A stretch of DNA of 64,000 nt from Peptoniphilus sp. ING2-D1G (GTDB taxonomy: Bacteria; Bacillota; Clostridia; Tissierellales; Peptoniphilaceae). The stretch spans positions 744,001 through 808,000 of the forward strand of contig LM997412.1 of assembly GCA_000952975.1 (NCBI GenBank), read 5' to 3'. The position numbers were made by a program, and so were the translations under genes. A model generated the notes under the pieces. That model did not search any database and was not told the DNA's origin. It saw only the letters and a program-made list of their open reading frames with translations. Below, in pieces: positions 1 through 64,000 of the stretch (positions are counted from its first letter, which is position 1; every line of letters begins with the position of its first letter).

Positions 1-212
1 TAGCGACAATTGAGCAACGAAATAGAGTTTTTAAAGGAGATACTGTGGAAATTTTTGGTCCTAAGATAAAATTTTTTGAACAAAAAATTGGTTATATGAC
101 AGATGATAAAAACTTAGATATAGATGTAGCAAATAAAGCTAAACAGACATTTAAAATAAAAGTAGATAAAAATGTAGCTCCAGGATATTTTATCAGGAAA
201 AAAAACGGTTAA
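1..212 (+). CDS. Peptidase U32 family protein, C-terminal end (partial)
   Basis: The first 212 bases hold the last 69 codons of a gene that begins before the window; the frame starts at base 3 and ends with TAA at 210-212. The visible protein contains EQRNRVFKGDTVEIFGP and ends in KIKVDKNVAPGYFIRKKNG. This resembles the small beta-rich C-terminal domain of U32 collagenase-like peptidases and the related tRNA hydroxylation proteins (YrrO/TrhP type). The catalytic region lies outside the window, so the exact subfamily cannot be told. Confidence 0.75.
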   Translation, partial: ATIEQRNRVFKGDTVEIFGPKIKFFEQKIGYMTDDKNLDIDVANKAKQTFKIKVDKNVAPGYFIRKKNG

Positions 213-250
213 TAAACTATTTATTAATATTTTGAAAAGAACATCAATCT

Positions 251-302
251 AAAAAATAAGTCTAAAGTATTGGTGAGTCCAATCTCTTGACTTATTTTTT
301 TA
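251..302 (+). terminator. Terminator hairpin after the U32 gene
   Basis: A 12-bp perfect outer stem (251-262 with 289-300) encloses a second 5-bp stem (269-273 with 279-283). The outer right arm ends in a run of T, so this is a likely rho-independent terminator, 38 bases after the stop codon. The remaining bases to rny (303-398) are very AT-rich. They hold a TATAAT at 347-352 that may be the rny -10 element, but I see no convincing -35. Confidence 0.7.
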
Positions 303-398
303 AAAGATATAAAATATTTTTATACAAGTTTGTAATTAAATTTTAATATAATTAAATTATGATTTTGGAACTTGAAAATTTAATAAGGAGGTGTATAG

Positions 399-1934
399 AT
401 GTTTGAAATTATCATTGCGATTATTATTAGTTTGATAATAGGTATAGCCGCAGGTTATGCTTTAAAAAAATATATTAGCGAAGGTAAAATCAATGATGCT
501 AATGTTCTTGCTGAAAGGATAATAAACGATGCGGAACATAATGCAGAATCCAAGAAAAAAGAGTTATTACTTGAAGCGAAAGACGAAATTCATAGGCTTA
601 GAAATGAAAATGATAATGAAATCAAGCAAAGACGCAAAGAGCTTCAATCTTTAGAGAATAGACTTGTGAACAGAGAAGAATCTGTCGAGAGAAAAATTTC
701 ATCTTTAGAAAAGAAAGAAGAAAGATTAAATTCTAAATTAGATGAAGTAAAAGAAAAACATAATAAAGCAGAAAAGCTTGTTGAACAAAGAGAAGAAGAA
801 CTCCAAAGAATTTCAGGTCTTACTTCTGAAGAGGGCAAAAAGATTCTCTTATCGGAACTTGAAAAAGAAATAACTCAAGAATCAGCAATTATTATTAAGG
901 AAAATGAAGCAAGAATAAAAGATGAGAGCAATAAATATGCAAAGAATATCATTGCTCAAGCAATTCAAAGATGTGCTGCAGATCAAGTAGCTGAAAATAC
1001 CGTTTCTGTAGTTAACTTACCTAATGACGAAATGAAGGGTAGGATAATAGGCAGAGAGGGGCGCAATATAAGATCTATTGAATCTTTAACAGGTGTTGAT
1101 TTAATTATTGACGATACTCCTGAAGCGGTGGTATTGTCATCCTTTGATCCTGTCAGAAGAGAAGTTGCGCGTATTGCACTTGAAAAATTAGTATCTGACG
1201 GTAGGATACATCCTACTCGAATTGAAGAATCTGTTGAAAAAGCTAAAAAAGAAGTAGACATCACGATAAAAGAATCCGGAGAACAGGCTGCATATGATGC
1301 AGGCGTACACGGAATCCATCCCGAACTTATAAAATACCTTGGCAGACTAAAATATAGAACAAGCTATGGTCAAAATGTACTAAAACATGCCGTTGAAGTT
1401 TCTAACATTGCCGGAATACTGGCTGATGAAATAGGAGCTGATGTAAAATTAGCCAAAAGGGGCGGTCTTTTACATGATATAGGAAAAAGTATTGATCATG
1501 AAGTAGAGGGACCGCACGTTGATTTAGGAGTGGAATTGGCAAGAAAATATAAGGAATCGGCAGGAGTAATAGATGCTATCGAATCCCATCACGGCGATAT
1601 AGAACCTAAATTTATAGAGTCTATATTGGTTCAAGCAGCAGACGCTATTTCTGCAGCAAGACCTGGAGCCAGAAGAGAAACAGTAGAATCTTATATAAAA
1701 AGGCTTGAAAAGCTTGAAGAAATTGCAACATCTTATAAAGGTGTAGAAAAATCCTATGCTATTCAAGCAGGTAGAGAAATAAGAATAATAGTTAAACCAG
1801 AAGAAATTTCAGAAGCAGAAATTACTTTGACAGCTAGAAATATAGTTAAACAAATAGAAAACGACTTGGATTTTCCCGGACAAATTAAAGTAAATGTCAT
1901 AAGAGAAACAAGAGCCGTTGAATATGCCAAATAA
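399..1934 (+). CDS. rny: Ribonuclease Y
   Basis: This membrane-anchored endoribonuclease starts bulk mRNA decay in Firmicutes. The 511 residues match the usual length. Order: one N-terminal membrane helix (about 2-24), a long charged coiled coil (about 30-185), a KH RNA-binding domain with [12 protein letters not shown] (about 213-224), and an HD hydrolase domain with VLKHAVEV near 327 and the metal-binding HD pair in LLHDIGKS near 359. The ATG follows a near-perfect Shine-Dalgarno sequence at 385-393. The gene has its own terminator and is probably transcribed alone or with read-through into the recombinase gene. The identification is firm. Confidence 0.97.
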
Positions 1935-1960
1935 AAAGCTCGTAAATTACGAGTTTTTTA
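1934..1960 (+). terminator. Terminator after rny
   Basis: A short hairpin with arms CTCGTA (1939-1944) and TACGAG (1948-1953) is followed directly by a run of seven bases, mostly T. It starts just after the rny stop codon. The next gene's ribosome binding site lies only seven bases beyond, so some read-through is likely. Confidence 0.75.
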
Positions 1961-1980
1961 TTATATGAGGAGGCAAATTT

Positions 1981-2952
1981 TTGATTAGTAGCAACATATT
2001 GGATGATTTTATTTCTTATTTAAGTACTTCTAAGGGAATATCAGAAAAAACTGCTAAAGAATATTATTATGATATACGAACTTTTTTGAGATTTATCTTA
2101 ATTCGCAAATCTGTAGTAAAAGAAAATGATTATCAAAACATTGACGATATTGACATAGATCTTGTAAATTTAGAAATTATTAAATCAATAGATAAAAGAG
2201 ACATGTATGCATATATATCTTACTTGGACAAAAATAGAAAAAATAACAATAAAACTAAATTCAGAAAAATTTCATCTGTGAGAACTTTTTTTAACTATCT
2301 CACAAATAAGATAGACTTAATAGAATATAATCCTGCTAAGGACATAGATATGCCTAAACTTGAAAAAACGTTGCCGGTATTTTTAACCTTAGAAGAATCT
2401 CAAAAACTGATTAGTGAAGTCTTAAACTCAAAATCAAGCGACTTCATTAAAGCAAGAGATTATGCTATAATAGTGACATTTTTAAATTGTGGCATAAGGC
2501 TCAGTGAGCTCACAGGACTAAATTTAAAAGATATAAAAGACGACGATAGATTAGTTGTGACGGGAAAGGGCTCTAAACAACGCTCTATATATCTAAATAA
2601 AGCAACAAAGCACGCAATAGATGATTACCTTAAGATAAGGCCTAAAAGCGAAGATAAAGCAGTTTTTTTATCCAATAGAAATAAGAGAATAAGTAATAGA
2701 CAGGTTCAAAGAATTGTGGAAAAATATGTAGCTAAATCAGGATTAGATCCTGACAAATACACGGTTCATAAATTAAGACATACAGCAGCAACTCTAATGT
2801 ATCAATATGGAAACGCTGATATCAGATCGTTGCAAGAAATACTCGGGCATGAATCTGTAACAACAACTCAAATATATACACATATAAATGACGAATCTTT
2901 AAGGCAGACTGTAGAAAACAATCCATTGTCAGATTTCAACCCTAAAAAATAA
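1981..2952 (+). CDS. xerC: Tyrosine recombinase, XerC/XerD type
   Basis: A 323-residue site-specific recombinase of the chromosome-dimer resolution type. It has an N-terminal SAM-like core-binding domain (about 1-120) and a C-terminal catalytic domain. The catalytic set is visible: Arg in GIRLSEL (about 172), Lys in TGKGSKQR (about 196), HKLRH (about 263-267), His in LGHES (about 289) and the nucleophilic Tyr in TQIYTHI (about 298). It begins with TTG at 1981, supported by GAGGAGG 7 bases upstream. It lies between rny and lexA with no mobile element around it, so a housekeeping Xer role is more likely than an integrase. XerC and XerD cannot be told apart here. Confidence 0.88.
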   Translation: MISSNILDDFISYLSTSKGISEKTAKEYYYDIRTFLRFILIRKSVVKENDYQNIDDIDIDLVNLEIIKSIDKRDMYAYISYLDKNRKNNNKTKFRKISSVRTFFNYLTNKIDLIEYNPAKDIDMPKLEKTLPVFLTLEESQKLISEVLNSKSSDFIKARDYAIIVTFLNCGIRLSELTGLNLKDIKDDDRLVVTGKGSKQRSIYLNKATKHAIDDYLKIRPKSEDKAVFLSNRNKRISNRQVQRIVEKYVAKSGLDPDKYTVHKLRHTAATLMYQYGNADIRSLQEILGHESVTTTQIYTHINDESLRQTVENNPLSDFNPKK

Positions 2953-2956
2953 AATT

Positions 2957-3011
2957 AAAAGGAGCGAATAAGGTCACAAAATTATTATTTTGTGACCTTA
3001 TTCGTTCCTTT
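2957..3011. terminator. Bidirectional terminator between xerC and the yneA-like gene
   Basis: An almost perfect 25-bp inverted repeat (2958-2982 with 2987-3011, loop of 4) lies between the convergent ends of the recombinase gene and the LysM gene. On the minus strand the stem is followed by a T-rich tail; on the plus strand the tail is weaker. It probably ends transcription from both sides. Confidence 0.8.
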
Positions 3012-3028
3012 GCTACTTCTTTTATATC

Positions 3029-3334
3029 CTAATAAGATATTTTATTTGGAAACTTGATTACATCTCCCGGTTTGATATTGTCATCAATATTGTTTATTTC
3101 TTTAACCAATTTAATATAATCTCTTTTATCCATATCATATTTAAAATTATCAGATATATTCCACAGTTTATCATTCTTAGAAACTACATAATAGCTATAC
3201 TCCGTTTGCTTAGCACTTAGATAATAATTGGACATGTCCACTATGTTGACTCCTGTCAAAAATATAAAAGTAAATAATAGCGCGATAATGCACTTTTTTT
3301 TCTTAATAAATACTATTTTTTTCTCCTTATTCAT
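3029..3334 (-). CDS. yneA: YneA-like LysM protein, probable SOS cell-division inhibitor
   Basis: A 101-residue membrane protein: a short basic N-terminus, one membrane helix (about 17-37, IIALLFTFIFLTG), then an extracytoplasmic LysM domain (YYVVSKNDKLWNISDNF). This is the layout of YneA, the SOS-induced division inhibitor encoded divergently from lexA in Bacillus. I chose ATG at 3332-3334 because GAGGTGG lies just upstream; the frame is open 10 codons further but with no binding site. The gene faces away from lexA across several SOS boxes, which supports the assignment. Sequence similarity in this family is low, so function rests on domain layout and context. Confidence 0.8.
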   Translation of the reverse strand: MNKEKKIVFIKKKKCIIALLFTFIFLTGVNIVDMSNYYLSAKQTEYSYYVVSKNDKLWNISDNFKYDMDKRDYIKLVKEINNIDDNIKPGDVIKFPNKISY

Positions 3335-3358
3335 AATCCACCTCACAAGTAAATTAGT

Positions 3359-3370
3359 AAACAAATGTTT
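3359..3370. promoter_or_regulatory. SOS (LexA) box, yneA side, distal
   Basis: AAACAAATGTTT fits the Gram-positive LexA operator pattern GAAC-N4-GTTC with symmetric A/T changes at the outer positions. It lies 25 bases upstream of the yneA-like start codon, within the transcribed leader. Confidence 0.55.
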
Positions 3371-3384
3371 GAAACATTAGTTCA

Positions 3385-3396
3385 GAATATATGTTC
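3385..3396. promoter_or_regulatory. SOS (LexA) box, yneA side, proximal
   Basis: GAATATATGTTC differs from GAAC-N4-GTTC at one position. It lies just downstream of the candidate yneA -10 element, where bound LexA would block initiation. Confidence 0.7.
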
Positions 3397-3403
3397 TAAA
3401 TAT

Positions 3404-3432
3404 ATATTATAAAAAGAACATACATTTGTCAA
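3404..3432 (-). promoter_or_regulatory. Candidate yneA promoter
   Basis: On the minus strand a perfect TTGACA (3427-3432) is followed by the AT-rich stretch TATAATAT (3404-3411). TATAAT gives a 15-base spacer, and TAATAT two bases on gives 17. A weaker operator-like sequence, GAACATACATTT (3416-3427), sits in the spacer. Confidence 0.6.
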
Positions 3433-3450
3433 TAGATTTTTTTAAAAATC

Positions 3451-3462
3451 AAACATTTGTTT
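3451..3462. promoter_or_regulatory. SOS (LexA) box, lexA side, distal
   Basis: AAACATTTGTTT is a fully symmetric LexA-operator-like sequence that overlaps the start of the lexA -35 element. It has the same AAAC/GTTT half-sites as the box at 3359-3370. Confidence 0.6.
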
Positions 3463-3489
3463 GAAATATATGTTCGTTTTTGTTATACT
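3461..3489 (+). promoter_or_regulatory. lexA promoter
   Basis: TTGAAA (3461-3466), a 17-base spacer and TATACT (3484-3489) with an upstream TGT extended -10 form a strong sigma-A-type promoter. It lies 26 bases before the lexA start codon and is embedded in the two lexA-side SOS boxes. Confidence 0.8.
3464..3475. promoter_or_regulatory. SOS (LexA) box, lexA side, proximal
   Basis: AAATATATGTTC keeps the right half-site GTTC and has a degenerate left half. It lies between the lexA -35 and -10 elements, consistent with autorepression. Confidence 0.55.
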
Positions 3490-3515
3490 TTAATTAGTTA
3501 TATGGAGGTGTAAAT

Positions 3516-4133
3516 ATGTATGAGGATTTAAGTAAAAGAGAACTTGATATTTTGTTGTTTTTAAAAAAATATTTAGATGCAAAGGGATATCCACCCACCG
3601 TTAGAGAGATTTGCCAAGCATTAAATATAAAGAGTACTTCTACAGTACATGGAAGCATGGAAAAACTTGAGTATAAAGGATATATAAAGCGTGACCCTAC
3701 AAAACCAAGAGCTGTGGAAATATTAGAAAGTAGTGATGATATATTACTGCCTAAAAAGAAAACCATGGATATACCTATTGTCGGTAGAGTTGCTGCAGGA
3801 ATGCCTATACTTGCCTACGACAATATAGAAGATACGCATCCTTTACCTTTGGATTTTACAAAAGATCGAGATTTATTTATTTTAAAAGTAAGTGGAGAAA
3901 GTATGATAAATGCAGGAATATTAGATGGTGATTACGTAATTATTGAAAAAACTAATTTTGCAAAAAATGGAGATAAAGTGCTTGCTCTAATAGATGATGA
4001 GTCAACAATAAAGACTTATTATAAAGAAAAATCAGGTTACAGATTGCAACCTGAAAATGATTATATGGATCCGATTTATGTCAAGGATCTAAAAATATTG
4101 GGGAAAATAGTTGGGTTATACAGAAAAATGTAG
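3516..4133 (+). CDS. lexA: LexA repressor
   Basis: The SOS repressor (205 residues) binds operators until RecA filaments trigger its self-cleavage. The N-terminal winged helix-turn-helix is about residues 1-65 (REICQALNIKSTSTVHGSMEKL). The cleavage-site Ala-Gly lies in GRVAAGMP (about 92-93), the catalytic Ser in SGESMI (about 129) and the catalytic Lys in GDKVLA (about 154). ATG follows GGAGGTG at the right spacing. It is divergent from the yneA-like gene, and the shared region carries four or five operator-like sites, so it is probably autoregulated. The identification is firm. Confidence 0.97.
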   Translation: MYEDLSKRELDILLFLKKYLDAKGYPPTVREICQALNIKSTSTVHGSMEKLEYKGYIKRDPTKPRAVEILESSDDILLPKKKTMDIPIVGRVAAGMPILAYDNIEDTHPLPLDFTKDRDLFILKVSGESMINAGILDGDYVIIEKTNFAKNGDKVLALIDDESTIKTYYKEKSGYRLQPENDYMDPIYVKDLKILGKIVGLYRKM

Positions 4134-4145
4134 TGGTAATTATAT

Positions 4146-5429
4146 TTATTTAATATAGGAGAGTACTTTCATCAGCGCAAATTTAGCGTGATGATATGTT
4201 AGTCCCCCTTGGTAATACACCATATAAGGTTCTCTTAAAGGCCCGTCAGCAGAAAGTTCAATAGAAGAACCTTCTATAAAACCGCCTGCTGCCATTATTA
4301 CCTTATCTTCATATCCAGGCATGTCCCAAGGTTCAGGGGTAAAAAAAGAATCAACGGGAGAGGACTCTTGTATTGCCTTGCAAAATAATTTTAATACTTC
4401 AGGATCCTTTAATTCAATTGCAAGAATGATGTCGGATCTTTTATCAGTTGATTTAGGAACAGTTCTATATCCCATTTTTTCAAAGGCAACAGAAAATAAT
4501 AAAGCTGAATTTATTGCATCTTCAACAATCTTAGGTGCAATAAACAATCCTTGTAATATTTGCCTTGTCATTCCAAAACTTAATCCGCAATCCTTTCCTA
4601 TTCCAGGTGCAGTAAGTCTATTTGCTGCCCTTTCAATAAGAATTTTTTTACCTGCGAGATAACCGCCGGAATAGGCTAAACCTCCACCGGGATTTTTTAT
4701 TAGAGAGCCCGCTATTAAATCAGCACCAATGTCTGTAGGTTCATATGTTTCAGTAAATTCTCCGTAACAATTATCAACAAAGACAATTATATTAGGATAT
4801 TTATCTTTTATATATTCTACAGCCTCTTGGAGCTCACAAATAGTCATTGCTCTTCTGTCTGAATAACCGGTGGATCTTTGCAATGCAATCATTTTTGTAT
4901 TATTCTTGATATTTTCATCGATTTTTGCAATATCGATCTTATTATCAACCAAGGGTATTTCTGAATACTCAACACCATTTTCAAATAAGCTTCCCTCTGC
5001 ATTACCCCTAATTCCTATCACTTTTTGTAAGGTGTCATAGGGAGTACCTGTTATGGAAAGAAGATGGTCGCCCTTTGATAAATTTGAAAATAAGCAAAGC
5101 GATATTGCGTGAGTTCCGCTTACTATATTTGGTCTTACTAAGGCATCTTCGCTATTAAAGACCTTACTGTAAATTTGTTCTACCTTTTCTCTACCTATAT
5201 CTCCATATCCATATCCTGTAGTCCAGTTAAAATCTGTTGCTTGAAGTTTGCATTCTTGCATTGAATTTAAAATTTTAATTTGGTTATATAGGCTTATATA
5301 TTTTCTATCTTTAAATTTATCTTCTAAAATACTCTCACAATCTTCAACATAATCATAAATCTCCTCATTTATGTCATAATAATCTTTTATTTGTTTTTTA
5401 ATTTTTTCATTTATTTTAGAGTTTTCCAA
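4146..5429 (-). CDS. ynbB: PLP-dependent methionine gamma-lyase family protein (YnbB type)
   Basis: A 427-residue pyridoxal-phosphate enzyme of the family often labelled aluminium resistance protein or methionine gamma-lyase-like. The probable PLP lysine is in AGSLIKNPGGG (about 240), preceded by the cofactor-contacting Asp in VFVDNCYGEF. It starts with TTG at 5429, supported by AGGAG; its first 14 bases overlap miaA. In many clostridia this gene follows miaA and hfq; here hfq is missing and the two are directly fused in tandem. The substrate is not known for this branch, so the name describes the family only. Confidence 0.85.
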   Translation of the reverse strand: MENSKINEKIKKQIKDYYDINEEIYDYVEDCESILEDKFKDRKYISLYNQIKILNSMQECKLQATDFNWTTGYGYGDIGREKVEQIYSKVFNSEDALVRPNIVSGTHAISLCLFSNLSKGDHLLSITGTPYDTLQKVIGIRGNAEGSLFENGVEYSEIPLVDNKIDIAKIDENIKNNTKMIALQRSTGYSDRRAMTICELQEAVEYIKDKYPNIIVFVDNCYGEFTETYEPTDIGADLIAGSLIKNPGGGLAYSGGYLAGKKILIERAANRLTAPGIGKDCGLSFGMTRQILQGLFIAPKIVEDAINSALLFSVAFEKMGYRTVPKSTDKRSDIILAIELKDPEVLKLFCKAIQESSPVDSFFTPEPWDMPGYEDKVIMAAGGFIEGSSIELSADGPLREPYMVYYQGGLTYHHAKFALMKVLSYIK

Positions 5430-6330
5430 ATTTTGCTCCTATTAAATTATTAATTTTTTCTTTATAATCAACTGAATTTTTATCAATCCAATTTATTCTA
5501 TCATCTTTTTTAAACCATGTTATTTGTCTTTTTGCATAACGTCTGCTGTTTCTTTTTATTAATCTCACAGCCTCATCAAAGTCGTATTCTCCCTTTAAAT
5601 ATGCTATTATTTCTTTATATCCTATGGCTTTTAAACTATTATAATCTAAATCAAAACTTCCTTTTAATATCGATTTTGTTTCATTAAGTAACCCATTTTT
5701 AATCATTGCATCGACTCTTTGATTAATTTTTTCATATAGTATTTCTCTATCCATATATAGTCCAATATAAAGTAAATTGTAGCTTTCATTTTTTTTTCTT
5801 AGATTAGAAGTAGTTTTTTTAGAATGTTTACTAATTTCTAAAGCTCTGATAACTCTATTTTTATTTTGTCTATCGATTTTTGAGGCGGAATCCGGATCGG
5901 ATTTTTGTAGTTGTTCATATAGATAATTCAAGCCTTTATCATTATATTGATCAATCAAAAATTTTCTATATTCGAAATCTGTTTTAATATTTTGAAAATC
6001 TAAATCGTATATAATGGAATTTATATATAGGCCTGTACCTCCTACAATAATTGGGAGTTTTTTTGATTCATTGATTTTTGTTATTAATTCTTTCGCATTT
6101 TTTTGAAACTCCGCAACGCTATAATTTTCATCGGGGTTTATAATATCAATTAAATAATGTTTTACTTCTGTTTTTTTTATGTCGATTTTAGCGGTTCCGA
6201 TATCCATACCTCTATAGATTTGCATAGAATCTGCTGAAATTATTTCTCCATTATATTTTTTTGCAATATCAATAGATATTTCGCTCTTCCCTACCCCTGT
6301 GGGACCGGTTATAATTAATAAATCATCCAT
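5416..6330 (-). CDS. miaA: tRNA dimethylallyltransferase
   Basis: MiaA (304 residues) transfers dimethylallyl to A37 of tRNAs that read UNN codons. Visible are the P-loop GPTGVGKS (about 8-15), ISADSMQIYRGMDIGTAK and the conserved IVGGTGLYI. It shares the operon with miaB, which methylthiolates the same base, so two consecutive steps of one modification are encoded together. It lies 4 bases after mutL and overlaps the next gene by 14 bases. Confidence 0.96.
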   Translation of the reverse strand: MDDLLIITGPTGVGKSEISIDIAKKYNGEIISADSMQIYRGMDIGTAKIDIKKTEVKHYLIDIINPDENYSVAEFQKNAKELITKINESKKLPIIVGGTGLYINSIIYDLDFQNIKTDFEYRKFLIDQYNDKGLNYLYEQLQKSDPDSASKIDRQNKNRVIRALEISKHSKKTTSNLRKKNESYNLLYIGLYMDREILYEKINQRVDAMIKNGLLNETKSILKGSFDLDYNSLKAIGYKEIIAYLKGEYDFDEAVRLIKRNSRRYAKRQITWFKKDDRINWIDKNSVDYKEKINNLIGAKFGKL

Positions 6331-6334
6331 TTAA

Positions 6335-8152
6335 TCACTCTCTTAGGAACATTTTCTCAAAGTTATATTTACTTTTTTTGACAACAGTTGGCCTTCCGTG
6401 TGGACATGTATATGGATTTTCACAATTTATCAGTTGTTTAATTAGACTTTCTATTTCCATATGACTTAATTTATCTCCTGCTTTTACCGCAGCTTTGCAA
6501 GCTTTTTTCATTATAATATAGGGATCTGTCTCATATGCGGATTGAGAAATATCGTCTAAGGAACTGATGATATCATAGACGAAATTTTTATTTAGATTTT
6601 TGCCAAAAAGGACCGGATATTGTCTTAAAATGATATCAGATTCACCGAAATCAGATATATCAAATCCTATGGATTTAAATAGTTCAATATTTCTTTCGAC
6701 CAGATCCTTTTGCGTGGGTGTTAATGTTAGAATTTCAGGTTCAAGCAATATTTGACTATATATATTTGAATCTTTATATTGACGCATATATTTTTCATAT
6801 AAAATTCTTTCGTGTGCAGCATGTTGATCAATGAAATATATAGTATCTTCTGCAGAATTTTCAAGAATTATATAGGTGCTGAAAATCACACCTATAATAT
6901 TTGAATTCAATAAATTGAAGTCTATTTTAGAATTTACTTCTTCTTTATAAAAGTTATTATTTTCTTTATATACAGCTCTATAATCATCTTCTCCTTCATA
7001 AAGAAAGTTACTTGTTTTGTAAAATGAATTTATATGATTGGATTTTTCAAAATTATTTTTTGCTATTTCATTATCTTTTGTTGTCTCTTTGCTATAATCA
7101 TAGATTTCAAATATATTCATATTTTCAGGTTTTTTATCATCACTTTCCTTAATATCCGAAATTCGCCTATTGAGATTCAAGTTTTTGTTTACTAAATTTT
7201 CTATGATTTTTAAAACATTATTATCCTTGGAAATTTTCACTTCAGATTTTGTAGGATGAATATTAACATCTATAAGCATAGGATCAATTTCAATATACAA
7301 TAAAAATACTGGATATCTATTCAGAGGGATTAAAGATCTGTATTGATTTTCAATGACAGAAGAAAATTCGGAATTTTTTACAAATCTTCCGTTAATATAT
7401 ATATATTGGTGAGATCTGTTTGACCTAAATAAAAGGTTATTGGATATAAATCCTTTAATCTTATAGGAAGAAGAGGTAAATTCAATTGGTATTAAATTAG
7501 AGGCAATATCTCTACCTAAAATACTATAGATATGATTTAATTTGTTGTTGTTTGCAATAGAATTTAATATAATTTTGTCATTTCTGATTAACTTAATATT
7601 TATATCTGAGTTGGACAAGGCGATTTTTTGTACTATGTCATAAATATTATTAAACTCAGTATTATCAGACTTTAAAAAATTTTTCCTTACAGGAGTATTA
7701 TAAAAAATATCTTTAATATAGAATATTGTTCCTGTATTCATAGATATATTTTCTAATGAATTTATTATACCTTTTTCAACTGTAGCTTTTGTTCCTATTT
7801 CAGATGAATTATCTTTTGTTAAAACCTTTATTTTTGAAATATTGGAAATACTGGCAAGTGCTTCACCTCTAAAACCTAATGATTTTATATTAAGTAGGTC
7901 GTCAGAAGAAGTTATCTTTGATGTAGAGTGTCTTAAAAAAGCTAATTTTAAATCTTCGCTATTCATCCCTACACCATTATCTGCAATCTTAATTAAATCT
8001 GTTGTTTCACCTGAAATTTCAATATTTATGTGTTTGGCTTTTGCGTCTATGGAATTTTCTATCATTTCTTTTACAATGGAAGCGGGGTTTTCTATTATTT
8101 CTCCTGCAGCAATTTTTGAAATTGTAATATCATCTAATACCTTAATACTCAT
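6335..8152 (-). CDS. mutL: DNA mismatch repair protein MutL
   Basis: MutL (605 residues) links MutS mismatch recognition to strand removal. The N-terminal GHKL ATPase motifs are present (EMIENSIDAKA, DNGVGM, GFRGEALASI). The C-terminal domain holds DQHAAHERILYEKY (about 440), the DQHA(X)2E(X)4E-type endonuclease motif, and CPHGRP near the end, which helps bind the metal. So this is the nicking type of MutL, as expected in bacteria without MutH. The middle linker (about 330-410) is poorly conserved and charged. It overlaps mutS by 11 bases. Confidence 0.97.
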   Translation of the reverse strand: MSIKVLDDITISKIAAGEIIENPASIVKEMIENSIDAKAKHINIEISGETTDLIKIADNGVGMNSEDLKLAFLRHSTSKITSSDDLLNIKSLGFRGEALASISNISKIKVLTKDNSSEIGTKATVEKGIINSLENISMNTGTIFYIKDIFYNTPVRKNFLKSDNTEFNNIYDIVQKIALSNSDINIKLIRNDKIILNSIANNNKLNHIYSILGRDIASNLIPIEFTSSSYKIKGFISNNLLFRSNRSHQYIYINGRFVKNSEFSSVIENQYRSLIPLNRYPVFLLYIEIDPMLIDVNIHPTKSEVKISKDNNVLKIIENLVNKNLNLNRRISDIKESDDKKPENMNIFEIYDYSKETTKDNEIAKNNFEKSNHINSFYKTSNFLYEGEDDYRAVYKENNNFYKEEVNSKIDFNLLNSNIIGVIFSTYIILENSAEDTIYFIDQHAAHERILYEKYMRQYKDSNIYSQILLEPEILTLTPTQKDLVERNIELFKSIGFDISDFGESDIILRQYPVLFGKNLNKNFVYDIISSLDDISQSAYETDPYIIMKKACKAAVKAGDKLSHMEIESLIKQLINCENPYTCPHGRPTVVKKSKYNFEKMFLRE

Positions 8153-10757
8153 TAGTGTTTCTTATCCTTTCAATAACCGTGTTCAAAATATTGATTGCTT
8201 CTAAGGGTGATAAATTATTAATATTTATATTTGATATATCTTTTAAAATTTTTTCTGATGCGCTGTATTTATTTCTGGACTTAATATCAGTTTGTTTTGG
8301 TTTATTTATCAAAACACTTTTTTCTTCAGAGATATTATCCAAAATTTCCCTGGATCTATTTAAAACAACTTCGTTTATACCGGCAAGTTTTGCAACCTCA
8401 ATCCCATAGGAATTATTTGTATATCCGTCTATGATTTTTCGCAAAAATATAATAGTATCTTCTTGCTCCTGTACTTGAATGGTCAGGTTGGATATACAAT
8501 CGTATTTTTTTGCTAAATCTACAAGTTCATGGTAGTGGGTTGCAAAGAGAGTCTTTGCTTTTATATTTTCCACAATAAATTCCACAATTGCCCAAGCCAG
8601 TGAAATACCATCATAGGTGCTTGTTCCTCTTCCAACTTCATCCAGAATTATAAGTGATGATGAAGTTGCATTATTTAAAATATTTGCAACTTCTTTCATT
8701 TCAACCATGAAAGTACTCTCTCCTTTTGAAAGATTATCAGAAGCTCCTATGCGCGTAAAAATTTTATCAACAATAGAAAGGTTTGCTTTTGATGCCGGAA
8801 CATAACATCCCATTTGCGCCATTATGACAATAAGTGCAACCTGTCTCATATAGGTGGACTTTCCTGCCATATTAGGACCTGTTATTATGTGTATTAAATT
8901 CTCTTTATTATCCAGCACTGTATCATTTGGAACAAACAATTCATCAGTAAAATTAAACTCAATAATTGGATGTCGACCATCTTTAATTTCTATTACTTCA
9001 TCTTGATTAAATTCTGGTTTTGTATAATTATTTTTTATGGATACATCTGAAAAATTTGTCAATACATCAATCAAAGATACTACTTTAGAGAGTTCTTGAA
9101 TATTTTTTATATTATCAGAAAGGTATTTTTTCAATTCATCAAATAAAGATAATTGTAAAGCTAATGCATCATCTCTGGAAGAAAGAAGCTTTGCCTCCAT
9201 TTCCTTAAGTTCTAAAGAAAAATATCTTTCTGATCCGACTAAAGTTTGCTTTCTGATGTATGTTGAGGGAACTTTATCTACAAAAGACTTTGTAATTTCA
9301 ATGAAATATCCCAGTATTTTATTATATTTAACTCTTAAATTTTTTATGCCGGTTTTTTCTCTTTGTTCATTTTCAAATTCAAGTATCCATTTTTTTGCCT
9401 TTGTACTCATATCAAATAAATCATCGAGTTCTTTTGAAAAACCCTTTTTTATAAACTGTTTTTCTTCAAAATTTGCAGGTGGATCATCAATTATTGTATT
9501 TTCAATAGTTGATTTAAGTTTTTCTAACGGGTTGATTTGATCTGATAATTTAGAAAGAATTTCAGAATTTGATAATTTTAAAATAAATTTTATATTTTTT
9601 ATTGATTTTAATGAATTTAATAAAGCTATTAGATCTTTAGGGGTAATAGTTGAATTGGAAATCTTTACGCTGAGCCTTTCAATATCATAGATTTCATTTA
9701 ACTCTTTGATTATATTATCTAAAAGAATAAAATCTTCATTTAATTTTTCAACTATGTTCAACCTATATTCAATTTCATCTCTATATTTAAGTGGTTTTTC
9801 AATCCATTTTTTCAATGTTCGCGATCCCATAGAGGTTTTGCAATTGTCTAAAACGCCTAAAAGAGAATCTTTCTTTGAATTTGTATTTAATCCCTTTACT
9901 AATTCCAAATTGATTTTTGAGTTCTCATCTATCAGTAAATTGTCATCACTATTGTAATAAATTACAAAATTTAGATGTTTAAACCCATCTTTTTGAGTTT
10001 TTATTACATAACTGAATAAAATTTTTATTGAAATTAAATCGTTTATATTTCGATTATTTTTTAAATTGATCAGTTCACTATATATATTGGTATCATCAAT
10101 ATATTCATCAAAATCATTTACATTAAGATTTAAATCTTCGACAAAGTTGATATAAGAGGGTATATTTTTAAGTATTTTATTGAAATTAACATCCTTTTGT
10201 TTATTAATTAGTATTTCACTGGGATTTATTCTATAACATTCATCAACAAAAAAGATGTTTAACTCCTTTCTATTTAAAAAAGTTTTTTCAGTAATATATA
10301 TTTCTCCGGTACTATAATCCAAATAGGATATAAAAATGCTTAGATTTTTAACATATACACTCATCAAATAGTTATTATTTGAGCTATCTAAATATTCCGA
10401 ATCTGTGAAAGTTCCGGGTGTAATGACTTTTGTAACTTCTCTTTTTACAATGGTTTTTGCTAATTTAGGGTCTTCAACTTGATCGCAAATTGCAACTTTA
10501 TATCCCTTATCGATCAGTTTTGATATATAGGAATTTGAAACGTGATGAGGAAAACCGCACATTGGGACATTATTACCGGTGGAAGCTCTCTTTGTAAGTG
10601 TCAAGTGAAGCTCTTTAGATGCAGTGACTGCATCATCAAAGAACATTTCATAAAAATCTCCCAACCTAAATAAGAGTATTTCATCTTTATGTTTTTTCTT
10701 AACATCCAAGTATTGTTTCATCATGGGAGTAAGATTTTCAATATTAATATCCTTCAA
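8142..10757 (-). CDS. mutS: DNA mismatch repair protein MutS
   Basis: MutS (871 residues) recognises mismatches. The N-terminal mismatch-binding motif is seen in GDFYEMFFDDA (Phe-Tyr-Glu). The C-terminal ABC ATPase has Walker A GPNMAGKST, signature SKGESTFMVEM and Walker B DEVGRGTSTYDG. Length and order match MutS1 rather than MutS2. It starts with TTG at 10757, supported by a GGTG element; the gene overlaps miaB by 14 bases upstream and mutL by 11 bases downstream. Confidence 0.97.
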   Translation of the reverse strand: MKDINIENLTPMMKQYLDVKKKHKDEILLFRLGDFYEMFFDDAVTASKELHLTLTKRASTGNNVPMCGFPHHVSNSYISKLIDKGYKVAICDQVEDPKLAKTIVKREVTKVITPGTFTDSEYLDSSNNNYLMSVYVKNLSIFISYLDYSTGEIYITEKTFLNRKELNIFFVDECYRINPSEILINKQKDVNFNKILKNIPSYINFVEDLNLNVNDFDEYIDDTNIYSELINLKNNRNINDLISIKILFSYVIKTQKDGFKHLNFVIYYNSDDNLLIDENSKINLELVKGLNTNSKKDSLLGVLDNCKTSMGSRTLKKWIEKPLKYRDEIEYRLNIVEKLNEDFILLDNIIKELNEIYDIERLSVKISNSTITPKDLIALLNSLKSIKNIKFILKLSNSEILSKLSDQINPLEKLKSTIENTIIDDPPANFEEKQFIKKGFSKELDDLFDMSTKAKKWILEFENEQREKTGIKNLRVKYNKILGYFIEITKSFVDKVPSTYIRKQTLVGSERYFSLELKEMEAKLLSSRDDALALQLSLFDELKKYLSDNIKNIQELSKVVSLIDVLTNFSDVSIKNNYTKPEFNQDEVIEIKDGRHPIIEFNFTDELFVPNDTVLDNKENLIHIITGPNMAGKSTYMRQVALIVIMAQMGCYVPASKANLSIVDKIFTRIGASDNLSKGESTFMVEMKEVANILNNATSSSLIILDEVGRGTSTYDGISLAWAIVEFIVENIKAKTLFATHYHELVDLAKKYDCISNLTIQVQEQEDTIIFLRKIIDGYTNNSYGIEVAKLAGINEVVLNRSREILDNISEEKSVLINKPKQTDIKSRNKYSASEKILKDISNININNLSPLEAINILNTVIERIRNTNEY

Positions 10758-12153
10758 TTAAATCACCACTTAGAGAAAATGTATTGGCATGTGTAATTTC
10801 GACATTTACAAATTCGCCTATATTCGATTTATCACCTTTAAAATTTACAGTTTTAAATCCTTCAGTTCTTCCTGTCAAGTATTCAGAATTATTCTTACTC
10901 AATCCTTCAACTAATATCTTTTGATTTGTACCTATTAATTTTTTATTCTTTTTTAATTGAATGGGATATAATGCATCTAATAATCTTTGAAACCTTTCAT
11001 GTTTTATATTCTCTGGAATTTGATCTTTAGATTTTGCTGCAATTGTCCCTTCCCTTCTCGAGTATATAAACGTAAAAGATGTGTCATATTCAACCTTATT
11101 TACCAGATCAAGAGTTTCCAAGAAATCCTCTTCGGTCTCTCCTGGAAAACCCACCATTAAATCAGTACATAGAGAAATATCCGGGCATATTGATTTTATT
11201 TTATCAATAATACGCAAATAATATTCTTTAGTATAGTGTCTATTCATTTTTTTTAATATTCTATCTGAACCCGATTGTACGGGTAAATGTAGAAAGTTTG
11301 ATAATTTATCTATATCTTTATATGCATTTAACAGCTCATCTGAAATATCTTTAGGATGTGATGTCATAAATCTAATTCTTTCAAGACCATCTATATCGGA
11401 AATCCTATATAATAATTCTGCAAATGTAACTTTTTTATTTAAATTTTTGCCATAAGAATTTACATTTTGTCCCAACAATGTCACTTCTTTTATACCTGTG
11501 CTTACCAAATTTTTGATTTCTAAGACAATATCTTCAGGGCTTCTACTGTATTCTCTTCCTCTGGTATAAGGGACTATACAAAATGTACAGAAGTTATTGC
11601 AGCCAAACATGATATTTACGTAAGCTTTGAAAGAATAAAGCCTGTTGGCGCCTAAGCTTTCATCTATAACTGAGATGTCATCGTTAATATCAATTGCAAG
11701 TTTGTTGGTTTTATAAGTATTCAATAATAATTCAGGTAACTTCCATATATTATTAGTACCAAAAATAATGTCTACATTTTCAAATTTTTCGATAACATAT
11801 TCTCTTGATTCTTTTCTTTGCATCATACATCCGCATACACCTATTTTAATGTCTTTTTTTTTGTTTTTTAAATGCTTTAGATTTCCCAGCTGTCCATATA
11901 CTTTATCTTCGGCGGAATGTCTTACTGAACAGGTATTTACAATAATTAAATCTGAATTATTAATATCAGGATTTAATTTATAACCCATTTTTCCCAAAAT
12001 CCATTCTATTTTTTCTGAATCATGTTCGTTCATTTGGCATCCATGAGTAATAACTGTTGCTTTCTTAGGTGTTTCGTTATAGGTTGTCTTTATATATTTT
12101 ATTTGCTCTTCAATATTATTTTTATAATCATTTATCAAATTTATATTTTCCAT
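10744..12153 (-). CDS. miaB: tRNA-2-methylthio-N6-dimethylallyladenosine synthase
   Basis: MiaB (469 residues) is a radical-SAM methylthiotransferase acting on i6A37 of tRNA. Order: N-terminal UPF0004 domain with cluster cysteines (THGCQMN, NTCSVR, GCM), radical-SAM motif CNNFCTFC (about 185) and a C-terminal TRAM domain. It is the first gene of the miaB-mutS-mutL-miaA-ynbB operon. The ATG has GAGAGG upstream. Confidence 0.96.
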   Translation of the reverse strand: MENINLINDYKNNIEEQIKYIKTTYNETPKKATVITHGCQMNEHDSEKIEWILGKMGYKLNPDINNSDLIIVNTCSVRHSAEDKVYGQLGNLKHLKNKKKDIKIGVCGCMMQRKESREYVIEKFENVDIIFGTNNIWKLPELLLNTYKTNKLAIDINDDISVIDESLGANRLYSFKAYVNIMFGCNNFCTFCIVPYTRGREYSRSPEDIVLEIKNLVSTGIKEVTLLGQNVNSYGKNLNKKVTFAELLYRISDIDGLERIRFMTSHPKDISDELLNAYKDIDKLSNFLHLPVQSGSDRILKKMNRHYTKEYYLRIIDKIKSICPDISLCTDLMVGFPGETEEDFLETLDLVNKVEYDTSFTFIYSRREGTIAAKSKDQIPENIKHERFQRLLDALYPIQLKKNKKLIGTNQKILVEGLSKNNSEYLTGRTEGFKTVNFKGDKSNIGEFVNVEITHANTFSLSGDLIEGY

Positions 12154-12188
12154 TAAGTTCCTCTCTGATATTAAGATTTACTTAGCTT

Positions 12189-12197
12189 ATTATATCA
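12189..12197 (-). promoter_or_regulatory. Promoter of the miaB operon (extended -10)
   Basis: TGATATAAT on the minus strand is a TGn extended -10 element, 36 bases before the miaB start. No -35 is found at normal spacing. The 21 bases 12187-12207 match the murC upstream region (55446-55466) at all but one position. Confidence 0.6.
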
Positions 12198-12210
12198 TTT
12201 ATATCAAAGT

Positions 12211-12264
12211 TAAAAAATAAAGAAGTATAATTCAGCATTATGAATTTATACTTCTTTATTTTTT
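12211..12264 (-). terminator. Terminator after the ftsK-recA-Rad50-like operon
   Basis: A long hairpin (arms 12212-12234 and 12241-12264, one bulge) ends in a minus-strand T run. Its upstream arm overlaps the last codons of the Rad50-like C-terminal gene, including its stop codon. It separates that operon from the miaB promoter. Confidence 0.8.
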
Positions 12265-12902
12265 TCAACATTTGAAATTCCGTTTCTATTGCTTACAATA
12301 TACGACAAATCACATATTTCACTTAAATGTCTATTATGAGTTACCATTATTACTTGTCTTTTAAACATAGAAGAAGATTTTTTTAAAAATTCACCTAAAT
12401 TAAAAATATAGTCATCGCTTACATGTTTCCCCGGCTCATCAAATATCAAAGGACCTTCAATGCCGGGGCTGTGAATTTGAATAAAGGATATTCTTAAGGC
12501 TATAGAAATTATATCAACAATTCCCCCACCTCTTGCAAGTTCCGGTTTGGTCTTTATGCTATATCCGTCATAATTTGAAACTACATAGAATTCAGCCTGA
12601 GGGATATTTCTACTTTCAGTGATTTCAATTATAAATTCAATGTCTGTCTCTAAAACAAATTGAAGGCATTTAGTAACTAGTTCCTCAATTTGCCTTTTTG
12701 CCTGTTCTCTCCCGTAAGCTGATGTTTTTTGAAAAAGAACTGTAACTTTGGACAAAATATCGTTGTATTTTTCAAGTTTTTCTATTTCAGAAGAGGTTTC
12801 TTTAAACTGTTCTGTAATAATCGACATTTTACCCTTTTCAATATTTATTTCATTTTCAATAGTATTTATGGACTTATTTAATGAATCAATATCCATTTGC
12901 AT
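12246..12902 (-). CDS. Rad50/SbcC-like ATPase, C-terminal half (separate gene)
   Basis: A 218-residue protein that looks like the C-terminal half of a Rad50/SbcC-type ABC ATPase. It has a short coiled coil (about 1-70), an ABC-signature-like segment LARGGGIVDIISIALR (about 122-138), Walker B LIFDEPGKH (about 155) and the switch histidine in VTHNRHL. It lacks a Walker A, which is in the gene at 13140-14588. ATG at 12902 overlaps the previous stop as TGATG, so translation is coupled. A TTG one codon earlier is also possible. With its two upstream neighbours it would form one functional ATPase head. Confidence 0.85.
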   Translation of the reverse strand: MQMDIDSLNKSINTIENEINIEKGKMSIITEQFKETSSEIEKLEKYNDILSKVTVLFQKTSAYGREQAKRQIEELVTKCLQFVLETDIEFIIEITESRNIPQAEFYVVSNYDGYSIKTKPELARGGGIVDIISIALRISFIQIHSPGIEGPLIFDEPGKHVSDDYIFNLGEFLKKSSSMFKRQVIMVTHNRHLSEICDLSYIVSNRNGISNVEKNKEV

Positions 12903-13135
12903 CAATCCTTAGGCATTAATTTGTCAGCCCTGTCCAATAAATCGTCAATTTCATTTTTCAATTTATCGATTTCTGAATTTAAGTTTTCGGGCTCAACACC
13001 ATACTGTTTTATTTGTTCAATTAAATCCTTTTTGGTAGCATATAGACTTTCAAGTTTTATCTCAGCTCTATTTTTTAAATCTTTGGATTTTTCCAGATTA
13101 TCCTTTAATATATTTAATTTTTCTTCATAGTTCAT
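12902..13135 (-). CDS. Small coiled-coil protein between the Rad50-like halves
   Basis: A 77-residue, highly charged, probably all-helical protein (MNYEEKLNILKDNLEKSKD, then repeated Leu/Ile heptads). No catalytic motif is seen. I chose ATG at 13133-13135 because GAGGAG lies 7 bases upstream inside the end of the previous gene; the frame is open further upstream but overlaps that gene. It may supply part of the returning coiled-coil arm of the Rad50-like complex. No family is recognised. Confidence 0.7.
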   Translation of the reverse strand: MNYEEKLNILKDNLEKSKDLKNRAEIKLESLYATKKDLIEQIKQYGVEPENLNSEIDKLKNEIDDLLDRADKLMPKD

Positions 13136-13139
13136 AGAC

Positions 13140-14588
13140 TTACTCCTCAACGTATCTTTTTCTGATATTTTCAATAACTTCATTATCTATTTTGCTAAAA
13201 CATAAGGGGCATTGCCCTATATGAAGCATTTCATTTTGATAGCTTTTATAATTTAATTTGATGTTTTTATCAAATTTTAAATATTCTTCTTTAGATTTTG
13301 ATATATTTTGCTTCAAAGAATCTAAATTAATTTTGCTATTTTTCAGAAAATCATATTTAATTAATACTTTATCAAGTATTTTTAATATATTTTCAATTTC
13401 ATCTAAATCATTGTATTTAAGGCAAAAACTTTTCCCAACTTCAATTCTATTTGATAAATCTTCATAATTTGTAAAGAAGTTTTGAAAAATATTTAGTCGC
13501 ATTAAAAAAACATTTGCTTGATTATATATTTCTTCTATGGCATTTAAATTACTTAACAGATTTAAAATTTTATTTTGATTTTCTATATCGACTAAGCATA
13601 AATCATACTTATTTTTTTGGTAGGTCATTTCTTTATAAAACTTAGTTTTTTGGGAAATTGTATCAATAGTATTTTCATATAAATCTAAATTTTCTAATTT
13701 TTTTATCCATTTTTTATTTTTATTAATTTCTTCACTATTAAATAAAATTTTTTTATTAATATCGGATAAGTTTTTATATTTAAAATATTTTAAAGTTAAT
13801 TTGTTATAAATATTTAAAATAGTATCTAAATTTTTATGTTTTTCTATTACACGAAGTTCATTGTCAATTTCAAATTCAATACTTTTAAATTTTTGTAATA
13901 ATTTTATAAGAGAATTATATTTATCAATTTTGGTGTCTAATTTAAACTTTAGATTTTTAAGTTTCGCTAAAATTTCTTCTTTTTTTGATAGATAATCGAA
14001 TTCCTTTAGTTTTTCAGATAAAAATTCTCTTCTATCTTCAAGAGTTTTAATGTCTGAAGTAGTGCTTTTTGAGTCTCTTATGGTTTCTCTTAAGGCATCA
14101 TCAATGAAATTAACCCCTACTAACCTGCCTATTGCACTTGCACGAATAGAATTTTTTTCGTTTAATAGAAAAGGACCTTCCAATTGTTCAGCTATATTTA
14201 TTATACTATTTGTGGATTCATCTAAATTAATTTTGTACATATTAATTTCTTCCGAAATTTCTTTAGGAACAATTCGTCCAAAGCCTTCAAAATAAAATTC
14301 TTCACCATTGGATTTTTTTAAATAATAGCTATTTTTTGAAGGAGAACGAAATCTTTTTACTATAGCCCCAGTGTTGAAGTGGACACTCACAGACGTATTT
14401 TTTTCGCCCTGTCTAATAAAATAGTCTCCTTGAGGCTCATTGTAAAGAGCCCATTTTATTGCCCTGATTATAGCAGTTTTGCCACTATCTGAATTGCCTA
14501 CAATCACATTTAATCCCTTATCAAAGTCAAGAAGAGTATATTTATGAGATTGAAAATTTTCAAGTTCCAATTTGCTTATATATATCAA
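13140..14588 (-). CDS. Rad50/SbcC-like ATPase, N-terminal half with zinc-hook motif
   Basis: A 482-residue protein. The N-terminus has YISKLELENFQSHKYTLLDF and Walker A GNSDSGKTA (about 31-39), typical of Rad50/SbcC/RecF-like ATPases. A long coiled coil follows (about 170-450), and CPLC (about 464-467) near the end matches a zinc-hook CxxC. The chain then stops, with no Walker B or signature; these are in the gene at 12246-12902. It starts with TTG at 14588, overlapping the nuclease gene's TGA stop (TTGA). Context next to a Mre11-like nuclease and recA supports a role in double-strand-break processing. Confidence 0.88.
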   Translation of the reverse strand: MIYISKLELENFQSHKYTLLDFDKGLNVIVGNSDSGKTAIIRAIKWALYNEPQGDYFIRQGEKNTSVSVHFNTGAIVKRFRSPSKNSYYLKKSNGEEFYFEGFGRIVPKEISEEINMYKINLDESTNSIINIAEQLEGPFLLNEKNSIRASAIGRLVGVNFIDDALRETIRDSKSTTSDIKTLEDRREFLSEKLKEFDYLSKKEEILAKLKNLKFKLDTKIDKYNSLIKLLQKFKSIEFEIDNELRVIEKHKNLDTILNIYNKLTLKYFKYKNLSDINKKILFNSEEINKNKKWIKKLENLDLYENTIDTISQKTKFYKEMTYQKNKYDLCLVDIENQNKILNLLSNLNAIEEIYNQANVFLMRLNIFQNFFTNYEDLSNRIEVGKSFCLKYNDLDEIENILKILDKVLIKYDFLKNSKINLDSLKQNISKSKEEYLKFDKNIKLNYKSYQNEMLHIGQCPLCFSKIDNEVIENIRKRYVEE

Positions 14589-15565
14589 TAAAACTCAGCT
14601 CCTCTTCTTTGTTGCTCTTCGATTCTTGATATAGCTTCATTTCTAATTTCATCTTCAATAGATTCATTATTTGCAATTTCATTTAATATATCATAGACAT
14701 TTAAATTGCTTAGTTGTGTTGTTGAATCAATAATTTCTTTAAATTCATAGATTTTTGATTGTTTGAATTTATGTCTTTCTATTTCCCTTCTATCAAGTAC
14801 GACATTGCCGTCCAATGCGGTTTTTAAATAAATTTCCTTTACGCTAATACAATCGGTAAGCTCTAAAATTACTATCTTAGGTCTTCTGTTTATTTCAGAA
14901 ATTGAATTGGATATTCTAACCAATGCACCAGGATTAATAAAGTATTTTCCATTTATCTCTTGAGTTTTAAAACCAAAATGATAATGTCCTCCTAAAGTGA
15001 TATCTGCTTTAGTATCTAACAAGTCTGAAATAATGGTATGAGGTACATTTTTCAAAAAAGGTTTATCAATTAAAAAACCGTGGGTCATATGAATTTGATA
15101 ATCAATATAGGGGTTTCTATCACTTACAATATATTTGTATCTATTGGCTTCATCATCGATTCCTGCGAAAAAAGGATTAGATGTAAGTTGAACCTTTGTT
15201 CCGTCTTTTTCAAGAATAATTTTTTTATCATTTACAAGTTTTATTATGTTAAAACTATCTAATAAACCAAGCATAGTTCTGTTTAAAGTCTTGTAATTAT
15301 GACCAAATATATCGTGATTTCCACTTATCATGTATATAGGTGCTTTGAATTTTTGAAAAATTTTGGCAAACTCATTGACTATAGATATTGAAGTATCAGG
15401 TCTGTCGAATAAATCTCCTCCATGCAGTACAAAGTCCACATTCTCCTTGATACTTATATCTGCAACCTCATTAATTTTATTCTTTAAAGTTTCGAAGAAA
15501 TTATCAAGTCTATTTTTAGGGTTCGTAGCCCGTATATGTGTATCCGTAAAATACAAAATTTTCAA
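14585..15565 (-). CDS. Mre11/SbcD-like metallophosphoesterase (DNA nuclease)
   Basis: A 326-residue calcineurin-like phosphoesterase. Metal-binding motifs are in order: TDTHI (about 7-11), GGDLFDRP (about 49-56), GNHDIFGH (about 82-89), MTHGF and GGHYHFG (about 193-199). This is the nuclease partner of Rad50/SbcC ATPases, processing DNA ends or hairpins. It starts with TTG at 15565 after a GGTG element, 16 bases after recA, and overlaps the Rad50-like gene. Mre11-like fits better than classical SbcD because its partner ATPase is split and lacks SbcC length. Confidence 0.88.
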   Translation of the reverse strand: MKILYFTDTHIRATNPKNRLDNFFETLKNKINEVADISIKENVDFVLHGGDLFDRPDTSISIVNEFAKIFQKFKAPIYMISGNHDIFGHNYKTLNRTMLGLLDSFNIIKLVNDKKIILEKDGTKVQLTSNPFFAGIDDEANRYKYIVSDRNPYIDYQIHMTHGFLIDKPFLKNVPHTIISDLLDTKADITLGGHYHFGFKTQEINGKYFINPGALVRISNSISEINRRPKIVILELTDCISVKEIYLKTALDGNVVLDRREIERHKFKQSKIYEFKEIIDSTTQLSNLNVYDILNEIANNESIEDEIRNEAISRIEEQQRRGAEFY

Positions 15566-15581
15566 TTACACCACTGCCTTA

Positions 15582-16610
15582 TTATTCGGTTTTTTCTTCT
15601 GTATCGTTAAATTTTTTATTGGTTAAATTAAATTTTTCTCTGACTTTAATTTCTATTTCTTTAGCTATTTCGGGATTTTGTTCAAGAAAAGATTTTGCGT
15701 TTTCTCTACCTTGGCCTAATCTGTGTTCATTGTAGCTGTACCATGCACCGGATTTATTGACTATACCGGAATCAGCAGCTGTATCTAACAGTGATCCTAT
15801 TTTTGAAATTCCCTTGCCATACATTATATCAAATTCAGCAATTTTAAATGGGGGTGCAACTTTATTCTTAACTACTTTGACTCGGACTCTATTTCCCAGA
15901 ATTTGTTCACCTTGCTTAATATTTTCTGTTTTTCTGATATCAAGTCTAATAGTCGCATAAAATTTGAGAGCACGTCCTCCTGTAGTTGTCTCAGGATTAC
16001 CAAACATCACTCCCACCTTTTCTCTTAATTGATTAATAAAAATTACAGCTGCATTTGATTTGTTTATAGCTCCTGTTAATTTTCTTAGCGCTTGAGACAT
16101 AAGTCTTGCTTGTAAGCCTATATGACTATCTCCCATTTCTCCTTCAATCTCAGCTTTTGGGACAAGAGCGGCAACGGAGTCAACGACAACTAAATCCACA
16201 GCATTGGATCTTACAAGCGATTCAGTTATTTCTAATGCTTGTTCTCCGGTATCGGGTTGAGAAATTATTAAGTTTTCAATATCAATTCCAAGATTTTTTG
16301 CATAATTTGCATCTAAGGCATGTTCTGCATCAATAAATGCCGCTATTCCACCATTTTTTTGAGATTCGGCAATTATATGCAAAGCGAGTGTGGTTTTTCC
16401 TGATGATTCTGGCCCATATATTTCGATTATTCTTCCCTTTGGAATACCTCCTACACCTAAGGCTAAATCCAAAGTTAAAGATCCTGTAGGAATGGTTTCT
16501 ATGTCAATTTTGCTATTTTCACCAAGTCTCATAATTGATCCTTTGCCAAATTGTTTTTCGATTTGTGCAATTGTCATGTCCAATGCCTGTTTTTTACTAT
16601 CTTTTTCCAT
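15582..16610 (-). CDS. recA: Recombinase RecA
   Basis: RecA (342 residues) forms the strand-exchange filament and triggers LexA self-cleavage. Walker [10 protein letters not shown] (about 67-75), [20 protein letters not shown] and the L2-region [11 protein letters not shown] are present. It starts 8 bases after cinA and is followed closely by the Mre11/Rad50-like genes. I see no SOS box directly upstream, so any SOS control must come from elsewhere. AGGAGG precedes the ATG. Confidence 0.98.
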
Positions 16611-16618
16611 ATTTCCTC

Positions 16619-17836
16619 CTATAGGTTAAATATTAAGTGCAGCATGATAGAATCTGCTGTTCTTTGTTGAATTTCATTTCGATTGCCTCTAAAAAAATAT
16701 TCTTTAATTTCGTAGTTATCATCATTATAATAGTAACAAACATATACAGTGCCAATATCTTTTTCCGATTTTACAGGACCGGCTTCTCCAGTTATGGAAA
16801 CATTGATATCACTTAAATTTATATTTTTCAAACCCTTTGCCATTTCATAAGCTGTTTGTTCTGAAACAGCTCCATATTGATTAATTGTATCCTTATTAAC
16901 TCCGAGCATTTTTATTTTAGCTATATTGGAATAGGCTATGATTGAGTTTTTTATTACATTCGATGCTCCGGCCTCTTTAGTAATCATAGAAGTCATTAAT
17001 CCACCGGTCATTGATTCTGCAAAGGATATGGTTAAATTTTTTTCTAAAAGCTTGTTTATGAGTGTTTTTGAAAGATTTACATTGTCTTCAGCATATAAAT
17101 TATTAGTAAATGTAGCATACAAAATATCGATTATGGATTTGACTTTTTTATTTAAATAAGAAAAGTCTTCTCCTTCTGCTATTATTTTAACTTCAGTATC
17201 ATAAAATTTCGCAAAGGTATTTATTGATATGTTCGGCTCTTCAAGCTTTAATTTTCTTATCTCATCCTCTACCCTGCTTTCACCTAATCCCGCTATATTT
17301 AAGGATTTAATAATTATTTTATTATTATTTTTTAAGATATCTTTCAAATAAGTATCCACCATAGGCTCAAATTCTTTAGGTGGTCCTGGGAGTAAAAAAT
17401 ATTTTTTGTTACCCTGTTCAATATATTCTCCAGGAGCTATTCCCCAATTATTATCAAGGATATTTGATGATTCAATAACATAAACTTGGTTTAAATTGTT
17501 TTCAGTCATGATTCTTTTGTTAGCTTCAAATCTCTTTTTTAATTTATTGTATTGATAATCATCCAAGACTAAATTTTTATTTAAAAACTCAGCTAAAACT
17601 TGTTTTGTAATATCATCTGCCGTAGGTCCTAAACCGCCACACAAAAATATTATGTCGACTTTTTCATTCATAATTTTTAGTTGATCTAATAACTCATCGT
17701 GGTCATCTCTGACTGAAACATGATAACTGACATGTATTCCAAATTCTGATAGTCGCTCGGAAAGAAACTTAGAATTTGAGTTTAAAATACTTCCAATCAA
17801 TATTTCGGTGCCAATTGTAATAATAGCAGCTTTCAT
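16619..17836 (-). CDS. cinA: CinA family protein (pyridine nucleotide salvage)
   Basis: CinA (405 residues) has the full two-domain form: an N-terminal MoaB-like domain with [12 protein letters not shown] (about 66-77) and a C-terminal domain with [14 protein letters not shown] (about 260-273), the NMN deamidase (PncC) active-site region. Related proteins hydrolyse ADP-ribose and NMN. The pgsA-cinA-recA order is common in Firmicutes. Confidence 0.93.
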
Positions 17837-17844
17837 AAATTCTC

Positions 17845-18378
17845 CTAAATGTTTTTTAAATCTAAAACCTCTTTATTTTTAATAAAATAATCAATTCCGG
17901 ATATTACAGTAAATAATATTGCAAAATAAAACATATACAGTCCGTATTTGTACAAGGTAGTTATATTGGATAATAATATAATCATAGAAATTAATTGAGA
18001 GATAGTTTTGATTTTTCCTAACTTACTTGCTGCAATAGTTATATTTTCTGATGCAGCAAGTATTCTAAGTCCTGTAACTGCAAACTCTCTGGAGATTATT
18101 ATAATTACTCCCCAGGCAGGAATATCTCCAAGCGCCGTTAATGTAATCATAGCTGCACAAACTAATATTTTATCTGCAAGTGGATCTGCAAATTTTCCGA
18201 AATTTGTAACAAGATGTTTTTTTCTTGCAAGATATCCATCTAAAAAATCTGTAAATGAAGCAAATGCAAATACTATAGTTGCTGCAATTCTCGCCCCTTC
18301 AAAATTCATGTACATCAATAGAACAAATACAGGTACCAACAATATCCTCATTAAAGTTAACTTATTTGCTATGTTCAT
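17845..18378 (-). CDS. pgsA: CDP-diacylglycerol-glycerol-3-phosphate 3-phosphatidyltransferase
   Basis: PgsA (177 residues) makes phosphatidylglycerol phosphate at the membrane. The CDP-alcohol transferase motif is intact, from DFLDGYLAR to the downstream GKFADPLAD (DG..AR, G, D, D). Several membrane helices fill the rest. It overlaps rimO by 4 bases and lies 8 bases before cinA. Confidence 0.95.
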   Translation of the reverse strand: MNIANKLTLMRILLVPVFVLLMYMNFEGARIAATIVFAFASFTDFLDGYLARKKHLVTNFGKFADPLADKILVCAAMITLTALGDIPAWGVIIIISREFAVTGLRILAASENITIAASKLGKIKTISQLISMIILLSNITTLYKYGLYMFYFAILFTVISGIDYFIKNKEVLDLKNI

Positions 18379-19691
18379 TGTAATTCACCTATTAAATCAT
18401 ATTCCATACTATCATTTATCTTAACATCATAAAATCCGGGTTTTTCAATAATTTTATCGCTTTTTACATATATTATGCCATCAATATCCGGTGCATCAAA
18501 ATAAGCTCTACCTATATAATTATTATCATCAATCTTTTCTTCAATTAATACCTCATATATTTTTCCCAATCGATTGTAGTTTAAATTATTTGATATATTT
18601 TTTTGAAGCTCCATTATTTCATTGTATCTCTTCTCTTTAATGTCATCAGAAATTTGATTTTTCATACTAAAAGCAGGAGTGCCTTCTTCTCTGGAATATT
18701 TAAAAGCACCTAATTTATCAAATTTATTTAATTTTATGAATTCAAGCAATTCATTAAAGTCTTCTTCGTTTTCACCCGGAAATCCTAAAATCAAAGTGGT
18801 TCTTATACTTATACCATCAACATTATCTTTGAGCTTATTTACAATATTTTGAAATTGAGATTTATTTGTATGTCTATTCATATTCTTTAAAATTCTATCA
18901 CTTATATGTTGTAGCGGAATATCTACGTATTTTACCAGTTTATCATTGTTCTTAAACTCTTCAATCAAACCTTCGGTAATATTATCAGGGTATAGATACA
19001 TAATTCGTACCCATTTTAAATTCTTTATTTTTGATATGTTTTTTATAAGTTCATCAAGTTTATAATCTGAATATATATCAATTCCATAATCTGTGGTATT
19101 TTGCGCAATTAATATTATTTCTCTGGCACCCTTTCCCACTAAATATTCCACTTCGGAATAAATATCTTCCAGTTTTCTGGATCGATTCTTCCCTCTTAAT
19201 TTAGGAATTATGCAATAGGTACAATTATTATTGCACCCTTCTGAAATTTTTACGTATTCAGTAATATTTACTTTTTCTTTCTTAGTACCCTCAAGATATT
19301 TATTATTTAAATTGTCAATTTTAATATTTCTATTTCCTCTTAAAGATTCTTCTAAAATTTCATTTATTTCATAAAAACTTCCAGTTCCCACTATGTAATC
19401 TATTTCAGGGATTTCACTCATGAGTTCTTCTGGATATCTTTGCGCAAGGCATCCTGCGATAATTAAATTTTTGCAATTCCCATATTCTTTATATCTTGCT
19501 GCATTTATTATTGCATCTATAGATTGCTCTTTTGCAGAATCAATAAATCCACAAGTGTTTACAACAATTATATCCGATTCATTTATAACATCACTTACTG
19601 AGAATTTATCCTTATTTAGTAAGGATTGCATTTGAGATGTGTCAACGTCGTTTTTTGAACATCCTAAAGTAATAAAATGAACACTATTCAT
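18375..19691 (-). CDS. rimO: Ribosomal protein S12 methylthiotransferase RimO
   Basis: RimO (438 residues) is a radical-SAM enzyme that methylthiolates the conserved Asp of ribosomal protein S12. The N-terminal domain has TLGCSKNDVDT and VNTCGFIDSAKEQ, typical of RimO rather than MiaB; the radical-SAM motif is CNNNCTYC (about 153-160); a TRAM domain ends the protein. AGGAGA precedes ATG, inside the end of ftsK (8-base overlap). Confidence 0.95.
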   Translation of the reverse strand: MNSVHFITLGCSKNDVDTSQMQSLLNKDKFSVSDVINESDIIVVNTCGFIDSAKEQSIDAIINAARYKEYGNCKNLIIAGCLAQRYPEELMSEIPEIDYIVGTGSFYEINEILEESLRGNRNIKIDNLNNKYLEGTKKEKVNITEYVKISEGCNNNCTYCIIPKLRGKNRSRKLEDIYSEVEYLVGKGAREIILIAQNTTDYGIDIYSDYKLDELIKNISKIKNLKWVRIMYLYPDNITEGLIEEFKNNDKLVKYVDIPLQHISDRILKNMNRHTNKSQFQNIVNKLKDNVDGISIRTTLILGFPGENEEDFNELLEFIKLNKFDKLGAFKYSREEGTPAFSMKNQISDDIKEKRYNEIMELQKNISNNLNYNRLGKIYEVLIEEKIDDNNYIGRAYFDAPDIDGIIYVKSDKIIEKPGFYDVKINDSMEYDLIGELQ

Positions 19692-21969
19692 TATTTTCTC
19701 CTAAAATTTCATTTATTTCGTCGTCAGTTAAAAGTATTTTTCTGGGTTTCGAGCCTTCATGTGGGCCCAGTATGCCTGATTCTTCCATTTGGTCTACTAT
19801 CCTGGCGGCTCTGGAATATCCTATTTTTAACTTTCTTTGCAAATAAGATATAGAGGCTTGTTCGTCGGCAATGATGTATTTAAGAGCTTCATCAAACAAA
19901 GGGTCAGTAGCATTTTCCAGATTTTTTTTCGTTTCTATTATTTCACTTTTAATTTTATCTTCATAAATATTATTGTAATCTGAATTATCTTTAATGTAAT
20001 TTACTACATTTTCAACTTCTTCATCACTTATAAAAGCACCTTGTATTCTTATGGGTTTTGAAAGAAATCCGGGATAAAATAGCATGTCTCCTTTGCCTAA
20101 CAACTTTTCAGCTCCACCTGTATCTAATATAGTTCTGGAATCTACAGAAGAAGATACGGAAAATGCTATTCTGGAAGGAATATTTGCTTTAATTGTTCCT
20201 GTTATTACATCCACTGAAGGTCTTTGAGTCGCTATAATTAGATATATCCCTGCAGCTCTTGCCATTTGAGCCAGTCTGGCAATATAATCTTCCACATCAG
20301 ATTGGGCAACCATCATTAAGTCCGCAAGCTCGTCTATTATTATTACAATTTTAGGCAGTTTGTTTTTTGGATCGGTTTTTGAAATTTTACTATTAAAGGA
20401 CTTCAAATCTTTCACAGAATTTTCGGCAAATAAATTATATCTTTTTTCCATTTCTCCAACTGCCCAATTAAGTGCAAAAGCAGCTTTTTTAGGGTCGGTT
20501 ACTACAGGAATTAATAAATGAGGAATACCATTATACACATTTAACTCTACAACTTTAGGATCAATTAGCATTAATTTTACTTCATCAGGTGATGATTTAA
20601 ATAAAATGCTTGTGATAATTGTATTTATGCATACAGACTTACCTGACCCTGTAGCTCCGGCTATTAAAAGGTGAGGCATCTTGTCAATGGATGAAATTAC
20701 TATAGATCCGGACACATCCTTTCCAAGCGCAAGAGGTAAATTTGAATTTAAGTTTTTAAACTCATCACTTCCAATTATTTCTCTTATAGCTACAGATTGC
20801 TTTTTCTTATTTGGGACTTCTATTCCTACAGCTGATTTGCCCGGGATTGGTGCTTCTATTCTTATTCCGGGTGTGGCAAGAGATAGAGATAAGTTATCAT
20901 TTAATGCTACTATCTTTGATAATTTCACTCCTGGGGCAGGTTCAAGTTCGTAACAAGTTATTACAGGGCCTCTGTTGATTGCTACAATTTTGGATTCTAT
21001 TCCAAAGTTTTCCATTGTTTTTTCTATTATTTGTCCGTTTTTTATTATTTCATTTTTAGAAATTTGCACATCAGAATCTTCTTTATTGAGAAGATTTAGT
21101 TTTGGAAAAGAATACATATTTTTCGAAATTTTTAAATTGTTTTCAATTTCTTTTTTTTCCGTAATTAACTCTTCTTCAGTATATTCAACAGATTTAAGGT
21201 TGTCTTTTTGCTTGTTTTCTTTGACAAAGTCATTAATAGTGATATTTTTTTTGATGATTGTATTATTTTCTTCTTCAACTGAATCAATTTCGTTGAAATC
21301 TTTTAAAGTAGAAGTTGCACTGACATTATCAATAATTTCAAAAGAATTTTCAGAATCGGTTTCTTTTTTATTGTTTAATTTTTCAGATAAACCGGAAAAC
21401 AAATTCTTTAATTTATTGATAACTCTTTTTAGAAAATCGATGACTTTACTAAAAAATTCACCAGTGTATCTTAAAATTATATAAAGATTGAAGATAATTA
21501 TAACAGAGAGAATTGTATATGTTCCTATGGAGCCAAAAAGCTTGTACATAAAAAACCCTAAAATTGACCCTACTATTCCTCCAGAAGTTGCAATATCCAA
21601 ATATTGCACAGATAAAGAAATCCTATCTACTAAAGTCAAGTCGGAAGTTTTAGTGCCATCCAAAAATACTAAGATACAAAGAGTAATGATAATATTTGAA
21701 ATAAGTATTTTATTGAAATTATCCTGAAAACGTTTTAATCCGAGTAATATTCCCCATATTATAAATAATATTGGAAAGATAAAATTACCGCTGCCAAATA
21801 AAAATGTGAATATTTTATATAGAATGTTTCCTATAATTCCCATTTTAGAACTAAATAAACTTATCAAACTCAATAGACCGAATAAAATAAAAATTATGCC
21901 TATATATTCTTTATTAATATTTTTATGGGTAGATTTTATAGGTTTTTTTGAGATTTTTTTTCTCACCAA
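19684..21969 (-). CDS. ftsK: DNA translocase FtsK/SpoIIIE
   Basis: A 761-residue membrane-anchored ATPase that pumps DNA through the division septum. Four or so membrane helices occupy about 20-165, followed by a charged linker (about 190-290). The motor has Walker A GATGSGKS (about 431-438) and Walker B VIIIDELADL. The C-terminal winged-helix gamma domain (SISYLQRKLKIGYSRAARIVDQME) reads orienting DNA motifs. TTG at 21969 and GTG at 21966 are both suitably spaced from GAGGTG. It is the first gene of the operon leading to recA. Confidence 0.95.
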   Translation of the reverse strand: MVRKKISKKPIKSTHKNINKEYIGIIFILFGLLSLISLFSSKMGIIGNILYKIFTFLFGSGNFIFPILFIIWGILLGLKRFQDNFNKILISNIIITLCILVFLDGTKTSDLTLVDRISLSVQYLDIATSGGIVGSILGFFMYKLFGSIGTYTILSVIIIFNLYIILRYTGEFFSKVIDFLKRVINKLKNLFSGLSEKLNNKKETDSENSFEIIDNVSATSTLKDFNEIDSVEEENNTIIKKNITINDFVKENKQKDNLKSVEYTEEELITEKKEIENNLKISKNMYSFPKLNLLNKEDSDVQISKNEIIKNGQIIEKTMENFGIESKIVAINRGPVITCYELEPAPGVKLSKIVALNDNLSLSLATPGIRIEAPIPGKSAVGIEVPNKKKQSVAIREIIGSDEFKNLNSNLPLALGKDVSGSIVISSIDKMPHLLIAGATGSGKSVCINTIITSILFKSSPDEVKLMLIDPKVVELNVYNGIPHLLIPVVTDPKKAAFALNWAVGEMEKRYNLFAENSVKDLKSFNSKISKTDPKNKLPKIVIIIDELADLMMVAQSDVEDYIARLAQMARAAGIYLIIATQRPSVDVITGTIKANIPSRIAFSVSSSVDSRTILDTGGAEKLLGKGDMLFYPGFLSKPIRIQGAFISDEEVENVVNYIKDNSDYNNIYEDKIKSEIIETKKNLENATDPLFDEALKYIIADEQASISYLQRKLKIGYSRAARIVDQMEESGILGPHEGSKPRKILLTDDEINEILGENNE

Positions 21970-21989
21970 AACAACACCTCACCTAATTA

Positions 21990-21998
21990 ATTATATCA
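21990..21998 (-). promoter_or_regulatory. Candidate promoter of the ftsK operon (extended -10)
   Basis: TGATATAAT on the minus strand lies 21 bases before the ftsK start, with no good -35 hexamer at usual spacing. It is the same extended -10 seen before miaB, der and murC. Confidence 0.5.
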
Positions 21999-22025
21999 TA
22001 AAGACCGGTGACAAACTATGTAAAA

Positions 22026-22457
22026 TCATTTGCCTGTATGACCAAATCCACCGCTTGATCTGTCTGTTTCTTCAAGTTTATCAGATAGTTCAAAATAAAC
22101 TTTTTCATATTTTACAAAGACCATTTGAGCAATTCTATCCCCTGTTTTAACCTCTACAGGTTCTTTGCCCAGATTTATTAAAATAATTTTTACTTCTCCT
22201 CTATAATCAGAATCAATCGTACCGATGCCATTGGCTAAACACAGTCCATGTCTTAATGCCAATCCGGATCTTGCTCTAATCTGTGCTTCATAACCCTCTT
22301 CAATTTCCATAAAAAGACCTGTGGGAACAAGTTCTCTATCACCCGGGTTGATTATTAAAGATTTCTCTAAATTGGCTCTTAAATCCACACCTGCAGATCC
22401 GTTGGTTTCGTATTTGGGTAATGGATTTTTGCTTTTATTGATAATTTTTACTTTCAT
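22026..22457 (-). CDS. dut: dUTP diphosphatase
   Basis: Dut (143 residues) hydrolyses dUTP to dUMP, keeping uracil out of DNA. All five trimeric dUTPase motifs are visible, including ARSGLALRHG, GTIDSDYRGE and the C-terminal SSGGFGHTGK arm that closes the active site. It has its own ribosome binding site directly after the terminator that follows pnp. Confidence 0.96.
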   Translation of the reverse strand: MKVKIINKSKNPLPKYETNGSAGVDLRANLEKSLIINPGDRELVPTGLFMEIEEGYEAQIRARSGLALRHGLCLANGIGTIDSDYRGEVKIILINLGKEPVEVKTGDRIAQMVFVKYEKVYFELSDKLEETDRSSGGFGHTGK

Positions 22458-22468
22458 AATTTCTCCTT

Positions 22469-22498
22469 AAAAAAACAGGATACTATTTTGTATCCTGA
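22469..22498 (-). terminator. Terminator after pnp
   Basis: Stem CAGGATA (22476-22482) with TATCCTG (22491-22497), followed on the minus strand by seven T. It sits between the pnp stop codon and the dut ribosome binding site, with almost no spare sequence, so dut expression probably depends on read-through. Confidence 0.8.
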
Positions 22499-22506
22499 TA
22501 TTTATT

Positions 22507-24618
22507 TTATTGATTTTCTTTATTTTCTTCTTTTCTAACAGGTTTTGGAAGTAAAGCTTTGCGAGATAATGAAATTTTTGAATCATCATCTATTTCGATG
22601 ACTTTGACTTTTACAATATCTCCTACCTTTAAAACATCTTCGACTTTACCTGTTCTTTCATGTGAAATTTGTGATATGTGAAGTAATCCTTCTATGCCTT
22701 TTTTAATTTCCAAAAAAGCACCGAATTTCATTATTTTTTTTACTTTTCCATCGTATATATCCCCGACTTCAACTTCCTTTACAATTGATTCAATAATCGC
22801 GATAGCTTTTTTTGCCTTTTCAGTATCTTCTGACAATACTGAAACTTTTCCATCGTCATCAATATCTATTTTTACTCCGGTTTCTTCAATAATCTTATTT
22901 ATTGTTTTTCCGCCAGCTCCAATTACTTCGCCTATTTTATCAGGATCAATATTTATTATGTGAATTATCGGAGCATATGGAGATAAATGGTCTCTGGGGA
23001 TTTCAATTGTAGATTTTAAATGCTCTAATATGAAAAGTCTTGCTTTTTTTGCTTTTTTAAGAGCTTCTTCGAGTATTTCCCTGCTGATTCCTTCAACTTT
23101 TATATCCATTTGCATAGCAGTAATTCCGTCTTTTGTGCCTGCTACTTTAAAATCCATATCTCCAAAATGGTCCTCAAGCCCTTGAATATCTGTTAAAATT
23201 TTTATTATTCCGTCTTTTTCGATAAGACCCATAGCTATACCGGCAACAGGAGCTGTAATTGGAACACCTGCATCCATAAGAGCCAGTGTAGATCCACAAA
23301 TAGAAGCTTGTGACGAAGATCCGTTTGACGACAATACCTCAGATACAACTCTTATTGCATATGGAAAATCATTTTCTGAGGGTAAGACAGGTATTAAAGC
23401 TCTTTCAGCTAAAGCACCATGACCTATTTCACGTCTTCCCGGCCCTCTTACAGGCTTGGAATCTCCCACTGAATACGGTGGGAAATTATAATGATGGATA
23501 TATCTTTTGGGTTTATCATCACCTAAGCCGTCTATTACCTGTACTTCGCTTAATCCGGCAAGTGTGGCAACAGACAAGACTTGAGTTTGTCCTCTTTTAA
23601 ATAAGCCTGAGCCGTGAGTTCTCGGAAGCAAACCTACTTCTGAGGATAGAGGCCTGATTTCATCTAATTCTCTTCCATCAGGTCTGATATCTTCTTCTAA
23701 AATTTCGCGTCTTACTTCTTCTATTTCAATGGATTCCATAATTTCTTCAATATCTTTGGAATAATTTTCCATATATTCCTCAAAGTGATTTCTGATGTTT
23801 TCTTTGGCTAAATCAGTTTGTTCTTCTCTTACTATTTTATCAGAATTATTAATGGCCTTCACCAGTAAATCTTTTCCGTATTCTCTAATTTTTTTATCCA
23901 GCTCATCATTAGGTTTGAATACTTCATATTCAGATTTTTCTTTACCGACTTCATTTTTAATCTGATCAATAAATTCACAAATCTTTTTTATTTCTTCATG
24001 ACCTGCAAGTATTGCACCCAACATCTCTTCTTCGCTAACTATGTTTGAGCCGGCTTCAACCATCATGATGGCGTTTTTTGTTCCGGATACAACTAAACTT
24101 ATATCCGACTTTTCCCTTTGTTCTTCATCAGGGTTGATTATATATTTTTCATCTATAAATCCAACTTGCACTGAACCTGTCGGGCCATCAAAGGGTATAT
24201 CTGAAATAGATAATGCAATAGAAGATCCGATCATTGCCAAAATATCAGGTTGAGCGTTTTGATCAACTGAAAGTACGGTAGCAATTATTTGAACATCATT
24301 TCTATATCCTTCTGGAAACAACGGTCTGATGGGTCTATCAATTAGTCTTGCAGACAGAATTGCTTTTTCGCTTGGCTTTCCTTCCCTTTTTATAAATCCT
24401 CCAGGGATTTTGCCCACAGAATACATTTTTTCTTCAAAATCGACACTAAGAGGAAAGAAATCAATTCCTTCTCGTGGTGAATTTGATGCAACAGCAGTTA
24501 CAAGAACAACTGTATCACCATATTGCAATAAACAGGCTCCGTTAGCTTGTTCCGCAACTTTTCCGGTTGTTACTTGTAGCGTTTTACCTGCAAGCTCTAA
24601 TTTGAAAACTTTCTGCAT
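22507..24618 (-). CDS. pnp: Polyribonucleotide nucleotidyltransferase (PNPase)
   Basis: PNPase (703 residues) degrades RNA 3' to 5' by phosphorolysis. Two RNase PH domains are separated by a helical domain; the second RNase PH core includes [25 protein letters not shown] domain ([18 protein letters not shown]) and an S1 domain ([21 protein letters not shown]) end the protein. It follows rpsO, the usual bacterial order, with a terminator between them. RNase Y and NrnA, other parts of RNA turnover, are also in this window. Confidence 0.97.
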
Positions 24619-24637
24619 TTTATCCTCCTTAAAAAAT

Positions 24638-24660
24638 AAAGAGCGGTAAACCGCCCTTTT
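24638..24660 (-). terminator. Terminator between rpsO and pnp
   Basis: Arms 24638-24647 and 24650-24659 form a GC-rich hairpin (core GCGGT/ACCGC, one mismatch) followed on the minus strand by a T-rich tail. It lies directly after the rpsO stop codon, so part of the transcripts ends here and the rest continue into pnp. Confidence 0.75.
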
Positions 24661-24664
24661 AATG

Positions 24665-24931
24665 TTAACCTCTTATTTTTAGCTTTTCTATTAATGAACG
24701 ATATCTTTCAATATCTTTATTTCTTAAATATCTTAAAAGATTTCTTCTCTTACCTACCATCTTTAGTAGTCCCCTTCTTGAATGATGATCTTTTTTGTTA
24801 ACTTTAAGATGTTCATTTAATTCATTAATTCGAGTAGTCAATATCGCTATTTGTACTTCTGGTGATCCTGTGTCTTTTTCATGGACCTTGTATTCGTCAA
24901 TAATTACTTTTTTTTCTTCAGCATTAAGCAT
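24665..24931 (-). CDS. rpsO: 30S ribosomal protein S15
   Basis: S15 (88 residues) binds the central domain of 16S rRNA early in 30S assembly. The protein shows the conserved [32 protein letters not shown] and [11 protein letters not shown] start it at MLNAEEKK (24929-24931) because AGGAGG lies at correct spacing; the frame is open 27 codons upstream, but those bases form the structured leader. The length matches the family. Confidence 0.97.
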
Positions 24932-24966
24932 TTGTAAAATTCCTCCTGGTAATTTAATTCGCCTAT

Positions 24967-25001
24967 ACACAAGTATTCGTTGAGGTGCGATATACTTATG
25001 T
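24967..25001 (-). promoter_or_regulatory. Structured leader of rpsO, candidate S15 autoregulatory site
   Basis: The minus-strand leader forms a 10-bp stem (one G-U) topped, after one mismatch, by 3 more pairs and an 8-base loop CACCUCAA. CCUC in the loop can pair with GAGG of the rpsO ribosome binding site about 20 bases downstream, which would form a pseudoknot. S15 represses its own translation through leader structures in several bacteria; that it does so here is inference. Confidence 0.45.
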
Positions 25002-25019
25002 ATGGTAGTCATCTTATAT

Positions 25020-25048
25020 AGATTATCATATCAGCATTACAATGTAAA
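25020..25048 (-). promoter_or_regulatory. Candidate rpsO promoter
   Basis: TTTACA (25043-25048), 17 bases, then TAATCT (25020-25025) on the minus strand. The match is moderate, and a TATAAG a few bases on is an alternative -10. There is no terminator between ribF and this site, so rpsO may also be read from upstream. Confidence 0.35.
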
Positions 25049-25070
25049 TACTTTGATAAAATAAATTGTG

Positions 25071-25985
25071 TTAATAATTGCATTTTACTGTATTTATGTC
25101 TTTATTTATTTGCTCGAATAAATCGTTTATATCATCAAAAACCAATTCGGGTCTAATATAATCCAATAATATTAATTCGAGTTTTTCGCCATAAATTTTT
25201 TCATTAAAATCTAAAATACTTGCTTCAATTCTCATTCCACTATTTTCTATCGTAGGATTTTTTCCAATATTTGTAGCAGCTTTATAAATTTTGTTGTTTA
25301 TTATTATTTTTGAACTATAAACTCCGAATTTAGGTATTACATAGTCACTTAATATACTTAAATTCGCTGTTGGAAAACCCATTTTAGACCCCAATTTTTT
25401 TCCGTGTATAACTTCACAATCCATTGTATACTCATAACCAAGCAGTTTATTTGCTCTTTTTATATTTCCATTTTTGATCAGTTTTCTAATAAGTGTAGAG
25501 GAAACTATTTCTCCTTCAAAGGTAATAGGATTTATTATATTTAGGACTATATTGTGTTTACTGCATAATTTTTTCAAGAGTTCGGTATTTCCGATGGCCT
25601 TATAACCGAATTTATAATCATAACCCACAACAATTCCCTTTACATTTAGATTATTAAATAAGAAATTTGTTACAAAATCAACGGGATTCATTTTCATCAC
25701 ATTTTCTGTAAATTGAATTTCATAGACTATATCAATTCCGATACTTTGCAAAATTTGATATTTTTTTCTATTTGAAGTTATTACAGTTTGATTTTTATGA
25801 TCAATAGTATTTTTTGTATGATTTTTAAAAATCAAAATAGAACTACGCATATTATTTTCTTTAGCCGTTTCAACTAAATTTTCAAGCAATATTTTGTGGG
25901 CTAAATGAACTCCGTCGAAATTTCCAAGCGCTATAATTGACTCTGCTTTAGATTTATAGTTAAGATCAATGCTTTTTATTTCCAA
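25071..25985 (-). CDS. ribF: Bifunctional riboflavin kinase / FAD synthetase
   Basis: RibF phosphorylates riboflavin to FMN and adenylates FMN to FAD. The N-terminal FMN adenylyltransferase has ALGNFDGVHLAHK, with its nucleotidyltransferase HLAH, and later SSTLIRKLI. The C-terminal flavokinase has GFPTANL and FGVYSS. I prefer TTG at 25985 because AAAGGTG lies 9 bases upstream; a GTG at 25997 in frame overlaps that binding site. It follows truB as in many bacteria. Confidence 0.94.
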   Translation of the reverse strand: MEIKSIDLNYKSKAESIIALGNFDGVHLAHKILLENLVETAKENNMRSSILIFKNHTKNTIDHKNQTVITSNRKKYQILQSIGIDIVYEIQFTENVMKMNPVDFVTNFLFNNLNVKGIVVGYDYKFGYKAIGNTELLKKLCSKHNIVLNIINPITFEGEIVSSTLIRKLIKNGNIKRANKLLGYEYTMDCEVIHGKKLGSKMGFPTANLSILSDYVIPKFGVYSSKIIINNKIYKAATNIGKNPTIENSGMRIEASILDFNEKIYGEKLELILLDYIRPELVFDDINDLFEQINKDINTVKCNY

Positions 25986-25989
25986 TGTA

Positions 25990-26877
25990 TTAATCACCTT
26001 TTAACATCTTATTAATTTTTATTCCTGTGAAACTATCATCATCTATATATGAACCTATACCTATAAATTCATTATTACAATAAATTTTCAACAGCTCACC
26101 AGTGTTTAAATCAAGTTTACATTTATATGCCATCCCGTTGCTAATCTGTTTATAGTAATTTGAAGGAACAATAAAATTATCATATTCTTTTAATGCAAAG
26201 TCAATGGGAATTAAGTTGGATTTTATTAATTCATATCCGCCGGTTTTTATATCATCAATATTTACTGACCGGTTTATATGAAAATTACCAGCTCTTGTTC
26301 TTCGCAAATTCTCCATCGTTGCATAGGTATTTAAATTATAGCCTATGTCTCTAATTAAACTTCTGACATAAGTGCCTGAGGAGCAAATCAACTTTATTTC
26401 ATAGGAATCATTAGCTGTTTTATCTATAATATCAAGATAGGTAATTTCAACTGTTCTTGATATTATCTCCACAGACTTACCTTCTCTTGCATATTGATAC
26501 AATTTTTTGCCGTTGTATTTAATTGCAGAATACATAGGCGGGATTTGTTCGATTTTTCCTATGAAATCATTTAGGGATGATTTAAGCATTTCAGCAGAGG
26601 GAATATGATTTGATTTTTTTATTGTATTTCCTGTAATATCTAAAGTGTCAGTTTCATATCCGAATTTAAAATTTGCAATATATTCCTTTTCATCATTGCT
26701 AAGATATTCTACGGCTTTAGTCCCCTTACCTATGCACATAACCAACACACCGGTGGCCAGGGGGTCAAGAGTGCCTGTATGGCCTATCTTTTTAATACCT
26801 GTTGTTCTTCTAAGTATGTTTACAACATCGTGAGAAGTGATTCCTTTTTTTTTGTCAACAACCAATATTCCGTTCAT
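25990..26877 (-). CDS. truB: tRNA pseudouridine55 synthase
   Basis: TruB (295 residues) makes pseudouridine 55 in the T loop of tRNAs. The catalytic Asp is in GHTGTLDPLATGVL (about 39), and MYSAIKYNGKKLYQYAREG and CSSGTYVRSLIRDIG follow. It overlaps nrnA by 4 bases. Confidence 0.96.
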   Translation of the reverse strand: MNGILVVDKKKGITSHDVVNILRRTTGIKKIGHTGTLDPLATGVLVMCIGKGTKAVEYLSNDEKEYIANFKFGYETDTLDITGNTIKKSNHIPSAEMLKSSLNDFIGKIEQIPPMYSAIKYNGKKLYQYAREGKSVEIISRTVEITYLDIIDKTANDSYEIKLICSSGTYVRSLIRDIGYNLNTYATMENLRRTRAGNFHINRSVNIDDIKTGGYELIKSNLIPIDFALKEYDNFIVPSNYYKQISNGMAYKCKLDLNTGELLKIYCNNEFIGIGSYIDDDSFTGIKINKMLKGD

Positions 26878-27833
26878 TTCAACTCATCCATTGCAAGTTT
26901 TATAACTTCTTTTTTTCTTTCTTTGAAGGGAAGATCCATATCGGCACCTGCCGCTCTTGTGTGACCGCCTCCTCCATAAACGGTTGCTATTTTAGTGGCA
27001 TCAACATGTGATTTAGTCCTAATGCTAAGTTTTATTGAAGATTCTTTTATCTTCATAAAAACGGCAACTTCTACTCCATCTATATCTCTAATAAATTCAA
27101 CTATTCCCTCTGTATCACTTTTAACGGCACCACAGCTCTTTATCATTTCATCATCAGCATAAACTATAGCTATTTTATTATTTTCAAATAGTTCCATGGT
27201 ACTTAAAGCTTTAATAAGCAATTTGGTTTTTTCAAGAGATCTTTTTTGATACAGATTTACTGCAATTTCATTTTTATCTATTCCATATTCAAGCAAATGC
27301 GCTGCAGTTATAAATGTATCCGGTCTTATGGAATCGTATTTAAAACTGCCTGTATCGCTTGATATTGCCGTATACAAACAGGTAGCAATATCTTTGTCCA
27401 ATTCAAAGCCTAAGTCTTTAAACAGATTAAATAATACTTCTCCTGTTGCAGGCGATGAACTGTCTATTAAGTTAAAATCTCCAAAATTAGTATTGGTCTT
27501 GTGGTGATCAATATTAATTTTATATTTTGATTTTAAAAATAAACTTCTACAATTTTCGCCTAACCTGCCTATGTCCGCACAGTCCAACACTATAAATAAA
27601 TCAGGGACAAAGGCGATATTTTCACTTTTTACAGAATGAGCTATATTAGGTAAAAAAAGATAGTTTTTTGGAACCAAGTCGTCGATAATCAGGAAGGCAT
27701 TTTTATTTTCACTAATTAGATAATTATACATTGCGCAAATAGAACCCAGATTATCTCCATCTGGATTCATGTGTGATGCTATACAAACGCTTTTTGATTC
27801 AGAAAAAGCTTTCTTAATCTTCTCTATTTGCAT
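26874..27833 (-). CDS. nrnA: NrnA-type oligoribonuclease / pAp phosphatase (DHH family)
   Basis: A 319-residue DHH-DHHA1 phosphoesterase. Metal-binding motifs are NPDGDNLGS (about 23-31), LDCADIGR, the DHH in INIDHHKTN (about 104-106) and the substrate-binding GGGHTRAAG near the C-terminus. NrnA-type enzymes degrade nanoRNAs and dephosphorylate pAp. The rbfA-nrnA-truB order is standard in Firmicutes. It overlaps rbfA by 20 bases. Confidence 0.92.
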   Translation of the reverse strand: MQIEKIKKAFSESKSVCIASHMNPDGDNLGSICAMYNYLISENKNAFLIIDDLVPKNYLFLPNIAHSVKSENIAFVPDLFIVLDCADIGRLGENCRSLFLKSKYKINIDHHKTNTNFGDFNLIDSSSPATGEVLFNLFKDLGFELDKDIATCLYTAISSDTGSFKYDSIRPDTFITAAHLLEYGIDKNEIAVNLYQKRSLEKTKLLIKALSTMELFENNKIAIVYADDEMIKSCGAVKSDTEGIVEFIRDIDGVEVAVFMKIKESSIKLSIRTKSHVDATKIATVYGGGGHTRAAGADMDLPFKERKKEVIKLAMDELK

Positions 27834-28173
27834 TTTTTACCTCTTTAATCAGCTTATTTATTTTTAAATTAATATCCAAACTATCGTCATAAATAAATAT
27901 TAACTCCGGCATAATTCTCAATTTTATCGCATGCGACAATTCTCTTTTGATAAATCCTTTTGCATTTTCAAGTGCCTGTTGAGTATCATCTTTTTTTGTA
28001 TCATTATCTAATATGGAATAATAAATCTTTGCAAAGGACAAATCATTTGTGACTTCTGCTTTAGATATACTTATTATTTCAGGTATTCTGGGATCTTTTA
28101 ATTTAAATCTGATAATATCCGATACAGCTCTTCTAACTTCTTCAGATATTTGAGCTACTCTTTTTTTATTCAA
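27814..28173 (-). CDS. rbfA: Ribosome-binding factor A
   Basis: RbfA (119 residues) is a KH-like fold protein that matures the 30S subunit by acting on the 5' end of 16S rRNA. It shows RVAQISEEVRRAVSDII, LKDPRIPEIISISKAEVTNDL and the C-terminal MPELIFIYDDSL. It starts with TTG at 28173 after AGGTG, 8 bases after infB. Confidence 0.94.
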   Translation of the reverse strand: MNKKRVAQISEEVRRAVSDIIRFKLKDPRIPEIISISKAEVTNDLSFAKIYYSILDNDTKKDDTQQALENAKGFIKRELSHAIKLRIMPELIFIYDDSLDINLKINKLIKEVKNANRED

Positions 28174-28181
28174 AAAATCAC

Positions 28182-30419
28182 CTATGCCCTTTTTACTTCC
28201 TTTAGGATATAACTTTCCAATAAGTCTCCTTCTTTAATGTCGTTAAAATTGTCAATTCCAAGTCCACCTTCAAATCCGGTAGCCAATTCCTTAACATCGT
28301 CTTTAAATCTTTTTAAAGACGAAATAGCTCCTTCATGTATTACCACGTCATCTCTTAATACTTTTACCATTGAATTCCTCGGTATTTTCCCGTTGAGAAC
28401 ATATACTCCTGCAACTATAGTATTGCCGGGCAGTTTGAAAGTTTGTCTAACTTCACATCTTCCTTGAATTTCTTCAACGATATCAGGTTCCAGCATACCT
28501 TTAACAGCAGCTTCTATATCGTTTATGATATCGTATATAACTCTATAGGTTCTAACATCTACCTCTTCGGTTTTAGATAAATCCAATGCGTTGATATTGG
28601 GTCGTACATTAAAACCGATTACGATTGCAGATGATGCTGATGCTAAGGAAATATCAGATTCGTTAATTCCGCCGACTCCACTGTGAATTATTTGTATTTT
28701 TACTTCGTCGTTGGACAATTTTTCCAAAGATTGATTCAATGCCTCAACAGAACCTTTGACATCTCCCTTTACTATGATATTTAATTCCTTCATTTCTCCT
28801 TCTTTTAGCTTGTCAAATAGGTTCTCCAAAGAAACCTTTGATCCCATAGCCATTTTATCAATTCTTAATTTTTCTTGATTTTTTTCAGCTATAGCTCTTG
28901 CGGTCTTTTCATCATCGACAACATATATGGGATCTCCCGCATTGGGAACATCTGATAGTCCTAGGATTACAGCCGGCATCGATGGACCAGCTTTTTTAAT
29001 AGCTCTTTTTTTATCATCAACCATGGCTCTTATTCTGCCGCTTGAAATCCCGGAAACAACATTATCTCCAAATTTCATAGTCCCCTTATTGATAAGAACT
29101 GTAGCCATAGGGCCTTTTCCCTTGTCGAGTTTAGCATCTATTACTGTACCGACAGCATTTCTATTTGGATTCGCCTTTAGCTCCAACATCTCAGCTACTA
29201 ATAAAATCATTTCAAGTAATTCAGGAATTCCTTCCTCTGTTTTAGCAGAAACTCCTACCATAATAGTATCTCCGCCCCATTCTTCGGGCATTAGCCCATT
29301 TTCAAGAAGCTCTTGTTTTACCCTATCTATATTTCCGGTACCTTTATCAATTTTATTTATTGCTACAATTATCGGAACACCGGCTGATTTAGCGTGAGAT
29401 ATTGCCTCAACTGTTTGTGGCATCACACCATCATCAGCTGCTACTACAAGCACAGCTATATCGGTGATTAAAGCTCCTCTTAATCTCATTGCAGTAAAAG
29501 CTTCATGTCCCGGAGTGTCCAGAAAAGTCACTTTTTTATTATTAACCGAAACAGTATACGCACCTATGTGTTGTGTAATTCCGCCGGCTTCGGAACTTTG
29601 AATATGTGATTTTTTTATTGCATCCAGAAGAGACGTTTTGCCATGATCAACGTGCCCCATAACAGTTACAACAGGCGGTCTTGGTTTTAAATTTTTTTCA
29701 TCATCTTCAAAATCCAAATTAAGCTGTTCTTCTATAAGCAAGTTTTCGGGTTTTTCTATTTCAATCTGTACATTGAAATCATCAGCTAATAAAATACATG
29801 TGTCTTCATCTATTTCTTGATTTTGGCTTGCCATTATTCCCAAACCAATTAACTTTGTAATTACTTGTGCAACAGAAAGATTTAATTTATCTGCAAAGCT
29901 TTTTACAGTTATTGGAGCAGCTATTGTAAATATTGAGTTGTCGCTATTATTATCTTCCTCTTTTTTCTTATGACTTTTGATTCTTTTCTTAGGCGCTTTT
30001 TTTGATAAATCTCTCTTGGTAAATATTTTATTTTCATCACTTTGTTTTTTTTCTTTGTTCGGTTTATGAGTTTTAATTTTTTTAGTTTTTTGATAATCAT
30101 CTTCAGAGTCTATTTTTGATTTCGAAGCACTATATGGCTTATTTATGTTATTTTTTTTGTAAAGTTTTTCTTTTTTAGACTCATTATGCTGCATATTTGT
30201 TTTTTCGTTTTTGCTTATATTTTTATCGATAGTTTTTTTCCTATTATCCATGGAGTCTCCTTTTCTTATATAAAGAGACTTTACTCTATCAATATCGTCA
30301 TTTTCTATATTTGACATGTGATTTTTTACATCTATGTTCATTTCTTTTAGTTTTTCTATTAGTTCTTTACTGCTAATTCCAATTTCCTTTGCCAATGCAT
30401 GTACTCTTATTTTTGACAT
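28182..30419 (-). CDS. infB: Translation initiation factor IF-2
   Basis: IF-2 (745 residues) places initiator tRNA on the 30S subunit. A short N-terminal IF2N domain (about 1-55) is followed by a Lys/Glu/Asn-rich linker (about 60-155), a second IF2N-like domain and the G domain with GHVDHGKTS (about 255), DTPGHEAF and NKID. The C-terminal domains have normal length. It follows rnpM after only 25 bases; the ylxQ (L7Ae-like) gene often found there is absent. Confidence 0.97.
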
Positions 30420-30444
30420 TGGAACACCTCCTTAAAATAAGGCG

Positions 30445-30714
30445 CTATTCTTGTTTTATAGATTCTTTTAACTTTTCATAAGTTGCATCATTAATCTCCA
30501 TTTCAAATGCTCTATTAAAGGCTTTAGATTTTATGGCTTTTTTTAAGCATTCTTCATTAAAACATATATAGGCACCTCTGCCGTTTTTCTTTCCGGTTAT
30601 ATCTAAAAAAATTTTTCCTTCTTTATCTTTAACTACTCTGATGAGTTCCTTTTTAGGTTTGCTTTCATTGCACCCTAAACATTTTCTCATAGGTATTTTT
30701 CTAACTTTTGCCAT
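30445..30714 (-). CDS. rnpM: YlxR/RnpM family RNA-binding protein
   Basis: An 89-residue YlxR-family protein, with MRKCLGCNESKPKKELIRVV at the N-terminus and GRGAYICFNEECLKKA in the middle. In Bacillus this protein binds RNase P RNA and modulates its activity (RnpM). It sits between nusA and infB in its usual place. Confidence 0.92.
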   Translation of the reverse strand: MAKVRKIPMRKCLGCNESKPKKELIRVVKDKEGKIFLDITGKKNGRGAYICFNEECLKKAIKSKAFNRAFEMEINDATYEKLKESIKQE

Positions 30715-30753
30715 TTTTTACCCCAAAACATAATATTAATCAGAAGTTCACGT

Positions 30754-31899
30754 TTAATTGTTTTCTATTAATTCTTCGTTTTCTTTTTTTATAAAATTTG
30801 AACTTTTATCAAAATTTTCTTCCAATTCTTCTTCGGTCATATTATTATCTTTTAGATAATTTTCAAATTGCTGATTGGATTTTATATCGATTTTCCAATT
30901 GGTTAACTTTGCTGCCAATCTTGCGTTTTGTCCTTCTTTACCTATAGCGAGCGATAATTGATAATCCGGTACTATTACAAGGGCAGATTTTTCTTTCTCA
31001 TTAATAAATACCTTTTCAACTTTTGATGGACTTAGTGAGTTTGCAATGAAATTTTCAATTGGTTTCTCATATATTACAATATCAACTTTTTCGTCATGCA
31101 GTTCGTCTACAATAGCTTTAACTCTTGTTCCTTTATATCCTACGCACGCTCCTAAGGGATCCACTTCTTCATTTCTTGAAAAAACAGCTATTTTTGTTCT
31201 TGAGCCGGCTTCGCGCGCTATAGAAAATATTTCGACGATTCCATCAGCTATTTCAGGTACTTCAAGTTCAAATAATCTCTTTACAAGGTTCGGATGCGAT
31301 CTGGAAAGGATAACTTGTGGTCCTTTTGTAGTTTTCTTGACTTGAACTAGTAAAAGTTTTAGCCTATTTCCTTGTTTATATGATTCGTTTTTTATTTGTT
31401 CTGCAGGCGGAAGTATTGCTTCGGTTTCCCCTAAATCAAAATAAACAGATCCATGGGAAACTCTTTGAACTACTCCTGTTATTATTTCATTCTCTCTATT
31501 GGCATAATCATTATAAATTACTTCTCTCTCTGCGTCTTTTATTCTTTGAATTACCACTTGTTTTGCCGTTTGAGCAGCTATTCTCCCAAAATTCGCAGGT
31601 TCCAGTTTTTCTGTATATATATCATCAACTTCGAACTTAGGATCTATATTTTTTGCTTTAGAGATAGGAATTTCTAAATTTTTGTCAGTAATATCTTCAT
31701 CGTTGACTATTGTTTTTAGTGAATATAAATTTATATTCCCCGTCATTCTATTTATATCTACTTTGACGTTTTGCGATGTACCGAAATTTTTTCTATAACT
31801 TGAAATCAAAGCTGATTCAAGTGCATCAAATACCACCTCTTTGGGTATCCCTTTTGATTTTTCAAGCTCCTCTAAGGCGCCGATTAGTTCTTCATTCAT
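30754..31899 (-). CDS. nusA: Transcription termination/antitermination factor NusA
   Basis: NusA (381 residues) binds RNA polymerase and nascent RNA. The N-terminal polymerase-binding domain is about 1-125, an S1 domain about 130-200 (GVVQRVSHGSVYFDLG), and tandem KH domains about 200-345 (GACVGYKGTRVKAIV, AIGKEGQNARLAAKLTNW). It lacks the acidic repeats of the E. coli protein, as is usual in Firmicutes, and ends in an acidic tail. It overlaps rimP by 4 bases. Confidence 0.96.
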   Translation of the reverse strand: MNEELIGALEELEKSKGIPKEVVFDALESALISSYRKNFGTSQNVKVDINRMTGNINLYSLKTIVNDEDITDKNLEIPISKAKNIDPKFEVDDIYTEKLEPANFGRIAAQTAKQVVIQRIKDAEREVIYNDYANRENEIITGVVQRVSHGSVYFDLGETEAILPPAEQIKNESYKQGNRLKLLLVQVKKTTKGPQVILSRSHPNLVKRLFELEVPEIADGIVEIFSIAREAGSRTKIAVFSRNEEVDPLGACVGYKGTRVKAIVDELHDEKVDIVIYEKPIENFIANSLSPSKVEKVFINEKEKSALVIVPDYQLSLAIGKEGQNARLAAKLTNWKIDIKSNQQFENYLKDNNMTEEELEENFDKSSNFIKKENEELIENN

Positions 31900-32369
31900 T
31901 TTATTCCTCCGTTAAAATTAATCGTTTGTTTCATAAGAGAAATAGATTTAATAGGTATCTTAACATTTTCCTCGTTATTGCATAAAACTATGTTTTCCTT
32001 ATTGTATTCAATCAGTTTCCCAATATATGACTTGTTGTCATTTAATGGTGCAAATAACTTCACTTCAACTTCATTATTTAAGTTTCTTCTATAATCATCT
32101 TGGGTTTTAAGTGGACGATCCAACCCGGGCGAAGATACTTCTATATAATAAGACTTTTTGATATCTAATTTATCTATATCATCTTCTATTTTTATGCTCA
32201 TAGATGTACAATCATCAAAATTAATACCATTTACAGAATAAATAAAGATAGAAATCAATAAATGTTTTGTCCCATCTTTTATTTCAACATCCACAAGTTC
32301 GTAACCAAGTTCCTGTGCAGCCTTTAATGAAATTTTCCTAATGCTTTCCGATAAATTGGATTTGTTCAT
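31896..32369 (-). CDS. rimP: Ribosome maturation factor RimP
   Basis: RimP (157 residues) assists 30S maturation. ELGYELVDVEIKDG, DDCTSMSIKIEDDID and YYIEVSSPGLDRPLK are characteristic. I start it at MNKSNLSES (32367-32369) because GAGGAGGTG lies directly upstream; the frame is open 13 codons further, through a terminator hairpin, which is not credible coding sequence. First gene of the nusA-infB operon. Confidence 0.94.
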   Translation of the reverse strand: MNKSNLSESIRKISLKAAQELGYELVDVEIKDGTKHLLISIFIYSVNGINFDDCTSMSIKIEDDIDKLDIKKSYYIEVSSPGLDRPLKTQDDYRRNLNNEVEVKLFAPLNDNKSYIGKLIEYNKENIVLCNNEENVKIPIKSISLMKQTINFNGGIK

Positions 32370-32382
32370 ATTGCACCTCCTC

Positions 32383-32411
32383 AAAAAAACAAGAGTGGGG
32401 GCACCCACTCT
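32383..32411 (-). terminator. Terminator or attenuator before rimP
   Basis: A perfect 8-bp GC-rich stem (32392-32399 with 32404-32411, 4-base loop) followed on the minus strand by a run of T. It lies only 3 bases before the rimP ribosome binding site. It may end the FAD dehydrogenase transcript, or, since a candidate promoter lies upstream of it, act as an attenuator for the nusA operon. Confidence 0.8.
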
Positions 32412-32429
32412 GCAAACGACATCTATTAC

Positions 32430-32450
32430 TGTTACAGTATAATTGTAACA
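32430..32450 (-). promoter_or_regulatory. Inverted repeat with embedded -10, candidate rimP operon promoter
   Basis: A perfect 7-bp inverted repeat, TGTTACA (32430-32436) and TGTAACA (32444-32450), flanks a 7-base spacer. On the minus strand TATACT (32435-32440) can serve as a -10, though the -35 (TTTAAG at normal spacing) is weak. The symmetry suggests an operator; no regulator is known. Confidence 0.45.
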
Positions 32451-32475
32451 TCACATTACTTAAAAATCAATATTT

Positions 32476-33855
32476 CTAATTCATATTATTTAAATACCTA
32501 GCCACATAAATTCCACTTGCAGAAGCTTGAGAAAGGGAATGCGTGACTCCCCCACCATCTCCAACAACGAAAAGTCCTGGAACTAACGTTTCAAAGTTAT
32601 TATCTGTTTTTACCTTTGAATTATAAAATTTAACCTCAACTCCATACAATAAAGTATCTTCATTAGCTGTCCCCGGAGCGATTTTATCAAGAGCATAAAT
32701 CATTTCAATGATGGAATCCAACTGTCTTTTTGGCATAACCAAGGATAAATCTCCCGGAGTTGCCTTTAATGTCGGAATTGTAAAACACTTATTCATTCTT
32801 CTGTTGCTTGATCTTCTTCCCTTAATTAAATCTCCAAAACGCTGAAGTATTACTCCACCTCCAAGCATATTTGAAAGTTTTGCTATTGATTCTCCATATT
32901 CGTTTGAGTCTTTAAAGGGTTCTGTAAATTTATTACTTACCAACAGTGCGAAGTTTGTATTCTCACTTTGCAGTTTTGGATCTGAATATGCATGTCCATT
33001 AACTGTTATTATTCCATTTGTGTTTTCAGTTACTACTTGTCCATAAGGATTCATACAAAACGTCCTTATGAGATCGTTATATGTCTTTGTTTGATAAACA
33101 ATCTTACTTTCATAAACTACATCTGTAATATGTTTGAAAATTTCTGCAGGCAATTCCACTCGTACTCCAATGTCAACTTGATTAGATTCCAGTTTAATAT
33201 CGAATTTTCTACAAATTTTTGAAATCCACTTAGAGCCGGATCTGCCGGAACCAAGCACCAATTTTTTAGATTTGAAAATACCTTTATCTGTGATTATTTC
33301 AAATAAATTTTCTGAATCAATAAAATTTATATCAGTACAAGTGGTGTTAAATTTCATTTCTATTTTTTTATTGGAATAATTAAATATTTTTTCGAGAATT
33401 TTGATATTTCTATCGGTACCAAAATGTCTGACTTTTGCTTCTAATAAATGCAAATCATGGCGTAGAGCTACGGTTTTAAGGTCGGAATTACCTGTCGAAA
33501 ATAACTTCGACTCATATCCATCAAATCCACATAGAATGCTATCAACATATTCCATTAAGTCTATCGCTTCTTTTCGACCTACATATTTATAAAGCTCCCC
33601 ACCAAAATTATTTGTTATATTATATTTTCCATCTGAAAGCGTTCCCGCTCCTCCATATCCATTCATTATGTTGCAAGGATTACAGCCAATACAACTCTCA
33701 ACTTTCCCGGCCTTTATCGGGCAAATTCTTTTATCTATTGAATTGCCTTTATCTATCATTAATATTTTTAAATCAGTATTAAGTTTTGTAAATTCATAAG
33801 ATGCAAATACTCCACTTGCACCTGCTCCAATTAAAATTATATCGTAAGTGTTCAT
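32476..33855 (-). CDS. NAD(P)/FAD-dependent dehydrogenase (COG2509-type)
   Basis: A 459-residue flavoprotein. The N-terminal Rossmann motif is GAGASGVFASYEF (about 10-22), a cysteine-rich CPIKAGKVESCIGCNPC segment follows (about 44-60), and the C-terminal FAD contact is VPGLFVVGDGGG. It resembles uncharacterised FAD-dependent dehydrogenases of clostridia. The substrate is unknown. ATG at 33853-33855 is chosen because GAGGTG lies just upstream. It is not tightly coupled to its neighbours. Confidence 0.8.
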   Translation of the reverse strand: MNTYDIILIGAGASGVFASYEFTKLNTDLKILMIDKGNSIDKRICPIKAGKVESCIGCNPCNIMNGYGGAGTLSDGKYNITNNFGGELYKYVGRKEAIDLMEYVDSILCGFDGYESKLFSTGNSDLKTVALRHDLHLLEAKVRHFGTDRNIKILEKIFNYSNKKIEMKFNTTCTDINFIDSENLFEIITDKGIFKSKKLVLGSGRSGSKWISKICRKFDIKLESNQVDIGVRVELPAEIFKHITDVVYESKIVYQTKTYNDLIRTFCMNPYGQVVTENTNGIITVNGHAYSDPKLQSENTNFALLVSNKFTEPFKDSNEYGESIAKLSNMLGGGVILQRFGDLIKGRRSSNRRMNKCFTIPTLKATPGDLSLVMPKRQLDSIIEMIYALDKIAPGTANEDTLLYGVEVKFYNSKVKTDNNFETLVPGLFVVGDGGGVTHSLSQASASGIYVARYLNNMN

Positions 33856-33930
33856 AATCACCTCAAAATTAAAATATGATTTTATTAAAGTATCTAATCT
33901 TATTTATAAACATAAAAGGATTTAACATAA

Positions 33931-34449
33931 CTAAATCTCTTGTTTTAATATATATACTTGATCAATTCCATCAATTTCCTTTAGATTTACAATTACATTC
34001 TCGTCCTTTGATGTAGGAACATTTTTCCCAACATAATCCGGTCTAATTGGAAGTTCTCTATGCCCTCTATCTATTAATGTTGCGAGTTGAATTGTTTTTG
34101 GCCTGGCAGAAGAAGTTAGTGCATCCATAGCGGCACGTGTTGTTCTTCCGGTGAAAAACACATCATCTACAAGAATAACATTTTTATTATTCACGGGAAT
34201 ATCAATTCTGATATTTGTATTTCTATATTCGATATCATCTCTAAAGTTTGTTATATCAATTGAATATACGGGTATGTTTCCTTCTAACTCAGAAATTTTA
34301 CTTGAGATTCTTCGAGCTATGTCTTCGCCTCTTCTTATTATGCCCACTAATATTAAATCTTTAATTCCTTTGTTTTTTTCAACAATCTCGTAGGATATTC
34401 TAAGAATAGAGCGATTTATTGCAAGCTCATCCATTATTATATTCTTCAT
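33931..34449 (-). CDS. pyrR: PyrR family regulator / uracil phosphoribosyltransferase
   Basis: PyrR (172 residues) in Bacillus binds pyr mRNA to cause attenuation and has weak uracil phosphoribosyltransferase activity. DELAINRSILRISYEI and the PRPP loop ILVDDVFFTGRTTRAA (about 92-107) are characteristic. It ends the der-rluD operon and overlaps rluD by 23 bases. No pyrimidine synthesis gene is nearby, so it must act on distant targets or mainly as a salvage enzyme. Confidence 0.93.
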   Translation of the reverse strand: MKNIIMDELAINRSILRISYEIVEKNKGIKDLILVGIIRRGEDIARRISSKISELEGNIPVYSIDITNFRDDIEYRNTNIRIDIPVNNKNVILVDDVFFTGRTTRAAMDALTSSARPKTIQLATLIDRGHRELPIRPDYVGKNVPTSKDENVIVNLKEIDGIDQVYILKQEI

Positions 34450-35335
34450 AATTAAACCTTTTCATAAATTTTTCAAATCGTATTGGAAAATCATCTTCTA
34501 TAGTAATAGTTTTATCAATTATCGGATGTTTAAATTCTAATTTATATGAATGTAACATTTGTTTATTGATGTTATATTTATTTTTATTTCCATAAACCAA
34601 GTCACCCAATATGGGATGACCTATATGTTTAAAATGAACTCTTATTTGATGAGTTCTTCCTGTAAACAAATTTATGGAAGCAAGAGTAAAATTATCAAAA
34701 AATTTTAAAGAATTGTATTCAGTATAAGCATATTTTGAATTTACAGATGTAACGTCCATTTTTATTCTATTTTTTATATTTCTGCCTATAGGCATTTCAA
34801 TTGAGCCTTCTAAGGGTAATTTACCTTCTACAATTGCCAGATATGTTTTTTTGACCTTATGCTCTTTAAACGAATTTACAAGATTTATATATGCAATATC
34901 CTTTTTAGCAATAATCATAAGACCGCTAGTATCCTTATCAAGTCTGTGAACAATTCCGGGTCTGAGAGGATCCGGTGTATTTGCTAAATTTTTAAATGTA
35001 TATAATAACCCGTTAACTAATGTGTTCTCTGAATTTCCGGCTCCGGGATGTACTATAATTCCTTGAGGTTTAGATATTACGGCTATGTAATCATCTTCAT
35101 ACTTGACAATAAAATTCATTTTTTTTGGTTTAAGGATAAACTCATCTTCCTCATAAACTGTAATTTTATCATCGAATTTAATTATGCTTCCGGCTTTTAC
35201 TTTTTTATCATTTAAAAGAATCATGCCTTCATTTATTTTTTTCTTTACTTGAGATCTATTGAGATCAATTATCTCAACAAGGTATTGATCTAATCTAATA
35301 TTTTCATTTTTTGAATAATATATTTTTTTATTCAT
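34427..35335 (-). CDS. rluD: RluD-family 23S rRNA pseudouridine synthase
   Basis: A 302-residue RluA-family enzyme. An N-terminal S4 domain (about 4-60) precedes the catalytic domain with the nucleophilic Asp in HRLDKDTSGLMI (about 131-142). It follows lspA as YlyB does in Bacillus. I start at ATG 35333-35335, just after the lspA stop; an in-frame ATG nine codons upstream overlaps lspA. Neither has a strong binding site. RluD-type modification of helix 69 is likely but not provable here. Confidence 0.9.
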   Translation of the reverse strand: MNKKIYYSKNENIRLDQYLVEIIDLNRSQVKKKINEGMILLNDKKVKAGSIIKFDDKITVYEEDEFILKPKKMNFIVKYEDDYIAVISKPQGIIVHPGAGNSENTLVNGLLYTFKNLANTPDPLRPGIVHRLDKDTSGLMIIAKKDIAYINLVNSFKEHKVKKTYLAIVEGKLPLEGSIEMPIGRNIKNRIKMDVTSVNSKYAYTEYNSLKFFDNFTLASINLFTGRTHQIRVHFKHIGHPILGDLVYGNKNKYNINKQMLHSYKLEFKHPIIDKTITIEDDFPIRFEKFMKRFNYEEYNNG

Positions 35336-35339
35336 ATTA

Positions 35340-35801
35340 TTATCTTTTTTCAGGATTGTCATAGAAAAGTACCATTAATACCAGCAAAAAGGATCCAATA
35401 ACAACAAAAGAATCCGCAAGGTTAAAAACAGCAAAATCAAATCCGAAAATTCTCACAGAAATGAAGTCTATTACATAATGTAACCTAACCCTATCAATAA
35501 AGTTGCCAATGGCACCTCCAAGTATTAAACCCAAGGATAATTTAAAAATTGCAGAACTTTTTTTATAATTTTTAAACAAAATATATAATATTGCAATAAC
35601 GATAACAATTGTAATTATCAAAAAAAATGTTCTATTGTTTTGCATAATACCAAAGGCGGCACCTCTATTTTCAAGATAAAAAAAATTTAAAAAGTTTTCG
35701 ATTATTACTGCAGGGGGTTTTCCTTTTAAAAATTCAACAACTAATTTTTTTGAAATTTGATCTATTAATATTAAAATAGATGCAAAAATAAGAACGCTCA
35801 T
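35340..35801 (-). CDS. lspA: Lipoprotein signal peptidase
   Basis: LspA (153 residues) removes lipoprotein signal peptides at the membrane. Four helices and the two catalytic Asp motifs are visible: GNFIDRVR and FNLADSFVVIG. AGGAGG precedes the ATG. A client may be the lipoprotein at 43686-44195. Confidence 0.96.
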   Translation of the reverse strand: MSVLIFASILILIDQISKKLVVEFLKGKPPAVIIENFLNFFYLENRGAAFGIMQNNRTFFLIITIVIVIAILYILFKNYKKSSAIFKLSLGLILGGAIGNFIDRVRLHYVIDFISVRIFGFDFAVFNLADSFVVIGSFLLVLMVLFYDNPEKR

Positions 35802-35820
35802 AGATCCTCCTATAGAATGA

Positions 35821-36597
35821 TTATTTTGGGAACTTAAGATTTATTATATATTTATCCTTTTTTGATTTTCCAATTATTTCGTCGAAATATATTCTTCCAA
35901 ATTTTCTTACAGATATTATGTCTTTTGGATTTAGCATTACAGAACCTTTGTCTTCAGTTTTAAAATTAACCTTTACAGCCTTGGATTTAACTATATCATT
36001 AGAATTTGCCCTTGATATATTAAGTGCATTAGAAATAATTACATCCAATCTTAAAGATGAAACTATTACTTTTTTCTCAATATATTCTTTTTTTGGTTCT
36101 TGGAATTCTTTATCTATACAGTAGATGTTATATTTAGAGACTTTTTCTAAATTTGTTTTTACAAAATCATGTAATTCACTTTTTATAAAAATAAAAAAAC
36201 AATCATCATCGAGGACAATGTCGCCAATTTTTTTTCTTTCTATCTTCAGCCCTATTAAAGAGCCCAAGATATCTCTGTGGGTATAATTGTTGTCATTTTT
36301 ATAGCTAAGCAAACTTATTTCATCTTCTTTTATTTCATGCAAATAAGATGGATAAATATATATAATTGATCTTTCACAATTAATATACCCACCATCTATT
36401 TTATAATTTATGGTATCGAACTTATTTAAAATACTTTCCGCTATCCTGATTTCATATGGGTCAAGAAAATCTGTTGAAACAATAATATGATTTTTTATAA
36501 CAATTTCGATTTTATCTATCAATCTTTTTGCTATTATTATTTTACTTTCATCATGTATATGTAATAGCAAAGAATTTCTGTCAATGGTACTTACCAA
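35821..36597 (-). CDS. ylmH: YlmH-like S4-domain RNA-binding protein
   Basis: A 258-residue protein with an S4 RNA-binding domain near the C-terminus (SSLRLDVIISNALNISRAN, about 182-200). It sits between sepF and lspA, where YlmH is encoded in Firmicutes. YlmH binds stalled large ribosomal subunits in Bacillus. It starts with TTG at 36597 and overlaps sepF by 7 bases. Confidence 0.88.
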   Translation of the reverse strand: MVSTIDRNSLLLHIHDESKIIIAKRLIDKIEIVIKNHIIVSTDFLDPYEIRIAESILNKFDTINYKIDGGYINCERSIIYIYPSYLHEIKEDEISLLSYKNDNNYTHRDILGSLIGLKIERKKIGDIVLDDDCFFIFIKSELHDFVKTNLEKVSKYNIYCIDKEFQEPKKEYIEKKVIVSSLRLDVIISNALNISRANSNDIVKSKAVKVNFKTEDKGSVMLNPKDIISVRKFGRIYFDEIIGKSKKDKYIINLKFPK

Positions 36598-37028
36598 GGA
36601 AACATTCCACTGTTTTTAAGCTCTTCTTTAAGTCCGTCAATTTCGACATTTTCAGGAGCTAAAATAAATATATCTTTATTTACCTTTTGAATTTTGCCAT
36701 CTAATGCGTATAAAGCTCCGCTGACAAAATCAAAAATTTGTCTTTTGATGTCAATATCCAGTTGTTCAAAATTAAGAACAATGGATTTATTAGCTCTAAG
36801 ATCATCAACAATCTTAGGAGATTCATCATAAGACAGTGGTTCATGAACTGAAATTATCATATCTGCCGCCTTAAGAGTATTAAATCCTTGCTTTTTTGAT
36901 TTGTTTGTTCTTGAAGGTTGTTCTTCAATAGAATTTTCTTCTATAAATTCATTTTCAGGATAATCATCGTAATCATATTCATCAGAAAACCCAAAAACCC
37001 TTTTAACCTTATCCATCAATTCAGCCAT
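36591..37028 (-). CDS. sepF: Cell division protein SepF
   Basis: SepF (145 residues) bundles FtsZ and tethers it to the membrane. An N-terminal amphipathic membrane-binding segment (MAELMDKVKRVFGF) is followed by an acidic linker and the conserved globular domain (SIVLNFEQLDIDIKRQIFDFVSGALYAL). The yggS-sepF-ylmH order is typical. Confidence 0.95.
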   Translation of the reverse strand: MAELMDKVKRVFGFSDEYDYDDYPENEFIEENSIEEQPSRTNKSKKQGFNTLKAADMIISVHEPLSYDESPKIVDDLRANKSIVLNFEQLDIDIKRQIFDFVSGALYALDGKIQKVNKDIFILAPENVEIDGLKEELKNSGMFPW

Positions 37029-37058
37029 ACATATTTCCTCCTACAAATTTAATATATT

Positions 37059-37742
37059 TTATTTTCTGCTTCCAAAAATCTTAGTGCCGATTCTAACCAT
37101 ATTGGAGCCTTCTTCTATGGCTATTTCAAAATCTCCACTCATCCCCATGGACAAATAATCCATGTCAACTTCTTTGTAATGTCTATTTTTTATATTTTCT
37201 CTTAAATTAAACAATTCTCTAAAGCATTTTCTTATTTCACTGTAATCTTCAGTTAAAGGCCCTATACCCATCAAACCTTTGATTTTTATGTTTTTATAAT
37301 CAATTGTTTCTTCTATTAATTCTACAAGTTTTTCCGAGGCAACGCCACCTTTTTGATTTTCTTTTGAAATATTTACTTGTATGAGAATATTAACTAAGAT
37401 ATTGTCGTTTTTCGCCCTCTTATCTATTTCTTTAATTAGATTTAATCTATCAACAGATTGAATTAAGGCTACTTTGTCGTAAATATATTTTACCTTATTT
37501 GTCTGAAAATTTCCAATCATATGAAAATTTATATTCTTAGGCAATACATCAATTTTTTCTTTTAATTCTTGAACTCTATTTTCTCCGAAATCTTTTAGCC
37601 CTAAATCATAGGCTTTTAATATTTCTTCGGTGGTATGATTTTTAGATACTCCGATAAGTTTTACATCTTGATGTAATTTACTTCTGTCTTTAGCTTTTTC
37701 AATATTCTCTAAAACACTTTTTAAATTATCACTTAAACTCAT
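37059..37742 (-). CDS. yggS: YggS-family PLP homeostasis protein
   Basis: A 227-residue pyridoxal-phosphate-binding TIM barrel without known catalysis, involved in vitamin B6 and amino-acid balance. The PLP lysine is in LIGVSKNH (about 30). GDFEIAIEEGSNMVRIGTKIFG ends the protein, as in the family. I start at ATG 37740-37742; a GTG three codons upstream overlaps the GGTG binding site. Confidence 0.94.
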   Translation of the reverse strand: MSLSDNLKSVLENIEKAKDRSKLHQDVKLIGVSKNHTTEEILKAYDLGLKDFGENRVQELKEKIDVLPKNINFHMIGNFQTNKVKYIYDKVALIQSVDRLNLIKEIDKRAKNDNILVNILIQVNISKENQKGGVASEKLVELIEETIDYKNIKIKGLMGIGPLTEDYSEIRKCFRELFNLRENIKNRHYKEVDMDYLSMGMSGDFEIAIEEGSNMVRIGTKIFGSRK

Positions 37743-37754
37743 TTTTATCACCGG

Positions 37755-39014
37755 CTAATTTAGTACTTCTGATTCATCTACTTGCTTAGGAGTTAAAATT
37801 ATTGAATCATTTATTGTTATTGTTCTATAGCTCTTATTGTCAATACTTATATAGGAATTCTTATCTCCCTTTGAAATGTAACTTGAATGCTCAAGAGGAC
37901 GAATTACTTTAATTGGCATAAACCTTACAAGTCCATGTATTTCTTGAACATATACTCCAAATAAATTATCTCTTTTTATAATAGCTGAATTTGGGATTTC
38001 AAAGCACTTCTCATCTCTTAATATCAAACTAAAATCATTTATTCTATTTCTGTAAATTTTGTCAAACTGAGAATTTAAATATAAAATGACTACATTTCCA
38101 TTTTTTGATGTATTTATTTTTATTACTTTACCCTTAAGTTCTGCCCCCAAGTTGGAATTAAAGGTTAAATAGTCACCTTCCTCTGGGCTCCCGATGTTTT
38201 TTAAATCTTTAATAGGTATAGCTATATAATAATTTAAATTATTAATTAGTTTAAATAAAGGTTCATTGATTTCCACTCTGGTCTTTGCATCATTAGCTTT
38301 AGCATTTAAATTTTTGTTTATATAATCATAAGTATATTTATCAAAATCCTTTGAGGCGTATTTTTCTTCTAAATTATCTATTAAAAAAGATACTACTCCG
38401 GAGTTTTCAGCATAATAAGATATATTACTATTACTAATCTGTTCAACCAGTTCTTTTTTTCTTGCAAGTAGAGCATCTTCTGAATAATTTAATAATTCCG
38501 TAATTTCTGAAATGCTTATGCTTTTATTCGAATAAATATCCATTTCGTTGATATCTGCTATAGCTTTAGACAGGTTGTTGTTTTTTATATCATCTTGTAA
38601 ATTTTTTATGCTCAGTTTATTATTTACATTTTCCGTCGGCAAATTTTTATTTTTGTAATTTAAAGCGGCATTTACTTTTATTAAATCATCTTTTAGTCCG
38701 GAAGTGTCGTTCATTAAATTAATGCTTGCAATTTCAAATCCTACCGGAACCTTTTGTCCTTCACTTGCATTAAAAACACTAACACCGCTACCTTCGGCAT
38801 AATAAATTTTTTCTTCAAAGATATTTATTCCCTTAATGTTTTTAGTTCTTAAGTAATTGGTATAGATGGGAAAAGTCGTTTTATAATTTTTATATAATCT
38901 ACCTGTAATTGCCCTACTAACAAAAAATAGAATAATTATGCTGATGAAAACTATTATAAATTTTCTTCTATTTTTATTTGAACTTTTATAATCTTTCAAT
39001 TTACCACCAGTCAT
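37755..39014 (-). CDS. HlyD-like membrane protein of the division cluster
   Basis: A 419-residue protein with one N-terminal membrane helix (about 20-38) and a largely extracytoplasmic body. A biotinyl-lipoyl-like segment (EGSGVSVFNASEGQKVPVGFEIASI) and a later barrel-like region (NSAIIKRDNLFGVYVQEIHGLVRFMPIKV) resemble HlyD/membrane fusion proteins. No transporter gene is adjacent. Similar proteins sit next to yggS-sepF in some clostridia. Its start overlaps gpsA as ATGA. Function unknown. Confidence 0.75.
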   Translation of the reverse strand: MTGGKLKDYKSSNKNRRKFIIVFISIIILFFVSRAITGRLYKNYKTTFPIYTNYLRTKNIKGINIFEEKIYYAEGSGVSVFNASEGQKVPVGFEIASINLMNDTSGLKDDLIKVNAALNYKNKNLPTENVNNKLSIKNLQDDIKNNNLSKAIADINEMDIYSNKSISISEITELLNYSEDALLARKKELVEQISNSNISYYAENSGVVSFLIDNLEEKYASKDFDKYTYDYINKNLNAKANDAKTRVEINEPLFKLINNLNYYIAIPIKDLKNIGSPEEGDYLTFNSNLGAELKGKVIKINTSKNGNVVILYLNSQFDKIYRNRINDFSLILRDEKCFEIPNSAIIKRDNLFGVYVQEIHGLVRFMPIKVIRPLEHSSYISKGDKNSYISIDNKSYRTITINDSIILTPKQVDESEVLN

Positions 39015-40015
39015 GTTAAAAATATTTCTTCAATTTCTTCCTTGTATGTCCTTGTCATTAAATCATTAACAGCGACTTTTGGGTCTAAATTTTCATATAT
39101 AACTTCATAAAGTTTTTCTGTTATCGGCATACTTATACTATGCTTTTTAGATAAGTAATATGCAGATTTCGTAGTTTTTATACCCTCTACTACTTGTCCA
39201 ATTTGAGCATTTACATCTTTTACAGAAATTCCTTTGCCTATCAATATTCCAGCTCTTCTATTTCTTGAATGCATACTGGTACAAGTCACTATTAAATCTC
39301 CAATTCCGGCAAGGCCGTTAAATGTTTGAAGTCTTGCTCCGAGTTTAATTCCCAACTTAGATATTTCATATATGCCTCGTGTAGCTAATGCGGCCTTTGT
39401 ATTATCTCCATATCCTAATCCGTCGCTCATTCCTGCAGCAAGAGCAATAATATTTTTTAGGGCACCACTTATCTCTACCCCTATTAAATCGTCATTTGTA
39501 TAAACTCTAAAGTATTTAGAGACAAAAGCGTGCTGTATTTTTTTAGCGATTTCGTGATTTTTTGATGATACTGTTACTGCAGTCGGAATATTTTTCCCAA
39601 CCTCCTCTGCATGAGAAGGACCCGATAATGCCACAAATACATTATTTGGAAGAATTTGTTCGCTTATTTCCGAAACTCTATACAAGGTCTCAACCTCGAT
39701 TCCTTTTGCTAAATTAACAATTATCACATTCTCGTCGATTTCATGTTTTATTTGATTTAAAAGTCCCCTAATTGAATTTGTAGGAACACCTAATACAATA
39801 GCTTCGGCATTCTTTATGGCGTCGTAAATATTATATGTAGCTTTTAATCCTAAAAGATCTACACCTGGTAAATATTTAGAATTTTCATTGTTTGTGTTGA
39901 CATCATTTACCACAGCTTCATCTCTAATATAAAATTCTACATCATGCTCATTGTATTTAAGAAGCTTAGCTATAGCTGTCCCCCAGCTTCCTCCACCAAG
40001 TACTGAAATTTTCAT
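39011..40015 (-). CDS. gpsA: Glycerol-3-phosphate dehydrogenase [NAD(P)+]
   Basis: GpsA (334 residues) reduces dihydroxyacetone phosphate to sn-glycerol-3-phosphate for phospholipid synthesis. The N-terminal GGGSWGTA (about 7-14) binds NAD(P); ALSGPSHAEEV, the catalytic Lys in GALKNIIALAAG and TYKEEIEEIFLT follow. It is coupled by a 4-base overlap to plsY, which uses its product. Confidence 0.97.
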   Translation of the reverse strand: MKISVLGGGSWGTAIAKLLKYNEHDVEFYIRDEAVVNDVNTNNENSKYLPGVDLLGLKATYNIYDAIKNAEAIVLGVPTNSIRGLLNQIKHEIDENVIIVNLAKGIEVETLYRVSEISEQILPNNVFVALSGPSHAEEVGKNIPTAVTVSSKNHEIAKKIQHAFVSKYFRVYTNDDLIGVEISGALKNIIALAAGMSDGLGYGDNTKAALATRGIYEISKLGIKLGARLQTFNGLAGIGDLIVTCTSMHSRNRRAGILIGKGISVKDVNAQIGQVVEGIKTTKSAYYLSKKHSISMPITEKLYEVIYENLDPKVAVNDLMTRTYKEEIEEIFLT

Positions 40016-40611
40016 TTCTTTTTATCTCCTATTTTATTTTCATTTCCATTTAATAGTCTGTAAATATTTGAATTATGTCTAAATATTCCAAGAGATGTTA
40101 TCATTATTAATATAGTATACTCCAAATCCGCATAAGTGTTAAATATTAAGGCAAATAATAAAAGGCTTATGAAAAAAAAGATTGAGCCAAGAGATACAAT
40201 TTTGGATACTATAACAACTAAAATCCAAATCGCAACGGAAATCAAAGCCGTATAAAAATCATAGACAGCCATAGTTCCAAGTGTTGTAGCTACACCTTTC
40301 CCGCCTTTAAACTTCATATGAAAAGGGAAATCGTGCCCCAATATACAAAACAGAGCGCAAATAAGTAATTGATATTCTTTCAAAAGGAAAAATTTTTTAA
40401 TTATAACCATAAGAACTAAGCCCTTAAAAAAGTCTATTATAAAAGTCAATACACCCCATTTTTTTCCGAAGGTTCTCATGGCATTTGTAGTTCCGGCATT
40501 TCCACTTCCAAAGTTTCTAATATCTTTTTTTAGAAAAATTATACCAATTAAATAAGATCCGGAAATCGAACCTATTAAATATGAAAATAATAGAGAAAAA
40601 ATTAACTTCAT
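40012..40611 (-). CDS. plsY: Glycerol-3-phosphate acyltransferase PlsY
   Basis: PlsY (199 residues) transfers the acyl group of acyl-phosphate to glycerol-3-phosphate in the membrane. Conserved loops are GSISGSYL, FGSGNAGTTNAMR and the glycine-rich MKFKGGKGVATTLG. Five or so membrane helices. It overlaps der and gpsA by 4 bases each. Confidence 0.96.
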   Translation of the reverse strand: MKLIFSLLFSYLIGSISGSYLIGIIFLKKDIRNFGSGNAGTTNAMRTFGKKWGVLTFIIDFFKGLVLMVIIKKFFLLKEYQLLICALFCILGHDFPFHMKFKGGKGVATTLGTMAVYDFYTALISVAIWILVVIVSKIVSLGSIFFFISLLLFALIFNTYADLEYTILIMITSLGIFRHNSNIYRLLNGNENKIGDKKK

Positions 40612-41927
40612 TCACTTTCTCCTCTGTTTTTTAAATTAATAACGATTGGAACACCTTCAAAACCAAAATATTCTCTAATTTGATTTTCTATATAGCGGAT
40701 ATATGAGAAATGAAATAAATTTTTATCATTTACGGAAAGTGAAAATTGCGGCGGTCTTACAGCAACTTGTGTGCCATAATATAGCTTTCCCCTTTTACCC
40801 TTATCTGAAGGGGGCTGATTTGAAAGCACAGCCCTATTTAATATATCATTTAATACCCCTGTTTTAATTCTGTGATTATAGTTATTATTAACTGAAGATA
40901 TCGTGTCGAGCAACTGAGTTATTCTCTGTGATTTCTTAGCAGATATAAAAATTATAGGAGCGTAATTGATAAAAGGAAGTTGGACTCTTATTTCTTTTTC
41001 AAAATTTTTAACAGTATCATTATCCTTCTCAATTAAGTCCCATTTATTTACAGCTACAATAATGCCCTTTTTGTTATCATGAGCATACCCTACTATTTTC
41101 GAGTCTTGTTCAGATACTCCTTCTGCAGCATCAATAACCAAAACACATACATTTGCCCTTTCTATAGATGTTAAAGTTCTTATAACCGAATATCTTTCTA
41201 TACTTTCGTTTATTTTTTTCTTTTTTCTAAGTCCTGCAGTATCAATAAAGATAAAGTCTTCACCATTTCTGGAAAATTTTGAATCTATAGAATCCCTTGT
41301 AGTTCCGGGAATATTTGTAACTATAGATCTTGATTCACCTAAAATATTATTTATAATAGAAGATTTTCCAACATTGGGCTTTCCAATAAAAGCGACTTTT
41401 ATGTTATCATCATACAGGTCTTCATTTCCAACGGGAAATCCCTCTATGACTTCTTCCAACAAATCTCCTACTCCCGTTCCATGTTCAGCACTTATTTTTA
41501 TAGGATTGCCAAGTCCAAGCTCAAAAAAATCATAATAATTATTACTTGCCGCCTTTGAATCGAATTTATTTATCGCCAAAATTATTTTTTTGTTCGATTT
41601 TCTAAGGTAATTTGCGGCTTCAACATCTGTTGAAGAAACTCCCTCAACTCCATCGACCAAAAATATTATTACATCAGACATATCAAGGGCTAAATCAACT
41701 TGCTCCTTTATATTAATTTTAAATATATCATCATCTTTTAAATCCAGTCCACCTGTATCAATTAGAAGAAAATTTCTATTTAACCAGGAAGCATCTGCAT
41801 AAATTCTATCTCTTGTAACTCCGGGTTCATTCTCAGTTATGGATATTTTTTTACCGACTATTTTATTAAAAAGAGTCGACTTACCTACATTTGGAGTTCC
41901 TATTATAGATACTATGGGTTTTTTCAC
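40608..41927 (-). CDS. der: Ribosome-associated GTPase Der (EngA)
   Basis: Der (439 residues) is a double GTPase for 50S assembly. The two P-loops are GTPNVGKST (about 9-17) and GKPNVGKSS, each with its NKxD, followed by a KH-like domain. I start at GTG 41925-41927 after AAAGGTG; the frame is open 20 codons upstream through the promoter. It heads a ten-gene operon ending with pyrR. Confidence 0.97.
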   Translation of the reverse strand: MKKPIVSIIGTPNVGKSTLFNKIVGKKISITENEPGVTRDRIYADASWLNRNFLLIDTGGLDLKDDDIFKINIKEQVDLALDMSDVIIFLVDGVEGVSSTDVEAANYLRKSNKKIILAINKFDSKAASNNYYDFFELGLGNPIKISAEHGTGVGDLLEEVIEGFPVGNEDLYDDNIKVAFIGKPNVGKSSIINNILGESRSIVTNIPGTTRDSIDSKFSRNGEDFIFIDTAGLRKKKKINESIERYSVIRTLTSIERANVCVLVIDAAEGVSEQDSKIVGYAHDNKKGIIVAVNKWDLIEKDNDTVKNFEKEIRVQLPFINYAPIIFISAKKSQRITQLLDTISSVNNNYNHRIKTGVLNDILNRAVLSNQPPSDKGKRGKLYYGTQVAVRPPQFSLSVNDKNLFHFSYIRYIENQIREYFGFEGVPIVINLKNRGESE

Positions 41928-41958
41928 CGTATCACCTTTTCTATGATTTTCGATTATA

Positions 41959-41987
41959 ATTATATCAAAAGGATTATTCGGTTTCAA
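41959..41987 (-). promoter_or_regulatory. Promoter of the der operon
   Basis: On the minus strand TTGAAA (41982-41987), 17 bases, TATAAT (41959-41964) with an extended TGA before it. This is one of the strongest promoter matches in the window, 32 bases before the der start codon. Confidence 0.8.
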
Positions 41988-42010
41988 TTTTAATCGCTAA
42001 ATAGTATAAT
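41982..42010 (+). promoter_or_regulatory. Promoter of the thrE pair
   Basis: TATAAT at 42005-42010 lies only 7 bases before the start codon at 42018. A weak -35-like TTTCAA (41982-41987), which is the complement of the der -35, stands 17 bases upstream. Initiation would fall at or next to the start codon. Confidence 0.6.
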
Positions 42011-42017
42011 ACTTGTT

Positions 42018-42794
42018 ATGAAAAGATATTTAAAAAATAAAGAAGAAGCAAAAAAATTAATGTATGTGGCACTTTGTTCCAGTACCATTCAAGTTGTTTC
42101 AGGTGCGGAAATCTATAGAGCAGATAAAACAATTCAAAAAATATTCAGTCTATATGAAAATGCGAAAAATGTTCAAACTTATTTACTGTCAAATGTAGTA
42201 CATATCTCCTTTGAATTTCAAGGAGAAAACATTCAAGCCTTTAGAAGAATTCCCATGACATATATTGATTTAGGAAAAATAGATCAAATTAATACTTTTT
42301 CAAGAGATTTTGTAAATGAAAAATACACATTAGACGAGGCTATTTCCTTGTTAAATAAAATTTATAGTTCCTTGAATGAAAATTTCTTCAAAGACTATAT
42401 TGCACCGGGTTTTGCCGGAGCTTTTTTTAGCCTTTTATTTGGAGGAGTTCTTAATGACTTCATTTCTACATTTTTTATTACTTCTTTTATGTGTGGGATA
42501 GTTAGTAAATTAAAATCCTTTGAAATGAGTTTTGTAGTGAGCAATTTTGTCGGAGCTTTCATTGTAAGTACACTTGCGATATTTTCGATAAATATTGGTG
42601 TAGGAGTAAATCAAGACTCTATTATTATAGGGTCAATAATGGTTTTACTTCCAGGCCTTATAGCGACAAATTCTTCAAGAGACATCATGTACGAAGACTA
42701 TTTAACAGGATTGATCGGTTTAACCAAGGCTGTTTTTATTGCATTTTTCATTGCTTTCGGCGTAGGTTCATCTCTTAAAATATTTGGAGGATAA
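42018..42794 (+). CDS. Threonine/serine exporter family protein, N-terminal (ThrE_1) subunit
   Basis: A 258-residue membrane protein of the ThrE/DUF1212 family. The N-terminal cytoplasmic part has VVSGAEIYRADKTIQKI (about 29-45), the conserved family signature, followed by five hydrophobic segments from about 125. The ATG has no ribosome binding site and lies right after a -10 element, so a leaderless mRNA is possible; an internal ATG at 42060 with a weak GAAGAAG is the alternative. It forms a split exporter with the next gene. Confidence 0.88.
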   Translation: MKRYLKNKEEAKKLMYVALCSSTIQVVSGAEIYRADKTIQKIFSLYENAKNVQTYLLSNVVHISFEFQGENIQAFRRIPMTYIDLGKIDQINTFSRDFVNEKYTLDEAISLLNKIYSSLNENFFKDYIAPGFAGAFFSLLFGGVLNDFISTFFITSFMCGIVSKLKSFEMSFVVSNFVGAFIVSTLAIFSINIGVGVNQDSIIIGSIMVLLPGLIATNSSRDIMYEDYLTGLIGLTKAVFIAFFIAFGVGSSLKIFGG

Positions 42795-42795
42795 T

Positions 42796-43239
42796 ATGAA
42801 TTTTTATTTATATCAATTTTTCATTGTTTTTTTTGCGACTTTAGGCTTTGCAATTTATTTTAATTCTCCAAAAAAAACAATCTTTTCAACATGTGTTTTA
42901 TCGAGTTTAATATGGATTTTTTTCAAAGTTCTCTATTTAAACTTTAATGGCTATAGCATTTCAGCATTTTTTGCATCTTTTCTACTGGGCTTATGTGGAG
43001 AATTTCTTGCGAGAAAACTAAAAACACCCGCAACAGTTTTTATAATTCCTTCATTGTTTCCAATGGTTCCCGGAGCAAACATATACTACACGATGTATTA
43101 TTTTATTTTTAAAGATTATGAAAAATCATTATCAAATGCCGCTGATACTTTAACTATAGCTTTATATTTAGCTATCGGAATAGTATTTTCTTTAGCAACA
43201 AGCAAGATGATATTGGCAATAAAAAACAAGGAAGGTTAA
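42796..43239 (+). CDS. Threonine/serine exporter family protein, C-terminal (ThrE_2/DUF3815) subunit
   Basis: A 147-residue membrane protein with four hydrophobic segments and the family-typical FIIPSLFPMVPGANIYYTMY (about 83-102). Together with the upstream gene it makes up the two halves that are fused in ThrE of Corynebacterium. ATG 42796 follows GGAGG and starts one base after the previous stop, so the pair is coupled. Confidence 0.88.
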   Translation: MNFYLYQFFIVFFATLGFAIYFNSPKKTIFSTCVLSSLIWIFFKVLYLNFNGYSISAFFASFLLGLCGEFLARKLKTPATVFIIPSLFPMVPGANIYYTMYYFIFKDYEKSLSNAADTLTIALYLAIGIVFSLATSKMILAIKNKEG

Positions 43240-43256
43240 TCTTCCCTGTTTTTTTA
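43222..43256 (+). terminator. Terminator after the thrE pair
   Basis: Arms 43225-43234 and 43241-43250 (one mismatch) flank the stop codon region and are followed by seven T. The hairpin overlaps the last codons of the gene. Confidence 0.8.
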
Positions 43257-43289
43257 TTGTTAAAAATAATCTTAAAAAATAATTTATGT

Positions 43290-43613
43290 TTATTTTTGCC
43301 GAATTGATTTTTTTAATCTATATATTATATATAGTATTACAAATATTGACAATATTGGAACCATATACCAAAGACCGACATTTTTAACCACTATATCAGT
43401 AGTTCCTGACGAAGCCCCTATTATAGGTGTTTCTCCATGATTTGTAATTTCATTCCATTCTTCATCGGTAATCTTTTTATCAATTTTTTCTTCAAATTCA
43501 TTTTTTGTAAGTCCCTCAAAGGAATTTTCCTGTGTTTTCGCATTTATAAAATTTGTTCCAATAAGCATTAATACAAATATGATTAAAAACATAAAACCAA
43601 TTTTTTTCAACAT
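43290..43613 (-). CDS. Small membrane-anchored exported protein, unknown function
   Basis: A 107-residue protein with an N-terminal signal sequence (about 5-24, IGFMFLIIFVLMLIGTNFINA), an acidic central region of about 50 residues and a C-terminal membrane helix (LWYMVPILSIFVILYIIY) with a basic tail. I start at ATG 43611-43613 because GGGAG lies 10 bases upstream. It stands alone between the thrE terminator and the lipoprotein gene. No family is recognised. Confidence 0.7.
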   Translation of the reverse strand: MLKKIGFMFLIIFVLMLIGTNFINAKTQENSFEGLTKNEFEEKIDKKITDEEWNEITNHGETPIIGASSGTTDIVVKNVGLWYMVPILSIFVILYIIYRLKKSIRQK

Positions 43614-43685
43614 ATTTTTTGCTCCCATATCCTTAAAATTATTTTAGTAGATTGTAATATCAAAAACATTTACTGTTTTTACTTT

Positions 43686-44195
43686 TTAGTCTTTATCATA
43701 AATTTCTGTTAGGCTGGTAAAATCAATATAGGAAATTTTCTTCTCTTTATAAAAAGCAATAGGTATTTTTATAGAGTACTTTTTATCATCTGTTAATATA
43801 TTTACACTTACATTATAAAAATCATCTTCTTTTTTTATTTCGTTTAAACTGTATTCTGCATTTTTTAAGGATTTTAATTTCAAGTTTGGAATAAATCTAT
43901 CTCGCACCAATTTATAAAAACAGTTTTCAGTTAAATATTTTGAATATTCCGAAGCTTCGTATGAATTTTTAAAATCGTAGTTATTCTCTTTATTTTCCTC
44001 AGGATTTATTTTTACATAGGAACTGTATTCGATTTTAGCCTTGTCCCATTCTTCTTCATTATAATTTAACTGCTCAAAATAAAAAGATAAAAATTCTTTT
44101 ATCATATTTTTTTCTTTATTCTTGGAACAGGACATTAAAAATACGAAAGAAAATATAAGTAATATATATATAATATTTTTATAAAACTTTTTCAT
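43686..44195 (-). CDS. Putative lipoprotein, unknown function
   Basis: A 169-residue protein with a basic N-terminus, a hydrophobic segment and the lipobox LMSC (Cys about 22), so it is probably lipid-anchored outside the membrane. The rest is charged, rich in Lys, Glu, Asn and Tyr, with no known motif. ATG at 44193-44195 lies one base after the stop of the upstream secreted protein gene (TGATATG), so the two are coupled; the frame is open further upstream but overlaps that gene. Confidence 0.75.
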   Translation of the reverse strand: MKKFYKNIIYILLIFSFVFLMSCSKNKEKNMIKEFLSFYFEQLNYNEEEWDKAKIEYSSYVKINPEENKENNYDFKNSYEASEYSKYLTENCFYKLVRDRFIPNLKLKSLKNAEYSLNEIKKEDDFYNVSVNILTDDKKYSIKIPIAFYKEKKISYIDFTSLTEIYDKD

Positions 44196-44196
44196 A

Positions 44197-44688
44197 TCAA
44201 TAAAATAACCTGCAATAAGGTACTCTTGAACCACTTGTAAATCTTATTGATTCAGGCGGCGCTTCCAATACAATTCCATAAGGTGATATCGGATACATGG
44301 GATTTCTCATACAATAATACCCCACATATCCGGCTTCAAGGGGATCATACTCGGTTACTAATACTTCATTACAAAATCTACATTGCCATGCCGCCCCTCC
44401 TGCGAAAACAGTCCTTCTATTGCTCCCGTTAACCTCTATAAGTGTTCCGAATCCTCTGCTGTGCATTTCATGGTCTCCTCGTCCGGGGCATGCATCAACA
44501 GAAAACATTTCAACAGAATTATCATTTATATTATAAGGTAAAAAACTAATTTCAGTTTCATCATAACCCATATAAATATTTTTATCTTCATTTTTTAAAA
44601 TATTTTCTGAGGTTGCAAAAACATTCACGGATATAATACTTAACATAAATACAGTTGCTGCAATTAAACTCAATTTTTTTCTTAACAT
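44197..44688 (-). CDS. Secreted cysteine-containing protein, unknown function
   Basis: A 163-residue protein with a clear signal peptide (about 1-25, cleavage likely after NVFA). The mature part has five Cys, in CPGRGDHEMH, CRFC, YYCMRNP and PYCRLF; CRFC is the only CxxC and may be part of a metal-binding or disulphide-bonded fold. An RGD sequence is present, possibly by chance. AGGAGG precedes the ATG. It is coupled to the lipoprotein gene, suggesting a shared envelope role. Confidence 0.75.
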   Translation of the reverse strand: MLRKKLSLIAATVFMLSIISVNVFATSENILKNEDKNIYMGYDETEISFLPYNINDNSVEMFSVDACPGRGDHEMHSRGFGTLIEVNGSNRRTVFAGGAAWQCRFCNEVLVTEYDPLEAGYVGYYCMRNPMYPISPYGIVLEAPPESIRFTSGSRVPYCRLFY

Positions 44689-44742
44689 AATATTTCCTCC
44701 TTAAAAATAACAACTAAATACTATAACTATCAATTGTTTACT

Positions 44743-44943
44743 CTAATTTTTATCTCCTACTTTACAACCTGCAAAATTTGAAGTCCTGCCGATTACTGAC
44801 GATAAAAATATTCCTGCCGTGATTATTTCTATTTGAAAAAATAATATCATTATAAAAATAATCAGTTCCGTCGCTTTTATTTTATGGGACAAAATATCAC
44901 ACAAAAGAAGATATAATTTTGATATTAGTATTATACCCCCCAC
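44743..44943 (-). CDS. Uncertain small hydrophobic ORF
   Basis: An open frame of 66 codons, starting with GTG, for a hydrophobic peptide that ends in GRTSNFAGCKVGDKN. The start lies after a weak G-rich stretch rather than a clear ribosome binding site. Its position downstream of a broken agrC suggests an autoinducer precursor, but it lacks the acidic EPE-type tail of AgrD. It may be a remnant of a lost agr gene or not coding at all. The rest of 44689-45081 holds only a terminator and AT-rich sequence. Confidence 0.25.
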   Translation of the reverse strand: MGGIILISKLYLLLCDILSHKIKATELIIFIMILFFQIEIITAGIFLSSVIGRTSNFAGCKVGDKN

Positions 44944-45019
44944 AATAATTTAAACCGTAAGATGAATAAAATACATCAATATAAAATGAATTTTTTCATT
45001 TTTTTAATCGTAATTCTCA

Positions 45020-45056
45020 ATTTAAATAAAGCCTACCACAAAATGATAGGCTTTTG
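45020..45056 (-). terminator. Terminator after the agr-like locus
   Basis: Arms 45028-45038 and 45044-45054 form an 11-bp stem (one G-U) with a T-rich minus-strand tail. It lies about 26 bases after the end of the agrC remnant, at the expected end of the agrA-agrC transcript. Confidence 0.7.
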
Positions 45057-45081
45057 TTATAATTTGCACGAATGGAGCATT

Positions 45082-45832
45082 TTATTGCACGAACGGCACT
45101 CTTATCTCCACTTCAAACAAATTATCGGTATTTATTTTTATTGTTCCACCGAGTTTTTTGACTGATTCTTTAATTATTTTCAGTCCGTATCCTCTTTTTT
45201 CTGATTTTGACGACAATATCTCAGAGTTTTTGATTTTAATTTTATTGTCAAAGCTGTTTTTGCATACTATTTTTATCCATCTTTTCCTGTTGTATCCAGT
45301 TCAAAATATTTATTCGTATAAAATTAATATCCTGTCCATAGAATAGCGACAAGATAATATCTGTTAATGACAATACCGGAAAAACTAAAAGAGCAATTGT
45401 AATCAGAATATTTAAATTGAAATTTAAGTCAATGTTATTTCTGTATAGAAACAACAAAATTATTATATGTTGGATCATAGTCACAGAAAGTGATAATTCT
45501 GTGGTGCGAATATTAAGTATGTTCAGCAAAACATATGAAAAAGCTTCAAATGCTCCCATTATTCCAACAATTAATATGCTTGAAACAACTCTTTTTAAAT
45601 TTGAAACTTCATAGCAAATTGTATAGATAAAAACCAATAATATGCTTAATAGAGTGTTAAGGAAAATATAGTTCACCATATTAAATTTTATAAAATTAAG
45701 AATGCCAAAAATTATAATAGATATGTATTTAATTATATTATTATATTTAAATTTTCCTAAAAATAAATCCAAGTATTTGGCTATGATAAATGCGTAGATT
45801 ATCTCCAGTACAAAAAATGTTAATTGATTCAT
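45082..45832 (-). pseudogene. agrC-like sensor histidine kinase, broken
   Basis: The frame from 45832 to 45248 encodes 194 residues with about six membrane helices, like the sensor half of AgrC-family kinases, then stops. In a different minus-strand frame, about 45247 down to 45082, lies the end of a kinase ATPase domain: KNSFDNKIK, then SSKSEKRGYGLKIIKE (the G box) and LGGTIKI, ending IRVPFVQ. The phosphoacceptor-His region and the N box are missing, about 170 residues. An internal deletion plus frameshift explains this best. Its start overlaps agrA as ATGA. Confidence 0.8.
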
Positions 45833-46524
45833 ACTTTACCTCTATAAGTTTTTCCTATATAAAATACATCATCTGTAACCATTTTAAAAAATTGCGCATT
45901 TCTTTCTTTTACAAATTTGTTGTTTATGATCGTACTTCTTCTTATTTTTATAAAGTCGGATTTTGTTAATTTGTCTTCTATTTCTTTTAATGTGGAGTTT
46001 ACTTCATATTTTTTAAAAGTTTTGAAATAAGAATCATAGTAGCATAGTGTTTGCTTATGTCCTTGAGATTCTATGTAAGCTATGTTTTCTATTTTTAGGT
46101 TTAGTGTTTGAGTTTTGAATTTTAATTCTATGTGGGTGTTTTTTAATTTTTCATCCAAGTATAAAATTTCTTCATGGAGTTTTCTGTAGTTATTTTCTTC
46201 GCCTTTTATGAGAAAGTTTGCTATTCTTATTTCATGCAGCTCTCTGCTGTATTCCGGATAATTTGAAGCATAGATTATATCGGATGTGGAATTTTTCTCT
46301 CTTATCTTTTTACCAAGTTCTATTCCGCTTTTGTCTTTTATTTCTATGTCAAGTATGTACAGATCAAATTTTTCTAAATTTTCATCGTCAGATAAAAAGG
46401 TGTCATAGTCATAAAATTCCTTTAGTGATAGATCTTTGATATTTGCATGATAAAAAATATCATGAATAAAAGTTTTCAGTTTTTCGGTATATTTTTTATT
46501 GTCATCTACTATGGCTATTTTCAT
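45829..46524 (-). CDS. LytTR response regulator, AgrA-like
   Basis: A 231-residue regulator with an intact receiver domain (Asp7-Asp8, phosphoacceptor Asp59 in ILDIEI) and a C-terminal LytTR DNA-binding domain (about 130-231: ENIAYIESQGHKQTLCYY, IKIRRSTIINNKFV). This is the AgrA/ComE class paired with six-helix sensor kinases. The partner kinase next to it is broken, so the regulator may be orphaned or fed by another kinase. GGAGA precedes the ATG, and a TATAAT (46543-46548, minus strand) lies upstream. Confidence 0.88.
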   Translation of the reverse strand: MKIAIVDDNKKYTEKLKTFIHDIFYHANIKDLSLKEFYDYDTFLSDDENLEKFDLYILDIEIKDKSGIELGKKIREKNSTSDIIYASNYPEYSRELHEIRIANFLIKGEENNYRKLHEEILYLDEKLKNTHIELKFKTQTLNLKIENIAYIESQGHKQTLCYYDSYFKTFKKYEVNSTLKEIEDKLTKSDFIKIRRSTIINNKFVKERNAQFFKMVTDDVFYIGKTYRGKV

Positions 46525-46642
46525 ATTATCTCCTCTTTATATATTATACATAAATTAGATTAATATTAAAATCTACGCAAAAAATCTTAAAAATCCATCT
46601 TTCCATGATATTTTTCAACATTAGCATTTGTTCTCTTACAAT

Positions 46643-46676
46643 AAAAAGACTCTACTGGTTATAGTAGAGTCTTTTT
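46643..46676 (-). terminator. Terminator after nifJ
   Basis: A perfect 14-bp stem (46643-46656 with 46663-46676, 6-base loop) lies 10 bases after the nifJ stop codon, with a T-rich minus-strand tail. Confidence 0.88.
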
Positions 46677-46686
46677 ATTATATCTT

Positions 46687-49600
46687 TTATTTTACATCTT
46701 CTTGAGCTTGCATTCTCAAATAGTATTCATATCTTTCTTTAGCGTTTTCTTCTGCTAATTTATACAAATCTTCAGCTTTTTCCGGATGTAGCTTTTTAAG
46801 TGATGTGTATCTGACTTCTCCGTCAAGGAATTCCTGATATGATTTGGTAGGTTCTTTTGAGTCAAGAATGAATGGATTCTTACCTTCTTTTTTAAGCTCT
46901 GGATTGAATCTGTATAGGTGCCAATATCCTGTCTCAACAGCTTTCTTTTCTTCTTCGATTGAGAATCCCATTCCAAGCTTAATTCCATGTGAAATACATG
47001 GAGCATAACATATTACTAATGATGGTCCATCGTATGCTTCGGCCTCTTTCAATGCTTTAAGAGCTTGATTCATATCTGCCCCTAAAGCTATTTGAGCAAC
47101 ATATACATAGCCATAAGTAGCAGCCATCATTCCAAGGTCTTTTTTCTTAGTAGCTTTTCCTGCTGCGGCAAATTGTGCAATTGCTCCTGTAGGAGTAGCT
47201 TTTGATGCTTGTCCTCCTGTATTTGAATAAATTTCAGTGTCAAGTACAAGGACATTCAAGTTTTCTCCTGAAGCAAGTACATGGTCTAATCCGCCATAAC
47301 CTATATCATATGCCCATCCGTCTCCGCCTACTATCCATTGAGTTTTCTTTATTAAGAATTTATCAAGAGATTTTATTTCATCAAGTATTTTTCTTGCTTT
47401 TTCATCTTCAACACTTTCAGAAAGAATTGGCAAAATTTTTGCGGTTGTTTCCTTTGATGCTTTAAAATCTCCCTTATTTTCTATCCATTCTTTGAATAAG
47501 TCATTCAGTTCACTATCTAAACTCAAATTTAAGAATTGTTTCATGAGGATTTCTATTCTATCTCTGCTTTGATGTTGCGAGATTGCCATACCATATCCAT
47601 ATTCGGCATTATCTTCAAACAAGGAGCTTGCCCAAGATGGTCCTGTTCCTTCGCTATTTGTACAATAGGGCATAGATGGTGCGGAAGCTCCCCAAATGGA
47701 TGTACAACCTGTGGCATTGGCTATGCTCAATCTATCTCCAAATAATTGTGTTAATAATTTAATGTATGGTGTTTCACCACATCCTGCACACGCGCCTGAA
47801 AATTCAAGGTATGGTTGGAAAAATTGTGAATTTTTTATGTTGTTTGGCTCAAAATTTTCATGTTTTGATTTCACGGTCATTGCAAAATCCCAATTTTTTG
47901 ACTGAACTTCATATTCTTTTTCAAAGGGCGTCATTATCAAAGCTTTTTCCTTTGCAGGGCAAACTTGAGCACAGTTTCCGCATCCTGTACAGTCAAGAGG
48001 CGAAATTTGAATTCTGTATTCAAGTCCTTCAGTTCCTTTGCCAATAGCTTTTTTAGTTTCAAAGCTTTCAGGTGCATTTTTCTTTTCTTCTTCATCAAGC
48101 AAGAAAGGTCTTATTACTGCATGAGGACAAACTAATGAACATCTGTTACATTGAATGCAATTTTCAATTTGCCATTGAGGAACATCTACTGCTATTCCTC
48201 TTTTTTCATATTTTGATGTTCCTGAAGGGAATGTTCCGTCAACATGTGCTACGAATTTTGAAACAGGAAGATCATTTCCTTCTTGTCTTGTCATTGGCAC
48301 CAAAATGTCATTGATGAATTCAGAAGCGCCTTCAATAGCGTGATCTTCCGCTGTATCTAAGTTTTTCCATTCTTCTTTAACTTCCACTTTGTGAAGAGCC
48401 TTGATACCTTCATCTACAGCTTTATTATTCATTTGAACAATATTGTCGCCCTTTGCTCCATATTCGGCTTGAATAGCATCTTTTAAATATTTAATCGCTT
48501 CTTCAAGAGGAAGTACTTCTGAAAGCTTAAAGAACGCAGACTGCATAATCATGTTGGTTCTTCCGCCAAGCCCTACTTCTGCAGCAATCTTTGTAGCATT
48601 TATAGTATATAATTCAATTTCATTATCTGCGATATATTTTTTTAATTTATTGGGTAAATTTTCGTCTAATTCTTCATCGTTCCAATTGGTATTAAGTAAA
48701 AATTTACCTCCCTTTTTTAAGCCCTTTAACAAATCGTAGTTGTGTACATAAGATTGTTTAGAGCAAGATATAAAATCAGCCTCTGTCAATAGATAAGTAG
48801 ATGTTATTTTATGATCCCCAAATCTTAAATGAGATATAGTAACCCCGCCTGATTTTTTCGAGTCATAATCAAAATATCCTTGAGCATACATATCTGTATT
48901 GTCTCCGATTATTTTTATTGCGGATTTGTTTGCTCCTACTGTTCCATCTGAACCGAATCCCCAGAATTTACATCTTATAGTTCCTTCCGGTTCTGTGTTG
49001 ATGTGTTCTTCTATTTTTAATGAAAGATTTGTTACGTCATCTTCTATTCCTATTGTGAAATTGCCCTTTGGATTTTCCATATCCAAGTTTTTAAATACTG
49101 CAAAAATTTGAGCGGGAGTAGTGTCTTTTGAACCTAATCCATATCTTCCGCCAACTATTTTCGGAGCATTTTCTACATCATAGAAAGTATCTCTTACGTC
49201 TAAATATAAGGGTTCTCCTATTGAGCCTTTTTCTTTGGTTCTATCCAAAACAGCAATTTTTTTAACTGTTTTAGGAATTTTTGCCAATAAATGTTTTTTA
49301 GAAAAAGGTCTATATAGATGAACTTTAAGAACCCCGGTTTTTTCGCCTTTAGCATTTAAATAATCTACTACTTCTTCAATTGTTTCTGTTACAGAGCCCA
49401 TTGCCACTATTATCTTATCGGCATTTTCATCTCCGTAATAATTAAATAATTCATATTTTCTTCCTGTTAATTCAGAAATTTTTCCCATGTATTCATCGAC
49501 AATATCTACTATATCTTCGTAATATTTATTGGATGCTTCTACTTCTTGGAAATATATGTCAGGATTTTGAGCTGAGCCTCTGATGACTGGAGAATTAGGA

Positions 49601-50226
49601 TTAAGCGCTCTTTGTTTGAACTCTTTTACCGCATCGGTATCCAATAATCCCTTTAAGCCTTCATAATCAAGTACTTCAATTTTTTGAATTTCATGTGAAG
49701 TTCTAAATCCATCAAAGAAATGAACAAAGGGAACCCTTCCCTTTATCGCAGATAAATGGGCAACTGCAGCCATGTCCATTGCTTCTTGTACAGAATTTGA
49801 AGCAAGCAAAGCAAATCCCGTAGCACGTGCAGCCATTACATCCTGATGATCTCCGAAAATGCTAAGAGCGTGCGAAGATAATGCACGTGCTGCAACGTGA
49901 AATACAGCTGGAAGGAGTTCTCCAGCCATTTTATACATATTAGGTATCATCAGTAAAAGTCCTTGAGATGCTGTAAATGTCGATGTCAGCGAACCTGCTT
50001 GCAAAGCTCCGTGAACTGCACCTGCAGCGCCTGCTTCTGATTGTAATTCTTTTACCATTACTTCTTGATCAAATATATTCTTTCTACCATGAGCTGCCCA
50101 TGCATCTACATGTTCAGCCATAGGTGAAGATGGTGTTATAGGATAAATACATGCTATATCTGAAAACGCATAAGCAACATGAGATGCAGCTTCGTTTCCA
50201 TCCATCGTTTTAAAAATCTTTCCCAT
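46687..50226 (-). CDS. nifJ: Pyruvate:ferredoxin (flavodoxin) oxidoreductase
   Basis: A 1179-residue single-chain enzyme that oxidises pyruvate to acetyl-CoA, CO2 and reduced ferredoxin. Domains in order: TPP pyrimidine-binding (about 1-230), CoA/transketolase C-like, gamma domain, a two-cluster ferredoxin domain (CIQCNRCSLVC and CTGCGNCAQVC), and the TPP domain with CAGCGETPY and DTEIYSNTGGQ, which binds the proximal cluster. Length and order match the family. It is monocistronic, with a strong promoter and terminator, which fits a central fermentative enzyme. Confidence 0.97.
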   Translation of the reverse strand: MGKIFKTMDGNEAASHVAYAFSDIACIYPITPSSPMAEHVDAWAAHGRKNIFDQEVMVKELQSEAGAAGAVHGALQAGSLTSTFTASQGLLLMIPNMYKMAGELLPAVFHVAARALSSHALSIFGDHQDVMAARATGFALLASNSVQEAMDMAAVAHLSAIKGRVPFVHFFDGFRTSHEIQKIEVLDYEGLKGLLDTDAVKEFKQRALNPNSPVIRGSAQNPDIYFQEVEASNKYYEDIVDIVDEYMGKISELTGRKYELFNYYGDENADKIIVAMGSVTETIEEVVDYLNAKGEKTGVLKVHLYRPFSKKHLLAKIPKTVKKIAVLDRTKEKGSIGEPLYLDVRDTFYDVENAPKIVGGRYGLGSKDTTPAQIFAVFKNLDMENPKGNFTIGIEDDVTNLSLKIEEHINTEPEGTIRCKFWGFGSDGTVGANKSAIKIIGDNTDMYAQGYFDYDSKKSGGVTISHLRFGDHKITSTYLLTEADFISCSKQSYVHNYDLLKGLKKGGKFLLNTNWNDEELDENLPNKLKKYIADNEIELYTINATKIAAEVGLGGRTNMIMQSAFFKLSEVLPLEEAIKYLKDAIQAEYGAKGDNIVQMNNKAVDEGIKALHKVEVKEEWKNLDTAEDHAIEGASEFINDILVPMTRQEGNDLPVSKFVAHVDGTFPSGTSKYEKRGIAVDVPQWQIENCIQCNRCSLVCPHAVIRPFLLDEEEKKNAPESFETKKAIGKGTEGLEYRIQISPLDCTGCGNCAQVCPAKEKALIMTPFEKEYEVQSKNWDFAMTVKSKHENFEPNNIKNSQFFQPYLEFSGACAGCGETPYIKLLTQLFGDRLSIANATGCTSIWGASAPSMPYCTNSEGTGPSWASSLFEDNAEYGYGMAISQHQSRDRIEILMKQFLNLSLDSELNDLFKEWIENKGDFKASKETTAKILPILSESVEDEKARKILDEIKSLDKFLIKKTQWIVGGDGWAYDIGYGGLDHVLASGENLNVLVLDTEIYSNTGGQASKATPTGAIAQFAAAGKATKKKDLGMMAATYGYVYVAQIALGADMNQALKALKEAEAYDGPSLVICYAPCISHGIKLGMGFSIEEEKKAVETGYWHLYRFNPELKKEGKNPFILDSKEPTKSYQEFLDGEVRYTSLKKLHPEKAEDLYKLAEENAKERYEYYLRMQAQEDVK

Positions 50227-50269
50227 AAAAACCTCCCAATTTCTATTTCATTATTCCCACTTTAACTTT

Positions 50270-50298
50270 ATTATAATTCCTTAAAAATTAAAAATCAA
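50270..50298 (-). promoter_or_regulatory. nifJ promoter
   Basis: TTGATT (50293-50298), a 17-base spacer and TATAAT (50270-50275) on the minus strand, 44 bases before the nifJ start codon. GGGAGG lies just before the ATG. Confidence 0.8.
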
Positions 50299-50333
50299 TG
50301 TTTACAAGCTTTTCCTCGATAAAATAATAAAAT

Positions 50334-51266
50334 TTACGAGTTTTTATCATGTTTTTTATAATTTATTATTTTAGAATTTAGTTCAAGAGCTGCGTTTATT
50401 CCAATTTCTTTTTGTTTAAAGGCCTTTGTTGCCATTTCAACAATAAGAGCGTTATGTCTTCCGGGTCTTACAGGTATGTTGTACTCAACTATTTTTTTGT
50501 TTAGTATCTCTTTGTAATGATCTTCTATGCCGAGCCTTTCATATTCTTTATTTTTATCCCATTTTTCAAGATTTACTATTATATCTACATCTTTGGAGCC
50601 CATGACAGATCCGACACCGAATGTGCTTTGAACGTCTATTATTCCCACTCCTCTTAACTCCATAAAGTATTTTGTTATGGGAGGAGATGTCCCTATTAGT
50701 CTATCTCCGAATTTCTTGATTATTACGGAATCATCAGAAATTAGCCTTGAACCTCTGGATATTAAATCCAAAGCGGTCTCTGATTTTCCTATTCCGCTTT
50801 CCCCTGTTATTAATACTCCTACGCCAAATACATCTAAAAGCACTCCGTGTATCCTTGTGACAGGTGCAAGCTCAAATTCAAAGTAGTTTTTAAATTTTGT
50901 GCTGAAATTAAAAAAGTTTTCCTTAGTGCTAAATAGACTTATATTTGCTTGTTTAACAAATTCAATTATTTCTTCAAAAACTTCATTATTTGATAAAAAT
51001 ATTATTGCAGGAATTTTATAATTTGAAAATTGTTGCATTAAAGCAAATCTCGATTCACTGTTCTGTTCGTCTATAAAATACCATTCTTGTTGATCAATTA
51101 CTAAAATTTTGTTCGATGCTAATTCCACATGGTGCCCCACCAATTGCAGTCCCGGCTTATTCAAATTAGAAGATATAATTTTTACATTTTCATAATCTGA
51201 TGATAAATAAACAATTTCTATATTTAAATCTTCCACAATTTTTTTTAATTTTATATTATCATTCAT
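50334..51266 (-). CDS. hprK: HPr kinase/phosphorylase
   Basis: HprK (310 residues) phosphorylates and dephosphorylates HPr at Ser46, the carbon catabolite switch of Firmicutes. The P-loop is GESGIGKSE (about 154-162); ELRGVGIIDVQSTFGVG and IPVRPGRHNALIVE are characteristic. Its ATG overlaps the uvrC stop codon by one base (TAATG). Confidence 0.96.
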   Translation of the reverse strand: MNDNIKLKKIVEDLNIEIVYLSSDYENVKIISSNLNKPGLQLVGHHVELASNKILVIDQQEWYFIDEQNSESRFALMQQFSNYKIPAIIFLSNNEVFEEIIEFVKQANISLFSTKENFFNFSTKFKNYFEFELAPVTRIHGVLLDVFGVGVLITGESGIGKSETALDLISRGSRLISDDSVIIKKFGDRLIGTSPPITKYFMELRGVGIIDVQSTFGVGSVMGSKDVDIIVNLEKWDKNKEYERLGIEDHYKEILNKKIVEYNIPVRPGRHNALIVEMATKAFKQKEIGINAALELNSKIINYKKHDKNS

Positions 51267-53110
51267 TACTTACTCCTAAAATAATCATAAATCGATTGGG
51301 CTGACTTTTTGTTCATTGATTTTACCTCAAGAAGTTCTTCAAGTGAAGCTTCTTTTATTTTCGTTATAGATTTAAAATGGTTCATAAGTTCTAATTTTCT
51401 TTTAGGTCCTATATTTTTTATGTCATCAAGTTCAGATTTAAAAATATTTTTTGCTCTAAGCGATCTGTGGTAATTTATTGCAAATCTATGTGCTTCCTCT
51501 TGAATTTTAAAAATCATTTTAAAGGCGGAAGAGTTAATGGTGAGATTGAACTCTCTATTGTCATAGATAATACCTCTTGTGTTGTGAAAATCATCTTTAA
51601 CTAAACCGCAAACAGGTATGTCAAGCTTTAATTCGTCTATTACTTCTTTAGCGATATTTACCTGTCCCTTACCGCCGTCCATCATTATAAGGTCCGGCAA
51701 TCTTGAAAAAGAAGAATCAATTTTAGATTCTATTTCTTTAATCCCCCTTGTAAATCTCCTTAAAAGCACTTCTTTAAGTGAACCATAATCATCTGCACCT
51801 TTAACAGTTTTTATTTTAAACTTTCTGTAGTCGCTTTTTTTAGGCATTCCATCTTCAAATACTACCATTGATCCAACTGATTCAATTCCATAAGTATTTG
51901 ATATATCATAGGCTTCAATTCTTTTTGGGATTTTGTCAAGGTTTAGAGTATCTTTAATATCATTAAGGGCTTTTATATTGGAATTGATTTTTTTTCTATA
52001 CCTATCTGCATATTTATCCAACATATCAATGGCATTTTTCTTTACAAGTTTTAATAGATCTAAATTTTCTCCTCTTTTCGGTTCAATAATTTTTACTTTC
52101 GAATTTTTCTTTTTAGATAAAAATTTTTCCAAAACCTCTACATCTTCCGGTTCCTTTTCAATGATTATTTCCTTGGGAATAAATGCAGATCCCCCGTAAA
52201 ACTGTTTTATAAACGCATTAGCGAGTTTAGAATTGTCATTGTTAAAATAATCTCGTAAAAAATAATGTTCTCGTCCAATTATTTTGCCACTTCTGATGAA
52301 AAAAACTTGAACTATTGCTTCCTCTATTCCTCTTGCCATAGCTACAACATCCTTGTTTTCTGAAAGATCCGTATTGGTTATTATTTGTTTTTCATTTAAC
52401 AAATTAAGGGATTCAATATTATCTCTAATCTCGGCTGCATCTTCAAACCTAAGTTCATCTACGGCCTTACCCATATCTTGTTTTAAATCATCAATTATTT
52501 TTAAGTCTTTTCCAGATAGAAATTTTCTTATTTCATTTATCATGTCATTGTATTTATTTTCATTTACGTTGAATTGACATGGTCCCATGCATCTGTTTAT
52601 AAAATAATTTAAACATGGTCTGCTTAAAGACGGATTTTTATCGAAATTTAAAGAGCAAGTTCTCAATTTATAAATTTTACTGAAGATTTCTATTGCGTTA
52701 TTCACTGCGTTTGCATTTGGATAGGGACCGAAGTATTCCGAGTTATCTTTTAAAATTCTTCTCGTTTTTAGAACTCTGGGGTATTTTTCATTTACAATTT
52801 TTATATAAGGGTACTGTTTATCATCTCTTAATAAGATATTGTATTTTGGATTGTTATCTTTTATTAAGTTATTTTCCAATATAAGAGACTCAATTTCATT
52901 CTTTACGATTATATATTCAAAATCAGTTATATTATCAACCATGGATTTTACTTTTAAGCTTGAGTTTCCATAACTACCGAAATATTGTCTAACTCTATTT
53001 TTTAATGATTTAGCTTTGCCTATATATATTATATTGTCATTTTTATCCTTCATTAAATAAACTCCCGGCAAATCCGGAAGCTTTTTTAATTTGTCTTCTA
53101 AAAAAAACAA
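51266..53110 (-). CDS. uvrC: Excinuclease ABC subunit C
   Basis: UvrC (614 residues) makes both incisions of nucleotide excision repair. A GIY-YIG nuclease domain (GVYLMKDKNDNIIYIGKAK, about 15-33), a UvrB-binding UVR motif (about 200-235), an RNase H-like domain (EAYDISN, MDGGKGQV) and a helix-hairpin-helix end are all present. It starts with TTG at 53110 after GAGGTG. No SOS box is seen upstream. Confidence 0.97.
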   Translation of the reverse strand: MFFLEDKLKKLPDLPGVYLMKDKNDNIIYIGKAKSLKNRVRQYFGSYGNSSLKVKSMVDNITDFEYIIVKNEIESLILENNLIKDNNPKYNILLRDDKQYPYIKIVNEKYPRVLKTRRILKDNSEYFGPYPNANAVNNAIEIFSKIYKLRTCSLNFDKNPSLSRPCLNYFINRCMGPCQFNVNENKYNDMINEIRKFLSGKDLKIIDDLKQDMGKAVDELRFEDAAEIRDNIESLNLLNEKQIITNTDLSENKDVVAMARGIEEAIVQVFFIRSGKIIGREHYFLRDYFNNDNSKLANAFIKQFYGGSAFIPKEIIIEKEPEDVEVLEKFLSKKKNSKVKIIEPKRGENLDLLKLVKKNAIDMLDKYADRYRKKINSNIKALNDIKDTLNLDKIPKRIEAYDISNTYGIESVGSMVVFEDGMPKKSDYRKFKIKTVKGADDYGSLKEVLLRRFTRGIKEIESKIDSSFSRLPDLIMMDGGKGQVNIAKEVIDELKLDIPVCGLVKDDFHNTRGIIYDNREFNLTINSSAFKMIFKIQEEAHRFAINYHRSLRAKNIFKSELDDIKNIGPKRKLELMNHFKSITKIKEASLEELLEVKSMNKKSAQSIYDYFRSK

Positions 53111-53119
53111 TAAATCACC

Positions 53120-54880
53120 TCATGATATTTTTCTTGTTGCGTATTTCAACCATTCTCTTTCATTATCATTCAAGTAAGAACATAATTTTTCATATACTTC
53201 TGCATGATATTTATTTAAGAGATCTATTTCATCTTTGTTCAGATAACTAACGTCAATTGCATCTAAATCTATTGGTGCATATGAAATGGTATTTAATTTC
53301 AAAAATGTACCGCTTTCGTTTTTTACATCTTCTACTACTTCAATGACATTTTCTGTTCTTATGCCATGTTTGCCTTCTTTGTAAATTCCGGGTTCATTTG
53401 AAAATATCATCCCGACTTTTAGTTCATTACCTGTTGATTTCGGACCAAGAGTTGGAGGAGTTTCATGAACTCCCGATACGTATCCGATTCCATGGCCTGT
53501 ACCACATTTATAATCATAACGATACTTCCAAATAGGTGCTCTGGCTATAGCATCCAGTTGCCTATCATCTGTTCCCTTCAAAAATACTGTTCCCATCAAT
53601 GCCAGATGAGACTTCAACACATAGGTAAAATCAATTTTTTCCTCTTCTCTCAATTCACTTAAAACGATGGTTCTTGTAATATCTGTTGTGCCATCAATAT
53701 ATTGTCCGCCTGAATCCACTAACAAAAACCCTCTATTTTGTAGTTGTGTACTTTTATTCTTAGTGGCACTATAGTGCATCATTGCAGCATTTGGCCCATA
53801 GGCGGATATTGTATCAAAACTGGGTTCGATAAAATCTTCTTGCATCTTTCTGAATTCCAAAAGCTTTTTAGAAACTTCATATTCATTATATTTGCTAATA
53901 TCTTTTTGAGTTTTCAACCAATAAATAAACTTACTAAGGGCAACACCGTCTTTGATATAAGCGTTTTTTTGATTTTTAAGCTCAATTTTATTTTTTATTG
54001 ATTTTAGGTTTGAACTTATATCCCTTCCCCTTATTACAGTATTTGAGCTGTTAATTTTACTGTAAAGTTTCCTATTCATCCTGTTGACATTGATGTATAT
54101 TTTTTTATTTTTATAATTTGCCACATAATCAAAAATTTCATCGTAATTCTTGATTATACAAAATTTTTCAAGTTCATTTTTTACTATTTCATTTATTTTT
54201 GAATTATCTATAAACAGATATGTTCGTTTTTGTTCGATTATTGCATAGGAAATTACTACAGGAGTATTTTCAATATCGTTTGCTCTAATGTTGAAAATCC
54301 AAGCAATATCATCAAGTCCGTTTAATATAGTCAAGTCGGCTTTCTTTTTATACAGCTCTTCTCTGATTTGATCAACCTTTTCTTTAGAACTGAGTCCTGC
54401 ATATTTTATATCATGTAAAAACACCATTGAGTTGCTGAGTTCAGGTCTATCTGTCCATAAATTGCTGATTAAGTCCGCATCTACTATTTTTATTTTTTTA
54501 TCGGACAGTAGGCTTTCAAGCTCTTCATAATTGCTTTGTAAATAATATTTTGCATTTAAACCCACTACAGAGTTAGGGGTTAAATTATCCTTTAACCATT
54601 CATTTAATGTAGGATAACCTTCAATTCCCATTTTCATCAAAGAAAATCCTGTGTTTCGTATTTCATTTTCGGCTTGTATAAAATATCTGCCATCAGTCCA
54701 CAATAAAGCCATATCTTTTGTAATAAGTGCCGTACCTTGAGAACCGCTAAATCCTGTAACAAATTTTCTTTCTTTAAAATGTTCAGGTAAATATTCAGAT
54801 CCATGTGGATCTAATGTAGGGATAATGTATGCGTCTATATTATGTTCTTTCATCGTTTCTCTAATTTTATCTAAAATCAT
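53120..54880 (-). CDS. Xaa-Pro aminopeptidase (M24 family, long form)
   Basis: A 586-residue aminopeptidase P with two N-terminal creatinase-like domains (about 1-310) and a C-terminal pita-bread metallopeptidase. Metal ligands are visible: Asp in VDSGGQYIDGTTDIT (two), His in GTGHGIG, Glu in SNEPGIY and Glu in GIRTENV. This long form resembles eukaryotic XPNPEP1 and is common in clostridia. It releases N-terminal residues before proline. First gene of the pepP-uvrC-hprK run. Confidence 0.92.
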   Translation of the reverse strand: MILDKIRETMKEHNIDAYIIPTLDPHGSEYLPEHFKERKFVTGFSGSQGTALITKDMALLWTDGRYFIQAENEIRNTGFSLMKMGIEGYPTLNEWLKDNLTPNSVVGLNAKYYLQSNYEELESLLSDKKIKIVDADLISNLWTDRPELSNSMVFLHDIKYAGLSSKEKVDQIREELYKKKADLTILNGLDDIAWIFNIRANDIENTPVVISYAIIEQKRTYLFIDNSKINEIVKNELEKFCIIKNYDEIFDYVANYKNKKIYINVNRMNRKLYSKINSSNTVIRGRDISSNLKSIKNKIELKNQKNAYIKDGVALSKFIYWLKTQKDISKYNEYEVSKKLLEFRKMQEDFIEPSFDTISAYGPNAAMMHYSATKNKSTQLQNRGFLLVDSGGQYIDGTTDITRTIVLSELREEEKIDFTYVLKSHLALMGTVFLKGTDDRQLDAIARAPIWKYRYDYKCGTGHGIGYVSGVHETPPTLGPKSTGNELKVGMIFSNEPGIYKEGKHGIRTENVIEVVEDVKNESGTFLKLNTISYAPIDLDAIDVSYLNKDEIDLLNKYHAEVYEKLCSYLNDNEREWLKYATRKIS

Positions 54881-54945
54881 TATATCATCTCCATTATAAA
54901 TAACATTTTACTACATCCTGAGAAATATTTAAAACATTCAAAAAT

Positions 54946-54976
54946 TAAACACCTACATATGTAGGTGTTTTTATAC
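54946..54976 (-). terminator. Terminator downstream of spoVG (also before pepP)
   Basis: A perfect 12-bp palindromic stem (54946-54957 with 54958-54969) with T-rich tails on both strands. It lies about 90 bases after the spoVG stop. No other gene lies between, so it most likely ends the spoVG transcript. Confidence 0.75.
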
Positions 54977-55011
54977 ATGGATATAATTAATAAAATCAAT
55001 AGGATTGCACA

Positions 55012-55051
55012 ATTGTATAATTTAAAAGAGAGTTCTCTTTTAAATTATACA
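55012..55051. repeat. Long AT-rich palindrome after spoVG
   Basis: Arms 55012-55030 and 55033-55051 are perfectly complementary over 19 bases with a two-base centre. It begins 6 bases after the spoVG stop codon on the minus strand and is not followed by a T run there, so it is not a classical terminator. It may protect the spoVG mRNA 3' end or be a protein-binding site. Confidence 0.8.
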
Positions 55052-55056
55052 AAATA

Positions 55057-55335
55057 TTATTCTTCTTCAGATTCTTCTTCCTTAAGAATCTCATCATATT
55101 TAGCAAAGACAGCATCCTCTACCATTTTTCTTGCTTCAGAATTTATTGGATGAGCAATGTCTCTGAATTCACCGTTAGGTAATTTTCTGCTTGGCATAGC
55201 AATGAACAGTGATTCAGCCCCTTCAATTATCTTAATATCATGAATAACGATTTGATCATCAAATGTAACGGACACAATTGCCTTCATTTTTCCTTCATCA
55301 GGTAATTTTCTAATTCTAACGTCAGTAATGTTCAC
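55057..55335 (-). CDS. spoVG: SpoVG family RNA/DNA-binding regulator
   Basis: SpoVG (92 residues) is a small nucleic-acid-binding regulator. [46 protein letters not shown] and the acidic C-terminus are typical. It starts with GTG at 55333-55335 after AAAGGAGGG. No other sporulation gene is visible; spoVG is also widespread in non-sporulating Firmicutes, where it regulates virulence and metabolism. Confidence 0.95.
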
Positions 55336-55362
55336 TATCGATCCCTCCTTTATCTTCTTTTC

Positions 55363-55391
55363 ATTATACTATAATTAAAACATTTTGTATA
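55363..55391 (-). promoter_or_regulatory. spoVG promoter
   Basis: TATACA (55386-55391), 17 bases, TATAAT (55363-55368) on the minus strand, 27 bases before the start codon. Confidence 0.65.
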
Positions 55392-55445
55392 TTTTTTTAT
55401 GACATCTTTGATATTATGTTGAAAACACTTTTTTTATAAAAAATC

Positions 55446-55466
55446 TTGACATAAATGATATAATAA
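55446..55466 (+). promoter_or_regulatory. murC promoter (extended -10)
   Basis: TGATATAAT (55456-55464) is a TGn extended -10 element. A perfect TTGACA (55446-55451) lies only 7 bases before the -10, too close to act as its -35. The whole stretch is nearly identical to the miaB upstream region. Confidence 0.55.
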
Positions 55467-55495
55467 ATTTTAGTTAAATATACATTGGAGGAATT

Positions 55496-56881
55496 ATGTT
55501 CAATTTCGTTTTAAACAAACATAAATATAAAAATATACATTTTATCGGTATAGGGGGCATTTCCATGAGTGGACTTGCAAAAATCGTATTTAGCGAGGGA
55601 TACACAGTCTCCGGATCCGATTTAAAAAAGGGAGATATCACAGTCGGTCTGGAAAAAATAGGTATTAAAGTATTTTATGGTCACAGTCCGGAAAATATAA
55701 AAGATGCAGATTTAGTAATATATACTGATGCTGTTAATATTGATAATGTAGAGCTTAAAGCTGCCATAAACAAAAAAATCGACGTCATTGACAGAACTTC
55801 ATTTTTAAATGCAATAATGAATAATTACGAAATATCCATTGCAGTTTCCGGAACTCATGGTAAAACCACCACTACATCGATACTCTCAGAAATAATTTTA
55901 AATTTAGATTCAAACCCCACAATATTGCTTGGTGGACAATTAGATCATATACATGGCAATGCAAAATTTGGAGATAAAAAAATTTTTCTAACGGAAGCTT
56001 GTGAGTATAAAGCAAATATATTGAAATATTTTCCCACTACCGCAATAGTTTTAAATATTGATGAAGATCACTTGGATTATTTTGACAATATTGATCACAT
56101 AATAAAAACTTTTAAAGCTTATGTTAACAATTTAGGCCCTTCAGATAAATTGATATTAAATATTGATGATGAAAATTCCAAATCTCTCCTTGAGGCTGAT
56201 AATACCAATATAATAACTATTTCGGCAGAAAAAAAGGCAAATTATACTGCGAGAAATATAACAAAGGATGATTGTGGACATCCTGTGTTTGATGTCTATC
56301 ACAATGATGAGTTCATGTTCAATATTAAATTGGAGATTTTAGGATATCACAATGTATACAATTCCTTAGCCGCAATAGCTGCTGCTTCAGAAAACGGAAT
56401 AGAACAAAAAGATATTATACAAGGTCTTAAGTCTTATAAAGGAGTTCATAGAAGACTTGAAAAAAAAGGAATGTATAACGGTGCTAAGGTCATTGATGAT
56501 TATGCCCACCACCCTACTGAAATAAAAGCTTCGCTTCAAGCCATAAGAAATTCAGCAAAAAATAAATTATATTGTGTTTTTCAACCTCATACTTTTACAA
56601 GAACTAAACTACTTTTGGATTCTTTTGCAAATTCCTTTGTAGATGCCGATAAAATAATTATCACAGATATCTATGCTGCAAGAGAAAAAGATTATGGAGA
56701 TATTCACTCCAAAACACTGTGCAATTCTATAGTTGCCAATGGTAAGGACGCTATCTATATAGAAAAATTCGATGATATAGTTGAATTTTTAAAAGAAAAT
56801 CTCAACGAAAATGACACAGTTATAACAATGGGTGCAGGAGATGTATATAAAGTTGGAGAGCAACTTATAAAATATAATTAA
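55496..56881 (+). CDS. murC: UDP-N-acetylmuramate-L-alanine ligase
   Basis: MurC (461 residues) adds L-Ala to UDP-MurNAc in peptidoglycan synthesis. The N-terminal Rossmann-like domain has FIGIGGISMSGLA (about 18-30), the ATP-binding loop is GTHGKTTTTS (about 119-128), and the C-terminal domain includes DDYAHHPTEIKA. GGAGG precedes the ATG. It is divergent from spoVG and ends at a terminator shared with the opposite strand. Confidence 0.97.
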   Translation: MFNFVLNKHKYKNIHFIGIGGISMSGLAKIVFSEGYTVSGSDLKKGDITVGLEKIGIKVFYGHSPENIKDADLVIYTDAVNIDNVELKAAINKKIDVIDRTSFLNAIMNNYEISIAVSGTHGKTTTTSILSEIILNLDSNPTILLGGQLDHIHGNAKFGDKKIFLTEACEYKANILKYFPTTAIVLNIDEDHLDYFDNIDHIIKTFKAYVNNLGPSDKLILNIDDENSKSLLEADNTNIITISAEKKANYTARNITKDDCGHPVFDVYHNDEFMFNIKLEILGYHNVYNSLAAIAAASENGIEQKDIIQGLKSYKGVHRRLEKKGMYNGAKVIDDYAHHPTEIKASLQAIRNSAKNKLYCVFQPHTFTRTKLLLDSFANSFVDADKIIITDIYAAREKDYGDIHSKTLCNSIVANGKDAIYIEKFDDIVEFLKENLNENDTVITMGAGDVYKVGEQLIKYN

Positions 56882-56910
56882 AAGCTTTGACACATGCGTC
56901 AAAGCTTTTA
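56879..56910. terminator. Bidirectional terminator between murC and the convergent gene
   Basis: Arms 56881-56891 and 56898-56908 are perfectly complementary (11 bp) with A and T runs on the outside. It overlaps both stop codons and probably serves both strands. Confidence 0.85.
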
Positions 56911-57459
56911 ATATTTCTCATTTATATAATCTTCTATTAAAGACTTTCTTATTCCGGAAGAAAATATACCTTTTTCTTTCAAAATCTTTAAAAGCCACGG
57001 AGCTTTAGAGTGAAATATTGCTTCTTTTTTATCTTCAAGAACAATTTCATATAATATATTTTTCAAGGCTTTGGAGTCGCATTTTATATAATAAGAACTG
57101 ATATTTTCAAAATTGGAAAGTTTTAATATTGATAAAATAGACTCATCCTTGCATTTGTAAAATTTATTCCCTAAATTTAAGTAATAATTATAGTACTTTG
57201 TGTGTTTTTTGCCATTTCTTACTTCTTTAGCCAGCATTCTGTAATACTTGGCCATACCATTGTAATACTGATAATTAAACATCGCCTTTTCATAAGAATC
57301 CACCTTTAAAAACGGCTGAGCATTTTCACAAATAAAATAGTCATAATTATATTTTAAAAATTCTTTTTTGGATATATCTCCATTATTATACTGCATAATA
57401 AGAAAGGATCTTCTTTCAAAAAATCTTTCAAACAATCCTTTTCTTTTGATAAAAACCAA
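56908..57459 (-). CDS. Conserved hypothetical protein (resembles DUF6648)
   Basis: A 183-residue, probably soluble and alpha-helical protein beginning GLFERFFERRSFLIMQYNNGDISKKEFL. Tyr, Lys and Asn are common and no catalytic motif is seen. It resembles a clostridial family listed as DUF6648; this is from memory and not checked. It starts with TTG at 57459, with AGGTG 6 bases upstream, just after the stop of the 30-residue ORF. Function unknown. Confidence 0.7.
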   Translation of the reverse strand: MVFIKRKGLFERFFERRSFLIMQYNNGDISKKEFLKYNYDYFICENAQPFLKVDSYEKAMFNYQYYNGMAKYYRMLAKEVRNGKKHTKYYNYYLNLGNKFYKCKDESILSILKLSNFENISSYYIKCDSKALKNILYEIVLEDKKEAIFHSKAPWLLKILKEKGIFSSGIRKSLIEDYINEKY

Positions 57460-57474
57460 CTAAAACACCTATTT

Positions 57475-57567
57475 CTACGGTACTAATTGAATGAATATAG
57501 GAATAATCATCATTAAGGCTAATATTAAAGCTATTATCCTTACTAAGTTTTTTTTATTTTTATTCAA
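57475..57567 (-). CDS. 30-residue membrane peptide
   Basis: A short gene for MNKNKKNLVRIIALILALMM and ten more residues ending IPIFIQLVP: five charged or polar residues, then one membrane helix. It starts with TTG at 57567, with AGGTGATA at good spacing, 8 bases after the stop of the upstream ATPase gene. The next gene's binding site lies directly after its stop codon, so it fills an otherwise empty gap inside an operon. It resembles the small single-helix proteins (DUF4044-like) of clostridia. Function unknown. Confidence 0.65.
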   Translation of the reverse strand: MNKNKKNLVRIIALILALMMIIPIFIQLVP

Positions 57568-57575
57568 AATATCAC

Positions 57576-58001
57576 CTACTTTGTGCCGACTTCTATAGCG
57601 CTTCCCTTTAGTGCTTCTGAAAAATCATTATATTCATTATCTACATTTATATAAATTTCTCTATTCTTAATTTCTTCAACTTTTTCAAGTTTATTTTTTA
57701 AGAATTCTAAATCTTCAATATTTAATTTTATTACTTTGTATACACCGTCTATATATATTTTTTCCAAATCATAATCCATAGCCATTAAACCACAGATAAA
57801 ACCATAGAAAGATTCCTTATCATTTAATCTGAAATCATCGGCATTAATAAGTCTAACGTTATAATCTAAGCTGAAAATATGATCATCATCAAATTCAACA
57901 AAAGCAATATTGCCATTTCCACTTTTAATATCTTCGTTGGCATTATCAATAAGCCATCTGGTTTTCCCCGAACCCTTTGGTCCTAAAATATACTTGATCA
58001 T
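57576..58001 (-). CDS. Small P-loop ATPase-like protein, unknown function
   Basis: A 141-residue protein with an N-terminal Walker A, GPKGSGKT (residues 7-14), and a possible Walker B-like LEKIYIDGV (about 79-87). It is too short for a full kinase or AAA domain. It overlaps the radical-SAM gene upstream by 4 bases. Similar short P-loop proteins occur in clostridia next to this radical-SAM gene. Target unknown. Confidence 0.7.
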   Translation of the reverse strand: MIKYILGPKGSGKTRWLIDNANEDIKSGNGNIAFVEFDDDHIFSLDYNVRLINADDFRLNDKESFYGFICGLMAMDYDLEKIYIDGVYKVIKLNIEDLEFLKNKLEKVEEIKNREIYINVDNEYNDFSEALKGSAIEVGTK

Positions 58002-58915
58002 TTTATCAAATCCTTTCTTTTTATATACTCACCCTGATAATAATTAGAATCTTCCATTTCTTTTACTATATCATCTCGGATTTTCCACCACGATGTATTC
58101 CAGTTACAGAAGAGACTATCTTTTTCAGGTGCTCTTCCAATAATTCTTTGTACAACTATATTTTCATCTAAATTTCTCAAAAATTCAATAACTCGATTTT
58201 TATATTCATCAACAGATATTATATCAAATTCATTTTTTAAGTACATTTTACCGAGAACAGTATTTTTCAAAATGTACAAGGCATGAATTTTTACCTCTTC
58301 CACCTCAAGTGCATTCAAAAGATGTGCGGTTTCAATATTGTCATTAACATCATCAAAAGGAAGGTTTAAAATCACATGAGAACAAACTCTTAGCCCTCTC
58401 CTGTGAGATCTCAAAACTCCATCTACAAATTCCGCTGTTCCATGTCCTCGATTAATCTTTTTTAATGTTCGGTAATTAGCTGTTTGAAGACCAAGCTCAA
58501 GAGTAACCATTACTTTATCATTTACTTCTTCTAAATATTCAAGGTAAGATTCAGGTAAGCAGTCAGGTCTGGTAGATATTGAAATTCCCACTATGTCTTC
58601 AAATTCTAAGCACTCTTCAATATTTTTTATAAATTCTTTGAAATTCAAGTATGTGTTTGTGAAATTTTGAAAATAAGCAATAAATTTATTTGTATTATAT
58701 TTTTTGGAAATCAGTTCCTTATCTTTTAATAACTGTTCTTTTACGGAGCCGTAATTGTTTTCAAAGCTTCCACCCTCTTCTCCGCAAAAAATACAACCTC
58801 CATATCCGAGTTTTCCATCCCTATTTGGACAGGTGAGATTTAATTTTATAGGTAATTTATATACCTTTTCTCCAAATCTATTATTTAAAAAATCGGAATA
58901 TTTATTGTATATCAT
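57998..58915 (-). CDS. Radical SAM protein, YhcC/TIGR01212 family
   Basis: A 305-residue radical-SAM protein. The cluster cysteines are C29, C41 and C44 in LTCPNRDGKLGYGGCIFC, the spaced CX11CX2C of this family rather than the usual CX3CX2C. SISTRPDCLPESYLEYL and ALELGLQT-like segments (VTLELGLQTANYRTLKKINRGH) follow the HemN-like core. Its substrate is unknown. It overlaps the bcp gene by 4 bases. Confidence 0.88.
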   Translation of the reverse strand: MIYNKYSDFLNNRFGEKVYKLPIKLNLTCPNRDGKLGYGGCIFCGEEGGSFENNYGSVKEQLLKDKELISKKYNTNKFIAYFQNFTNTYLNFKEFIKNIEECLEFEDIVGISISTRPDCLPESYLEYLEEVNDKVMVTLELGLQTANYRTLKKINRGHGTAEFVDGVLRSHRRGLRVCSHVILNLPFDDVNDNIETAHLLNALEVEEVKIHALYILKNTVLGKMYLKNEFDIISVDEYKNRVIEFLRNLDENIVVQRIIGRAPEKDSLFCNWNTSWWKIRDDIVKEMEDSNYYQGEYIKRKDLIK

Positions 58916-59355
58916 AGAGTTTTTATAAAATCTAAAACTTCTTGAGGATTTTTCTTTCCATCAACCGCTCTGAATTCCTTTATAAGGTTTGAATCTTTAT
59001 CAAATACGAAAGTAGATCTGATGGTTTTTATGACATCCTTGCCATACATTTTCCCATTTTTTAACACTTTAAAGTTTTCGTGTACTTTTCTGTCCAGGTC
59101 GGAAAGCAATTCAAAGGGTAAATTCTGTTTTTCTTTAAATTTTAAATGAGATTTTATAGTGTCTTTACTTATTCCGACAACTTCGGTATCATATCTTTGA
59201 AATTCATCATAAAGTTCAGCAAATCCGTTAGCTTCTAATGTACATACGGAAGTATTGTCCTTTGGATAAAAGTATAGCACCAAATTTTTTCCCTTAAAGT
59301 CCATTAGAGATTTTTTCGTCCCATCTGTTGATTCAAGAATAAAATCTGTATTCAT
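58912..59355 (-). CDS. bcp: Thioredoxin-dependent peroxiredoxin, Bcp type (1-Cys)
   Basis: A 147-residue AhpC/Bcp-family peroxidase that reduces peroxides. The peroxidatic Cys38 is in DNTSVCTLEANGF; the resolving Cys usually five residues on is absent and no other Cys occurs, so it is a 1-Cys type. I start at ATG 59353-59355 because AAGGAGG lies upstream. With MsrA nearby it forms part of an oxidative-damage set. Confidence 0.9.
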   Translation of the reverse strand: MNTDFILESTDGTKKSLMDFKGKNLVLYFYPKDNTSVCTLEANGFAELYDEFQRYDTEVVGISKDTIKSHLKFKEKQNLPFELLSDLDRKVHENFKVLKNGKMYGKDVIKTIRSTFVFDKDSNLIKEFRAVDGKKNPQEVLDFIKTL

Positions 59356-59356
59356 A

Positions 59357-59644
59357 TCATTCCTCCTTAAAATATATTTCTTCAAAGGAAGAAACTACCT
59401 TATCAAAGAGATCTTCATCCTCTATGTTTTTAAGCTCTACATCTTCATCGTTTATTTCTTCATATCCGTAGAAAAATATCTCTTCAGTAGATTCGTCTTT
59501 ATCTATTAATGCAATGTAGCTTTCCCCTTCAACCTCAAAAATATCAAGAATTATACATTCAATGTTTCTTCCATCTTCAAGCTCAAGTTCAAGAGTTTCA
59601 TACTCAACTTCATCTAAATTTTTTAAATTTTCTTGGTTGTCCAT
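59357..59644 (-). CDS. DUF1292 family protein
   Basis: A 95-residue very acidic protein. TLELELEDGRNIECIILDIFEVEGESYIALI is the DUF1292 core, and FFYGYEEI follows. These small proteins are widespread in Firmicutes and have no known function. It starts 9 bases after pepD and ends one base before the bcp start codon. Confidence 0.88.
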   Translation of the reverse strand: MDNQENLKNLDEVEYETLELELEDGRNIECIILDIFEVEGESYIALIDKDESTEEIFFYGYEEINDEDVELKNIEDEDLFDKVVSSFEEIYFKEE

Positions 59645-59653
59645 ATATACCTC

Positions 59654-61105
59654 TCATTTTAAATTTTTTATAAGTTCAACTACAAATTCGAAAGTGTTTT
59701 GAACAGATTTAATATCTAGACTTTCTCCCGGAGCATGAATTCCTTTCATGTTAGGACCGATAGAAATCATATCTATATCACCTATGACATTTTTCAATAT
59801 ACCACATTCCAGACCGGCATGAATAACTTCGATTTTAAGCTCTTTGTCAAAGAGTTTTTTGTATACATCTTTAGCAATGTTTCTAATAGTTGAATTTTCT
59901 TTATATTCCCATGCGGGATAATTATTTACAACTTTATGTTTTGCATTGCATCTTTTGGCTGCAATCTTGTTAACATCGGAAATGCCGTCTCTTAAAGATT
60001 CCAGTTCAGATCTTATTGAAGAGTGAATTATGATATCATCGATTCTCGATTCAATAACACCTAAATTTGCAGATAAGCCTACTAATCCTTCAACATTATG
60101 GCTCATTGTGCTTACTCCATCGGGCAAAAGATTTATTAAGTCAATTATATTATTTTTTAGGTCCTTTGTAAAAGCTTTATTGTATTTTTCCGACTTTTCA
60201 AAATTTATTCTAACATCTGGGTCAACTCGTCCAAGCTCTTTAACAAAATTTTTGTTAAGTTCAACAATTACATCTTGAACTTTCTTCTTATCTTCAGGTT
60301 TTATTGCAATAATTGACTTGGAATATCTTGGAATTGCATTTTCTTTAGACCCTCCATAAATATCCATTAGGCGGATATCAAAGTCATTATTTAATCTATA
60401 TAAACTTTTGCCAAGAATTTTATTTGAATTTCCGAGGCCTTTGTGGATTTCTTCTCCTGAATGCCCTCCCTTTAATCCCGAAACGGACAACAGATAGTAT
60501 TCCCTATCTTCTTCTACTTCTTCAAATTCTTTTTTTAATATAATAATATCTCTTTGCCCAGATGCACACCCAACGCAAGCAACTCCTTCAGACTCAGAAT
60601 CCAAGTTAATGAGAGATTTACCGCTTAATAACTTTCCGTCTAAATTTCTTGCTCCTATCATTCCTGACTCTTCTGTAGCAGTCAACAAAACTTCAAGATC
60701 AGGATGTTCATACTCATCGGATTCAAGAAGTGCAAGAGCAATAGCAACCCCTATTCCGTCATCTGCTCCCAATGTAGTATTATCAGCTACAATTAAGTTA
60801 TTTACAATTTCAAATTCAATGGAATCTTCATCAAAATCAAATACAAAATCTTCATTTTTTTCACAAACCATGTCAGTATGTGCTTGTATTATTACCGGAT
60901 TTGAATTTTCATATCCTTCAGTCGCTTTCTTTTTTATTATCACGTTGTTATAATCATCACGTATATAGTTTAATCTTAAAGATTTTGCGAAATTAACTAA
61001 ATAATCAGCAATTTTATCTTCTTTAAATGAACATCTTGGAATTTTAGTGATTTCTTCGAAATAATAAAATACCCTTTTTGGTTCTAAGTTATTTAATTTG
61101 TTCAA
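59654..61105 (-). CDS. pepD: Aminoacyl-histidine dipeptidase (PepD, M20C)
   Basis: PepD (483 residues) cleaves dipeptides, often those with histidine. Zinc ligands are in VIIQAHTDMVCE, the bridging Asp in TLGADDGIG, the catalytic Glu in TATEESGMIG and later Asp and His in the C-terminal catalytic part; a lid domain lies between. The start is probably TTG at 61105, five bases after AGGAGG, giving MNKLNNLEPKRVF as in relatives; an in-frame ATG at 61120 has no binding site and spans that Shine-Dalgarno. Confidence 0.93.
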   Translation of the reverse strand: MNKLNNLEPKRVFYYFEEITKIPRCSFKEDKIADYLVNFAKSLRLNYIRDDYNNVIIKKKATEGYENSNPVIIQAHTDMVCEKNEDFVFDFDEDSIEFEIVNNLIVADNTTLGADDGIGVAIALALLESDEYEHPDLEVLLTATEESGMIGARNLDGKLLSGKSLINLDSESEGVACVGCASGQRDIIILKKEFEEVEEDREYYLLSVSGLKGGHSGEEIHKGLGNSNKILGKSLYRLNNDFDIRLMDIYGGSKENAIPRYSKSIIAIKPEDKKKVQDVIVELNKNFVKELGRVDPDVRINFEKSEKYNKAFTKDLKNNIIDLINLLPDGVSTMSHNVEGLVGLSANLGVIESRIDDIIIHSSIRSELESLRDGISDVNKIAAKRCNAKHKVVNNYPAWEYKENSTIRNIAKDVYKKLFDKELKIEVIHAGLECGILKNVIGDIDMISIGPNMKGIHAPGESLDIKSVQNTFEFVVELIKNLK

Positions 61106-61144
61106 AGTATCCTCCTGCATGTAATAAAAACATATAAATATTAA

Positions 61145-61618
61145 TCAATCAAGTTCTATATGGCAGTATCCACCCGGGTTTTTCTTTAAATAATTTTGAT
61201 GATATTCTTCCGCTTTATAAAAATTTATTATTCTCATAATTTCAGTTACGATGTCAGCTTTATAATTTTTTTTAATTTTTTCTATATAATTAGAAATTAT
61301 TTCTTTGTCTTCGTCCTTTTCATAGTAAATTCCAGTCCTATATTGAACTCCTACATCGTTATTTTGTCTATTCAGAATAGTAGGATCTATTACTTTAAAG
61401 AAATAAGATAAAATTTTTTCAAGAGGAATTATTTTGTTATCATAGATTATTTTAACAGTCTCTACCGCGTTTATTTTCCCACTGCACACTTCTTCATAAC
61501 AGGGATTATCCTTTAAAGAATTTGCATACCCTACAGTAGTACTAATTATGCCCGTTATTCTTGAAAAATATTCTTCAATTCCCCAAAAACATCCGCCTGC
61601 AAGATATACAGTTTTCAA
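61145..61618 (-). CDS. msrA: Peptide methionine sulfoxide reductase MsrA
   Basis: MsrA (157 residues) reduces methionine-S-sulfoxide. The catalytic Cys10 is in AGGCFWGIEEYF, followed by VGYANSLKDNPCYEEVCSG and EEYHQNYL. The MsrB domain is not fused. Its ATG overlaps the RelA/SpoT-domain gene as ATGA. Confidence 0.95.
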   Translation of the reverse strand: MKTVYLAGGCFWGIEEYFSRITGIISTTVGYANSLKDNPCYEEVCSGKINAVETVKIIYDNKIIPLEKILSYFFKVIDPTILNRQNNDVGVQYRTGIYYEKDEDKEIISNYIEKIKKNYKADIVTEIMRIINFYKAEEYHQNYLKKNPGGYCHIELD

Positions 61619-62955
61619 TTTGTTTTCTCCAATCCATACTTAAATTTTATCTTCAAATCCTCTAAATTAAACTTTTTATTTTCTCGTTCTATAAATCTAA
61701 ATGCTACTTCTATATCATTTAACGCATCTATTGCTAAATAATTTAGAGAATGATTTTTCTTAAAATTATTATACACCGTTTTCAAAATATAATTCTCTAA
61801 GTTGCTTTCATCCTCTGGAATTAAATCAAAACTTTCAAATATTTTAATAAATTCAATTGAGTATTTAGATCTTATAAAATTAGCAAAATCCAGCATACTT
61901 CTATCATAATTTGATTTTTGCATCTGACATATTATCTTTACAATCATATTCCACGTAAAATCTTTACTCGATATTCTTTTGATTACATCTAAAATACTTT
62001 GCGTGAATTTATCCCCTGATAAAACATTGTTGGAGAATACTATATTATCTTGTAAACTCACATCACTATTTTGAACCTCATTTATTCTATTTATCAGCTG
62101 TACAAAATTTTCACCATAGGATAATTCTCTTTCTTTAGCTGCACTAAGTTGCAAAAATTCAACAATTATATCCGTTGCATTTTTAAAATTAAACACAAAT
62201 CCCAATTCATTTTTAATTTTTTGACTATAGACATCATGAATAATTTTGGATAAAAGATTGTTAATTTGTTCATTTGCAGATACAGTTGTACTTGCGTCCA
62301 AGTTTGCTACATGATCGAATAAAATCAACAGTTGTCTATCTATCATGTATAAGGAATCTTTTATAGTAGACATTATGTCCTTGAAGAAAGCTTCATCTAT
62401 CATATAATTATAATTTTTATAAAGTATCTTATGGTCAATTTCTCCCCAAAAAACATTTACCATGGATTTAATCTGCAATTCAAAATTGAAACTGTTTTTC
62501 CCATATAGATATTTACAGTCTATTTTATAAATTTCAAATCCGTTCATTTGTACTTGAGGTTGTCTATCTAATAATTTCATGGATATTGGAGAATCTAAAG
62601 CATTCTTAAAATATCCGTTATCTAATTCAATATTAAAAGTATCTTTTATTAAATTAAATAGTTTTTCTTCATCTTTAATAAATCTACACTCAATCCTTAT
62701 ACCTATTAAATCTGAAAAGTTCATTATCATGGATTCAACATCATCATATTCTAAATAAAAATTGTTTTTTATGATCTTCTCTTTAAAAGATTTTTCAGAT
62801 TTAATTCTATAGGTAATATTTAAAAAATTATCATCATAATATAATAATTCCTTTAAATAGGCAGAAGTTTTCTTTGCTATTTGATCCAAAATTTCATTGT
62901 AATCTCTAAGTGAATCTGCGCTTCTGTCAAGAAATTTAAAAAGTTCAATCTTCAT
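61615..62955 (-). CDS. RelA/SpoT-domain protein, putative (p)ppGpp synthetase-like
   Basis: A 446-residue protein whose N-terminal half (about 40-190) is a RelA/SpoT synthetase domain: RIKSEKS (R50, K52, S56), DLIGIRI (82-88), FELQIKS (158-164) and WGEIDHKILYK (170-180). There is no HD hydrolase domain. The usual nucleotide-contact segment NGYxSxH is replaced by NGFEIYK (138-144), so substrate or activity may differ. The C-terminal half (about 215-446) is helical with no recognised motif. It overlaps msrA by 4 bases. Confidence 0.8.
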   Translation of the reverse strand: MKIELFKFLDRSADSLRDYNEILDQIAKKTSAYLKELLYYDDNFLNITYRIKSEKSFKEKIIKNNFYLEYDDVESMIMNFSDLIGIRIECRFIKDEEKLFNLIKDTFNIELDNGYFKNALDSPISMKLLDRQPQVQMNGFEIYKIDCKYLYGKNSFNFELQIKSMVNVFWGEIDHKILYKNYNYMIDEAFFKDIMSTIKDSLYMIDRQLLILFDHVANLDASTTVSANEQINNLLSKIIHDVYSQKIKNELGFVFNFKNATDIIVEFLQLSAAKERELSYGENFVQLINRINEVQNSDVSLQDNIVFSNNVLSGDKFTQSILDVIKRISSKDFTWNMIVKIICQMQKSNYDRSMLDFANFIRSKYSIEFIKIFESFDLIPEDESNLENYILKTVYNNFKKNHSLNYLAIDALNDIEVAFRFIERENKKFNLEDLKIKFKYGLEKTN

Positions 62956-62994
62956 CTTTTATATTCCTTCCATAATCAAACAAATCTTAAAAGC

Positions 62995-63768
62995 CTACTC
63001 TTCTTCTAAGTTATTAATTTCAATGTTATGCTTCTTATACAATTCTTCAATTTTATTTGTATACGCCATTTGTTCTTGATACTTTTTCAAATCTTCATAG
63101 ACTTTAGACTTTACTTCCGAAAGAGTATATTTTTTTGCGGGAAATTTTTTATTTAATTTTATTATATGGTAGCCGAAATCTGTTATAACGGGTTTGGATA
63201 TCTCTCCTTCATTCATGGAAAAAACTGCATCTTCAAAAGGCTTGACCATGTCACCATGTCCGAAAACTCCTAAATTGCCTCCGTTGTTTTTTGAAGGACA
63301 TTCAGAATATTCCATGGCCAAGTTTTCAAACTTTTCGCCCTCATCTAATTTTCTTATGACTTCATTTGCTGTTTCCTCATCTGCAACTAAAATATGTGAA
63401 GCTTCAACTTTTTCTTCATCATCATATTTTTCGGCGTTGGCATTATAATATGTTTCCACTTCCCTATCTGTGGGGCTTACATCTTCAAGAAGTTTTCCAA
63501 GAGCATATGTTGTCAATAAAGAGCTTTCACTTTGTTTAAATATTTCTTGAAAAGCTTCTTCCTTATCATATTCCTTTTCCTTAGCGTCAATATACAATAG
63601 TTCTTTATATATTAATTCATCTAATATTTCTTTTATTATTTTATCCTCTGAGCGTCCTTTAATTATTTGAGATTTTATTTGAACCGGAATGGAACTCATA
63701 AATGCATTATAATCTTGCATTGTTATTTCGTTATTATCCACTCTTGCTAACACTTTATTGTTTTTCAT
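62995..63768 (-). CDS. Parvulin-type peptidyl-prolyl isomerase (cytoplasmic)
   Basis: A 257-residue protein with an N-terminal SurA/PrsA-like chaperone part (about 1-110) and a parvulin domain (about 118-215: VEASHILVADEETANEVI, GGNLGVFGHGDMVKPFEDAVF, TDFGYHIIKLN). Unlike PrsA it has no signal peptide or lipobox, so it is probably cytoplasmic. GGAGG precedes the ATG. It lies between the cold-shock gene terminator and the RelA/SpoT-domain gene. Confidence 0.9.
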   Translation of the reverse strand: MKNNKVLARVDNNEITMQDYNAFMSSIPVQIKSQIIKGRSEDKIIKEILDELIYKELLYIDAKEKEYDKEEAFQEIFKQSESSLLTTYALGKLLEDVSPTDREVETYYNANAEKYDDEEKVEASHILVADEETANEVIRKLDEGEKFENLAMEYSECPSKNNGGNLGVFGHGDMVKPFEDAVFSMNEGEISKPVITDFGYHIIKLNKKFPAKKYTLSEVKSKVYEDLKKYQEQMAYTNKIEELYKKHNIEINNLEEE

Positions 63769-63778
63769 AATATTACCT

Positions 63779-63808
63779 CCAAAAAAAAAGCAGCCGTGGC
63801 TGCTTTTT
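63779..63808 (-). terminator. Terminator after the cold-shock gene
   Basis: An 11-bp perfect stem (63785-63795 with 63798-63808) followed on the minus strand by a T run of about ten. It lies directly before the ribosome binding site of the isomerase gene. Confidence 0.88.
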
Positions 63809-63810
63809 GA

Positions 63811-64000
63811 TTATAAAGTTGTTATATTCTCAGCTTGCGGGCCTTTTTCGCTTTCAACAACATCAAATTCTACTTCTTGTCCTTCTTCTAAAGTTTTAAA
63901 ACCATCTTTTTGAATTTGCGAGAAATGTGCAAACACATCATTTCCTTTTTCAGTTGTAATAAAACCGAATCCCTTTTCACTATTAAACCATTTTACTTTA
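63811..64000 (-). CDS. cspA: Cold-shock protein (partial, start beyond the window)
   Basis: The last 63 codons of a CspA-family protein, with stop codon at 63811-63813 and the start just past base 64000. It shows [13 protein letters not shown] (RNP1) and VFAHFSQI (RNP2) and ends [12 protein letters not shown]. It binds single-stranded nucleic acid as an RNA chaperone. Probably only three or four residues are missing. Confidence 0.95.

Follow-up and report, generated by a model that had tools for sequence, protein, structure and literature searches.

Can the ATPase of a Mre11-Rad50 machine be naturally divided over separate genes? The recA region of Peptoniphilus sp. ING2-D1G raises the question. 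The window analyzed is a 64,000-nucleotide stretch of contig LM997412.1 (positions 744,001 to 808,000). According to its reading frames, four consecutive minus-strand genes, here called D, A, B, and C, lie downstream of a gene that, from its sequence, we take to be recA (Table 1). As the sequence-only reading of this DNA had stated, the Walker A and CPLC motifs are in A while the signature and Walker B are in C. The signature has the form ARGGG and not LSGGE, which that reading had not noticed. An H-loop (MVTHN) is also present in the sequence of C.

Table 1. Genes and motifs of the divided Rad50 locus, in window positions.
Feature	Position	Strand	Details	Assignment
D	14585-15565	minus	TTG start, 326 aa	Mre11/SbcD-like metallophosphoesterase nuclease
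A	13140-14588	minus	TTG start, 482 aa	Rad50 N-lobe; 47-residue units forming a long helical arm; CPLC hook close to C-terminus
B	12902-13135	minus	ATG start, 77 aa	small helical protein
C	12246-12902	minus	ATG start, 218 aa	Rad50 C-lobe; N-terminal helix, signature-like ARGGG, Walker B, H-loop
recA (presumed)	15582-16610	minus	ends 16 bases 5' of D	
Walker A GNSDSGKT	14475-14498	minus	A residues 31-38	
CPLC	13200-13211	minus	A residues 460-463	zinc-hook motif
ARGGG	12522-12536	minus	C residues 123-127, at LSGGE position of Rad50	signature-like motif
Walker B LIFDEP	12432-12449	minus	C residues 152-157	
AT-rich inverted repeat, then T run (minus strand)	12220-12256	minus	overlaps stop of C; read from sequence	

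The TTG start of A overlaps the TGA stop of D. The claim that each piece of the ATPase has its own start signal or coupling also held, with a GAGGAG Shine-Dalgarno sequence, formed by the final two codons of A, 5' of the ATG of B, and one base shared by the stop of B and the start of C (TGATG). The inverted repeat is, from its sequence, likely the end of the operon; it is absent from the output of a scan that requires G-C pairs. A sigma-70 promoter scan gave 26 sites versus 29.0 in shuffles (sd 5.6), no excess.

The four proteins were compared with family and structure databases. D matched Metallophos in Pfam (E 8.5e-17), Mre11 in the PDB (E 1.6e-6), and sbcd in NCBIfam (E 2.5e-10). Its score against the SbcD model TIGR00619, 40.6 bits, was below the 77.65-bit cut-off. 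Among D chains the metal motifs D-x-H and GD..D were each found in 34 of 35, and GNHD and [GSACT]H-x-H in all 35. These counts come from relaxed patterns; a stricter G[GSC]H-x-H matched only 1 of 34, and [THA]H[GAS], which matched 12 of 35, was not used. A matched AAA_23 in Pfam (E 4e-16), the Rad50 sequence 3aux in the PDB (E 2e-6), and phrog_16465 in PHROGs (E 1.9e-58). Residues 1-76 of B matched phrog_18563 (E 9e-12). C matched phrog_15167 (E 2.2e-61), and a profile built from 40 C chains matched Rad50 3qkr in the PDB (E 4.7e-11). No Pfam ATPase match to C was found up to E = 1, and the C-lobe assignment comes from NCBIfam, PHROGs, and PDB sequences. The PHROG search of the organism's own genome was also positive in 8 of 14 control genomes (E up to 0.001) and is not interpreted.

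The C-P-x-C motif is invariant in all 34 aligned A chains. In 40 aligned C chains ARGGG aligns with LSGGE; the GGG is invariant, the Arg nearly so, and at least 90% have Arg where the ABC signature has Ser. The D-loop also differs. Given these two changes, the ATP cycle may be non-standard. Of the criteria for a Mre11-Rad50 system, the locus meets an N-lobe with Walker A, a C-lobe with Walker B and H-loop, and an Mre11/SbcD partner with metal motifs. It does not meet the LSGGE signature, the joining of both lobes in one chain by a coiled coil, or arms of equal length. We class the system with Mre11-Rad50, though not within the SbcC family as curated. The suggestion of a distinct break-repair complex is thus kept for the architecture and not for the kind of machine, which remains Mre11-Rad50.

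Of 47 related loci, 34 encode D, A, and C separately, which, with the frames and the homology, bears out the proposal of a Rad50 split over three genes beside an Mre11-like nuclease and recA. B was found in 32 of these 34 loci. The order is D-A-(B)-C in 33 and A-B-C-D in one (L047). A recA relative lies upstream of the operon in 22 of the 34 and was not found in the flank sequence examined of the other 12. C is on its own in 13 of the 47 loci, and in 12 of those 13 genomes the contig that carries the single C is not the one with D-A-B. A and C are unlinked in an Acetivibrio species, for example, and versions of the four genes occur in the thermophiles Caloramator and Thermoflavimicrobium. In the family, 68 of 130 genomes encode C at E < 1e-30, in frames no longer than 249 residues, a few of them broken; the other 62 have no C at that threshold (both hand counts), so the system is dispensable.

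These relatives bear on the simplest alternative, a single Rad50/SbcC gene that decay, frameshifts, or an assembly error has broken up, or whose pieces programmed frameshifting joins. One intact gene in close relatives would have undone the three-gene proposal, and none of those with C has one. A long frame with both lobes was not seen in relatives, except for derived fusions of one order. Single broken copies do exist: the A frame of the nearest relative, L001, has an in-frame stop, and C is broken in L004 and G498. Against this, the gene boundaries are the same in distant Bacillota and a phage, the starts of the genes are independent, and dN/dS relative to L001 is low for D (0.09), B (0.18), and C (0.12), which look to be under purifying selection. 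The value for A against L001 was left out because of the stop; A gave 0.38 against L002 and 0.40 against L003, with dS above 1, and is less constrained than D. The unlinked C genes refute a frameshift, assembly error, or pseudogene, and we consider a broken gene scarcely credible.

We also found the two lobes naturally joined. A and C are fused in 11 genomes, all of one taxonomic order, as D-A-C chains in six and A-C chains in five. The CPxC hook is absent from all 11 fusions, and the arm is essentially gone in all but one. B is absent from the 11 fusion genomes versus present in all 11 unfused control genomes. In the D tree the fusion clade is nested among split forms; the lobe-joining chains form one nested clade with an absent or short arm. 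On sequence grounds, the fusions link D, A, and C as parts of a single machine. In these genomes fusion came together with the loss of B, the hook, and most or all of the arm, which naturally dissects how the parts depend on one another. At about 690 residues, the nuclease-ATPase fusion chain is small enough to serve structural work; one natural D-A-C chain, of 695 residues, is at L126 2652-4739 on the minus strand.

To describe how the system is distributed, 398 genomes were scored with thresholds chosen by us (E < 1e-30 for C, E < 1e-20 for A) and with genome lists copied by hand. C is encoded in 64 genomes, and all 64 also encode A. That the A and C halves make up one ATPase head, as had been proposed, is supported by this pairing and by the fused lobes in 11 genomes; their physical assembly is unshown and there is no model of the complex. 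A was found without C in three genomes, as a 999-residue frame of SbcC-like size (G183), a 512-residue frame with a score of 107 bits (G275), and a 69-residue frame (G303). SbcC was found in 2 of the 64 genomes with C versus 164 of the 334 without C. This contrast carries no phylogenetic correction, and just two candidates per genome were scored. The SbcC equivalog model of NCBIfam, TIGR00618, had no match at 1e-20 in the organism's own genome; its cut-off is strict, passed by none of the 398 genomes and one of 14 controls. The divided system seems to take the place of the usual SbcC.

The arm of A is a 47-residue repeat. Its length was measured in A frames that have CPxC at most 70 residues from the end and whose match begins no later than model position 15 (83 frames, of which 75 are distinct). 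In them the hook lies about 365, 413, 460, 507, 554, or 603 residues into A. Over these arm classes B is steady at 77-88 residues, and the median distance from the start of C to its GGG is 125-127 in every class; one odd distance (-17) is a misplaced GGG match. The rank correlation of lengths over 67 loci is -0.02 for A with C and -0.39 for A with B. Coiled-coil-like helical stretches are present in B and C, and a plain antiparallel arm would have the outgoing helix of A pair with B and the helix of C, the surplus of A being looped. On lengths this conventional arm is disfavored. As the arm of A varies by 47 residues at a time and B and C do not vary with it, the sequences make an antiparallel Rad50 arm of equal halves very unlikely. 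The earlier inference that no symmetric arm can form is thereby strengthened.

Another alternative is a hairpin arm, in which adjacent 47-residue helices of A fold back into a compact helical bundle and there is no rod. The sole AF model, of A alone (pTM 0.33), shows the arm as separate helices (254-298, 301-344, 348-391), briefly interrupted about once per 47 residues, as hairpins would have it. However, the hydrophobic seam of A is continuous through these breaks, and since units are gained singly, each new unit of a hairpin arm would move the hook to the opposite end. A covariation test found no signal at the five breaks (0.0075 to -0.0057 versus a mean of -0.0012, sd 0.0061), but at an effective depth of 41 it has little power. 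We regard the hairpin arm as unlikely, without counting it out. A further reading of the arm is tentative and less likely than not: a modular shaft in place of an antiparallel hairpin formed by one chain, B on the hook, and C closing the head in trans, with closure possibly regulated. In it, the 47-residue units of A would pair with units of a second A in a dimer, so the shaft could grow one unit at a time. B would cap the hook. As C can be expressed from another operon, the cell could regulate when the head closes.

Taken as a whole, the evidence favors, at a probability of roughly 0.82, that A, B, C, and D are a Mre11-Rad50-type machine with a naturally divided Rad50 chain, likely doing the job of SbcCD; the assembly and the function are inferred. 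A would give the N-lobe with Walker A and C the C-lobe with the signature-like motif, Walker B, and H-loop, the two presumably joining in trans as one ABC head. Two such heads are inferred to hold ATP between them and to gate nuclease D. The shaft of 47-residue helical units in A would end in the CPxC zinc hook, through which dimerization is inferred. B is provisionally placed at the shaft or hook end, and the N-terminal helix of C at the head end. The complex would most likely act like SbcCD ahead of RecA, trimming blocked or hairpin ends and tethering ends, a repair role that is likewise inferred. There is no protein evidence for any of these steps, nor for the pairing in the arm or an ATP-dependent nuclease activity, both also inferred.

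Could the genes instead be a mobile or defense-type SMC-like system with no housekeeping role in repair? All four are found in phage vB_BboS-125, relatives of C occur in nine plasmid records, and A has weak matches to LmuB and GajA. The matches to the LmuB model are weak for both A (1.7e-12) and C (6.7e-6), and no other Lamassu model is among the matches listed for the four proteins (for A, the best 25 of 32 families). The PADLOC matches are weak and of a general ATPase kind, a recA relative precedes the operon in the 22 loci noted above, and SbcC is rare beside the system. On this evidence, which for defense genes covers only the four proteins themselves, we consider a mobile or defense role improbable.

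Rad50 and SMC proteins are classically single chains with a folded-back arm. Like SbcCD and Mre11-Rad50, the machine proposed here has a nuclease, an ABC head, a CxxC hook motif, and the nuclease gene ahead of the ATPase gene. It differs in having the head in two chains, the extra chain B, an arm of 47-residue units without an equal return arm, ARGGG in place of LSGGE, and scores under the curated SbcC and SbcD cut-offs. The catalytic domain of Pyrococcus Rad50 (PDB 1f2t) is also an N-lobe and a C-lobe as two chains, with A matching chain A and C matching chain B. That split was made for crystallography, whereas the division between A and C is natural. A metallophosphoesterase with an SMC-like ATPase, presumably a YhaO/YhaN-like pair, is encoded in the same genome (L167), but there the ATPase is a single chain of 782 residues that includes a hydrophobic stretch. 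PHROG families 16465, 18563, and 15167 correspond to A, B, and C, again as three separate chains, and match them over most of their length; these phage families are annotated as exonuclease, unknown, and ATPase, and the search output states no link between them.

Mre11/Rad50 (SbcDC) fusion proteins with the nuclease N-terminal to the ATPase have been described, including four from Firmicutes, one from a Bacillus phage, and a Mimivirus protein of 1351 residues (Yoshida et al. 2011, PMC3175470). In that study, one P-loop segment was not observed in the Anaerostipes and Bacillus phage fusions, which could be half-heads. The D-A-C chains are similar in also having nuclease then ATPase, and our fusions differ in their size (679-783 residues), their lack of a hook, and their position as a clade among split genes. 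No description of a naturally split Rad50 head was found among the titles and abstracts listed by searches of one open-access collection.

A bacterial lineage divides the Rad50 head over two chains, has kept the division through deep branches, and has re-fused the chains in one taxonomic order. The proposed machine would give a joint function to three gene families that so far lack a stated shared role. The divided machine may explain DNA-end processing in many Bacillota without SbcC.

The genome holding the window (G000:C1:744001-808000) is a single contig of 1.60 Mb. It encodes an Mre11/SbcD-like nuclease (D), a Rad50 N-lobe with a helical arm and a CPxC hook (A), a small helical protein (B), and a Rad50 C-lobe (C). 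It looks Peptoniphilus-like, since the rows closest to these sequences come from L001 (a Peptoniphilus MAG), P. catoniae, P. obesi, and P. mikwangii. A, B, and C match three different PHROG families, so the division is already on record in phage data, while the PHROG output carries no comment on it.

Positions and matches of the features discussed
Feature	Position	Match or content
Operon in the window	minus strand	recA, then D, A, B, C; overlaps or few-base gaps between neighbours
A	residues 2-430 of 482	PHROG 16465
B	residues 1-76 of 77	PHROG 18563
C	residues 4-213 of 218	PHROG 15167
YhaO/YhaN-like pair, own genome	L167:1242-4617	
A-to-C spacing in locus L030	5754-5851	
Phage copy (L201, NC_048735.1)	3701-6573 and record 22426-23394	A, B, C, D

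A public genome collection was scanned with C, giving at least 80 loci, with L001-L047 treated as true relatives and the other 33 listed as weak. Among the matches listed, D and A both adjoin C as separate genes in 34 of the 47, bearing out the three separate genes claimed in the sequence-only reading. The gene order D-A-(B)-C recurs in 33 of these 34 listed loci (L047 has A-B-C-D), and B was found in 32 (blastp, 1e-3). A of L001 has an in-frame stop, and the start of C is broken in L004. Only 96 bases separate A and C in L030, a close relative of L027, which has B there; B of L030 seems shortened or lost in that assembly.

C stands alone in the other 13 of the 47 loci among the matches listed, 12 of them preceded by a relative of the window's ftsK. 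Genes that we take to be folD and rny flank the lone C in each of the six loci for which reading frames were inspected. Again among the matches listed, 12 of the 13 lone-C genomes have A adjoining D and B. No C lies within 1.5 kb of A in these 12, and A is on a different contig from the genome's single C. The thirteenth (G011, a 1.6 Mb assembly) has only weak partial matches to A. With A, D, and B on another contig than the single C in 12 genomes, C must be a separate chain. The split is not an artefact; it withstands the earlier concern over frameshifts or assembly errors, as C is unlinked from A in these genomes.

We also surveyed the phylum for C (E <1e-30) and A (E <1e-20), using 398 genomes with a completeness of 90% or more. 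C is present in 64 and A in 67, and all 64 genomes with C also have A. The two lie within 6 kb in 59 of the 64, are fused in three, and are on different contigs in two. Of 130 genomes in the window's family, 68 have C (E <1e-30), so loss is common. The system is duplicated in some genomes (L129/L130 in G079, L131 in G115, L132 in G240); one copy in G079 has shortened D and C frames. Bacillus phage vB_BboS-125 encodes all four proteins, with an AP2-domain gene separating A from B and the D match falling in an unannotated part of the record. Nine plasmid records (H14-H22) from Bacillales and Alkaliphilus hold C relatives, annotated as hypothetical and once as ParA.

The fusions in the survey are single chains of about 700 residues in the order D, A lobe, C lobe. 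Of 113 genomes searched in the fusion-bearing order, six encode a D-A-C chain and five an A-C chain, D being separate in the latter. CPxC was found in none of the 11 chains, and in 10 the A-lobe and C-lobe matches overlap or are at most 16 residues apart; L186 is a fusion still holding a short coil. B is in none of the 11 fusion genomes versus all 11 unfused genomes picked for comparison. In L125, L126, and L127, a large addB-like gene comes after the D-A-C fusion gene; addB encodes another double-strand break enzyme. The eleven fusion rows form one clade (support 99/99) in a tree of D (56 rows), nested in a 23-row set (96/86) whose remaining 12 rows are split. Most simply, the fusion is derived and the split older within this Rad50-like family, though the outgroup branch is very long and the root unsure. 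D-A-C arising inside the A-C group is only partly supported (forks at 97/78, 97/87, and 85/42). Mre11-Rad50 fusions are known already, Firmicutes included (PMC3175470). No description of a natural Rad50 split was found in the open-access literature searched.

The alignment of C to chain B of Pyrococcus Rad50 (3qkr) runs from the coil of C to near its C-terminus, and C retains Walker B and the H-loop. Unlike Rad50, it has ARGGG in place of the LSGGE signature, and its family profile has HVSED in place of the YLDEE D-loop. GGG is invariant and the preceding Arg nearly so in 40 C chains.

In 75 distinct A chains, the hook lies at 365-370 (3 chains), 413-423 (12), 458-463 (53), 507-516 (5), 554 (1), or 603 (1), and at no position between those steps. 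The profile of the commonest class (53 chains) matches itself best at a 47-residue shift (0.397), followed by 94 (0.318); neither 1000 shuffles nor 1000 shuffles in blocks of seven reached the 47-residue value. In an AlphaFold model of A alone (34 rows), the arm is divided into helices near positions 252, 299, 346, and 393. A seam of hydrophobic positions continues across the breaks. The path of the arm is unsettled given a pTM of 0.33 and pLDDT of 76. A rod, while unproven, fits the single-unit steps and continuous seam better than hairpins. Across 67 loci B and C are not longer where A is longer. The arm thus varies in length without its supposed return strand and is not the usual Rad50 arm, in line with the sequence-only reading. 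We infer that the arms of two A chains pair with each other within a dimer.

SbcC, called by TIGR00618 (E <1e-20, two candidates scored per genome), is encoded in 166 of the 398 genomes. Where A and C are both present (64 genomes), only two have it, versus 164 of the other 334 (Fisher p 5e-14, uncorrected for shared ancestry); the two remained two when ten candidates were scored. The window's own genome has no SbcC by TIGR00618 at E <1e-20 and holds a separate YhaO/YhaN-like pair. The ATPase of that pair has 782 residues, with a mid-chain hydrophobic stretch resembling a membrane hairpin. Compared to SbcC, the window's system lacks the single chain, the matching arms, the signature, and the curated score. 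With those differences, it most likely works like Mre11-Rad50, its assembly and end processing being inferred.

The genes, motifs, co-occurrence, fusions, and lengths were observed. The most likely mechanism is one ABC head closed in trans by A and C, whose assembly is inferred. Two such heads would dimerise on ATP, controlling D, and an A/B shaft with the hook, if it binds zinc as inferred, would link complexes or ends. The system may process ends ahead of RecA, a role supported by its recA neighbourhood (22 of 34 operon loci among the matches listed) and by how seldom SbcC occurs alongside it.
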